Source: Bacillota bacterium
GTDB taxonomy: Bacteria > Bacillota > Limnochordia > Darwinibacteriales > DTU012
Direction: 5' to 3'
Assembly: GCA_012520795.1 (NCBI GenBank)
Contig: JAAYNP010000048.1
Location: forward strand, 1 to 44,772
DNA length: 44,772 bases
Position 1 is the first letter of the stretch; each line of letters opens with the position of its first letter. Below, piece after piece: positions 1 through 44,772 of the stretch. The notes beneath the pieces were generated by a model that was not told the DNA's origin, ran no database searches, and saw nothing but the letters and a program-made list of their open reading frames with translations. The position numbers and the translations under genes are program-made.

Positions 1-18
1 AACCTAGGCTGCCCGCTC

Positions 19-47
19 TTGCGTTTCAATTGCAGTTCTGATACAAT
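19..47 (+). promoter_or_regulatory. Putative sigma-A promoter of folT
   Basis: A -35-like TTGCGT (19-24) and a -10 TACAAT (42-47) are separated by exactly 17 bp. Transcription would start near position 54, just before the THF riboswitch, which fits the expected layout. The -35 is only a partial match to consensus, so this is a plausible prediction. Confidence 0.55.
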
Positions 48-60
48 GCAGACAGAAATG

Positions 61-165
61 TGGTAGAGTAGATGGCATGCGTTTTAGTGCTTAGGGATGG
101 GACGTTGCCCTAAGACGAAATGCTCTTTTTGAGCTGCGGTATGTCCATCGCGTCCGCTGTCACCA
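61..165 (+). ncRNA. Tetrahydrofolate (THF) riboswitch aptamer
   Basis: The segment matches the THF riboswitch by eye: a GAGTAGATG start, a stem formed by GATGGCAT (71-78) with ATGTCCATC (141-149), a hairpin CTTAGGG/CCCTAAG whose loop holds GGGATGGGACG-like sequence, a GCTC/GAGC hairpin, and a closing TGGT (61-64)/ACCA (162-165) pairing. The diagnostic pseudoknot is present: GGACG (100-104) in the hairpin loop pairs with CGTCC (151-155). This RNA family senses reduced folates and is known upstream of folT and folate-synthesis genes in Bacillota; here it directly precedes folT. A covariance-model search would settle it. Confidence 0.88.
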
Positions 166-210
166 AAGAGCCTGTTTCTCTTTGGTACAGTCTACCAAAG
201 AGAAAGGAGG
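162..210 (+). promoter_or_regulatory. Translational expression platform of the THF riboswitch
   Basis: Three short segments can pair in two exclusive ways. A is ACCAAAGAG (162-170), B is TCTCTTTGGT (177-186), C is ACCAAAGAGA (194-203). A:B gives a 9-bp hairpin and B:C a perfect 10-bp hairpin ending at the AAAGGAGG ribosome binding site (203-210). The first four bases of A also close the aptamer (with 61-64). Inference: ligand binding holds A in the aptamer, frees B to pair with C and masks the ribosome binding site; without ligand A:B forms and folT is translated. There is no T-run after B:C, which argues against a terminator. Confidence 0.75.
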
Positions 211-222
211 CTTCTTTTATTT

Positions 223-765
223 ATGTACAAACATACACGCATGTTGGTTTATCTGGCTGTTTTGGTAGCGTTGAACATCGTCTTAAGCAGGTTTTTAAGT
301 GCCAGAATCAACATTGCCGGAGTCGAAGGCATTCGCATCGGGCTCGGCGGCCTGCCGATTATTCTTGCCGGTATAGCCTTTGGGCCATGGCACGGCGGTG
401 TTGTTGGAGCCATCGCCGACATTGTCGGCTGCATAGTGAGCCCCATGGGCGGCTATGCTCCCCACTTCACCCTTTCTGCATATTTAACAGCTTTTATTCC
501 CGGAGCCATAACCTGGTATGTGTTCAAGGGGCAAAAGAGGAATTGGCAGCTTATTCTGGCCATCTTTCTTGGGGAGCTTGTAACCAACGTAGGATTGGTT
601 CCATATTTTCTCTACATCCTTTATGGAGTGAAAATCCAGCCGCTGTTTATTCCGCGCCTGTGTTCCGTACTGATTCAAGCTCCATTCTATGCCTACTGCA
701 CCAAAGTAATCCTTGATTTCAACCTCCTGCGGTTAACTAATGTATCCGGCCAGCCAAAACGCTGA
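223..765 (+). CDS. folT: Folate-specific ECF transporter S component FolT
   Basis: A 180-residue, very hydrophobic protein with about five to six membrane segments, the usual size of an ECF transporter substrate-binding (S) subunit. The stretch with IRIGLGGLPI (about residues 37-46), followed by GIAFGPWHGGVVGAIADIVG and the PMGGYAPHFTLSAYL region, is typical of the folate-type FolT family. It would bind folate outside the membrane and work with a shared energising module (EcfA, EcfA', EcfT), none of which lies in this window. The start ATG follows AAAGGAGG at 203-210 with 12 nt spacing. The upstream THF riboswitch independently supports folate as substrate. It stands alone and ends at a bidirectional terminator. 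Confidence 0.92.
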   Translation: MYKHTRMLVYLAVLVALNIVLSRFLSARINIAGVEGIRIGLGGLPIILAGIAFGPWHGGVVGAIADIVGCIVSPMGGYAPHFTLSAYLTAFIPGAITWYVFKGQKRNWQLILAIFLGELVTNVGLVPYFLYILYGVKIQPLFIPRLCSVLIQAPFYAYCTKVILDFNLLRLTNVSGQPKR

Positions 766-773
766 CCGGCACC

Positions 774-820
774 AAAAAAAGCCGGGATTGGCGCAGGCCG
801 CCTGCATACCCCGGCTTTTT
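774..820. terminator. Bidirectional rho-independent terminator
   Basis: AAAAAAAGCCGGG (774-786) pairs with CCCCGGCTTTTT (809-820), giving a GC stem with an A-run on one side and a T-run on the other. It lies between the convergent folT (+) and galactose mutarotase (-) genes and can end transcription from both directions. Confidence 0.85.
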
Positions 821-836
821 CTAACCCGGCGGATTA

Positions 837-1766
837 TTAACACTGCGATAACACAAGCGTAATCTTCCCTCTTAGCTCAGCTTGCGGCTTAAGATAAACC
901 GTACCGGTATCAGGCAGGCCTTGGTTGGTCAGGTTGAAACCATTGTTGCAGTTGGTCACCGGTTCTACCGCAAAAAAGCGCTGATCATCCCTGGGACAAT
1001 ACAGGATCAAATGCTCATAAACAGGATCCCATTCAATTTGCAGCCGCACTCTGCTGTTCGGCCACTCAATCACAGCCGGTTCATGGCCAACCCTGAAGCA
1101 CTTGTCAATAAACGCTGAACTCAGCTCTTTCGCCTTTGAAAAATCCAGCTCCGGGGGTACTGCCTCCCATTTCCCCGTTGGTATAGGTGTTTCACCTGGA
1201 TAAACACCCAGAATCGGCAACTGTATGATCACCCGGTCATCTTCTTCCGTCAACGACCTGACAAAATAGGGATGAATACCCATCCCAGCAGGCATTTCCT
1301 CATCGCTTAGGTTCTGAACTGCGGTGGTAATCAGGCACCGGTTTGCATCCACTTGATAGCAGATCCTGGCACTGAAAGCAAAAGGCCACGAAATACTGTC
1401 ATGCCCGGTACTGGTAAATTCCAACTCCAACCTGGTTCCTGACCGGTCCAGAATGCTCCAGGGACGGTTGCGCACCTCGCCGTGAATGGCATGCCCATCG
1501 TTAGAATTGATGGCCAGCCTGTATGTATGGGCTTTATGTGTCAAAATTCCGTCTTTGATACGGTTAGAGTAGGGTATCATGTTAAATGAACTGAAGCTCC
1601 CGGGCTCATTGTTTTTAACAGCACTTTTAGGGGTTGGCCGCATCACATCAACCCACCTGTCACCGTATTTGTACTTAAAGCTAAAAATCGATGCCCCCAC
1701 AGTTGGTGCGATACCGACCTGCAAACAATCATTTTCCAGCAAAACAAGATCACTGTGCGCTTGCAT
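837..1766 (-). CDS. galM: Aldose 1-epimerase (galactose mutarotase family)
   Basis: The 309-residue product has the features of the aldose 1-epimerase beta-sandwich family: a PYSNRI segment (substrate-binding Asn-Arg), HAIHGEVRNRPW with a conserved His, GIHPYF with the second active-site His, and AVEPVTN near the C-terminus carrying the expected catalytic Glu. It would interconvert alpha and beta anomers of a hexose in the cytoplasm. AGGGAGGT stands 7-8 nt before the ATG. It is a single gene here, not in a galactose operon, so the exact sugar is open; some family members act on glucose 6-phosphate or other aldoses. Confidence 0.88.
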   Translation of the reverse strand: MQAHSDLVLLENDCLQVGIAPTVGASIFSFKYKYGDRWVDVMRPTPKSAVKNNEPGSFSSFNMIPYSNRIKDGILTHKAHTYRLAINSNDGHAIHGEVRNRPWSILDRSGTRLELEFTSTGHDSISWPFAFSARICYQVDANRCLITTAVQNLSDEEMPAGMGIHPYFVRSLTEEDDRVIIQLPILGVYPGETPIPTGKWEAVPPELDFSKAKELSSAFIDKCFRVGHEPAVIEWPNSRVRLQIEWDPVYEHLILYCPRDDQRFFAVEPVTNCNNGFNLTNQGLPDTGTVYLKPQAELRGKITLVLSQC

Positions 1767-1869
1767 CAGCTTACCTCCCTAACAATTTCTGCCGGTAGAG
1801 CTTACTGATTCCACTGCCCTCTGTATTATTTCCACCAGGTTTGCAGTTTTCCTTTCCTTGACGGCAGCA

Positions 1870-1905
1870 CAAAAAAGTAGTGATCAGCTCAAGGCTGTCA
1901 CTACT
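1870..1905 (-). terminator. Rho-independent terminator of the fliD-fliT operon
   Basis: On the minus strand a stem of AGTAGTGA (1898-1905 paired with 1876-1883) continues as a CAGC/GCTG pair after a one-base bulge, with a 5-nt loop, and is followed by a run of six T. It sits 20 bp after the last gene of the flagellar pair. Confidence 0.85.
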
Positions 1906-1925
1906 CGTGTTCAACACTGCCATCA

Positions 1926-2309
1926 CTATTCGCGGCGATCAATGAAGTAACCTTCTGTTTGAACAGCTTCAGGGTTGTAGGCCTTGGTGGTACGCGCAAC
2001 CTGCTTCACTTTGTGCAGCTTTCGGATAAACTGGTTCTTGAAATCCGCCATCAGCTTGGTGCTTTGACTATCAATGACAATGATTTCCTCAACAATCTGT
2101 TTTTCCTCGGGAGACAAGGGCCCTTGATCCAAGGCGCTAATCTGCTCAATCAAAGCTTGCCGCGCCTCGACTAATTCCGCTAACTGTTTTTCGGTCTCCT
2201 CCTGCTCCCAATCGGCATTGCGGCACCACTCAAGCTGCCTTTTAGCTGTTTCCAGCAGTTTCTGATACAGTTCCGGCCGACTGAAAATATGTGTGCTGAT
2301 AATCATCAC
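1926..2309 (-). CDS. FliT-like flagellar export chaperone (predicted)
   Basis: A 127-residue charged, mostly helical protein without membrane segment. Sequence similarity to FliT cannot be claimed with certainty by eye, but the size, the helical make-up with Leu/Glu-rich repeats, and the position directly after fliD match FliT, the chaperone that binds the FliD C-terminus before export. The start overlaps the junction: GTG at 2309 or ATG at 2306, immediately after the fliD stop (2310-2312), with no good independent ribosome binding site, so translation is probably coupled to fliD. An alternative is an unrelated flagellar operon protein of similar shape. Confidence 0.7.
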   Translation of the reverse strand: MMIISTHIFSRPELYQKLLETAKRQLEWCRNADWEQEETEKQLAELVEARQALIEQISALDQGPLSPEEKQIVEEIIVIDSQSTKLMADFKNQFIRKLHKVKQVARTTKAYNPEAVQTEGYFIDRRE

Positions 2310-3779
2310 CTAGCCATTCGACATTGCCGCTAACTGCTGGTGCAACCAGTCCGACTGGGCATACATCTGCTGCAGTGCCCTCTCCATGGCTACAAACTGC
2401 ATCCAGTACCGGTTTTCCAGCTGAGTTAGCCGCTCTTCCATAGCTTCAATCTGTCTCTCATAAGAACGAATCTTCTCTGACAGCTTGCTCTTGTCGTACA
2501 GCGTTGTGGACTTGCCGGCTGTTTTGTCCAGCCGGTCCAATCCAGTTGTCATAATACTGTCCAGCCTCCTGGCTATCCCTCGGGTCTGCTCTGTATCACC
2601 ATTGTTGGTAAACAAAGCCATTACCTGGTCAGGATTGCTTTCGACTGCATTGCGAAGCTTAGTTTCATCAAGATGCAGTTTTCCGTATTCAAACCAAGCA
2701 CCTGTAGTTATCCCAATCTTGCGCAGGGAATTCATACCATCAACACCATTTACTACGGATCCCATCGCCTGGCGCAGGTCTGACACCAGATTCGTCAGCA
2801 TTCTGTCTGAACGCAAAAGCCCACTCTTGGCCTTTTCCTCCCACAGCTCAATTTCCTGCTCGTCCATGTCCTTCTTCTGGGCTTCCGTCAGGGGCGGATA
2901 ATCCCGATAATACGGTTCGGTAAGCTTGCCCTGAATTTCGGCAATCAGCTCATTGTATTTCTCAACCATGGTCTTGATGCTGTCCACAATCTGATCCGTG
3001 TCTTGAACGACTTCCAGTCTCACTGTTTTATCGGACTCAGACTGCAGGCTGATTGCCAGGCCGGAAAAGGTGAAGCTATTGCTCTCCCGGTATGTTGCCA
3101 GCCCATTTATTTCAAATTCGGCATTTCCTCCCATTACATCCTCAACCCACGTTCCTCCGCCGAGCAAAACATCGTTAACAAAACTCTGGGTTTCTGGATC
3201 GTCTGCTCTGAAATCAACACGGGCGTTTGCCCCGGTTGCATTGCTTCTGAAAGCCAAGCTGTCCGTCGCTTCATCATAGAACACGGTAATACCCAGTTCT
3301 TTGTTCTGGTTGATTTTCTGGACAATACTATCTATGTCCTCACCGGGCTCGATATCTACCGCTACATATTCTTCGGCCTCCGCATGGGCGCGTAAATAGA
3401 CCGTTCCTCCAGAGAAGTCAGCCAGTCTCTCACTGACACCACCGGCACTGATCTTGGTTGCGGCTGTGGCCAGCTTAGAGACTTTGATCTCATAGGAACC
3501 ATAGGGAGCGTTGCCCACAACCTGTGCCTTGACGGCCGACTCATCGGAAGACGAAACCTGCCGCACCAGATAGGTGGACTGCAGCTGCATGTTGAATACA
3601 AGATCCCGAAAACTGGTGATTTTGGTCATCAATGCCCTATATTGATCCCGCTGCCATTCAGTCCGTACCTTCTGCTGGTAAATCCGGTCCAACGGCAGTC
3701 GTTCGACTTCCATCAATTGATTGACGATTTGTTCGGTATCAAATCCGGACGCTAAACCCCCAATACGCATAGCAACCAT
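2310..3779 (-). CDS. fliD: Flagellar hook-associated protein 2 (filament cap) FliD
   Basis: The 489-residue product starts with the classic FliD N-terminal block (RIGGLASGFDTEQIVNQLME; bundled D0/D1 region up to about residue 110) and carries the FliD C-terminal region (about 245-480) with VEKYNELIAEIQ, SGLLRSD and a closing coiled-coil stretch of about 60 residues. FliD forms the pentameric or similar cap that folds flagellin at the filament tip. AGGAGAGG lies only 0-3 nt before the first ATG (3779) but about 9-12 nt before the second ATG (3770), so the protein may start at the latter, MRIGG. A sigma-D promoter lies upstream. No other flagellar gene is adjacent. Confidence 0.93.
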   Translation of the reverse strand: MVAMRIGGLASGFDTEQIVNQLMEVERLPLDRIYQQKVRTEWQRDQYRALMTKITSFRDLVFNMQLQSTYLVRQVSSSDESAVKAQVVGNAPYGSYEIKVSKLATAATKISAGGVSERLADFSGGTVYLRAHAEAEEYVAVDIEPGEDIDSIVQKINQNKELGITVFYDEATDSLAFRSNATGANARVDFRADDPETQSFVNDVLLGGGTWVEDVMGGNAEFEINGLATYRESNSFTFSGLAISLQSESDKTVRLEVVQDTDQIVDSIKTMVEKYNELIAEIQGKLTEPYYRDYPPLTEAQKKDMDEQEIELWEEKAKSGLLRSDRMLTNLVSDLRQAMGSVVNGVDGMNSLRKIGITTGAWFEYGKLHLDETKLRNAVESNPDQVMALFTNNGDTEQTRGIARRLDSIMTTGLDRLDKTAGKSTTLYDKSKLSEKIRSYERQIEAMEERLTQLENRYWMQFVAMERALQQMYAQSDWLHQQLAAMSNG

Positions 3780-3806
3780 CCTCTCCTAATAATACCTACG
3801 CTAAAA

Positions 3807-3833
3807 TTATCGGCATTTCTTGATGATTCTTTA
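3807..3833 (-). promoter_or_regulatory. Sigma-D (FliA/SigD) flagellar promoter of fliD
   Basis: On the minus strand TAAA (3833-3830), 15 nt, then GCCGATAA (3814-3807) matches the late-flagellar sigma-D consensus TAAA-N15-GCCGATAW completely. It points at fliD, whose start is about 28-37 bp downstream of the -10. This places the fliD-fliT pair in the motility regulon and implies that the genome encodes a sigma-D. Confidence 0.88.
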
Positions 3834-3900
3834 GCCGATACAGGAACCGCTTGGCGAATCACGAATAGCATTACTAGATTCAAAAGAAGAAGGTGCGGCC

Positions 3901-5283
3901 TTGTTCAGAAAAGCAAAACATCCAAAAACACCTGAACCGATACTGGCAATCTGCCGTACATTATCCGGCCATGGGTTTCAGGCCTATGTAGTAGGCGGGG
4001 CGGTTAGGGATTCTTTGCTCGGCAAACCGCCAACCGATTGGGATGTTACAACTGACGCCACTCCTGAGCAGGTGCAGCAGATATTTCCGAAAACACTGGC
4101 AACCGGAGCCAAATATGGCACCATCACAGTGAGGGTTGACAGCCAATTTGTGGATGTTACCACGATGCGCAAAGATGCCCGTTATTCAGACGCCAGGCAC
4201 CCTGACAGCGTTGAATTCACAACTGACCTCACTACGGACCTGGGCAGGCGTGATTTCACCGTTAACGCCATCGCATATGACCCTTTAACCCAAACTTTTT
4301 GCGATCCCTATCACGGCCTTAAGGACCTGCGCCGGAGACTGTTGAGAACGGTGGGGGATCCCAGATCCAGGTTCAGTGAGGACGCCCTAAGAATGCTGCG
4401 CTTGATCCGCTTCAGCGCCACACTGGAATTCAAACCCGAGAGACGTACTCTCGATGGAATCCAGCCCCACTTGATCGCCAGAATAGCAGGGGAAAGACTC
4501 AAGGAAGAGTTCAACAGACTGCTCTTGGCCAATAATATCGTCCAACCGCTTCAGTTGTTGTATACAAGCGGGTTGTTGAAGTACATCATACCTGAGCTCG
4601 CTGCGGCTGCCGGAGTGGATCAAGGCAGTAATCATCCATGGGATGTTTTGGGGCATTCGATCATTAGCTGCCAGGCAGTAAAACCGGAGCTTCACTTAAG
4701 GCTGGCCGCACTTCTGCATGATGTCGCCAAACCACAGACTATAAGCGAGGACCAAAAAGGCATGCATTTCTACGGGCATGACCAATTAGGCGCTGCAATG
4801 GCCAAGGAGATACTCAGAAGGCTAACCTATAGCAAACGCATCCAGGCCAAAGTCCGCCTGTTGGTCAAGCACCACATGTTCCAAATCCACCCCTATTCCT
4901 CAGATAGAGCAATCCGCAGGTTGATCCACCGTGTCGGCAAAGAAAACATCTATGACTTGATTGAACTGCGTAAAGCAGATGTATTGGGCATGAACCATAA
5001 TCCCAAACATGTCTGGGCGTACTATCAAGCAATGATCGAAAGAGTAGACCAAATCATTGATGCTGACAATGCTTTTGCGCTGAAGGACTTGGCAGTTACA
5101 GGCACCGATCTGATTGAAGAACTGAATCTGCAGCCAGGGCCGCTCATCGGCAGGATCCTGAGCCATCTTTTGGATAAGGTCCTCGATGAACCGGAATTGA
5201 ACAATCGCCGGCAGCTCTTGGCAATTGCCAAAGAATTTGCAGGCACCTGGAGAGCCAGTGACGACGAGTCTCAGCATCCTTAA
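3901..5283 (+). CDS. cca: CCA tRNA nucleotidyltransferase with HD domain
   Basis: The 460-residue product belongs to the class II polymerase-beta-type nucleotidyltransferases that add or repair the 3' CCA of tRNA. Visible motifs are VGGAVRDSLLG (about 26-36), DWDVTTDA with the metal-binding Asp pair (about 42-49), RRDFTVNAIAYDP (about 112-124) and the RRLLRTVGDP / DALRMLRLIRF neck region. A C-terminal HD domain shows AALLHDVAKP (about 268-277) and KHHM. The start is TTG after GAAGAAGGTG; a weak start but the first in the conserved frame. A poly(A) polymerase of the same family is the main alternative; the HD domain favours Cca. Confidence 0.88.
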   Translation: MFRKAKHPKTPEPILAICRTLSGHGFQAYVVGGAVRDSLLGKPPTDWDVTTDATPEQVQQIFPKTLATGAKYGTITVRVDSQFVDVTTMRKDARYSDARHPDSVEFTTDLTTDLGRRDFTVNAIAYDPLTQTFCDPYHGLKDLRRRLLRTVGDPRSRFSEDALRMLRLIRFSATLEFKPERRTLDGIQPHLIARIAGERLKEEFNRLLLANNIVQPLQLLYTSGLLKYIIPELAAAAGVDQGSNHPWDVLGHSIISCQAVKPELHLRLAALLHDVAKPQTISEDQKGMHFYGHDQLGAAMAKEILRRLTYSKRIQAKVRLLVKHHMFQIHPYSSDRAIRRLIHRVGKENIYDLIELRKADVLGMNHNPKHVWAYYQAMIERVDQIIDADNAFALKDLAVTGTDLIEELNLQPGPLIGRILSHLLDKVLDEPELNNRRQLLAIAKEFAGTWRASDDESQHP

Positions 5284-5333
5284 GGAACGGTTCCGGTGCA
5301 GCATCCTGGACAGCTGTGGCATCGGATTTCCAC

Positions 5334-5408
5334 AAAAAAAAAGGAAGGCATCACCATAAAGAAAGGATGAGCTGATGTTACTACAATTGGTGATATCTTC
5401 CTTTTTGG
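5334..5408. terminator. Bidirectional terminator-like long hairpin
   Basis: The arm AAAAAAAAAGGAAGGCATCACCA-like at 5334-5356 pairs with TGGTGATATCTTCCTTTTTGG at 5388-5408, about 18 pairs with few mismatches and a 31-nt loop. T-runs occur at the 3' side on both strands. It separates the convergent cca (+) and nucleotidyltransferase (-) genes. Confidence 0.7.
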
Positions 5409-5416
5409 GGGCTTAA

Positions 5417-7162
5417 TCAAACAGGCACCGCAATCTCTTCGCTCACAAATATCATGTGGCCGTAAGCTGGAGGCAGGCTCCAATCCAACCTGTTTTCAGT
5501 CCACATACCCTCATCGCTGAAGTCACTTAATGTAAGATTGAACCCCAGTTTCATATTGTTTTGAGGTACAAAGCCAAAATGCCCGTTCAAGAGCTCAACA
5601 GGAATCCGGATATTCAAAGCATAACCTGCGGCCCCGGTTTCAACCTTAGCCCTGCGGTGAACAGGTACAGGCACACTGTCCGATGCATTCCTCAGGATAA
5701 TCCGGGGCGTGCCATCTTCAGCATGCGTGATTTTGCATGCAAACCAATGGTCCGTATCGTTAAAGAAATCAAGCAGGATATTATCGAGAAGGGGGTTGAA
5801 AGTGGGAATCTTGACACCGCCACTGTCAATGCTGATGTAACTGTAAAGATATTGATCATCCCATGCAAACGCCGCTTCCACCCTTCTCAGCTCATCAATC
5901 CGGTTGGCCCTTGAGACAAACGTTCTATAGAAGTTCCATGGCGGCACCCGGCTCTGATCAATCACCGCCACAGCCTTGGGATGCTTATTGATTTTAGCTG
6001 TCAGTTCAGGGTTGCTGCCGCGAAAACAATAGACCTCACCGCATATCCCTGCTTCTCGTAGTTTCCTGGCATGGTCCGCCATCCTTTCCATTTCCTTTTC
6101 CGGCCTAATCAAAAGTTCCAAAAAATTGCACTGGTAATCGATAAAGTCCCAAACCACCGGGTGGTTCGTCAAGCCACAGCCATCAGACTGCCTGTGGAGG
6201 TAATCCAGTACCCATTTGGGGATCAGCGCTTCGCACAGCATGCCGGCTCTGAGAAAAGCATAATACATCCATGAAGCAATCTTTAACTCATTGATCCGTT
6301 TTAACAGCGCCTCCCATCCCAGTTTGGGAATGAGCTCTTTTAACAGTATACAGCCATCCAGCAAAGGGAACAGGCGGGAACAATCGCGCACCCTGGCGAG
6401 TAACAGATACTCGTGACGAACAAAATGCAGGAAACTGTAAATAAGCAAATCCTCGTCTGTATGCTGCAGGTACAGAGTGTTCTCATCAAACACCGCAGTT
6501 TGTGCAGCTCTATAGAAGGACTTCGATGGTACGCCGCGAAATGCATAAAAATCCAACCGGTGAAGTTCGACAACATAGGTGAATCCGTACGCCAGGCGCT
6601 TGACATAGCGCGGCAGATGCGGGTTGGATTCTGGGTCGCAAAGTATTTTTTCAAATTCCGCAGGGTCACTGTTAATTGTGGTATAGCCGAGGTCCAGCAG
6701 AAGCCTATGTGCCTTGGCGATGTCTTCAGTATGCATCTGCAAGTCGAAGTCTTTAAAGTCACGCAGTAATTCTTCTGGATATCTCGACTGAGTCGCAAAC
6801 CCCTTAAGCACCAAGGGAATAATCCCGTGCCGGTTCAATGTTTTCAAGATTGCCCGAAACTCGCTTTTCATCAATTCGTCATGGATTTTGCTCCGGAGCA
6901 GAATTGCTTTGACTTTACTGTGAATCAATGGGTCCAGCTGCAGCTTCCGTGCCGCGAGGATTTGGCAGATGATCAGCAGCACCTCATGCCTTGCTGCCAC
7001 CGAGATGAATTCATTGACGTCAAACTCTTGCGGGAACAGTTCCTCACTGATCCCCTTATTGGCAAGATATGCATTTAAGATGTCCACCATACACTGCTCT
7101 TCGTTGGACAACTGGGAAGTCTTATGTTTTTCCGGGATCATCATGGCTTCATGAATTGCCAC
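5417..7162 (-). CDS. NTP_transf_5-type nucleotidyltransferase fused to a CBM9-like domain
   Basis: The 581-residue protein has an N-terminal nucleotidyltransferase of the uncharacterised NTP_transf_5 type: LVLKGFA (about 117-123) followed by LRDFKDFDLQM (about 133-143), with the Asp pair expected to bind metal. About residues 398-581 resemble a DOMON/CBM9-like beta-sandwich (AFAWDDQYLYSYISID; ending ENRLDWSLPPAYGHMIF). A longer frame opens at GTG 7222, but GTG 7162 has AAAGGGGG 7 nt upstream and lies downstream of the predicted promoter at 7197-7224, so I place the start there. Nucleotidyltransferases of this type accompany HPr-kinase-like proteins in some lasso-peptide clusters (paeninodin type). 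Substrate unknown; the fusion is unusual. Confidence 0.75.
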   Translation of the reverse strand: MAIHEAMMIPEKHKTSQLSNEEQCMVDILNAYLANKGISEELFPQEFDVNEFISVAARHEVLLIICQILAARKLQLDPLIHSKVKAILLRSKIHDELMKSEFRAILKTLNRHGIIPLVLKGFATQSRYPEELLRDFKDFDLQMHTEDIAKAHRLLLDLGYTTINSDPAEFEKILCDPESNPHLPRYVKRLAYGFTYVVELHRLDFYAFRGVPSKSFYRAAQTAVFDENTLYLQHTDEDLLIYSFLHFVRHEYLLLARVRDCSRLFPLLDGCILLKELIPKLGWEALLKRINELKIASWMYYAFLRAGMLCEALIPKWVLDYLHRQSDGCGLTNHPVVWDFIDYQCNFLELLIRPEKEMERMADHARKLREAGICGEVYCFRGSNPELTAKINKHPKAVAVIDQSRVPPWNFYRTFVSRANRIDELRRVEAAFAWDDQYLYSYISIDSGGVKIPTFNPLLDNILLDFFNDTDHWFACKITHAEDGTPRIILRNASDSVPVPVHRRAKVETGAAGYALNIRIPVELLNGHFGFVPQNNMKLGFNLTLSDFSDEGMWTENRLDWSLPPAYGHMIFVSEEIAVPV

Positions 7163-7196
7163 AGGAACACCCCCTTTGCTTGCCTCTACATTACTA

Positions 7197-7224
7197 GACG
7201 CTGGCCGCAGCGAAAAAATCACGG
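7197..7224 (-). promoter_or_regulatory. Putative ECF-type promoter, copy 1 (nucleotidyltransferase gene)
   Basis: Minus strand: CCGTGATTTTTTC (7224-7212), 11 nt, CGTC (7200-7197). The same two blocks with the same spacing occur upstream of the HPr-kinase-like operon (11545-11518). CGTC is a frequent -10 core of ECF sigma promoters. The predicted start, near 7190, leaves a leader of about 28 nt before the GTG at 7162. The motif overlaps the last codons of the preceding peptidase gene. Confidence 0.65.
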
Positions 7225-7569
7225 CCTGGGCAATTTTTCTATGCTAACTACCTTGCCCTTAACAAATTCAACAGCCCGGCAGGGGTCGGGCTTGTCTTTG
7301 TTATCACCCTTTGTCCTGACATAAACTCGGCCTTGCCTTGTACCAATATCAATCACTCGGTGCGCCACAAGAGAATCAAGGCTGAGCAGAATCACTACAA
7401 TATCACCGACTTTTATGTCAACGGGCGGTACAACTGTGATTGCATCACCTTCATTGATTGTCGGCTGCATACTGGTCCCGGTACCGTACATAACTACTGC
7501 CTGGCCTTGTTCCAAAGCGTCAAGGACCATTTCCATTGCAAGATGGTCTCTGTTTGTCGCCACAACCAT
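7219..7569 (-). CDS. SipW-type (S26B) signal peptidase-like serine peptidase without membrane anchor
   Basis: A 116-residue protein with GTGTSMQPTINEGD (Ser of the catalytic dyad in SM, about residues 30-43), then SLVAHRVIDIG, where His replaces the usual Lys, and VRTKGDNKDKPDP. This order of boxes is that of the SipW/ER-type signal peptidases with a Ser-His dyad. Unlike them, it has no clear transmembrane segment, so it may cut a peptide in the cytoplasm or be tethered by a partner. ATG 7569 directly abuts AGGAGG; the in-frame GTG at 7563 has better spacing. Divergent from the sigma gene, 84 bp apart. A role as leader peptidase of the neighbouring peptide pathway is inference. Confidence 0.72.
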   Translation of the reverse strand: MVVATNRDHLAMEMVLDALEQGQAVVMYGTGTSMQPTINEGDAITVVPPVDIKVGDIVVILLSLDSLVAHRVIDIGTRQGRVYVRTKGDNKDKPDPCRAVEFVKGKVVSIEKLPRP

Positions 7570-7653
7570 CCTCCTAACATCTTCCGTTTTTGTTCTTATG
7601 CAGGAATTCAGATCATTACAGCGAACTATTGCACCAAGATATGGAGGGTGCTT

Positions 7654-9042
7654 ATGCACGAGCTTTCAGACATTCAGTTAATTGAACAAATCCAAAAAAC
7701 CCAGGATGACCAGGCTTGCGAAGAATTGATCCGGAGATATTATGGGATCTTGCGCCAACTGGTTAAATATAAAGTACCTTCTCACGCAGATATCGATGAC
7801 ATTGTTCAAGAAATCCTCATCAAGGTGATTACAAAAATCGATCAATTGCGGGATCCAGCAAAGTTCAGACCTTGGATGAACCGGATCGTCCACAGCCAGA
7901 TCCAGGGTTACTACCGCACTGTTCATTCAGAGCGTACCCACCCCATCGTACAGGAAGGAAACGGGCTGTTAGACACCAATCTAATCACTGAGTCCTCAGA
8001 GGATGCAATCCTGCACAAACTGGAGATGAGCGATATCTACGACATCATCTTCGGGTTTCCCGGTGATAATGTCATGCCGTTTTTACTGCACCATCTTTAC
8101 GACCTAAGCTATGCTGAAATCGCTGCTGCAACAAACGCAAAACTGTCAACGGTCAGGGGGCGAATCGCCCGGACTAAATCTAGCCTGGACCAGAACATGT
8201 TTGACACTGATGTCCCGCAAGAAGTCCGGACAAGGCTGGCGGCAAAGCTCAGCCAGATTGCAACTGACGGCAGCTATGTGATCCATCATCTCCAAACCGA
8301 TTACTTCCAAAACAAACTACTGCTGGATGAGCTTGATCCAATGCGAATAGTCAAGACCAAACCTACGATATATTTCTCATATACCTTGGATAATCTCATG
8401 ATCATCTCTGGCCTTAACGAAGAACGGCTGGTATGCCTGCTCAAGGTTAAGTCCAGAAACGCAATCCCGATCCTGTTAAACAGGATATCAACAGCTAAGC
8501 AGTTCCACTGCATCTTCTTGAGTACCGAACACTTGGATTACGCCAGGAGATACCTCCGTTTTGTCTCCGAAATTGGCAGTTCCTCGTTTGTAGCTCTGCC
8601 ATCGCCAAATGTTAAACCTGTCCAGCCGCAGCATATAATCGAGAGTTCCCTGAATGATTTTTCCAGGATGAACTGCTTGAGGCAAGATCCGAAACTGATC
8701 GATATGCTCGATCAGGCCAATAGGGAATTTGGACCGCAACAGCAAAACTACCGGATCTATGCAGCTTACGCCCATTCCACCAGTGAACTCTGCGCATACG
8801 CCCTTTTTGTGCAGGTCGACAATCACCTATGGGAGCTGTGCCGCTATCGATCCATCAACCAAGCTGATGCCAGAGCAGCAAAAGATTGCATAGCAGCAGG
8901 CACCAGATCACTTGCGTGCCAAGGTTTTTATGTGGCAAATACCGGGGTGAAAGGAAACGACAAACTGTTCTTGGAAATCGCCTCGGCCCTCGGTTTTCAA
9001 GAGTTGTACCGTTTTATAAGTGGTACAGTTATTCTCAAGTGA
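7654..9042 (+). CDS. ECF-type RNA polymerase sigma factor with long C-terminal extension
   Basis: The 463-residue product has a sigma-70 region 2 (about 10-95: CEELIRRYYGILRQLVKY, DIDDIVQEILIKVI, KFRPWMNRIVHSQIQGYYR) and a region 4 helix-turn-helix (about 140-185: LYDLSYAEIAAATNAKLSTVRGRIARTKSSL). A normal ECF sigma ends near residue 190; here about 275 residues follow. The last 100 (YRIYAAYAHSTSELCAYALF to LEIASALGFQELYRF) weakly recall GNAT acetyltransferases, which I cannot confirm. GGAGGGTG stands 3 nt before ATG 7654; the frame is open much further upstream but lacks a better start. No anti-sigma gene is adjacent, so the extension may be the regulatory part. pqqD-like follows after 14 bp. 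Confidence 0.8.
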   Translation: MHELSDIQLIEQIQKTQDDQACEELIRRYYGILRQLVKYKVPSHADIDDIVQEILIKVITKIDQLRDPAKFRPWMNRIVHSQIQGYYRTVHSERTHPIVQEGNGLLDTNLITESSEDAILHKLEMSDIYDIIFGFPGDNVMPFLLHHLYDLSYAEIAAATNAKLSTVRGRIARTKSSLDQNMFDTDVPQEVRTRLAAKLSQIATDGSYVIHHLQTDYFQNKLLLDELDPMRIVKTKPTIYFSYTLDNLMIISGLNEERLVCLLKVKSRNAIPILLNRISTAKQFHCIFLSTEHLDYARRYLRFVSEIGSSSFVALPSPNVKPVQPQHIIESSLNDFSRMNCLRQDPKLIDMLDQANREFGPQQQNYRIYAAYAHSTSELCAYALFVQVDNHLWELCRYRSINQADARAAKDCIAAGTRSLACQGFYVANTGVKGNDKLFLEIASALGFQELYRFISGTVILK

Positions 9043-9056
9043 AAAGGACTGATACT

Positions 9057-9323
9057 ATGAAAAGGCTGACAAAAAGTGCTGATCTTGTTGTCCGTGAAGT
9101 GGATCAGGAGACAGTGATCCTGAACACCAAAACCGGCTTTATCCATGTCCTGAACCCCACCGGGACCGTAGTTTGGAAGCTGCTTGATGAAATTGATACT
9201 CCTGAAGCCATCATTGCTGCCATGACAGGGTTGTACGATCAAAGCGATGTTTCAGAAATCGAGGCTGATGTATCCGGGATTATCTCGGACATGATCTCAC
9301 AGGGAATCCTCAGTGAAAACTAG
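9057..9323 (+). CDS. PqqD-family RiPP recognition element protein
   Basis: An 88-residue stand-alone PqqD-type protein: TKSADLVVREVDQETVILNTKTGFIHVLNPTGTVVWKLLD is the usual winged-helix strand pattern, followed by a C-terminal helical part. Such proteins bind the leader of a precursor peptide and deliver it to a radical SAM or other maturase. ATG 9057 follows AAAAGGA; the gene lies 14 bp after the sigma gene, so both are probably one transcript. It ends 11 bp from the stop of the convergent candidate precursor gene. The presence of PqqD, radical SAM/SPASM and a short Cys peptide side by side is the main reason to call this block a RiPP cluster. Confidence 0.88.
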   Translation: MKRLTKSADLVVREVDQETVILNTKTGFIHVLNPTGTVVWKLLDEIDTPEAIIAAMTGLYDQSDVSEIEADVSGIISDMISQGILSEN

Positions 9324-9334
9324 ACCGTTTGCGC

Positions 9335-9520
9335 TTAGCTGAAGCAGACACAACCGGCGTGAGTCCGGAAACCATTGCTGCACATCCTAAACGGCCTGAT
9401 GGCATAACCTACGGCGAATACCTGCTCTGACTGCAATTTAGGCTGGACATAAGCACTTGTATCAATGTTGTGCTTTTCCCGAAACTGCTTAATAAACGCT
9501 GCACTGACCTTTGAATTCAT
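9335..9520 (-). CDS. Candidate RiPP precursor peptide (61 aa)
   Basis: ATG 9520 follows a perfect AAAGGAGG with 8 nt spacing; an upstream in-frame GTG (9529) lies inside that site and is not the start. The product has a Lys/Arg/Glu-rich helical front (FIKQFREKHNIDTS, residues 10-23), suited as a leader, and a C-terminal part FRMCSNGFRTHAGCVCFS (44-61) with Cys 47, 57 and 59 and a terminal Ser. It is the third gene of an operon after the HPr-kinase-like and radical SAM genes (20 bp gap to the latter). I recognise no homologue. Being short, it could also be a small accessory protein, but its ribosome binding site makes a chance frame unlikely. Confidence 0.65.
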   Translation of the reverse strand: MNSKVSAAFIKQFREKHNIDTSAYVQPKLQSEQVFAVGYAIRPFRMCSNGFRTHAGCVCFS

Positions 9521-9540
9521 GGAAAACACCTCCTTTAGAC

Positions 9541-10536
9541 TCAGGATTCCGCCAAAGCGTACTTGCGGTTGGCTGCGATCCGGCAGTTCTCTCTTGGTGA
9601 CAACAGATCACCTGTCTCCAAAACATTAAGCGCCAGGCATGGCTCGCAGTGCCGTTTCAGCTTGCATGCCCTGCAGACCTCAATTTCATCCACTGATATT
9701 GCCCGAACTTCTTCGAAAAGTGGCGAATCCTGCCAGATGGCTTCCAGGGGCTGTTCCCTGATATTGCCTGCAGCAGTTGGATATGCGACGCAAGGCCGGA
9801 TTCCTCCGTCAGGCCCCAGCACCAGGCCGGATTGGCCGATGCCGCATTTGGCAAAGCCTACATCAGCTTTCTGCCCGGACGCACGTTTAAACAGCTCCAC
9901 CATTTCAGCATCGGACAGGCGAAAATCCATCCGCTGATGCCCGTTAGGCAGCAGGCATGGCGAAAAAGAAAACCTCAACCGGTACCCGTTGTTTTCCGCG
10001 AAGGCAAGCATGGCTTCATAGTCTGCAAAATTCTGTTTGAGGACAACAGGCTTCAGGACAAAATTCAAACCGCTGGCTTTTAGCAACTGCAGCCCATTGA
10101 CAAATCTGCTGAAAGACCCCTTCACCCCAGTAATCCTTTCATATGAGGCAGGCGATGATCCATAAAGGCTGACTTCAATGGCTAAAGGTTCGATGCAAAG
10201 GAGCTTGTCAATCACCTCGCTGTCGATCAGTGCTGCATTCGTAAATATACTGACTGTAAAACCTATTGTGCGGAAAATCATCGCCACATCATACCAATCA
10301 GGCCTGTAAAAGAGCTCACCTCCAGTAAGGGTAATATCCATGATGCCCATCTGCCGCATTTGCCCGGCAGCATCAGCAATCTCCTCAAGAGTCAAATCCC
10401 GGGCCGCGCTGTGGTTGGGATTGTAGCAGTGAATGCATCGCAGATTGCATCCATAAGTAACCTCAAACACTGCTGTAAGAGGTTTGTTATGTAGTTTGTA
10501 CATCTCCATTACATATGCGAATGCAGACTTGTCCAT
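9541..10536 (-). CDS. Radical SAM/SPASM peptide-modifying enzyme (predicted)
   Basis: The 331-residue protein has the radical SAM cluster motif CNLRCIHC (about 30-37), the GGE segment LTGGELFYRPDW, and a C-terminal SPASM region with CGIGQSGLVLGPDG, RPC, then CRACKLKRHCEPC and a final ENC. That pattern indicates one catalytic and probably auxiliary 4Fe-4S clusters, as in maturases making thioether or carbon-carbon links in peptides. Start at ATG 10536, 8 nt after AGGAGG; a TTG one codon upstream is possible. It lies 12 bp after the HPr-kinase-like gene. The product chemistry (sactipeptide, ranthipeptide or other) cannot be read from the sequence. Confidence 0.88.
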   Translation of the reverse strand: MDKSAFAYVMEMYKLHNKPLTAVFEVTYGCNLRCIHCYNPNHSAARDLTLEEIADAAGQMRQMGIMDITLTGGELFYRPDWYDVAMIFRTIGFTVSIFTNAALIDSEVIDKLLCIEPLAIEVSLYGSSPASYERITGVKGSFSRFVNGLQLLKASGLNFVLKPVVLKQNFADYEAMLAFAENNGYRLRFSFSPCLLPNGHQRMDFRLSDAEMVELFKRASGQKADVGFAKCGIGQSGLVLGPDGGIRPCVAYPTAAGNIREQPLEAIWQDSPLFEEVRAISVDEIEVCRACKLKRHCEPCLALNVLETGDLLSPRENCRIAANRKYALAES

Positions 10537-10548
10537 CAAAGCCCCCTC

Positions 10549-11460
10549 CTATGATCTGCTGCCTACCGCCGTCAACTGTTTGATTTGCTCCCAGAAGCGG
10601 CAGTTCAGTTCAAAATGCAGTTCGTAGCAGGGGACCTGCTCAGAAATGCAGACAGCTATTTCCAAAGCATTTGCCGCAAGGCCGCCCAAGGTATTGATGC
10701 ACCACAGATTGGACATCAGCCTGGTGGCAGCTTCGGTAGGGCGCAGCTGTGCCAGGTATGTCGTGGTATCCTGAACCAGGAAGAAACAATAGCCCAAGGG
10801 AACGCATAGATTGGCTCCGCGGTGCTCCCTGCCGTACGGTGTACCCCAACCCACCAACCGGGGCAGATGGCCACCGTCGGCCTCAATCATAACCGCTTCA
10901 TCAGTCAGAGCTGTGGCCAGTCCTTCCGACTGGGAAAGCAGCTTGATTACCGTTGATTTGCCTGCTCCCGATTGCCCAATGAAGGCATACAGGCGATCCC
11001 CATAGCTAACTGCAGATGCGTGCATCAAAGTGCCGCCCTGCCTGATTGCCAAATACGGGGCAACGGCTCTCATGGCTGAGAACAAAAAACTTTCATCACC
11101 GTCTTCAACAACCATTTCAATAAAATAAGGCCCGTCGTCGGAAAACCTGATAATGAAAAACGGAGCCACCAACAAGGAATTGTCTGCCTTTGTATATCCA
11201 TGATAATCAGTGTCAAGAGGAAAATCCAAAAAACTGTCTGCCAGCACGAATCTGATTACTGCATCAGGCTTCACCCCACAAACGGGTGCGATGAAATTTG
11301 CATACTGGGCCCGCAGCATTTGAATCGACTCCAATGAAGGCGATTCGATTTTGATCAAAAATCTCCACAGGTTCAGCCAAATGCTGTGCGTTTGATCATG
11401 TTCATGCGCCGCAAAAGTGCAGTGCAAATACTTGATCACATCACCGACATCTATCTTCAT
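10549..11460 (-). CDS. HPr kinase-like P-loop protein of a RiPP-type cluster
   Basis: The 303-residue product has the HPr kinase-fold C-terminal region: LMHASAVSYGDRLYAFIGQSGAGKST (Walker A at about residues 165-173 region) and a following TDEAVMIEADGG. The first 150 residues show no known domain. Related kinases in lasso-peptide clusters phosphorylate the side chain of the precursor's last Ser; here the candidate precursor also ends in Ser, so a similar job is a reasonable but unproven guess. Start at ATG 11460, with GGGAGG 6 nt upstream; the frame extends to 11505 without a ribosome binding site. It is the first gene of an operon with a putative ECF promoter. Confidence 0.78.
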   Translation of the reverse strand: MKIDVGDVIKYLHCTFAAHEHDQTHSIWLNLWRFLIKIESPSLESIQMLRAQYANFIAPVCGVKPDAVIRFVLADSFLDFPLDTDYHGYTKADNSLLVAPFFIIRFSDDGPYFIEMVVEDGDESFLFSAMRAVAPYLAIRQGGTLMHASAVSYGDRLYAFIGQSGAGKSTVIKLLSQSEGLATALTDEAVMIEADGGHLPRLVGWGTPYGREHRGANLCVPLGYCFFLVQDTTTYLAQLRPTEAATRLMSNLWCINTLGGLAANALEIAVCISEQVPCYELHFELNCRFWEQIKQLTAVGSRS

Positions 11461-11517
11461 GCCAGTCCTCCCGTGGTTAATTACCAAGCGCTTTGCAAAA
11501 CCCATCTTATAATTAAT

Positions 11518-11545
11518 GACGCGTTAGGCGCTGAAAAAATCACGG
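11518..11545 (-). promoter_or_regulatory. Putative ECF-type promoter, copy 2 (HPr-kinase-like/radical SAM operon)
   Basis: Minus strand: CCGTGATTTTTTC (11545-11533), 11 nt, CGTC (11521-11518), identical in both blocks and in spacing to the copy at 7224-7197. The predicted start, near 11511, gives a leader of about 50 nt. It begins 7 bp after the terminator of nifJ, which would insulate it. Confidence 0.65.
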
Positions 11546-11551
11546 TCTTTG

Positions 11552-11594
11552 AAAAAAACCCCATCTGCTGTCAAACCGACAGCAGATGGGGTTT
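11552..11594 (-). terminator. Rho-independent terminator of nifJ
   Basis: A perfect 17-bp stem, AAACCCCATCTGCTGTC (11556-11572) with GACAGCAGATGGGGTTT (11578-11594), has a 5-nt loop and on the minus strand ends in a run of seven T (11558-11552). Confidence 0.93.
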
Positions 11595-11633
11595 CCAACC
11601 TATAGCGTTAGCTCCCGTCCAATACCATTGACC

Positions 11634-15149
<3,516 letters not shown>

Positions 15150-15180
15150 CTAAAATGCCTCCTTATATATGTTATTCTTC

Positions 15181-15225
15181 TCACAGGTTCAACCAGTCGC
15201 GGCCTCAGAATTGACCAACCTGTGA
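15181..15225. repeat. Inverted repeat upstream of nifJ
   Basis: TCACAGGTT (15181-15189) and AACCTGTGA (15217-15225) are perfect 9-bp inverted copies 27 bp apart, 35 bp before the nifJ start. It could be a leader hairpin or an operator with two half-sites. I recognise no regulator for it. Confidence 0.4.
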
Positions 15226-15341
15226 TTTTCTTCTCCAACGCTTTTTATTAGCTAATGGCGTCTGATTATCCTCCCGAAATCATCAAGAAAGCATCCCTAT
15301 TTAGAGACACCAGGCTGGCAAAGCGGATGCAGTCTCTCTTG

Positions 15342-17165
15342 CTAAGCTTCATCGGCTGCTTTGCCTTTAAACTGCTTTTCATATAGCTCCCGGTACAAAC
15401 CAGGATGTTCAAGAAGCTGTTCATGAGTCCCCCGCTGCACAATCATGCCCTGATCCATGACCAGGATTTGATCCGCTGCGATGATTGTAGACAATCTATG
15501 GGCAATTACAATTGAAGTCCTACCAGCCAGCAAAGGTTTTATAGCATCCTGAATCAATCGTTCAGACAATGAATCCAGTGACGATGTTGCCTCGTCAAGG
15601 ATGATAATGCGTGGATTTTTCAATATTGCCCTGGCAATGCTCAGCCTCTGCTTCTCTCCGCCCGACAGTTTTGTTCCCCGCTCCCCTACGATTGTATCAT
15701 ATTCTTCAGGCAAAGTCATAATAAAATCATGGATGTTGGCAATTTTGCACGCTTGCTTTATTTCAGAATCAGAAGCATCCGGTTTGCTGTAAAACAAGTT
15801 TTCCCTGATGCTGGCATTGAAGATATAGGTATCTTGGGTCACAATCCCAATTTGCCTTCGCAGCGACTCGATCTTTACATCGCGGATATCAAAACCGTCG
15901 ATCATGATTGTACCGCTTGCCGGATCATATAACCGGGCCAACAGGTATGTGATTGTAGTCTTGCCGGAACCGCTCAAGCCCACCAGGGCTGTCATCTGTC
16001 CCTGCTCAATAGTGAAATTTATATCTTTGAGCGTTTCCTGTTCATCAGTATAGGAGAAATATACATTTTCAAACTCGATCCTGCCTTTAATTTGCGGCAT
16101 TTCCACAGCATCCGGAGCATTTGTGATTTCATGCTTTAGATCCATATATTCGAAAATTCGCTCAAACAAGGCCATGGAACGGGAGATCTCTATATGGACG
16201 CTAGTCAAATCCCCAATGGGCCCATAAAGGCGATGCAGGAAAGCCACAAATGTAACAATGGCGCCCACTGTCAATTCATCCTGGATATAAAGGTAACCGC
16301 CATAAAAGTAAATCAGGACCGGGCCTAGATGGGTAAAAATCTGAATTACCATCCGAAACCAGCGTCCAGCCACTGATTCCCGAATCTGGAGCCTTGAGAT
16401 TTCTCGGTTGATTTGGCTGAATTTCTTATACTCATCTCTTTCCCTGGTACTGATCTTAACCAGCATGGCACCGCTGACATTGAGTGTCTCCTGGATAATG
16501 CTGGACAGCTCCGCCAGTTTTGCCTGGGTTTGTGCTGCGATTCTCCAGCGCGTCCTTCCCACCCTTCTTGTCGGCGCTACAAACATCGGTACAATAAACA
16601 GAGCCAGAATTGACAGCTTCCAGTTCATTGAGATCAAAGTAACCGTAATGAATACTAAGGTGGAGAAGTTGCGGACAATCCTGATGACAGTCCCGGAAAA
16701 CACCATTTCGATGCCGTTCACATCGTTGTTGAGGCGGGACATGATTTCGCCAATTTTTGTATTGGAAAAAAAGCGCATGGACATATACTGCAGATGATTG
16801 TACATATTGTTTCTGATATCACAAATGATTTGTTTGGAAACCCACGTGTTAAGATAGCTTTCACCTACGCCCATCAAGCCAAGCACAAAAGTTGCGCCAA
16901 AGGACAGCAACGCAAAACGGGCCAATAGACCCAAGTCCCTTTCAGGCAGCGCAACATCGATAATATTCTTGGTCATCATCGTTGGCACGAGAGACAAAAG
17001 CTGTCCCACCGCTACAGCCAGCAGTGTAATCACGATCTGTTTCCAGTACGGTTTATAATACTTGCCGATTCTCAGCAGCAGTTCCTTAGTGACTTTTGCC
17101 CGGGGCAGATCTTCTCTGCTCAAACGCATGAACCGGCCCATGCCGGGGCCCATACCCATACCCAT
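15342..17165 (-). CDS. ABC exporter, fused membrane and ATPase domains
   Basis: The 607-residue half-transporter of the MsbA/LmrA/BmrA type has six membrane segments in about residues 35-330 and an ATPase domain with Walker A GLSGSGKTT (about 385-393), signature LSGGEKQRLSIARA (about 490-503) and Walker B IIILDEATSSLD. It works as a homodimer and could export drugs, lipids or peptides. The N-terminus is odd, a Met/Gly-rich MGMGMGPGMG run. It has no peptidase (C39) domain. It is a separate unit about 4 kb from the RiPP-like block, in which no exporter is seen, so a link is possible but unsupported. Start ATG 17165 after GAAGGGA. Confidence 0.9.
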   Translation of the reverse strand: MGMGMGPGMGRFMRLSREDLPRAKVTKELLLRIGKYYKPYWKQIVITLLAVAVGQLLSLVPTMMTKNIIDVALPERDLGLLARFALLSFGATFVLGLMGVGESYLNTWVSKQIICDIRNNMYNHLQYMSMRFFSNTKIGEIMSRLNNDVNGIEMVFSGTVIRIVRNFSTLVFITVTLISMNWKLSILALFIVPMFVAPTRRVGRTRWRIAAQTQAKLAELSSIIQETLNVSGAMLVKISTRERDEYKKFSQINREISRLQIRESVAGRWFRMVIQIFTHLGPVLIYFYGGYLYIQDELTVGAIVTFVAFLHRLYGPIGDLTSVHIEISRSMALFERIFEYMDLKHEITNAPDAVEMPQIKGRIEFENVYFSYTDEQETLKDINFTIEQGQMTALVGLSGSGKTTITYLLARLYDPASGTIMIDGFDIRDVKIESLRRQIGIVTQDTYIFNASIRENLFYSKPDASDSEIKQACKIANIHDFIMTLPEEYDTIVGERGTKLSGGEKQRLSIARAILKNPRIIILDEATSSLDSLSERLIQDAIKPLLAGRTSIVIAHRLSTIIAADQILVMDQGMIVQRGTHEQLLEHPGLYRELYEKQFKGKAADEA

Positions 17166-17327
17166 TTTGAATAGTTCCCTTCTCTCCGCTATTTTTAATT
17201 CGATTCCTGTCCCATCAATTGTATAGTTCGTGTAAATGGACCAGTTACCTGCAGGGTTTTACGGGGACTGCGTCTAATACTTGGTTAAACGGAGATAATA
17301 TCAGAAATAATGTGAAAGAGGGAAGGT

Positions 17328-18791
17328 ATGTCTCGGACACGCAAAAGTGGAGTGCTGTTACATATTACATCACTGCCAAGCAAGTTTGGAGCCGGTGATC
17401 TGGGCCCATGTGCCTACGAATTTGTGGACTTCCTGGCGGATGCCAAACAGAAGCTGTGGCAGGTACTGCCTCTTGGGCCCACAGAGCTGTTCGGTTCTCC
17501 CTATGCCCCTTATTCCGCCTTTGCCGGAAACACATATCTTGTCAGCCCGGAACTGCTCGTTGAGGACGGGCTGCTTCACCCATCAGACCTGGCCAATCCA
17601 AATGTGGCCTCAGCAGAGCATCGGCCTTTGCTGATCACCAAGGCCTTCACCAATTTCCAAAACTCACCCTCGTCCATGCTCCAAGCCGAATACAGAGCTT
17701 TTTGCCGGGCCAACAAATACTGGCTTCCAGAATACGCATTGTTTAGGGCGTTAAAAGTTCAGTTTCAAGAAAAAAGCTGGGTCCACTGGCCGTCAGATGC
17801 TACCATGCGCAATCCCGCTGCGCTGAGATCTTGGCGCCAAAAACTGTCCCGGGAGATTCAGGAATTGAAATTCGGCCAGTTTTTGTTTTTCCGGCAATGG
17901 CAGATGCTGAAAGCCTATGCGCACAGAAAAGGGATTGCCATGATGGGGGATCTGCCTCTGTTCGTAGCCCACGACAGTGCTGATGTCTGGGGGAAACCCC
18001 ATCTGTTTCAGCTGGACAAACGAGGGCTGCCCGCTTTTGTGGCTGGAGTGCCACCGGATTATTTCAGCAAGAACGGCCAACTGTGGGGCAACCCGGTCTA
18101 CAATTGGAAAGCACATGATCGCGAGGGTTTTACCTGGTGGCTGCAGCGTATTGCTACCCTTCTTAAACTTGTGGATTTGATCCGCCTTGATCATTTCCGG
18201 GGTTTTGCGGCCTACTGGCAAATACCGTTTGGAGCACCGACTGCCGCCACTGGCCGCTGGATGCCCGGCCCCGGCAGTGACTTCTTTGCCAAGATTAAAG
18301 TGGAGCTCGGCTCCCTTCCGTTTATCGCCGAAGATCTGGGCTTTATTGACGCAAAGGTGGTCAAGCTGCGCCAACAGTTGAAACTGCCGGGCATGCGAGT
18401 ACTGCAGTTTGCCTTTGAAGCGTTGAAACCCAACCTCCACAGCCCCCACGCCTATCCCCGGAACTGTGTTGTCTACACCGGTACTCACGATAATGACACC
18501 GCCGTTGGTTGGTACCGAAAAGCAAGTCCGGCGGTGCAAGATTATACCCGCCGCTATTTGGGCACCAACGGCGCTGCTATCGCCTGGGATTTAATTCGTG
18601 CCGCTTTGGCATCTCCAGCCAATACGGCGGTTATCCCGCTGCAGGACCTTTTATCGCTTGACAGTGAAGCCCGGATGAACACGCCCGGGACCATCAAGGG
18701 CAACTGGCGCTGGCGGTGCCCTGCCGGTGTACTAAACGAACAGCTCAGCCGCGGCTTGGCTGAGCTGACCGCCCTCTATGGGCGCGGCTGA
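17328..18791 (+). CDS. malQ: 4-alpha-glucanotransferase (amylomaltase, GH77)
   Basis: The 487-residue enzyme transfers alpha-1,4-glucan segments between maltodextrins in the cytoplasm. Family marks are GPTELFGSPYAPYSAFAGN (about 47-66), GDLPLFVAHDSADVW (about 206-220), IRLDHFRGFAAYW with the nucleophile Asp (about 286-298), FIAEDLGFI with the acid/base Glu, and VYTGTHDNDT with the third carboxylate. Length is that of the short bacterial amylomaltases. GAGGGAAGG stands just before ATG 17328. It converges with the truncated flavodiiron gene. No other maltodextrin gene is close. Confidence 0.95.
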   Translation: MSRTRKSGVLLHITSLPSKFGAGDLGPCAYEFVDFLADAKQKLWQVLPLGPTELFGSPYAPYSAFAGNTYLVSPELLVEDGLLHPSDLANPNVASAEHRPLLITKAFTNFQNSPSSMLQAEYRAFCRANKYWLPEYALFRALKVQFQEKSWVHWPSDATMRNPAALRSWRQKLSREIQELKFGQFLFFRQWQMLKAYAHRKGIAMMGDLPLFVAHDSADVWGKPHLFQLDKRGLPAFVAGVPPDYFSKNGQLWGNPVYNWKAHDREGFTWWLQRIATLLKLVDLIRLDHFRGFAAYWQIPFGAPTAATGRWMPGPGSDFFAKIKVELGSLPFIAEDLGFIDAKVVKLRQQLKLPGMRVLQFAFEALKPNLHSPHAYPRNCVVYTGTHDNDTAVGWYRKASPAVQDYTRRYLGTNGAAIAWDLIRAALASPANTAVIPLQDLLSLDSEARMNTPGTIKGNWRWRCPAGVLNEQLSRGLAELTALYGRG

Positions 18792-18871
18792 GACCACTAC
18801 ACTCCGGCAGCCGGTACTCACGAACAGTGCTAATATTCCTTGATCATGGCCTAACGCACACCACACCGGTT

Positions 18872-19798
18872 CTACCACGGCGAACCGATAATCAATCCAT
18901 CAAAATCGGCCATTGCCTGTTTGATGCCGGCATCGGAGGTATTCCCAAAATCAAGCAATACCATGTCAAATTGGCCTCTACTTCTCACTCCGGCGGCAAT
19001 CAAATCTGCCATGACCTTGGTATGGCCATAAGCACTGACAAAACCGATCACGATTTTTGGGTGCAGTTTGGCTGGAGCACTGCTCCACTGTTCATATAGA
19101 TCCACTACGTTCCAAAAGCCCTGGTCCAGGATTAGCCCGTGGCCAGTGGCGATCATGCTGATGGACAGCGGCCTAATCTTGGCAACTGACTCCAAAATTT
19201 TCGGTTTGAACGGGCTCATAATCGAGTCGTAATAATGCTTGACCGCCTCAGTGAAATCACCGGTTTCGCTGGCAAACAGGCGCCCTTCCGGATCACAATA
19301 ATGGCTGCCGAAGCCATCACAGGTAAACAGGATCTGATCTTCCTCCAGATAAGTAAACATCGTGTCAGGCCAGTGGAGAAATGGCGCCATGATAAAACGC
19401 AGGCGTTTGCTGCCCAAATCCAACGTATCGTTGTGGTTGACAACCACGGCGTCAAAATCGCGTTTGACCTGTTCCCTTAAAAACTGAATACCTGCCCTGG
19501 TACCATACACTGTAATCCCGGGAACTCGCTCCAAAAGAGCGCCCGCTGCCCCAGAGTGATCCGGTTCAGTGTGATTTACAACAAGGTACTGGATCTGATC
19601 CAGATCGATCTCCTGTTCCAACTGGTTCAGGAATACTTTGGTGAAATTCGCTTTCACAGTATCAATCAAACAGGGCTTATCTGTGTTGATTAAATAGGCA
19701 TTATATGTTGTACCCCACTTGGTTGGTATTACAACATCAAATACGGCCAGATCGGGATCCAAAACGCCAACCCAACTAACATCCTTGGTTACTTGCAT
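18872..19798 (-). pseudogene. Flavodiiron protein (FprA family), 3'-truncated
   Basis: The first 308 residues are a good A-type flavodiiron protein, which reduces oxygen or nitric oxide to protect anaerobes. The metallo-beta-lactamase part has all expected iron ligands: NHTEPDH, FLHWPDTM, CDGFGSH and TGHGLI. The flavodoxin domain begins (IGFVSAYGHTKVMADLI, about 252-268) but the protein stops after GLIIGSPW, where relatives (about 400 residues) continue with GSPT and roughly 90 more residues that complete FMN binding. The following DNA encodes nothing like the missing part in any frame, so the 3' end was lost by deletion, not by a point mutation. GGGAGGG precedes ATG 19798. Possibly expressed but unlikely to be active alone. 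Confidence 0.78.
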
Positions 19799-19887
19799 GG
19801 GTCGCCCTCCCTTGTATATTCTAACTAGCTAGCTATTTATTAGCACATTACTTAGGATTATACAAGGGCTAAGCATGTTGTTGACGC

Positions 19888-20847
19888 CTAGAATTCAAAC
19901 TTTACCGGCCGCAAATAGAGATTTAGCAAAACTTCTTTCGCATCTTTCTTCTCGTTGATAATCTGATGCACACTATCGCAGATTGGCAGCTCAATTTCAT
20001 ACCGTTCAGCCAGCAGCATCAAAGCCCTGCATGTGGCCACACCCTCTGCCAGCTTGGTAAAGCGCCTACCCTGTACAAAGGCCTCCCCGAACGCCCTGTT
20101 ATGGCTGTAAGGAGAGTACAAGGTTGCTGAGTAGTCACCAAGATGGCTTAAGCCGTATACAGTCAACTCATTACCGCCCATAGCCCTGACCAGCCGGGAG
20201 ATCTCCCTCGCTCCACGGGCCATCAGTGCCCCCTTCAGGCTTGAATAGTTAAGGCCGTCCAGCAACCCGGCAGCAACCCCAATCACATTCTTGGCGGCAG
20301 CTCCCACCTCGTTGCCGATCAAGTCCTGCCCATAGTAAAACCGGATCAAATCGCTGCCAAACTCCTGTACCAGGGCCTTGGTTGTGTTAATACTGTCTGA
20401 ACCGATCACCATACAGTTTGGTATCCCGTTGAGATAGTCCTGAACATGGCCGGGCCCGACCCAGATCGCTACCGAACAATTCTGTGTGACCTCCTCGTTG
20501 AAGACTTGCGTAAGCCGCTTTCCCGAATCCTCTTCAAGCCCTTTCATACACAATACAAAAGCCTTGTTCGCTACCGGATACTGATTGATGATATGTGCCA
20601 ATCCTCTTAGATTTTGTGATGGAATGCTGATTATGATCATGCTTCCAAATTCAACTGCCTGATCCAATTCAGTAGTCAAGACTACATCAGGCGGCAGAGT
20701 AAGGTATTCATTCCGGCGCGTCTTGACGAGCTCAGCAAAATTCGGCGAGTCAGCCCTGCCCCAAACCATGGTTTGATGGCCAAGGCGGTTTAGGTACCAG
20801 GCTAGAAACGCGCCCCAGCGTCCTGCCCCCAATATGGTTACATTCAT
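19888..20847 (-). CDS. gpsA: NAD(P)H-dependent glycerol-3-phosphate dehydrogenase
   Basis: The 319-residue enzyme reduces dihydroxyacetone phosphate to sn-glycerol 3-phosphate, the start of phospholipid synthesis. It has the N-terminal Rossmann motif TILGAGRWGAFLA (about 4-16), CMKGLEED, the catalytic NEVGAAAKNVIGVAAG stretch with its Lys (about 184-199) and the GLSHLGDYSATLYSPYSHNRAFG substrate region. The last motif departs slightly from the usual GLGDL(x)LT form, so this may be a GpsA paralogue. The ATG follows AAAGGAGCTGG. The IS3 remnant begins about 125 bp upstream of the start. Confidence 0.88.
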   Translation of the reverse strand: MNVTILGAGRWGAFLAWYLNRLGHQTMVWGRADSPNFAELVKTRRNEYLTLPPDVVLTTELDQAVEFGSMIIISIPSQNLRGLAHIINQYPVANKAFVLCMKGLEEDSGKRLTQVFNEEVTQNCSVAIWVGPGHVQDYLNGIPNCMVIGSDSINTTKALVQEFGSDLIRFYYGQDLIGNEVGAAAKNVIGVAAGLLDGLNYSSLKGALMARGAREISRLVRAMGGNELTVYGLSHLGDYSATLYSPYSHNRAFGEAFVQGRRFTKLAEGVATCRALMLLAERYEIELPICDSVHQIINEKKDAKEVLLNLYLRPVKFEF

Positions 20848-20924
20848 AATCCAGCTCCTTTCTCAAACCGCAGTTCGGCCTCGGCATAGATCCGTATTTA
20901 AACTACCCAAATTATAACATAAAT

Positions 20925-20967
20925 AGGCCTTGCTTCCCACCAGTTCGTCTGTGAGACAGCAAGGCCT
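20925..20967. repeat. Inverted repeat between gpsA and the IS3 remnant
   Basis: AGGCCTTGCT (20925-20934) and AGCAAGGCCT (20958-20967) form a perfect 10-bp stem with a 23-nt loop. It lies just outside the left end of the IS element and 78 bp before gpsA. On the minus strand it is followed by an AT-rich TTATGTTATAATTT, a weak T-rich tail or a -10 for gpsA. Its role is unclear. Confidence 0.5.
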
Positions 20968-21039
20968 GTTATAATGCCCCCCGTTGTCAAAACACGGAAA
21001 AAATTTAGTAAGTTATCCTCCTTTCCGTGTTCAAAAAAA

Positions 21040-21870
21040 TTAGGCAACTTTATTCGCTTTCATACCATCATGAACCTGGACATAGGCCTCCAATTGAAGA
21101 ATGGGGGAGATAGGTGTTGTACTCATGAATATACTGGTTTAAAGCAATTCTCAATTCTCCGGGTTGGAGAATTCATTAATGTAGACACAGTCGTATTTCC
21201 AAGTGCGGAAAAACCTTTCTGTTCGCACGTTATCCAAGGCTTGACCCTTACCATCCATGGAGTGTTAGTAAAATGGCTGCCCTGATCACTATTGACAATT
21301 TCCGGCCTAAGGTGATTCAATGCCCGTTTGAGGCAGGTTAAGACAAATGCTTTATCCAATGTGCTTGAAAGTGTGCTTGAAAGCTCAAAATCGACTATAC
21401 ACCGGCTATACCAGTCAATAATGACAAACAGATACATAAAGCCCTTTTTCATTCGGATATAAGTAATATCTATTCCCCACACCTGATCAGGATGGTCTAT
21501 CTTTAAATTTCTTAACAGATAAGGGCTATGTATTGAGCGTGGTAACGCTTACTTAAGTTAGGCTTGGGGTATATAGTATAAATCCCCATGTCTCGCATTA
21601 TCCGGCGTACCCTCTTGGGGTTGATTAACAGATGATCATCCCGCCTCAAAATGCGGGTAATGGTTCGATAACACCCCAAGTGGGATGATAGGTATGTATT
21701 TCATCCGGCGCATGACAAATAAGTCCGCATCAGATCATTGCTTCTGGACAAGGGGCTGGCGGTATACACTGGTACGGTTGACACTTAATAATTCTGCCTG
21801 ACGCTTGACGCTGATATTCGAGTCATTTTGATCAATGAAATCTTTTCTCCCAGTCGGGTCCGATAATTTC
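21040..21870 (-). pseudogene. IS3-family transposase OrfB, frame-broken
   Basis: The integrase core is recognisable but scattered over frames. From the 5' side the fragments read as NISVKRQAELLSVNRTSVYR, then KRVRRIMRDMGIYTIYPKPNLSK, then MWGIDITYIRMKKGFMYLFVIIDWYSR (21482 downward) with the first catalytic Asp and IVNSDQGSHFT with the second, then a shift before the segment of the catalytic Glu, and near the end LNQYIHEYNTYLPHSSIGG. At least three frameshifts or stops lie between them. Boundaries are approximate. Confidence 0.82.
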
Positions 21871-21871
21871 T

Positions 21872-22153
21872 TCAGATTTTTTTGAGCCAGTCCACCTCAT
21901 AGGTGAGCTGACCGACCTTTCGTTCTAATCGAGCAATCCTTTCCTCTTTCTCTTTGAGTTCTTTTTCGGCCGTGGAGGGCCCTTTCTTAAACACCTCCGC
22001 AGCTCGTTCCATGACCTCGCCTTTCCAACGACTGATTGTTACAGGACTAATACTATGCTTAGCAGCAATTTCATTAATTGTGGATGCCGCTTGGAGTACC
22101 TCCAGTACTATTTTGCTTTTAAATTCGGCTGAATACTGATTTCTCTTTTTCAT
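21872..22153 (-). CDS. IS3-family transposase OrfA (HTH protein)
   Basis: A 93-residue protein with the helix-turn-helix typical of IS3 OrfA (QYSAEFKSKIVLEVLQAAST, then EIAAKHSISPVTISRWK) and a C-terminal leucine-zipper-like coiled coil (KEKEERIARLERKVGQLTYEVDWLK). It ends at a run of seven A on the minus strand (21883-21877), the expected slippery site for making the OrfAB fusion. I start at ATG 22153 (MKKRNQYSAEF), the family's usual start; the frame reaches GTG 22192. OrfA is intact, but its partner is not. Confidence 0.82.
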   Translation of the reverse strand: MKKRNQYSAEFKSKIVLEVLQAASTINEIAAKHSISPVTISRWKGEVMERAAEVFKKGPSTAEKELKEKEERIARLERKVGQLTYEVDWLKKI

Positions 22154-22258
22154 GTTTCCATTATAACTTACTTCTTTATTTTTGTGTCTCACCCTATGGG
22201 AGCATTATATGTTTACCGGAATTCTGTCATCAATTATCCTCCTGCTGCGGTTTTCTGG

Positions 22259-22660
22259 CTAAGAGACGATTCTGCCAATCAACTGTATGCTTTGCCTCAG
22301 CCACCTAAAAAACTCCACGGCATATGTTTCGGCAATCATGATCTTCTCCTCGCCTTGACTGAGGGTTAGTGCGCACTCAGCCTCGTTGTAGGGGCTCCAT
22401 CCGAATACTATGCTTCCATTCCTGGAAAGCGCCATGCTGACAATCATCTCCACATCCAGCGGGCCGTGTTTGGTAATCAATGTTTCGGTAATGCCCTTGA
22501 TCACGAACCGGTTTTCATTCCATGAAAACTGAACAGTTCCCTCCCGGTACGGATCAGAGACTGTCAACGAGATTGAGAGGTCATCCTCGGCATACCCGGT
22601 GATCGCCAATCGGCTTGAATTTTCCCCGGCAGACCATTCACTGATCAAATTTCTTTCCAT
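22259..22660 (-). CDS. Hypothetical protein, 133 aa
   Basis: I do not recognise a family. The protein is soluble, without signal peptide or membrane segment, and its alternating polar/hydrophobic stretches (SRLAITGYAEDDLSISLTVS, TVQFSWNENRFVIKG) suggest a mainly beta-strand fold. The last 30 residues look helical (AVEFFRWLRQSIQLIGRIVS). It is a real gene: GGAG stands 7 nt before ATG 22660, a good sigma-A promoter lies upstream, and neighbours run in the same direction. The IS3 element lies 54 bp beyond its stop. Confidence 0.62.
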   Translation of the reverse strand: MERNLISEWSAGENSSRLAITGYAEDDLSISLTVSDPYREGTVQFSWNENRFVIKGITETLITKHGPLDVEMIVSMALSRNGSIVFGWSPYNEAECALTLSQGEEKIMIAETYAVEFFRWLRQSIQLIGRIVS

Positions 22661-22746
22661 AATATTTCTCCTCTCCTACGCAGCGGTATACCTCCTGTCG
22701 TGCAATATTATGTGCAACAATCCCTGTTCTAGCTGGTTGTTTATCA

Positions 22747-22775
22747 ATATTACCATAATTTCTTTCCCTTGTCAA
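22747..22775 (-). promoter_or_regulatory. Sigma-A promoter of the 133-aa protein gene
   Basis: Minus strand TTGACA (22775-22770), 17 nt, TAATAT (22752-22747): a full -35 and near-full -10 at ideal spacing in an AT-rich stretch. The transcript would have an 80-nt leader. It lies between this gene and the DUF3298-type gene, so the two are probably separate units. Confidence 0.78.
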
Positions 22776-22803
22776 ACTATAATATTATTCTTTGTAAAGT
22801 CAA

Positions 22804-23580
22804 TTACGGATTTCTGATCAGTTCATTCAGCGCACTGCCTACTTCGAATTCAAACTCGGGAATGCCAAAAGTGGAAGGGGCGATCGCTTCCGCATCAAAA
22901 TAGATGATGATTTTATTCTCCCTAATATAGAAAGACTGCAGTTCAACCAAATCCGCAGGCCTTATCTCCCTGAAATACACATTGGGGCTTTTCTTGATCT
23001 GATCGTTGATCGTTCGCAGCAATATATTCCTTTCCTGCTCGCTTGCGAACAAATCCTCAAACTTGATAACCCTTCCAGTGGTCAAGTCCACATTCACAGT
23101 TTCCATAAACTGAGCCCGCTGGTCGAAGCCAAAGTCATGACTAAAACGCACCGTCAGGCTTAAGATGCCACCGGAGTTATAATTCACCTTAAAATCCACT
23201 TCAGTAATGGATTTGGGCCACTGCTGCCCCGACAAGGAACTATCCTGCAGGAATCTTTGAATACTTGCCTCCACCTCGTGGTCAAAATGAATAATACCGT
23301 CATAGAACATCCTGTTCAGCTGCTCATATAGTTCTGCATCCCTCATACCGTGGATTACGGGAATCGAGAGCACACTGGCATAAGCCGGGCTGTCCTTTTC
23401 ATACACGCGGCTTAAAATTACCACGTCCGTATTGGGGCGCCCACCAATAATCCGGTACCAATACGGGTTGGCTTGGTATTCTGACTCTGCCAAGATCGGG
23501 TAAGCGGCCAAACTAAGGCTCACAGCCATGATGATCAACATCACGAAGGCCTCGGTTCCTTTTCGCGCAGCGAGATACAC
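22804..23580 (-). CDS. Secreted or anchored DUF3298/DUF4163-type protein (RsiV-like)
   Basis: A 258-residue protein with an N-terminal hydrophobic segment (AFVMLIIMAVSLSLAAYPILA, about 11-31) that reads as a signal peptide or anchor. The rest resembles the extracytoplasmic DUF4163-DUF3298 pair found in RsiV and PdaC: VNYNSGGILSLTVRFSHDFG, then VNVDLTTGRVIKFEDLF and the closing IIIYFDAEAIAPSTFGIPEFEF. There is no polysaccharide deacetylase domain and no cytoplasmic anti-sigma part, so neither PdaC nor RsiV function can be claimed. GTG start at 23580, 7 nt after GGGAGG. Confidence 0.75.
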   Translation of the reverse strand: MYLAARKGTEAFVMLIIMAVSLSLAAYPILAESEYQANPYWYRIIGGRPNTDVVILSRVYEKDSPAYASVLSIPVIHGMRDAELYEQLNRMFYDGIIHFDHEVEASIQRFLQDSSLSGQQWPKSITEVDFKVNYNSGGILSLTVRFSHDFGFDQRAQFMETVNVDLTTGRVIKFEDLFASEQERNILLRTINDQIKKSPNVYFREIRPADLVELQSFYIRENKIIIYFDAEAIAPSTFGIPEFEFEVGSALNELIRNP

Positions 23581-23643
23581 TACGATCCCTCCCGCTAACA
23601 GTAATCGAAACTAAAACCGCTGTTGTGTCCGTGAACCGATCTC

Positions 23644-25434
23644 CTAATCAACCTCTTCGTTCAGGGCATCCAGTATCGGGAGCGCTGTCTTGATTAGTTC
23701 AGGATCAAACTGCATGCCGGCATTTGCCTTCAGTTCTTCAATTGCTTTGTGATGGTCAAGAGGCTTACGGTAAGGGCAGTAACCAGTCATGGCATCGTAG
23801 GCGTCAGCTATTGCCAAAATCCGGCATTCAATGGGAATCTCCGTTCCCGACAGCCCTAAAGGATAACCCTTGCCGTCCCAGCGTTCATGATGGCAGAGAA
23901 TCAGCCGCGAAATCCCTGCCAGGTGTGGCGAAGCCGTGGCGATCCGGTAGCCTTTTTCCGGATGCTGTCTCATGATCTTTATTTCAGCCTCTGACAAGCG
24001 GGCCTTCTTGTTGAGGATGTGATCGGGGATCCCCACTTTGCCCAAATCATGGACTTGCGCAAGCAAAGCCAAGTCCCCCTGCTGAGCTTCGGATAGGCCG
24101 AGCTGTTTTGCAATGGCAAGGCAGATTTTTTCAATCCGGGCGGCATGCCCGTGAGTGATGTAATCTCGTTCAGCCAACGCAGCTGTCAAGATCTTGACAA
24201 TCTCCGATTTCATGCTGGCACTGCGGTAAAGCTTGTCATGGAGCATATTGTCATCGGCTGCCCTGTAAAGATCGGTAAGTGTCATGGACCCGTCACTTGT
24301 AGTGGCATAGCCCAAGGATATGCTTAAGGGCAGGGTAGGGTTATCTTGGTTGTAGTGATCAATTGCGTTACGGATGGTCTCCACCAGGCTGCTCACCCGC
24401 ATGTGCCCATACTTGGGCAGAATCGCCCCAAACTCATCGCCGCCCAATCGGGCTACCACTCCATATTCCCCAATACAATCTGAGAGAATATGGGAAAAGG
24501 AGCGCAAGATTTGATCCCCGCAATGATGCCCCATACTGTCATTGATGATCTTCAAACCATCCAAATCAGCAACCAAGAGGGATATGGGATAGGCGTGTGC
24601 TTCAACCTCCCCGGCAATATATTCTTCAAAATAACTGCGGTTATAAACACCAGTCAGTACATCATGCATACTCAAGAATTCCAACCGCTGTTGATAATCA
24701 ATGCGCTCGGTAATGTCCCGGACCAATCCGCAAAAACCAGTGACCTCTCCATTGGCGTCCCTAATCAGCCTGATTGACACTTCGGCATACAGAGTTGACC
24801 CGTCTTTGCGCCGCATCTCGATTGTATTGATTCTTTTTGACGACTTTTTCTCCCAAACCTGGCGGAAGATTCTAAACACCCGGCGTCGGTCGGCACACAG
24901 AGACAACAAGTTGACCCCTGCCAGCTCATTGGGTGCATAACCCAACAGTTCATACAATGATTGATTGTGGAACATAACCTTGCCATCCAGGTCGATTTCG
25001 TAGTACCCTTCCTGCATGTTTGCAAGGATATCCCTGTACTTCTTCTCTGACAGCAGTAAAGACTGTTTGATTTCCTTGCGGGTTAAAGCATCCTCGAGGC
25101 TGCGGGCAAAAATCGTGTACAGCCTCTGTTTTTGTACTGACAGAGGTTCTTGTTGTTCAATATATAAATAACCGGATGCATCTGTAAAATGATGCATATA
25201 ACTGTTAGGCTTGGGATCCTTGGTTACAGCGAAAGGATCTTCGTGCTGCATAAACCCCCAATAACCACTGCAGCTGGACAGCACAGGGTTATCCAGCGAC
25301 AGAATCAGTTTCTGAACCCCCAACAACCGTCCGGCCTTTTCTATGACCTGTTGAAAAAGATCATCTCCGGGAAGGTCACTGTCGAAGGCTGATATATCCA
25401 TAATCTGCAGCACTTCGTATGCATGCATGCTCAT
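23644..25434 (-). CDS. PAS-GGDEF-HD-GYP cyclic-di-GMP signalling protein
   Basis: The 596-residue soluble protein has an N-terminal region without clear assignment (about 1-130, perhaps GAF-like), a PAS domain (about 135-250), a GGDEF diguanylate cyclase domain with intact RLGGDEF and no RxxD inhibition site, and a C-terminal HD-GYP phosphodiesterase domain with HDLGKVGIPD and HHERWDGKGYP. It could both make and break c-di-GMP. ATG 25434 overlaps the stop of the FIST gene (ATGA), showing translational coupling; a longer frame to 25461 has no support. The FIST protein is therefore probably its sensory partner. Confidence 0.92.
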   Translation of the reverse strand: MSMHAYEVLQIMDISAFDSDLPGDDLFQQVIEKAGRLLGVQKLILSLDNPVLSSCSGYWGFMQHEDPFAVTKDPKPNSYMHHFTDASGYLYIEQQEPLSVQKQRLYTIFARSLEDALTRKEIKQSLLLSEKKYRDILANMQEGYYEIDLDGKVMFHNQSLYELLGYAPNELAGVNLLSLCADRRRVFRIFRQVWEKKSSKRINTIEMRRKDGSTLYAEVSIRLIRDANGEVTGFCGLVRDITERIDYQQRLEFLSMHDVLTGVYNRSYFEEYIAGEVEAHAYPISLLVADLDGLKIINDSMGHHCGDQILRSFSHILSDCIGEYGVVARLGGDEFGAILPKYGHMRVSSLVETIRNAIDHYNQDNPTLPLSISLGYATTSDGSMTLTDLYRAADDNMLHDKLYRSASMKSEIVKILTAALAERDYITHGHAARIEKICLAIAKQLGLSEAQQGDLALLAQVHDLGKVGIPDHILNKKARLSEAEIKIMRQHPEKGYRIATASPHLAGISRLILCHHERWDGKGYPLGLSGTEIPIECRILAIADAYDAMTGYCPYRKPLDHHKAIEELKANAGMQFDPELIKTALPILDALNEEVD

Positions 25435-26531
25435 CCGCTGACACCCCCAATGGCGACACACAACGCACTGCTGTGGAGCAAGGGGATCCCGAAAGAACTG
25501 TCAATCTGGCCGTACGACAGTACTCCAACCGCCGGTAATCCCTGCAAGGTACGGAAAATATTCCGCGACTCCTGAACGAAGTTTTCTTTAAGCAGACGCT
25601 CCCTGGATATCCCGTCGAAGAGAAATGCAAATCGAGGGTGTGGATGCCGGATGAGGGTTTCTTCGGTTATTCTCTTTGCTATCGCCGGCAAAGCCAGTAC
25701 ACTGGTAGTCATCAAATTCACCATAGATTTTGAAGGAAAGGCCGTGACACATACCAAGGCTTCGTCCTCGCTGCTGATAATATTGCGAATAATGTAATCT
25801 CCATTCCCGCAGGGAATCCCCAGCTGATAATTGGAACCAATCAGCTCAGCGTCCTGTTTGGCCACCTGCCTGATCGCATTTCTGAAGCGGGTGGCCGCAG
25901 GCTGCCCGTCCAGTTCATATATACGGTGTCCTTCAATCCGCGTAATCAGCATCGGTTCGCCGAAGGGGATCCAACCGTGCCCTGTTCCAAGAGTGAAATG
26001 CACATTCTTGATCATAGCCAAAGCCACTCCGTCATTGGTATGGCCTTCCTCCGTAAACTGGGTTCCGGTGCCAGCGCCAATGTATTGAAATTCAGGCCCC
26101 AACCGGGAATAGACACCTCGGATCAAAACTGAAAGCCGTGGGTTCCTCACACTGGGCAAAATCATCACCGTACTGCCCTGGTCGCCGTCATGAGCCAAAT
26201 CTCTCCCGGCCTGCTGCCCCACATCATATACTCTCTGCCCATCGGTGGATACCAGTCTAGTGCGGGCAGCAATTCCATAGAGCGACAAGGCAGCGGCTCC
26301 CTCCCGGAACACATTTTCATCAGTAAAGATACCGGCCACGGAGCCTCCCATAAACGGGCGTCCTGCCAGCTTACTGCAAGCTGCCTGCCAAACAGCATCA
26401 GGATCAAACTTGCCTGCATAAAAGATCACAGTCAAGTCGGGACGCTGCGCATCGTCAATACTTTGCGCCAATGCATCAAAGACAGCCGCTCTTGGATCGT
26501 GGTTTTGGCTGATTCCGACTGCAACCCGCAT
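25431..26531 (-). CDS. FIST-domain sensor protein
   Basis: A 366-residue protein with the N-terminal FIST block (AGKFDPDAVWQAACSKLAGRPFMGGSVAGIFTDENVF, about 39-75) and a FIST C part (about 220-360). FIST proteins are cytoplasmic sensors thought to bind small ligands such as amino acids and often sit with c-di-GMP or two-component proteins. Here the downstream gene is a PAS-GGDEF-HD-GYP protein overlapping by 4 nt. GAGGAGG stands 6 nt before ATG 26531. The ligand is unknown. Confidence 0.88.
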   Translation of the reverse strand: MRVAVGISQNHDPRAAVFDALAQSIDDAQRPDLTVIFYAGKFDPDAVWQAACSKLAGRPFMGGSVAGIFTDENVFREGAAALSLYGIAARTRLVSTDGQRVYDVGQQAGRDLAHDGDQGSTVMILPSVRNPRLSVLIRGVYSRLGPEFQYIGAGTGTQFTEEGHTNDGVALAMIKNVHFTLGTGHGWIPFGEPMLITRIEGHRIYELDGQPAATRFRNAIRQVAKQDAELIGSNYQLGIPCGNGDYIIRNIISSEDEALVCVTAFPSKSMVNLMTTSVLALPAIAKRITEETLIRHPHPRFAFLFDGISRERLLKENFVQESRNIFRTLQGLPAVGVLSYGQIDSSFGIPLLHSSALCVAIGGVSG

Positions 26532-26613
26532 CGCTAACCTCCTCAGGCAACCCTGACCGAGTTCCTTATGTTTACACTCTTCTCCTCTAATTCGGTGATT
26601 TCCTGCACACGAA

Positions 26614-26640
26614 AATAACCCCTTGTTCCAAGGGGTTATT
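26614..26640 (-). terminator. Terminator of the GH43-araA operon
   Basis: AATAACCCCTTG and CAAGGGGTTATT form a perfect 12-bp stem with a TTC loop (3 nt), and the minus strand continues TTTTCG. It lies 13 bp after the araA stop. Confidence 0.85.
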
Positions 26641-26653
26641 CGTTGGCACCCGC

Positions 26654-28141
26654 CTATCCAAAGTACGCTTGATTCCAGCGCAGTTCTTTTTTGAACTGGC
26701 CCAAATCCGTGTTTTCATCAATGACCAGACACTCGATTCCGGCTATTTCTGCAAAATCAAGCATGTGCTGTACAGTCAGAGCCTGGCTGAAACTAGTGTG
26801 ATGCGCCCCCCCGGCAAGAATCCAGGCGGCGGCGGCTGTCGCCAGATTTGGTCTTGGAACCCACAACGCCCTTGCCACTGGCAACTTTGGTAAGGCTTCA
26901 GCTTCAACTACTTCCACATCATTGACAATCATCCGGAAGCGATGCCCGAGATCAACCAATGTTACAGCAATTGCCGGTCCAGGTGGTGCTGCAAAGAGCG
27001 AGCGCACCGGATCCGCCTTTCCGCCAATGGACAGCTGATGAACTTCCAAAACCGGCTGTTCGGCAGCTAGAGACTCACAGATCTCCAGCATATGTGCGCC
27101 TAAGATTTTCATATTGCCCGATTCCAAATGATAGGTATAGTCTTCCATGAACGAGGTGCCGCCGTCAAGGCCAGCGGCCATCACTTTCATTGCCCGAAGC
27201 AGTGCAGCAGTCTTCCAATCTCCTTCAGCACCAAATCCAAAACCTTTCTTCATCAAACGCTGCACCGCCAGCCCCGGTAGCTGAGGCAGCCCATGCAAGT
27301 CCTCAAACGTGGTCGTAAAAGCGGTGTAGCCGCCCTGGCGCAGGAACCTTTCCATGGCCAGCTCAATCTTGGCCTGCACTACCAGTGCATCCCGTTGATC
27401 TCCGCCCGGTTTGAGGCAATCCATCATGGGATACACCCGGTCATACTCACCCAACAGCGCTTGAACTTCATCGTCTCCAACTTCGTTATACAGGGTAACC
27501 AAGTCGCCAAGTCCATAGCCGTCAACTGCAAAGCCAAACTGGACTTGGGAGCTGACTTTGTTGCCTTCGGTAACAGCAACTTCCCGCATGTTATCGCCAA
27601 ACCTGGCAACCTTCGTATGCTGCCATTCATGCCACCCGACAGCCGCCCGCATCCAACCAGCCAGCTGCAGTTGGATATCCGGGTCTTGCCAATAGCCGAC
27701 AATAACCTTCCGATCAATGCCCAGGCGGGTAACGATAAACCCAAATTCACGATCGCCATGGGCTGATTGATTCAGGTTCATAAAGTCCATATCGATTTCC
27801 TGCCAAGGAATATCACGGTTAAACTGCGTATGAAGATGTACAAAAGGTTTTTGCAGCCTTTTCAGTCCGTTGATCCACATTTTCGCAGGTGAAAAAGTAT
27901 GCATCCAGGCAATCAGCCCGATACAATTGTCGGCACTGTTCGCCTCCAGGCAAAGTTTGGTGATGGCCTCCGCTGTGGTTAACACTGGCTTGAAGACAAC
28001 CCGACATGGAATACCCTGACTGTCGTTCAACTGATCAACCATGGTGCGGGAGTGGCTCGCCACCTGTTTTAGTGTTTCGTCGCCATAAAGATGCTGGCTT
28101 CCTGTGACAAACCATACTTCATATTGTCTTAAGTCAACCAT
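26654..28141 (-). CDS. araA: L-arabinose isomerase
   Basis: The 495-residue enzyme converts L-arabinose to L-ribulose. Family marks include [13 protein letters not shown] at the N-terminus, [12 protein letters not shown] (about 82-93), [17 protein letters not shown] with a metal-binding Glu (about 300-316) and [13 protein letters not shown] with the second Glu. Start ATG 28141 lies 8 nt after AAGGAGG and overlaps the end of the MMPL gene by 8 nt; a longer frame to 28171 has no ribosome binding site. araB and araD are in a second operon about 8 kb away. Last gene of the GH43 operon. Confidence 0.95.
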
Positions 28142-30410
28142 AATAGGTCCTCCTTGATAGCTTATTTCCAAATGCCTGCAGCATTGCCGGCAGGACTGTC
28201 ACTGTGGCAATGCAGCCGATACCCATGGCCAGAGCCATGAGCAGCCCAAACATTGACAGAGTGGAAAAAATGGAAAAACAAAGCATTAGAAACCCGACAA
28301 TCAAAGTACCGGCATTAATCACAATAGCATGCCCGGCAGTACCAATACTGATCTCACAGGCCGCTGCCAGATCACGGCCGGCCTTGGTTTCGTTATGGAC
28401 CCGGCTGAGAAAGTGAATAGAATAATCTATACCCATGCCGATGGCAATGCTGCCGATTAGGACAGTAGCTGCGTCCAATGGGAATCCAAACCAGCCCATG
28501 ATTCCAAAATTGACCACAATCGTGAAAACCAATGGGATCATGGAGAGCAAGCCTTCAGAGAGCGAACCAGTAAAGAGCACCAACAATACCAATACCGCCA
28601 CCAGTGAGGCCAAGGTACTGTAGACTTGGCTTTCGGAAAACCGCTGCATATGGTGCTGAACAATTTTCGGCACCCCGGTTACAATGACCGAAACACCTTC
28701 AGGTACCTGTTCATTGAGGCCGGCCTCCAACTCAATCAAGGTATTGGCCAGCTGAGTAGTGTCAGAACTTCTCAGCCAGGCATAGATCAATACTTTCTGC
28801 TGGTGGTCTCTGCTCACGTAAACACTTGTCAGAGACTGCGGCAATTGCTGATAAGCCAAAGGGACAAGATTGGCATGGAGTTCCCCATCTGGGCTCACAT
28901 CCCGGGCAATTGATGCCATGGAGGATGTATGGCTTACCAGAGGAAAAGTCTGCGTGTACTGCTCAAGCTCATCCACCAGCAGTACAAATTCCGGATTGAT
29001 CCCGCCGTTGGCTTGATGGGTATCGACTACGATCAGCACCTGTTGGGAACCTCTGAAATACTTTTCGTAAACCCGGATTCCCTCAGACACAGCGCTGGAG
29101 CGGCGAAAATAGCGGGCAATGTTCGCTTCCACTGTAATCCTACCCAAGCCCAGGACCATCACTAAGGCAACCGCCGCTGCAGCTATGGTCACCAGAGTGC
29201 TGTGATTGATAATCCATCTGGCAATCCTGCCCAGAACGACCGTATCCCAATAGGCCCGGCGCCGGGAGGCTACCCATATGCCTTTAGGAACCGGGGAGAC
29301 GGCCAGTAAGGCTGGAATGCCTGCTACCGTAAATAGAAAACTGGTCATGACACCAATGCCGGAGAATATGCCAAAATCTTTAACCGGGATTACCGTCGAT
29401 GTCTGCAGTGAAAACAAACCTATCGCAGTGGTCAGGGCAGCCATGGCACAGGGAGGGATCATCTGTTCCATGGTGGAAATAATGGCTTCACCCTTGTCAA
29501 CGGCAGGGTTCTCATCCAGCTCCTCTCGATATCTATGCAGGACATGGATTCCTGATGCCGATCCTACGACAATGATAATCACCGGCAGTACCACACTGAC
29601 CAGGGTAAGGGGGTATCCCAACCAAGCCATCATCCCCATACTGACTATCAGTGCCACGAGAATGGTTGCCCCTGGAACCAGAAACCCGAGCCAGCTGCGG
29701 AAACTGAGAATCAGGACTACAACTACAACAACAGCCGCCAATGGGAACAAAAGCAGCACATCCCGCCTGATACTCTGATCCATGGCGTGAGTCATATAAC
29801 AGATACCGGTCATATTGAACTGGTCCCGGCCCCAATGCTCGTTGAGGATTTCCTCGATTTGTCCGACAGCCACTTTGCCCCTACTGGTGTAGCTGCCCAA
29901 AATATAGACCTCGGCCAGCATAGCCTCGCCATGTTCACTGATCATGTGACTACCGATGGGACTTAGCGAAAGGCGATCCCGGAACTGGGCCACCTCTGCA
30001 GTGGTAGTTGGGATCTGGGGGGCAACTGGGATTGTTTGTATGACAAATCCGGCCAATCCATAGTATGACAGATCAAAGGGGCTGATTACCTGAATGACAT
30101 CTTTGATCTGGCGGATTGAATTGATAACACCCGCAGCCTTTTGCAAAACCGCGGGATCATTCATATCTCCCTTCAGGACCAAATACAGTGGATCTCCCAC
30201 CGTAAAATCTCTGGCAGCCGTTTCAATCGCCCGAGTTTCTCCTTCGCTGCCGGTTGTCAGCTTGGTCACATCCGTGTCAATGTAAAGCTTTGGCAGTTGG
30301 TAACTGAAGAAACCGATCGCCAGGGCGAAAATCATAATTACAACCCATGGGTATTTCACTGCAAAGCTGGGCAAAATCCTTCTAAATATAGTTTTCAACC
30401 ATTGAATCAT
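28134..30410 (-). CDS. MMPL/RND-family membrane transporter
   Basis: A 758-residue protein with two repeats, each one membrane segment, a large external loop and a five-helix bundle (about residues 20-40 and 200-395; then 405-430 and 590-750). The second-helix block [28 protein letters not shown] and its repeat [25 protein letters not shown] are typical of the MMPL group. Members export lipids, hopanoids or other hydrophobic compounds by proton motive force. Its place between sugar hydrolases and araA, and its 8-nt overlap with araA, are unexpected. Start ATG 30410, 8 nt after GAAGGA; TTG 30416 is less likely. Confidence 0.87.
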
Positions 30411-30464
30411 TTTCAACTTCCTTCGATCTCCTTCTCTTTCACTGCTATAATTCCCTAGCTCGGC

Positions 30465-32408
30465 TCATCTTTCCTGCAGGTTTGGCAAAGATATCTGAGC
30501 CCGATAGTTGGACATATTGTAATCCGGCTGCCGCAATGGCTTATAACACTGCTGCGGTCCCGGCCGATCCTGTGTATAAATCCATATCGAATTCTGATCC
30601 CAGACAAGGATCTCATCCCGGGCATCGCCAACCAAATCAACAGGCTCACAGCACAGATGGGGATGGCCGTCGTCAGGCAAGGCTGCAACCCAGTCAAAAT
30701 CATCATCGATCAAGCCTCCCGCAGAGTGCCCGGATATCAACAGCAGTTCCTTGCCGGAACCGTCCCAGTTAACCGGTGACAGGGCTGTGCCTCGTGGGGC
30801 AATCAGTTCTTTGCGGCTGAGCAAATTGCCCGCTGCATCAAAAAAGATGATAATCCCGGGGTTGCCCCAAAACGTCACCGTGGCAACCTGGATTCCAAAT
30901 CCTACCCCTTTGAACTGGGCAATGGTTGCCGTTTGGCTGTGGCCAACATCCCAATGCTTGAGAATCCTGCCTGCTCTATCCACCCAGTACATACCTTCGT
31001 CACTTGCGGCAATAATAAACTGCCATTCTGCACTGTCGGTGAACTTGCCCACGGCAACTCCATCGGCGTGATCACCTATATCCAGTGACCACATAACCTT
31101 CCCATCATGATCGAGCAGCGTATAGCCGATCAGGATTTCATCTTTGCCGTCATGATCGATATCACAGCCCATGGGATAATGCCCGCAGTTGCCCTGATAA
31201 TGCCACCGCAGCTTTAAATCCCAGGTGTATGCCCAAATATTGTTGTAGCGGTCTTTTATCAGCAGATCCTGATCCCGCCCGGTACCGGAAAGATCACAGA
31301 AATACAACGAATCACCGCAAATCCGATCATACTGATCCTTCGGCATCTTCGGGCCCTGATGTGCCGGTGCTTTTGGTGTAGGCGCTGAATACTTCAATGT
31401 GCCGGTTTGGCCATCCACAACATAAATCTGGAAGTCTTTACAGAAAATCACTTCCTGGTGGCCGTCCTGATCCAGATCATGAATTTGAAACGGCAGATCA
31501 TTGGAAACCAAGGCATTGGCGGGATTGGGCTCACCATACTGCCACAGAACATTGCCGTCAAGATCGATCGCTGTCAGACAGCTGATCTCACTGAAATTGT
31601 CGCCTCTGATCCGGCGGATGTTCTGAGCAAGCAGGATCTCTTTCCTGCCGTCGCCATTGAGATCCCCGAATCTAATGCTCTTACCCGCACCGAACCCGGG
31701 GGTGCTGATTACTTTCCACAGCTGCGGCTGTGGATATAAACTTCGTTTGTCCTCTTCTTTTTGCAACCGGGCTTCAGCCCTCTTCCGGCAAGCTTGGACT
31801 GCTTGCGCCTCCATCCACACCTCGAGGGGGCCAAAACGCACTGGATGCGTGCCGGCAAAACCAACCCGGCCCCGCCCATACGTTGAGTCATCCACCTGCA
31901 GGCGGTATCCTCCGGCTAACGCTTCCAGATCGGTTCCGTTAACAGTAATCCTAACATCGTAATACTGATCGCAGTTGAAATCAACATCAACTTCTGCCAG
32001 CACCCGGATCCAGGAATCGCTGCGGACAATGAGCTGCAGCCGGCCGTATGCATACCACAGAGCATAGTAGTGCCTGCTGGTTTCATAACGGAACACAATC
32101 CCGAATTCACCCCTGGTGGAGATGGGACGGAATTTTGTGGTTAAAGCAAAATCATCCCAGTCGGCACCGGTAATGATCATCGGCAGGGCCCTTTGGCGAA
32201 TGCTGGCCAGTTCGAGCACCTTGTTACCTCCTTCAGTAGTGACAATCCATGATGGGCTGCCCCTCCAGGAATGGTGCACAGTTGTCGCATTCCAATTACC
32301 CGTTTCTCCTTCCAGCTCAGGCCAGTGGTACTCGCCCAAAGCGGAATAATCCTGGGGATACTCTCCTACCGGCAAATTGCTGTAATCGTCATACCAGATC
32401 CGCTCCAC
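30465..32408 (-). CDS. FG-GAP beta-propeller protein, PL11-like, with N-terminal LamG/CBM-like domain
   Basis: The 647-residue protein has an N-terminal concanavalin-like region (about 45-200: DDFALTTKFRPISTRGEFGIVFRYETSRHYYALWY) and then a beta-propeller with calcium-binding Asp loops such as GDLNGDGRKEI, HDLDQDGHQEV, CDIDHDGKDEI. The propeller and its ending MSNYRAQISLPNL recall rhamnogalacturonan lyases of family PL11. It has no signal peptide, which is unusual for that fold. GTG 32408 follows GGAGGGG by 6 nt and overlaps the GH43 stop by 20 nt. The lyase call is tentative; it could also be a binding protein. Confidence 0.65.
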   Translation of the reverse strand: MERIWYDDYSNLPVGEYPQDYSALGEYHWPELEGETGNWNATTVHHSWRGSPSWIVTTEGGNKVLELASIRQRALPMIITGADWDDFALTTKFRPISTRGEFGIVFRYETSRHYYALWYAYGRLQLIVRSDSWIRVLAEVDVDFNCDQYYDVRITVNGTDLEALAGGYRLQVDDSTYGRGRVGFAGTHPVRFGPLEVWMEAQAVQACRKRAEARLQKEEDKRSLYPQPQLWKVISTPGFGAGKSIRFGDLNGDGRKEILLAQNIRRIRGDNFSEISCLTAIDLDGNVLWQYGEPNPANALVSNDLPFQIHDLDQDGHQEVIFCKDFQIYVVDGQTGTLKYSAPTPKAPAHQGPKMPKDQYDRICGDSLYFCDLSGTGRDQDLLIKDRYNNIWAYTWDLKLRWHYQGNCGHYPMGCDIDHDGKDEILIGYTLLDHDGKVMWSLDIGDHADGVAVGKFTDSAEWQFIIAASDEGMYWVDRAGRILKHWDVGHSQTATIAQFKGVGFGIQVATVTFWGNPGIIIFFDAAGNLLSRKELIAPRGTALSPVNWDGSGKELLLISGHSAGGLIDDDFDWVAALPDDGHPHLCCEPVDLVGDARDEILVWDQNSIWIYTQDRPGPQQCYKPLRQPDYNMSNYRAQISLPNLQER

Positions 32409-33936
32409 CCACTGCCCCTCCCTCAACTTTTACCCAGGCAAAGTCAGCATAGCCAAGCACCTGATCCGAGCCGGGATCAAAGCTGAACAAGCCAATCTTG
32501 GAGCCGATCCAGCGCCCCTTCACAGCCTGGAACTTGCTTCCCAGCACCTGGAAATGCTCCCCATCCAAACTGTAGGAAAAGGTGCAAACCGCCTGTTCTT
32601 CCACTTCCACCCGCAGATAGACGCGGTTTGCATCAAGCTCAACTGCCGAGGCCAACTCATCTTGTTCCTGGTCTTTGTTTCCCAGCCAGCGCTCCAGCCT
32701 CCAGCCCGAATCAGTTTTCGCAAGGGCAAGATACGAGTACTTGTCTCCGGTAATCACCAGGCCCGCTCTTTCGCTGGCAAGCTGTGGTTCAAATGTCAGT
32801 TTGACAGTGGCCGTAAATTCCGGCCCGGGCAACTTCTGGGCCAGAATGTTGGGAACTGCCCACATAGTTTTCAAAGAACCGGAGAGAGCTTGGGTATACA
32901 GCCGCAAACCGTATTCGCCCAGGCTATACCAGTCGTCTTTATGATTGGCAAACCACTGCCACTGCAGGCCCAATTTGCCCTGATCAAATGAATCGGAAGC
33001 CGGGATGGTTTCTATCGGATAATCCCTGCCAACATTTGGTCTGATATGCCTTAAAACTGGTTCGCCGTTATCACCCATCACAGGCCAATCGTCAACCCAG
33101 TACACCGGCTGCAGATGGACGATCCTGCCGTAGGCGCTGCGGTCCTGAAAATGCATAAACCACCCTTCACCGGACTCCAGTTCTATATATCCCCCTTGAT
33201 GTGGGCCGTTGACGGGTGTACTGCCTTGACGCAGGACAATCCGGTCTTCGTAAGGACCCCAAATGGATTGCGAACGAAGCACTGTCTGCCATCCATTGGT
33301 AACCCCGCCTGCAGGGGCCATGATATAGTAGTACCCGTTTCTTTTGTACATCTTGGGCCCCTCCACAGTTGGGTGATCAACTGTACCGTCGAAGATGATT
33401 TTCCCTTCATTCAAAACCCCTGTACCATCTGGGGCCATTCGATGCAGGATCAGCTTGCTCTTGATCCCGCAGCGGCTGTTGGCAAAGGCGTGAACCAGAT
33501 AGGCTTGGCCATCGTCATCCCAAAACGGGCACGGATCGATCCAGCCTTTCCCAGGCTTGATGCAGAACAAAGGAGACCATTCGTCAAAGGGGTCCTCAGC
33601 GGTGGTCATGTAAATGCCTTCGTCAGGCAGCCCGACACAAATCCAAAACAGGCCGTTGTGATAGCGGATTGATGGTGCCCAAATACCGCACCCGTGCATT
33701 GGGCGATCATATCCCGGCAAGTCCAGGTTTTTAAAGGCATAATTGACCAAGCGCCAGTTGACAAGGTCTTTAGAATGCAGAATCGGCAGCCCCGGCGTAC
33801 AATTAAAGCTGGACGCGGTCATAAAAAAATCGTCCCCAACGCGGATAACATCGGGATCCGAGTAATCCAAATGCAGGATTGGATTAATATATGTTCCATC
33901 ACCCTGATCCGATCTCCAAACAGGTTGATTTGACAT
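32389..33936 (-). CDS. Glycoside hydrolase family 43 (beta-xylosidase / alpha-L-arabinofuranosidase)
   Basis: The 515-residue protein has a five-bladed GH43 catalytic domain: YSDPDVIRVGDDFFMTASSF with the base Asp (about 22-41), IDPCPFWDDDGQAYLVHAF with the second Asp (about 130-148) and TVEGPKMYKRNGYYYIMAPAGG with the acid Glu (about 185-206). Residues from about 320 form a beta-sandwich of the XynB C-terminal type. There is no signal peptide, so it acts in the cytoplasm on imported oligosaccharides. ATG 33936 has AAAGGAGG 6 nt upstream. First gene of the operon with araA, so arabinose release is a reasonable guess. Confidence 0.9.
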   Translation of the reverse strand: MSNQPVWRSDQGDGTYINPILHLDYSDPDVIRVGDDFFMTASSFNCTPGLPILHSKDLVNWRLVNYAFKNLDLPGYDRPMHGCGIWAPSIRYHNGLFWICVGLPDEGIYMTTAEDPFDEWSPLFCIKPGKGWIDPCPFWDDDGQAYLVHAFANSRCGIKSKLILHRMAPDGTGVLNEGKIIFDGTVDHPTVEGPKMYKRNGYYYIMAPAGGVTNGWQTVLRSQSIWGPYEDRIVLRQGSTPVNGPHQGGYIELESGEGWFMHFQDRSAYGRIVHLQPVYWVDDWPVMGDNGEPVLRHIRPNVGRDYPIETIPASDSFDQGKLGLQWQWFANHKDDWYSLGEYGLRLYTQALSGSLKTMWAVPNILAQKLPGPEFTATVKLTFEPQLASERAGLVITGDKYSYLALAKTDSGWRLERWLGNKDQEQDELASAVELDANRVYLRVEVEEQAVCTFSYSLDGEHFQVLGSKFQAVKGRWIGSKIGLFSFDPGSDQVLGYADFAWVKVEGGAVGGADLV

Positions 33937-33978
33937 GATATCCTCCTTTAGGCACTGATAGGTTAAGGTGGTGTATAG

Positions 33979-34006
33979 GTTATATATTCTGTCCCCGGGA
34001 GTGCAA
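33979..34006 (-). promoter_or_regulatory. Possible sigma-A promoter of the GH43 operon
   Basis: Minus strand TTGCAC (34006-34001), 16 nt, TATAAC (33984-33979). Both boxes are partial matches. The start of transcription would be 35-40 nt before the GH43 start. I see no clear operator. Confidence 0.4.
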
Positions 34007-34068
34007 ATTCCTGCCATTTTCCCATCCTTGACATCTTTTCTTTCCTTTTTTATGATCAAACAAAAGAG

Positions 34069-34854
34069 GTGATCATCATCGCCCACGAACTTGGTTTTCG
34101 GATTGTCACGGTAGGCGAAACCACTTCTACCAACGATTTAGCCAAACAATACGCCAAACACAGCCCTGAAGGCTTGGTGATTAGGGCGGCTAGACAAACC
34201 CAAGGCCGGGGCAGGCGCGGGAGGGTTTGGCATTCCGAACCCGGTGGACTCTACTTTTCGATCCTGCTGAAACCTAAGCTGCCCCCGGCGGAACTTGCCA
34301 AAATCACTTTAGTGGCCGGAGTAACCATCGTTGAGGTATTGCGCCGGCGCTACGATCTCCCCGCTGAGCTTAAATGGCCGAATGATGTAGTCATAACCGG
34401 CAAAAAGGTTGCCGGGATTCTCTGCGAGGGAGTAACCCATGGCTCAGATTACGGATCGGTCATTGTAGGGATTGGCATCAATACCAACCAAAAAATCACG
34501 GCGATGCCGGAAAAATTGCGGGCGACAGCCGGATCACTAGAATATTTCATCGGGTCAAAACTGGACAATAATGTTCTCCTGCAGCATATTCTCCGCCGGT
34601 TCGGCAATAACTACCGCCGTTTGCTATCGGGCAACAGCCGCGAATTGCTGAGTTCGGCAAGGGAATACACAACCATGCTTGGCAAAACAGTACAGGTTAT
34701 TACTGAAACCCAAGTCTACACCGGGAAAGCCTGCGATTTGAGCGAACACGGCGCTTTGATCATTGAAAATGCAGATGGCAGCCGGCACGAACTGTGGTCG
34801 GCGGATATCTCTATCCGGGTTGAAACCGATCCAGCCGGCGATCTAGGAAGGTGA
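34069..34854 (+). CDS. birA: Biotin-[acetyl-CoA-carboxylase] ligase, lacking the DNA-binding domain
   Basis: The 261-residue enzyme makes biotinyl-AMP and attaches biotin to carrier proteins. Visible are ETTSTNDLAKQYA (about 17-29), ARQTQGRGRRGRVWHSEPGGLYFSI with the GRGRRG nucleotide loop (about 42-66), LKWPNDVVITGKKVAGILCE (about 103-122) and VGIGINTN. There is no N-terminal helix-turn-helix, so it cannot be a Group II BirA repressor. The GTG start 34069 sits inside AGAGGTGATC and lacks a spaced ribosome binding site; the true start is uncertain. bioY follows after 6 bp, so biotin uptake and ligation are linked. Confidence 0.92.
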   Translation: MIIIAHELGFRIVTVGETTSTNDLAKQYAKHSPEGLVIRAARQTQGRGRRGRVWHSEPGGLYFSILLKPKLPPAELAKITLVAGVTIVEVLRRRYDLPAELKWPNDVVITGKKVAGILCEGVTHGSDYGSVIVGIGINTNQKITAMPEKLRATAGSLEYFIGSKLDNNVLLQHILRRFGNNYRRLLSGNSRELLSSAREYTTMLGKTVQVITETQVYTGKACDLSEHGALIIENADGSRHELWSADISIRVETDPAGDLGR

Positions 34855-34860
34855 GTCAGC

Positions 34861-35400
34861 ATGAAAACAACGCGAGTAGTCCGCATTGGCCTGTTTGCCT
34901 GCTTGACCGTGCTTGGCGCCCTTATTTCATTTCCAACACCTTTGTCGGTTGTCCCGGTCTCGCTCCAGACCCCATGCACCTTGTCAGCCGGCTTCGTGCT
35001 GGGCCCCAAGGACGGAGCCATCAGTCAGCTGCTGTACTTGCTGGTGGGAGCTGTCGGCCTGCCGGTTTTTGCGGGCCAAACAGGCGGTATTGGTGTTTTG
35101 GTCGGCCCCACCGCCGGTTTCTTGTGGGGTTTCGTGTTAAGTGCCGCCCTCACCGGGCTGCTGAACCGCTTTTTTAGGCCGCAAAAAGTCACCGGTATCT
35201 TTCTCTGCCTGATCGCCGGCATGCTGGTAATCTACATTTCTGGGGCTGTCGGATTGATGACCGTTATGGAATACAGTTTGATTCAGGCAATAGTATCCGG
35301 AGTATTCCCTTTTGTGCTGGCCGACTTCATCAAACTGTTGGCCGCCGCTTATTTGATCAACAGGCTGGGCAAGGCCAAAATATTAAGTGCAGCATCCTGA
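34861..35400 (+). CDS. bioY: Biotin ECF transporter S component BioY
   Basis: A 179-residue protein with about six membrane segments and clear BioY marks: PLSVVPVSLQTPCTLSAGFVLGPKDGAISQLLYLLVGAVGLPVFAG (about 26-71, given here in outline) and VLVGPTAGFLWGF. It binds biotin and works with ECF ATPases encoded elsewhere. AAGGTGAGTCAGC before ATG 34861 gives the ribosome binding site, and birA ends just upstream. Its hairpin at 35389-35410 overlaps the stop codon. No biotin synthesis genes are near, suggesting scavenging. Confidence 0.94.
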   Translation: MKTTRVVRIGLFACLTVLGALISFPTPLSVVPVSLQTPCTLSAGFVLGPKDGAISQLLYLLVGAVGLPVFAGQTGGIGVLVGPTAGFLWGFVLSAALTGLLNRFFRPQKVTGIFLCLIAGMLVIYISGAVGLMTVMEYSLIQAIVSGVFPFVLADFIKLLAAAYLINRLGKAKILSAAS

Positions 35401-35410
35401 TGGATGCTGC
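35389..35410. terminator. Hairpin at the end of bioY (weak terminator)
   Basis: GCAGCATCC (35389-35397) and GGATGCTGC (35402-35410) pair perfectly around TGAT, which includes the bioY stop. No clear T-run follows on either strand, so it may only weakly end transcription between convergent bioY and araD. Confidence 0.5.
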
Positions 35411-35435
35411 CGCTTGGTTTCCACTTGCAAAGCGT

Positions 35436-36125
35436 TTAGTCCTGCCCGTAATAGGCATCTTTGCCGTGCTTGCGAAAGTAGTGTTTATCTAACAGATACT
35501 GGGGGACTGCTCTAGGATGCGGATTGATGCCCAGCGCTGTACTGGCCATTTTTGCCACCTCTTCTAGGACCACACTGTTTCTCACTGCGTCCATGGGATC
35601 TTTCCCCCAGGTAAACGGGCCATGCTGTGCCACCAGAACAGCCGGTACAGCATCAGGACCGAAATTGGCAAAAGTTTCCACGATCACCCTGCCGGTATTC
35701 AATTCGTACTCCTGTGCCACCTCTTTCTGGGTCAACGCCCGTGTACACGGAACTGAGCCATAAAAATGATCAGCATGGGTTGTACCCAGGCATGGCAGTT
35801 CCATCCCCGCCTGTGCCCATCCGGTCGCATAGGTGGAGTGGGTATGAGCCACTCCCCCGATATTGGGGAACCTGCGGTACAGTTCCAAATGAGTAGGGAG
35901 ATCAGACGATGGCCGCAGATCACCTTCGACAACCTCTCCATCGAGATTGACGACCACCATCTGCTCGACAGTCATGGCCTCGTAAGCAACACCGCTTGGC
36001 TTAATCACAACCAGGCCTCGGCCGCGGTCAATACCGCTGACATTGCCCCATGTATAGACCACAAGCCCTTTGCGGTTCAACTCAAGATTCGCTTCTAATA
36101 CTTGCCTGCGCAGATCTTCCAACAT
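35436..36125 (-). CDS. araD: L-ribulose-5-phosphate 4-epimerase
   Basis: The 229-residue class II aldolase-type enzyme converts L-ribulose 5-phosphate to D-xylulose 5-phosphate. Marks include [22 protein letters not shown] (about 24-45), [31 protein letters not shown] with the zinc-binding His pair (about 91-106), [10 protein letters not shown] and [10 protein letters not shown] with the third His. ATG 36125 follows AAGGGTGG; a GTG at 36134 is possible. It lies 11 bp after araB, in one operon. Confidence 0.95.
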
Positions 36126-36136
36126 GGCGTCCACCC

Positions 36137-37798
36137 TTACAGTTTTCTCAATATATCCTCAAGCAAACCACCTATGTGCAGGTATTTCTGATATACTTCC
36201 CGGTATTTGGCCGCCTGTTCAGGCCGGGGCGCGTAGGTTTCACTGAACTCGGTACCCATATGTGCCTGTGCCGTTTTCACATCTGGATAAACTTGAGCGG
36301 CAACTGCAGCAAACATGGCGGCGCCTAAGGCGCATGCTTGATCCGATTCGGCAACCTTGATCGGCATGTTAAAGACATCGGCAGTCACCTGCATCACAAA
36401 GGGGTTTTTCTTTGGGATTCCCCCAAGGGCGATTACCTCGTCAATCTCCACCCCTTCTTCTACAAACCGGTCAATCACTGCCTTTGAACCAAAAGCGGTT
36501 GCTTCCACAAGCGCCCGAAATACCCGGGGCGCATCAGTGCCCAAGCTCAGGCCGGCCAAAACGCCTTTCAATGTCTGGTCTGCATCAGGTGTCCTTCTTC
36601 CATTCAGCCAGTCTAAGGCTACAACCTGTGTATCGTCAATTGATATGGCTTCTGCAGCCCTGGTCAGCTGCGGCAGGATCTGATCCTTGATCTGCTCGAC
36701 AAACTCCGGCTTGACAAGGCCAGTCTCAGCCAATTCCTGCAGAGGCCACATTAAAACTTGCCTAAACCAGGCGAACACATCGCCAAAAGCTGATTGCCCG
36801 GCTTCGAGCCCCACCATGCCGGGAATCACTGAACCGTCTACTTGTCCGCAGATGCCGCGGATCAGTTTCCCGCCCATTACATCATAGGGCGCAACCATAA
36901 TATCGCAGGTGGATGTCCCCATAATTTTCACCAAAACTCGATCGGTCACTCCACCGCCGACAGCACCCATATGAGCGTCAAAGGCGCCAACCGCGATGGC
37001 AATGCCGGGGTTAAGCCCCAGTTTTTGAGCCCATTCCCCGCACAAGGTGCCGGCCAGCTGATCCGATGGATAGGTGTGACGGTACATATTCCTGGTAATT
37101 CCCGCCAGTAGCGGATCGATAGCGGCAAAAAACTCATCGCTGGGCAGCCCGTTCCACTCTTCATGCCACATGGCCTTGTGGCCGGCAGCGCAGCGGCTGC
37201 GTTTAATCTGTTCAGCAGATTTAATCCCTGATAACAGCGCCGGCATCCAATCACAGTGCTCCACCCAGGAATACGCCGCCTCCCTCACTTGAGGATCTTG
37301 GCGATAAACATGGAGTATTTTTGCCCAGAACCATTCTGAGGAATAAATGCCCCCCATATATTTCGTATAGTCTATGGGAGAATGGTTCCAAGCCTGATCA
37401 TTGATTTCCGCGGCTTCTTTCACCGCTGTATGGTCTTTCCAAAGGACAAACATGGCGTTTGGGTTGTCACTGAATTCCGGAAGCAGCGCCAAAGGTGTAC
37501 CTGCCCGATCCACCGCACACGGTGTGGAACCGGTAGTATCGATACCAATCCCCACAATCTGCGCCCTAACCTCGGCTGGTACCTGCGCCAGCGCCTCTGT
37601 GACACTCTCTGTCAGGCCTTCAATGTAATCCAGAGGGTGCTGGCGGAACTGATTCCTGCTGGCGTCGCAGTAAAGGCCCTGCGCCCATCGCTTGTAATAC
37701 GCCACCGCCGATGCAGCTTCTGCACCGGTCCGTGTATTCACAAGCAAAGCCCGCACCGAATCGGTGCCAAAATCCACTCCTATGACATACTTATCCAT
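36137..37798 (-). CDS. araB: Ribulokinase
   Basis: The 553-residue FGGY-family kinase phosphorylates L-ribulose. It starts [21 protein letters not shown] with the phosphate-binding loop, has [15 protein letters not shown] (about 90-104), [32 protein letters not shown] (second ATPase half) and [24 protein letters not shown] near the C-terminus. Length and motifs are those of AraB rather than xylulokinase. ATG 37798 lies 8 nt after AAGGAG; the frame extends to 37816 without support. Upstream partner is a PHP-domain gene, downstream araD. Confidence 0.95.
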
Positions 37799-37863
37799 GC
37801 TACCGCTCCTTACCAATAGACTTGTTGCCTTTACATTTCAGCAATTGAGGCTCTGTTTCCTGC

Positions 37864-38541
37864 TTAAGTATCAGGACCAATCAGTTCAATATGATGGCCT
37901 GCCAGGGCGCGGACAAGGCCTAGAGGATCGGTAACCCTTTCAGCCAAAGCTGCTCCACCCGTGGCCAGATCAACAACTTGGTGAAAATCCGATCCTGAGA
38001 CCATCCCCAAGCCGTAGGCTTTGGCATAGGCCAATGCAAGGTGATTGCGGGAATTGTGGCGGGGATTACCGTTAAAAACTTCAATACCGTCGAGCAGACC
38101 GGGAGGAACCCGTTCCATGTAGTTTCTAAAAGGATGAGCCTGATAAAGCAGCATACCGTGAGCCTTGAGCAGTTGATGGAGTTCCGCGAGCCCGAGATTG
38201 TACAAAGCAGGGCAGCCGAAAAGAAAGTTCTCATCAAGGCCGTAAATCAGGTAGTCATTACGGCTGTTAACCAATGTAATTTCCGCCCCCAGGAAAACCT
38301 CAAGGCCAAGCTTTTCACCGGCCTTTTTAGCCCGGTGGTATTCCTTCAGATACCTGGCAACCTTTGCTTTCCAGGATAATGGTGACAAAGCCCGAAAATA
38401 TGACTCCCAATAATGGTTAGTGACGACAATCCCTGTATACCCTGCCTGTGCGTAAAGCCGGGCCACTTCCTCTGCGTCGACATGGCCGCATGGGCTGATA
38501 TTACTAGTGTGAACATGCAAATCATAGTAGTACAAGTTCAT
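37864..38541 (-). CDS. PHP-domain metal-dependent phosphoesterase
   Basis: A 225-residue protein with PHP-domain motifs: YDLHVHTSNISPCG (about 6-19), GIVVTNHYW, GAEITLV, LYQAHPFRNYME and SGSDFHQV near the C-terminus, which together supply the His and Asp metal ligands of this family. It probably cleaves a phosphate ester, but the substrate is unknown. GGAG lies 12 nt before ATG 38541. It is first in an apparent operon with araB and araD (65 bp gap), which might mean a role in clearing a sugar-phosphate; that link is inference. Confidence 0.85.
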   Translation of the reverse strand: MNLYYYDLHVHTSNISPCGHVDAEEVARLYAQAGYTGIVVTNHYWESYFRALSPLSWKAKVARYLKEYHRAKKAGEKLGLEVFLGAEITLVNSRNDYLIYGLDENFLFGCPALYNLGLAELHQLLKAHGMLLYQAHPFRNYMERVPPGLLDGIEVFNGNPRHNSRNHLALAYAKAYGLGMVSGSDFHQVVDLATGGAALAERVTDPLGLVRALAGHHIELIGPDT

Positions 38542-38576
38542 GGCGGTTTTCTGCTCCTTATTCGCGTTTTCCTCTC

Positions 38577-38607
38577 ATTGTATCATTATTGCCCGACTTC
38601 ATGCCAA
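38577..38607 (-). promoter_or_regulatory. Possible extended -10 promoter of the PHP-araB-araD operon
   Basis: Minus strand TACAAT (38582-38577) preceded by TGA, an extended -10 element. The best -35, TTGGCA (38607-38602), is 19 bp away, longer than ideal. The start would be about 30 nt before the PHP gene. Confidence 0.5.
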
Positions 38608-38615
38608 CAACTGAA

Positions 38616-38642
38616 CAGAGCTAGCTGTTTCAGCTAGCTCTG
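38616..38642 (-). terminator. Hairpin at the end of the LysM gene
   Basis: CAGAGCTAGCTG (38616-38627) and CAGCTAGCTCTG (38631-38642) pair perfectly over 12 bp with a TTT loop. It includes the LysM stop codon. The minus strand has no long T-run after it, so termination would be partial. Confidence 0.55.
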
Positions 38643-39299
38643 GGGTATGATGATTTTCTGTCCAACCTGCAGTCTGGTTGGGTCGGAAATCATGTTGTAT
38701 TCCATAATCCGGTCAATGAAGCCTTTGCTGGGTGGATCCTCAAACTGTGATGCCAACTCCCAGATCGTATCCCCCCGTTTCACGGTAAGACTGATCAAAT
38801 TGTTTTGCCGTTGGGTATTGGCCATATTCGGACTAAGGTTAAGCCGCTGTTCCAGATCGGCAATGGCACTGATAACAATGGCATGCTTCTCCTCTATCGA
38901 TTGTTCCAATGAGTGCTCCAGAGCAGTGATCGCACCCATAATCTCAGTCAAATACTCGGGTTGAGCCTGGTAAGCTGTGAATAAAGCACTTAGCTGATCT
39001 AAGGCAGCTGCAATCTCTTCTGAGCCTTCTGCAGCAACCGGAACTGCAGACAAGCCAAGAACCTTTTGTTCCAACAGCAGCAGCCGCTGGTTAATACTGC
39101 TGATCTGACCGCCAAGACCATCGCCCAAAGACTCAATCGCAGCCAAAGTTGGATCCTCCACATTATTACGATCACTGTAAACATTCCATAGTACCCAGGT
39201 ATTGACTGCAATGCAGATAATTGCCAGAATCAATGCCACCCTGATTGCGATGTATGCATAGGTGCTGAAAGAACTCTGGCTATCGGCGCCCTGCTTCAT
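38634..39299 (-). CDS. Membrane-anchored LysM-domain protein
   Basis: A 221-residue protein with an N-terminal membrane segment ([26 protein letters not shown], about 16-41), a middle Leu/Glu-rich coiled-coil part (about 60-160), and a C-terminal LysM motif ([18 protein letters not shown] to [13 protein letters not shown], about 168-221) of the peptidoglycan-binding type. It probably sits in the membrane with the LysM on the outside. ATG 39299 follows GGAGGGG by 5 nt and overlaps the end of the upstream giant protein by 20 nt, so translation is coupled. Function unknown. Confidence 0.82.
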
Positions 39300-42200
39300 A
39301 TTGACCCCTCCAATCCTGGTTTCCTCCAACCATCTTTTTCACAGCGGAAGCCAACATGAGTTTAATCCTGTTCAATTGATTGACCTCGCTTGCTCCCGGA
39401 TCATAATCGATGGCAACGACATTACTCTCGGGAAATACCCTTTTGATCTCCCGCAGCATCCCCTTTCCTGTAACATGGTTCGGCAGGCATCCGAATGGCT
39501 GGACACAGATAATGTTCTCAACGCCATGCTCAATCAGTTCGACTATTTCGCCGACCAGCAGCCACCCCTCCCCGGTTTGATGCCCCAGAGAGAGGATTTT
39601 TTCTGCACCGGAAGCTGTCTGGTATATGCTTTGGGGTGGGAAAAAACGCTTGCTGAGCTTAAGGGCGTTGCGATATGCTCTGCGGTACGTTTCCATAATC
39701 TTAATCATTGCCCTGGACAGCATTTGTTCGCCCTTTGTACCAGAAAGGTATTGATACTTGTAGTCAAGCCCAAAGGCCGAATACATCAAAAAGTCGAGCA
39801 GATCAGGCACCACCGCTTCGCAGCCCTCGGCTTCCACCAGGCGCACCACATCATTGTTGGCTGTTGGATGATACTTGACCAGAATTTCGCCTACGATCCC
39901 AACTCTCGGCTTTCGCACGGGTATGATGGGGAAAACCTCAAAATCGCGGATAATATTGGCGATCGTCTGGCTGAACCGCACGATGGAAATGCTTTCCAAA
40001 GAGTCTTTGCAGTGATTGATCCATCGATTGTAGAGTTTATTGGCCGTTCCGATTACCTTCTCGTACGGGCGTACCCTGTGCAAGAGCTTCATGAGCAGAT
40101 CCCCATATACCACACTCATCATACCGCGATGGATTAACGGCAGTGTGATTCTAAACCCAGGGTTCCGCTCGATTCCACCTGGGTTCAGGCTGATCACAGG
40201 AACCTGAGGAAAGCCTGCATCAACCAATGCTTTCCGCAAAAATCCGATATAATTGGTCGCCCGGCATCCGCCTCCAGTTTGGGTGATCAAGACACTGGTA
40301 TTGTCACAATCATACTCTCCTGACCTCAAAGCCTTAATCAACTGCCCCAAGGCGATAATCGCCGGATAACAGGCATCATTGTTGACATACTTCAGACCTT
40401 CATCTATGGCTTCCCGATCAATGGCAGGGCACACCACAATCCGGTAACCCGCCAAGTCAAATGCTTTCTGCAGGAGCTCAAAATGGATCGGAGCCATATT
40501 GGGGGCGATGATAGTGTGCTTTTGTTTCATTTCTTGGGTAAATGTGTGCTTTTTATATTTAGGTTCGTTCTTTTTGCGATAATATCCTTTTTGTTTTCTT
40601 TCAAAAATTGCCGCTTTTAGCGAGCGCAGCCGAATCCGGGCCGGGCCCAGGTTGTGGCCTTCATCAATCTTCAATACTGTATACAGCTTGGAATGCTGCT
40701 CTAAGATATCCTGCACCTGGTCGGTAGTGACGGCATCCAATCCGCACCCAAAGGAATTCAGCTGTACCACTTCGATGTGATCCTGCGTTGCCGCGAATGA
40801 TGCTGCAGAATACAAACGGGAATGATAAGCCCACTGATCCACCACCCGCAGTGGCCGTTCCACTTCCCCAAGATGGGCAACGGAATCCTCAGTCAATACT
40901 GCCATTCCCAATTGATTGATCAGTTCCGGGATTCCATGATTGATCGCAGGGTCAATATGGTATGGCCTGCCCGCCAGGATTACTGCCCGCCCTTTGTTCT
41001 CCTCAAGCCAAGCCAAGGCCTGCTCTCCCTGTCTTTGGATGTCCCGGCGAAATTGCTGCTGCTCTTCCCACGCTGTATCTACAGCCCTGGCAATCTCTGC
41101 GTACGGAATCTGAAAGTCATCCAGTTCTTCCCACAGCCGTTTAGCCAGGCGCTTCTTATTATCGAAAGGGACAAAAGGATGCAGCATCCTAATCCCGTAT
41201 CGACGGAGTTGGCCGACATTTTTGGCCAGAACTTCAGGGTATGATGTGACAATCGGGCAGTTAAAATGGTTGTCCGCTCCTGGTTGTTCCTTCTGTTCAT
41301 GGGTAAGACAGGGATAAAATATGGTTTTTACACCTTGATCGATCAGATCCACGATATGGCCGTGGCTCAATTTTGCCGGATAACACACTGACTCCGACGG
41401 CATTGTCTCAATACCCTTTTCATAAACCTCTTTAGCAGACTGGGACGACAGTCTGACAGAGAACCCAAGCTCGGTAAAGAAGGTAAACCAAAATGGATAG
41501 TCTTCATAAATATTCAACACCCGGGGAATCCCGATCACGCCGCGGTAAGCTTCCTCCTCCGGAAGTGGGTGATACTGGAACAGGCGCTGGTATTTATACG
41601 CATAAAGATTCGGTAATGGGCTCTTGGCAGCGCTCTTCCCCAATCCTCTTTCACACCTGTTCCCTGATATATATCGGCCGGTTTCGCCAAAATCGTTAAT
41701 CGTAAGCAGGCAGTTGTTGCCGCAGCCGCTGCACCGGGTATGCTTTGTGGACACGGTCAACCGGCCCAACTGCTCTCTTGTCAGAAGGGTGGTTTGGTGC
41801 CGAGGGCTATATCGCTCTTTGGCAAGGAGGGCAGCTCCAAACCCACCCATCACTCCGGCGATGTCCGGGCGGATCACTTCCCGCTCCGCCAACAGCTCAA
41901 AGCTGCGCAAGACGGCATCATTGGCAAAAGTACCGCCTTGAACCACGATCTTTTCTCCGAGTTCTTCAGTGTTCCTAAGCTTGATTACCTTGAATAAAGC
42001 GTTTTTGATCACCGAGTATGACAGTCCGGCGGATATCTCACCTATTGAGGCCCCCTCTCTTTGAGCTTGTTTGACCCGGGAATTCATAAAGACGGTACAG
42101 CGAGACCCAAGATCGACAGGATTGGGGGCAAACAAGGCTTCTTGGGCAAATTCCTGCACTGGCATGCCCAGCGAATTGGCAAATGTCTCCAGAAACGAGC

Positions 42201-43548
42201 CGCAGCCTGATGAGCAGGCTTCATTGAGCATTACATGTTCAATCACCCCGTCTTTGATCCGCATGCATTTCATATCCTGCCCGCCGATATCCAAGACGAA
42301 TTCCACCCCGGGGCAAAAGAAGTCCGCCGCCTTGTAGTGGGCAATTGTTTCAATTTCACCAATATCCACCCCCAATGCCGCTTTTACCAAGCCTTCGCCA
42401 TACCCGGTTACTGCTGAATTCACAATTCTGGCTTCATTCGGGAGCTGACAGTACAGGCTTCTAAGAGCTTGAACCGCGGTTTTCAAAGGATCCCCCTGGT
42501 TTCTGCCGTACCAGGAATACAGCAGTGTTCCATCGCTGGCAATCAGCGCCAGCTTGGTCGTGGTCGAACCTACATCCAGTCCTAAAAAGCAGTCGCCTCT
42601 ATGTGCAGCCAATTCATTTCGCATAACAGAGCGGCGGCTGTGACGGGCTTTAAACTCCAGCCAGTCCTGCTCACCGGCAAACAGCGGTTCAAGACGCTGC
42701 ATTTCGCCAAATCGAAACGCGTCCAGGTTCTCGACCCGGCTAGTCAAATCGGAAAACAACACCGGTTCACAGCCTATGGAAGCCAAAGCTGCTCCTAAGG
42801 CAATGAACAAATGGGGATTGTCAGGCAGAATGATCTGCTGTTCTGCAAGGTCTAATACTCGTGCAAAGTGTTTGCGCAGCTCAGGTAGGAAATGGAGCGG
42901 TCCTCCCAAAAAGGCAACATTGCCCCTGATCGGGCGCCCGCAGGCCAGGCCGCTGATTGTCTGAATCACCACGGCATTGAGCACAGAGGCGGCAATGTCT
43001 CTCTTGTCTGCCCCCTCATTGAGCAAAGGCTGAATGTCGGATTTGGCAAACACACCACATCTGGCAGCGATGGGATAGATGATCTTGTACCCCTTGGCCA
43101 ACTCGTTCAAGCCTTCCGCATCTGTTTCCAGCAATGCAGCCATTTGATCGATAAAAGCCCCGGTGCCGCCTGCACAGATCCCGTTCATCCGCTGGTCAAG
43201 CCCGTCTCTGAAAAAAGTGATTTTGGCATCTTCACCGCCCAGTTCTATCACGACGTCTGTCTGTGGGTAGAGTTTCTCAACAGCCTGGGTAAAGGCCACA
43301 ACTTCCTGAGTAAAATTGATGCCGATGCTCTTTGCAATGCCAATACCGCCCGAACCGGCAAATGCCACGGTAACTTCAGGATCGCCTAACCGCCTGTGGG
43401 CATCATGCAAGATGGAAAGCAAAGAGTTCTTAAGATCAGCATAGTGGCGTTGATACGCACTGAATACCTGATTCAGGTGTTCGTCCAACACCACAAGCTT
43501 CACTGTAGTTGAACCTACGTCAATACCTAAATGAAGAGTACTGCTCAT
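39280..43548 (-). CDS. 2-hydroxyacyl-CoA dehydratase activator-like giant protein (BadF/BadG-DUF2229-HgdB-like)
   Basis: The 1422-residue protein has two ASKHA ATPase domains of the BcrA/BadF type: [14 protein letters not shown] (about 7-20) and [16 protein letters not shown] (about 320-335), each with the Cys-containing loop of radical-enzyme activators ([14 protein letters not shown] and [16 protein letters not shown]). Then a CSGCGNNC motif and a DUF2229 region (about 640-870), and a C-terminal HgdB-like dehydratase-type region (about 1000-1400) with [12 protein letters not shown]. Such fused proteins are common in anaerobic Bacillota and have no proven reaction; an ATP-driven, Fe-S based electron transfer is likely. 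Start ATG 43548. Confidence 0.87.
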
Positions 43549-43656
43549 GATCGCGCCCCCATCCTAGCTGTGCTTACCCATGCATGGTTATTCATCTTAT
43601 TCGCATTATGAAGCCAAACTCCTTGTTAATGGGCTCATGTAACATGAAACATTCGT

Positions 43657-43690
43657 AAAAAAGCCCGCTTGAGTCCTTTCCAAGCGGGCC
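43657..43690 (-). terminator. Rho-independent terminator of rubrerythrin
   Basis: GCCCGCTTG (43663-43671) pairs with CAAGCGGGC (43681-43689), with a 9-nt loop, and the minus strand ends in six T (43662-43657). Confidence 0.9.
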
Positions 43691-43718
43691 GTTCCTTAAA
43701 GATGCTTGTGATATTTGT

Positions 43719-44315
43719 TTAATATGTTTCCTTAAACAGCTCGAAGTGAGCCTGAGGATGAATACAAGCCGGGCATGTTTTCGGCGCTTCCGGGCCTTTG
43801 TGGACGTACCCGCAGTTGCCGCACTTCCACTCCACTGTGTCCGCTCTCTTGAACACAGTGTCGTTGGCAATGTTCTCGGCCAGTTTCAAGAAGCGGATTT
43901 CGTGACGCCGTTCAGCCTCGATAATATAGCGGAAGGCATTGGCAACCTCCGGGAACCCTTCTTCTTCGGCTGCTCTGGCAAACTCCGGATAGAGATGCTC
44001 CCATTCATCATTTTCGCCTTCGGCAGCCGCTTTAAGATTCTGCAATGTATCCCCTTGATCCACTGGATAAGATGCTTCAGTAATCATGACTTCAACAGGC
44101 AGTTCTCCCTCAAAGCCTGCAAGCAACAGCTTCCAAAATCGTTTGGCATGCTCTTTCTCGTTGTCCGCTGTTTCAATAAAGATGTTGCGAATTTGCTTAT
44201 AGCCCTCGTTGTCGGCAATTGACGCATAGTAGGTGTAGCGGTTTCGAGCCTGCCCCTCGCCGGCAAAAGCCTTAAGTAAATTTTCTGCAGTCCTGGTGCC
44301 TTTTAGACTCTTCAT
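43719..44315 (-). CDS. rbr: Rubrerythrin
   Basis: The 198-residue protein has the ferritin-like diiron domain (GTRTAENLLKAFAGEGQARNRYTYYA, ETADNEKEHAKRFW, EAERRHEIRF; Glu and His iron ligands) and a C-terminal rubredoxin-like Fe(Cys)4 site (WKCGNCGYVHKGPEAPKTCPAC). It reduces hydrogen peroxide with electrons from NADH via rubredoxin-type carriers and protects anaerobes. Two ATG codons lie near GGGAGG: 44321 is too close, and 44315 has 7 nt spacing and gives the usual MKSLKGT start. A single-gene unit. Confidence 0.96.
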   Translation of the reverse strand: MKSLKGTRTAENLLKAFAGEGQARNRYTYYASIADNEGYKQIRNIFIETADNEKEHAKRFWKLLLAGFEGELPVEVMITEASYPVDQGDTLQNLKAAAEGENDEWEHLYPEFARAAEEEGFPEVANAFRYIIEAERRHEIRFLKLAENIANDTVFKRADTVEWKCGNCGYVHKGPEAPKTCPACIHPQAHFELFKETY

Positions 44316-44433
44316 TTTCATACCTCCCGATGATATTTTTGTTTCTCTATTCTGCCAGGATATAGATGGACATTCCTGGACGCCAAGCTGGTAGTGGACA
44401 TAATGCTACTAGTTATCATTCTTCGTGTTTGGC

Positions 44434-44772
44434 AGTGTAAATCCTCCTTTTTCCAGTCAGTTTTGTTAGTGTAAGTTTTAGTAGGTGGATAGCAGGAAAA
44501 AGAAGGCAGAGTGTAAAAAAGAGACCTCGCCAGCCAAAACGGAATAAGGAGGCGAGGTCCCATGAAAAGCGATGCGATAACCTCCGCTCTCACTAATAGT
44601 TTACTTGGAATGCTTCTAAATATCAATACCCTTGAGCAAGCTTGTTTGGAATATGCTTGTTGGCTTTTTCAGACAATCATCCAGCAGTTGGACGATGAAC
44701 TGCTGCGCATGGCGCCAAAGGGATGGATATGCATTGGCAAACGCACTAGAACGATCTCAACTATGATAGGTG
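44434..44772 (+). mobile_element. ISLre2-type insertion sequence, left part (cut by window end)
   Basis: Upstream of a UPF0236/ISLre2 transposase start there is non-coding sequence with three AGTGTAA copies (44434-44440, 44468-44474, 44510-44516) and an inverted repeat GACCTCGCC (44524-44532 region) / GGCGAGGTC (44551-44559) that covers the ribosome binding site. The exact left end is not defined, because the right end is outside the window. Confidence 0.55.
44562..44772 (+). CDS. ISLre2-family (UPF0236) transposase, partial
   Basis: ATG 44562 follows AAGGAGG and opens a frame that runs off the window after 70 codons. The start (SDAITSALTNSLLGMLLNIN), the charged helical middle and the ending GWICIGKRTRTISTMIG match the N-terminal part of ISLre2-type transposases, which continue with an RTI(x)T(x)FG stretch. 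The GGCGAGGTC arm of the upstream hairpin can mask the ribosome binding site, a way to limit read-through transposition. No conclusion on intactness is possible. Confidence 0.72.
   Translation, partial: MKSDAITSALTNSLLGMLLNINTLEQACLEYACWLFQTIIQQLDDELLRMAPKGWICIGKRTRTISTMIG

Follow-up and report, generated by a model that had tools for sequence, protein, structure and literature searches.

Several described systems share parts of the gene set analysed here. B1/PqqD proteins of lasso peptide clusters bind a YxxPxL motif in the leader (PMC10368454, PMC12710340), and PadeB1 binds its own leader with nanomolar affinity (PMC5067487). In lasso clusters, HprK-like kinases such as PadeK and PsmK transfer phosphate to the C-terminal serine of the peptide, after which PsmN attaches hexoses (PMC8498205, PMC9266682). 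The RRE BsfB1 enhances the activity of the kinase BsfK (PMC10368454). In sactipeptide and ranthipeptide systems, a SPASM maturase adjoins a short precursor with at least two core cysteines. NCBIfam names two further systems: SynChlorMet, which unites the HprK-like ScmC, the PqqD-like ScmD and radical SAM (rSAM)/SPASM enzymes in one cassette, and HPr-rel-A (HprK_rel_A), in which a kinase related to HprK accompanies a protein of the PqqD family.

The window, which is the whole 44,772-nucleotide stretch of Bacillota DNA that was analysed, resembles each of these systems at positions 5417–11505. This region contains seven genes, encoding a nucleotidyltransferase (NTase), an S26-like protease, an ECF sigma factor, a PqqD protein, a 61-aa peptide, an rSAM/SPASM enzyme and an HprK-like kinase. 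It shares the kinase, the NTase, a PqqD-type B1 protein, a YxxPxL leader and a terminal serine with the paeninodin and pseudomycoidin lasso clusters, but lacks the asparagine-synthetase cyclase (C) and the B2 transglutaminase-type protease, and has the rSAM enzyme and the S26-like protein instead. The absence of the cyclase, proposed from the sequence-only reading, is borne out, as no asparagine-synthetase-like open reading frame occurs in 5417–11505. Unlike sactipeptide and ranthipeptide loci, the window has a separate PqqD protein, a lasso-type leader, a kinase and an NTase, and its thioethers are putative. It differs from SynChlorMet in having one rSAM enzyme rather than two and in the addition of the sigma factor, the NTase, the S26-like protein and a recognised precursor. 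ScmC is the best NCBIfam match of the window kinase, yet the cassette falls below all SynChlorMet cut-offs (ScmC 30 versus 125 bits, ScmD 28 versus 100, ScmE and ScmF 91 versus 400 each); proteins of its relatives are likewise far under the NCBIfam cassette cut-offs. The kinase reaches 16 bits against the HPr-rel-A cut-off of 200.

The sequence-only reading knew of no described pathway with this set. That claim does not stand, since the combination of HprK, PqqD and rSAM/SPASM proteins is widespread and NCBIfam names the related ScmC, ScmD, ScmE and ScmF. The core set is thus already named (SynChlorMet, HPr-related), and the unusual remainder is the extended sigma factor with its dedicated promoter. 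In the open-access literature, we found no paper combining HprK, radical SAM and PqqD and no mention of SynChlorMet; HPr kinase, radical SAM and RiPP co-occur there only in a general survey of anaerobes. We consider it likely that the locus directs RiPP biosynthesis under a regulator of its own, combining lasso-type leader recognition, rSAM chemistry on cysteines, phosphorylation of a terminal serine and perhaps the addition of a sugar.

Organization and recurrence of the cassette

All seven genes recognised in the sequence-only reading are present, as open reading frames with profile matches. Their starts required correction, as the frames read previously extend upstream of the starts supported by conservation, which place the S26-like protease at 7569–7219, the NTase at 7159–5417 (its frame had been extended to 7222) and the kinase at 11460–10549, all on the minus strand. 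The sigma factor (7654–9042) and PqqD (9057–9323) are encoded on the plus strand, and the remaining five genes on the minus strand. The likely units are S26 with NTase, sigma with PqqD, and the kinase followed by the rSAM enzyme and the peptide. PqqD is therefore encoded opposite to the peptide, the rSAM enzyme and the kinase, which counts against our preferred explanation. The cassette is flanked by cca on one side and PFOR on the other.

The description of the cluster as self-contained is only partly upheld, because no exporter gene is present within the cassette, which also counts against the preferred explanation. An ABC exporter at 15342–17165 adjoins PFOR, is about 90% conserved and is probably unrelated to the cassette. 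A role in anti-phage defence was rejected, as PADLOC gave only generic rSAM (viperin) matches, on the rSAM gene. Plasmid carriage was likewise rejected, as kinase relatives are encoded on none of the plasmids of the collection searched.

The seven genes are kept together elsewhere, as the sequence-only reading had anticipated. Three other species of the genus (G002, G003 and G004) carry all seven in the same order as the source genome. The G002 NTase is a different member of the same family, in which the tail is also present. In a member of another family of the order (G011), one contig holds the NTase with its tail, PqqD, the extended sigma factor, the peptide and the S26-like protein, and a second contig carries rSAM and HprK as a pair; no other HprK relative was found in this genome. 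In a member of another class (G084), the seven genes form a reordered block of 6.3 kb, in which the sigma and rSAM frames overlap. The sister species G001 lacks HprK, the peptide and the sigma extension in a conserved backbone. In G006 and G005, cca and PFOR lie close to each other and the cassette is absent. Neither of the two outcomes named beforehand as speaking against the reading, homologues that never occur together or a 61-aa frame that is absent or not conserved, was observed.

This distribution bears on whether the locus is a chance assembly of genes or a decaying mobile island. Its absence from the sister species, despite the conserved backbone, would fit such an origin. The same seven families nevertheless occur together in three lineages in different orders, a recurrence that (with the linkage in G084 and G011) rules out chance proximity; no compositional shift is detected in the cassette, its units share a dedicated promoter and its peptide is under purifying selection. 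We regard a chance or decaying origin as extremely improbable. The seven-gene cassette is one functional unit.

Precursor peptide

The gene of the 61-aa peptide, which ends in CFS, is located at 9335–9520 on the minus strand. It was proposed from an open reading frame and proves to be a real gene: it is conserved in four species with dN/dS values of 0–0.29, and has a relative in another family. Orthologues 61–66% identical to the peptide occupy the same position in the three other species of the genus, and 29 of 61 positions are invariant across the four. The peptide is under purifying selection, with dN/dS values calculated from synonymous sites that are near saturation. A profile of the four peptides matches the relative in G011 (E 4.7e-5), and another relative is present in G084. 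The peptide contains the lasso-type YxxPxL leader motif YVQPKL (9434–9451, minus strand), of which Y24 and P27 are invariant in eight peptides. The C-terminal core reads C..N..RTH..C[FC]S. The CFS end is invariant in the genus and serine is also terminal in G011; the G084 peptide ends in RG, so a terminal serine is not universal, which counts against terminal phosphorylation. The locus thus has the short conserved precursor gene beside a modifying enzyme that is characteristic of RiPPs.

Enzymes of the cassette

The PqqD-type RiPP recognition element (9057–9323, plus strand; PF05402, 53.2 bits, cut-off 23.4) is the only PqqD protein in the genome. It matches the lasso_PqqD model with 41 bits, under the cut-off. 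The YxxPxL leader together with a PqqD-type B1 protein is the lasso-type arrangement, in which the two would putatively bind each other.

The rSAM/SPASM peptide maturase (9541–10536, minus strand) matches PF04055 with 84 bits and PF13186 with 43 bits. Its CxxxCxxC motif and seven SPASM cysteines are invariant in nine relatives, and its association with a Cys-rich core is that of sactipeptides and ranthipeptides. The HprK-like (PadeK/ScmC-type) kinase (10549–11460, minus strand) has weak profile matches (ScmC 30 bits, HprK_rel_B 23 bits). It retains the Walker A motif GxSGxGK(S/T) and the acidic D(E/D) motif, as in PadeK-type kinases, as well as PCYxxHF.

The NTP_transf_5 nucleotidyltransferase (5417–7159, minus strand; PF14907, 96 bits, cut-off 31.2) has a KG...R...DxD motif that is invariant in five relatives. 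The CBM9-like tail previously assigned to it, a β-sandwich at 5443–5884 (minus strand), is moderately supported: Foldseek matches CBM9 structures 4jpq, 7nwn and 1i82 with E about 1e-3 on an AlphaFold model of low confidence (pLDDT 54), and the match to Pfam CBM9_1 (PF06452) is below threshold (14.6 bits, cut-off 23.4). When plasmids were searched with the NTase of G084, one family member was found next to an annotated lasso cluster in Halopiger, and other plasmid-borne members were in unrelated contexts.

The soluble protease of the S24/S26, SipW/Sec11 type (7219–7569, minus strand) has a Ser-His-Asp triad. It exceeds the cut-off of TIGR02228 (56.4 bits versus 51.85) and falls far below that of the NCBIfam SipW model (40.3 bits versus 190). 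The earlier assignment as a Ser-His signal-peptidase-like protein is upheld, and S33, H70 and D89 are invariant in eight relatives. Judged by the gene content, it would be the sole candidate leader protease of the cassette.

Sigma factor and dedicated promoter

The 462-aa ECF sigma factor (7654–9042, plus strand) passes the Sigma70_r2 and r4_2 models and matches sigmaE in Foldseek (E 4.6e-6). The best Foldseek matches span the sigma part alone, without the C-terminal extension of 258 aa (8266–9042, plus strand). Alignments and the order of strands and helices in a low-confidence structure model tentatively suggest a GNAT-like topology of the extension. Searches of Pfam and PDB sequences returned nothing firm for a GNAT identity, with FR47 reaching 13 bits in one sequence. 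Among the genomes searched, the extension is seen only alongside the cassette. In a partial sample of 398 genomes of the phylum, it occurs among the matches listed only in the genus and in G084; the extension genes of G011 and G004 are not among these matches.

An alignment of the regions upstream of HprK contains a fixed-spacing block, TGATTTTTT-N12-CGT, and in a scan of the cassettes the next-best site of this block precedes the NTase in all four species. The ECF-type promoter motif before the NTase, TGATTTTT-N13-CGTCT (7196–7221, minus strand), is in the same place in the four species, including the one with a different NTase. The motif before the HprK–rSAM–peptide unit, TGATTTTT-N13-CGTCA (11517–11542, minus strand), recurs at the corresponding position in G002 and G004; the G003 assembly has a gap of N there. 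Read as TGATT-N16-CGTC, the motif has ECF geometry, with a bipartite arrangement, a spacing of about 16 nt and CGT in the −10 element, and would pair with a sigma factor that possesses regions 2 and 4.

The pattern was loosened from CGTMA to CGTMW once the NTase sites were known, and for this reason the fair test lies in the counts per genome. In the 2.37-Mb source genome, TGATTTTT-N13-CGTMW matches exactly twice, each time at the cassette. G004 has two exact matches and G003 has one, all at the cassette, G002 has four, of which two are at the cassette, and the cassette-free G001 has none. Across eight genomes, seven of the ten exact matches thus fall on the two cassette sites, and the reversed pattern used as a control gives 0–2 matches per genome. 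No copy of the motif was found upstream of the sigma gene in the cassette scan, which counts against the preferred explanation, and no clear copy of the genus motif was found in the upstream regions of G011 and G084. A scan for sigma70-type promoters gave no excess over shuffled sequences. We infer that the local sigma factor reads the motif, and the cassette alone appears to be its target. The proposal of a pathway with its own sigma factor is supported, and so is a lasso-type front end made of PqqD and the YxxPxL leader.

We speculate that the sigma extension senses the product or a substrate of the pathway. Such sensing could go as far as an autoregulatory circuit, in which the extension senses the modified peptide as a signal that the enzymes serve to produce. 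The exclusive occurrence of the extension with the cassette, the cassette as the apparent sole target and the overlapping sigma and rSAM frames of G084 would suit a circuit of this kind. The peptide chemistry, however, needs no sigma factor, as most of the wider cassettes are without one, and we consider the circuit quite unlikely.

Related cassettes in other phyla

A scan with the kinase alignment identified 14 loci, including loci from Chloroflexi, Omnitrophota, KSB1, Nitrospirota, Nitrospinae and Acidobacteriota. They combine an HprK-like kinase with an rSAM/SPASM enzyme; PqqD and S26 are usually present as well, and several loci also have an NTase. An ABC exporter is present in some of the distant cassettes. 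Ten of the eleven distant loci examined for a leader (L012 and L017–L026) have a short frame with Y-x-x-P-x-[LIVM] in their gaps, with 3.1 expected from dinucleotide shuffles, and the L012 peptide exceeds the NCBIfam lasso-leader cut-off. A second search recovered the same arrangement from further families of the phylum, where the peptides contain YTKP, YEKP and YVKP. Twenty family peptides were chosen by the leader motif (YxxPx[LIVMF]), independently of their cores. The core sequences differ between lineages. At least two cysteines are present in 19 of the 20 cores, and eight cores end in serine (binomial P 4.5e-5, given a serine frequency of 7.3% in these cores; P 2.5e-4 without one near-duplicate), in lineages that are only partly independent. 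The window cassette probably represents a branch, equipped with a sigma factor, of a broad and uncharacterised type of cassette in which the leader is of the lasso type.

The composition of the cores also bears on whether the product is a small intracellular redox cofactor similar to PQQ or mycofactocin, with PqqD and the SPASM enzyme trimming and cyclising the peptide, and the kinase and NTase adding a nucleotide-like handle. The rSAM enzyme scores 113 bits against MftC and 96 bits against PqqE, both under the cut-offs; the cassette has no exporter, and the C-terminus of the peptide is invariant, as such a product would allow. Cofactor precursors, in contrast, are unlike the Cys-rich cores, which vary between lineages; distant cassettes encode ABC exporters, and no dehydrogenase or partner similar to MftB or PqqB is linked. 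We therefore judge a cofactor to be an improbable product.

Proposed pathway

In the RiPP pathway that we favour, the ECF sigma factor would turn on two units, the NTase and the kinase–rSAM–peptide unit, through the dedicated promoter with which it is presumed to pair. By analogy to lasso B1 proteins, PqqD would bind YVxPx[LMV] of the precursor and hand the peptide to the enzymes. The SPASM enzyme would alter the core C..N..RTH..C[FC]S, with thioether links at the cysteines as the most likely outcome; cysteine chemistry is the likeliest radical step because the cluster and SPASM cysteines are kept and the cores are Cys-rich. The HprK-like kinase may then phosphorylate the terminal serine, as suggested by PadeK and by the excess of terminal serine in the family; that the target of BsfK is an internal serine counts against this assignment. 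The NTase could add a hexose or a nucleotide to the phosphate in the manner of PsmN, perhaps using its CBM9-like tail, and this appears to be the weakest enzymatic step of the proposal. Nucleotidylation, as envisaged in the sequence-only reading, is one option, and the PsmN precedent instead places hexoses on phosphoserine (PMC9266682). The soluble S26-like protease would remove the leader, and the product would be exported by a transporter encoded outside the cassette or remain intracellular.

A more far-reaching version, which we hold to be unlikely, is that the cassette defines a new RiPP class. In this class, a lasso leader and PqqD would serve an rSAM enzyme, the Cys-crosslinked product would carry a C-terminal phospho- or phosphoglycosyl-serine, and an ECF sigma factor with a GNAT-like domain would sense or modify the peptide.

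The cassette joins two RiPP worlds that are usually separate, lasso leader recognition with kinase and NTase tailoring on the one hand and rSAM cross-linking on the other. Precursor candidates are now named for a cassette type that spans many phyla. The system is small and complete, with seven genes, a precursor, a promoter motif and a sister species without the cassette, and is suited to tests of terminal phosphorylation, of shared leader use and of RiPP expression under the control of a sigma factor. It also provides a sigma factor whose extension is uncharacterised and whose regulon appears to be a single pathway.

Flanks of the cassette

In the window, the cassette is flanked by cca and PFOR (2310-5283 and 11634-15146). 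The two flanking genes are separated by approximately 1.4 kb in the relative genome G006, where the gap holds an MsrB-like frame and a sugar-isomerase-like frame. The cca gene of the sister species (locus L054 of G001) has one internal TAG in the alignment. An ABC exporter with approximately 90% identity across species adjoins PFOR at 15342-17165 of the window, and is a possible candidate for the exporter of the peptide.

Related loci of the wider family

The S26 protease and a PqqD-like domain are fused into a single protein in locus L012 of genome G059 (5766-6500), the cassette of which also contains two ScmE/ScmF-like rSAM enzymes and a peptide with a lasso-type leader. Three RiPP-type modules lie side by side in locus L124 of genome G167 (2775-14651). 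The first is a cluster of the lasso type with NTase, asnB, HprK, and PqqD, and immediately after it come two HprK/PqqD/S26 peptide units, one of which includes an rSAM enzyme. The Cys-free YEKP/YEEP peptides of loci L129 (9153-9287) and L130 (10353-10472) adjoin HprK and S26, with PqqD also nearby in L129, and have no adjacent rSAM gene. These two loci possibly represent a branch with the kinase only.
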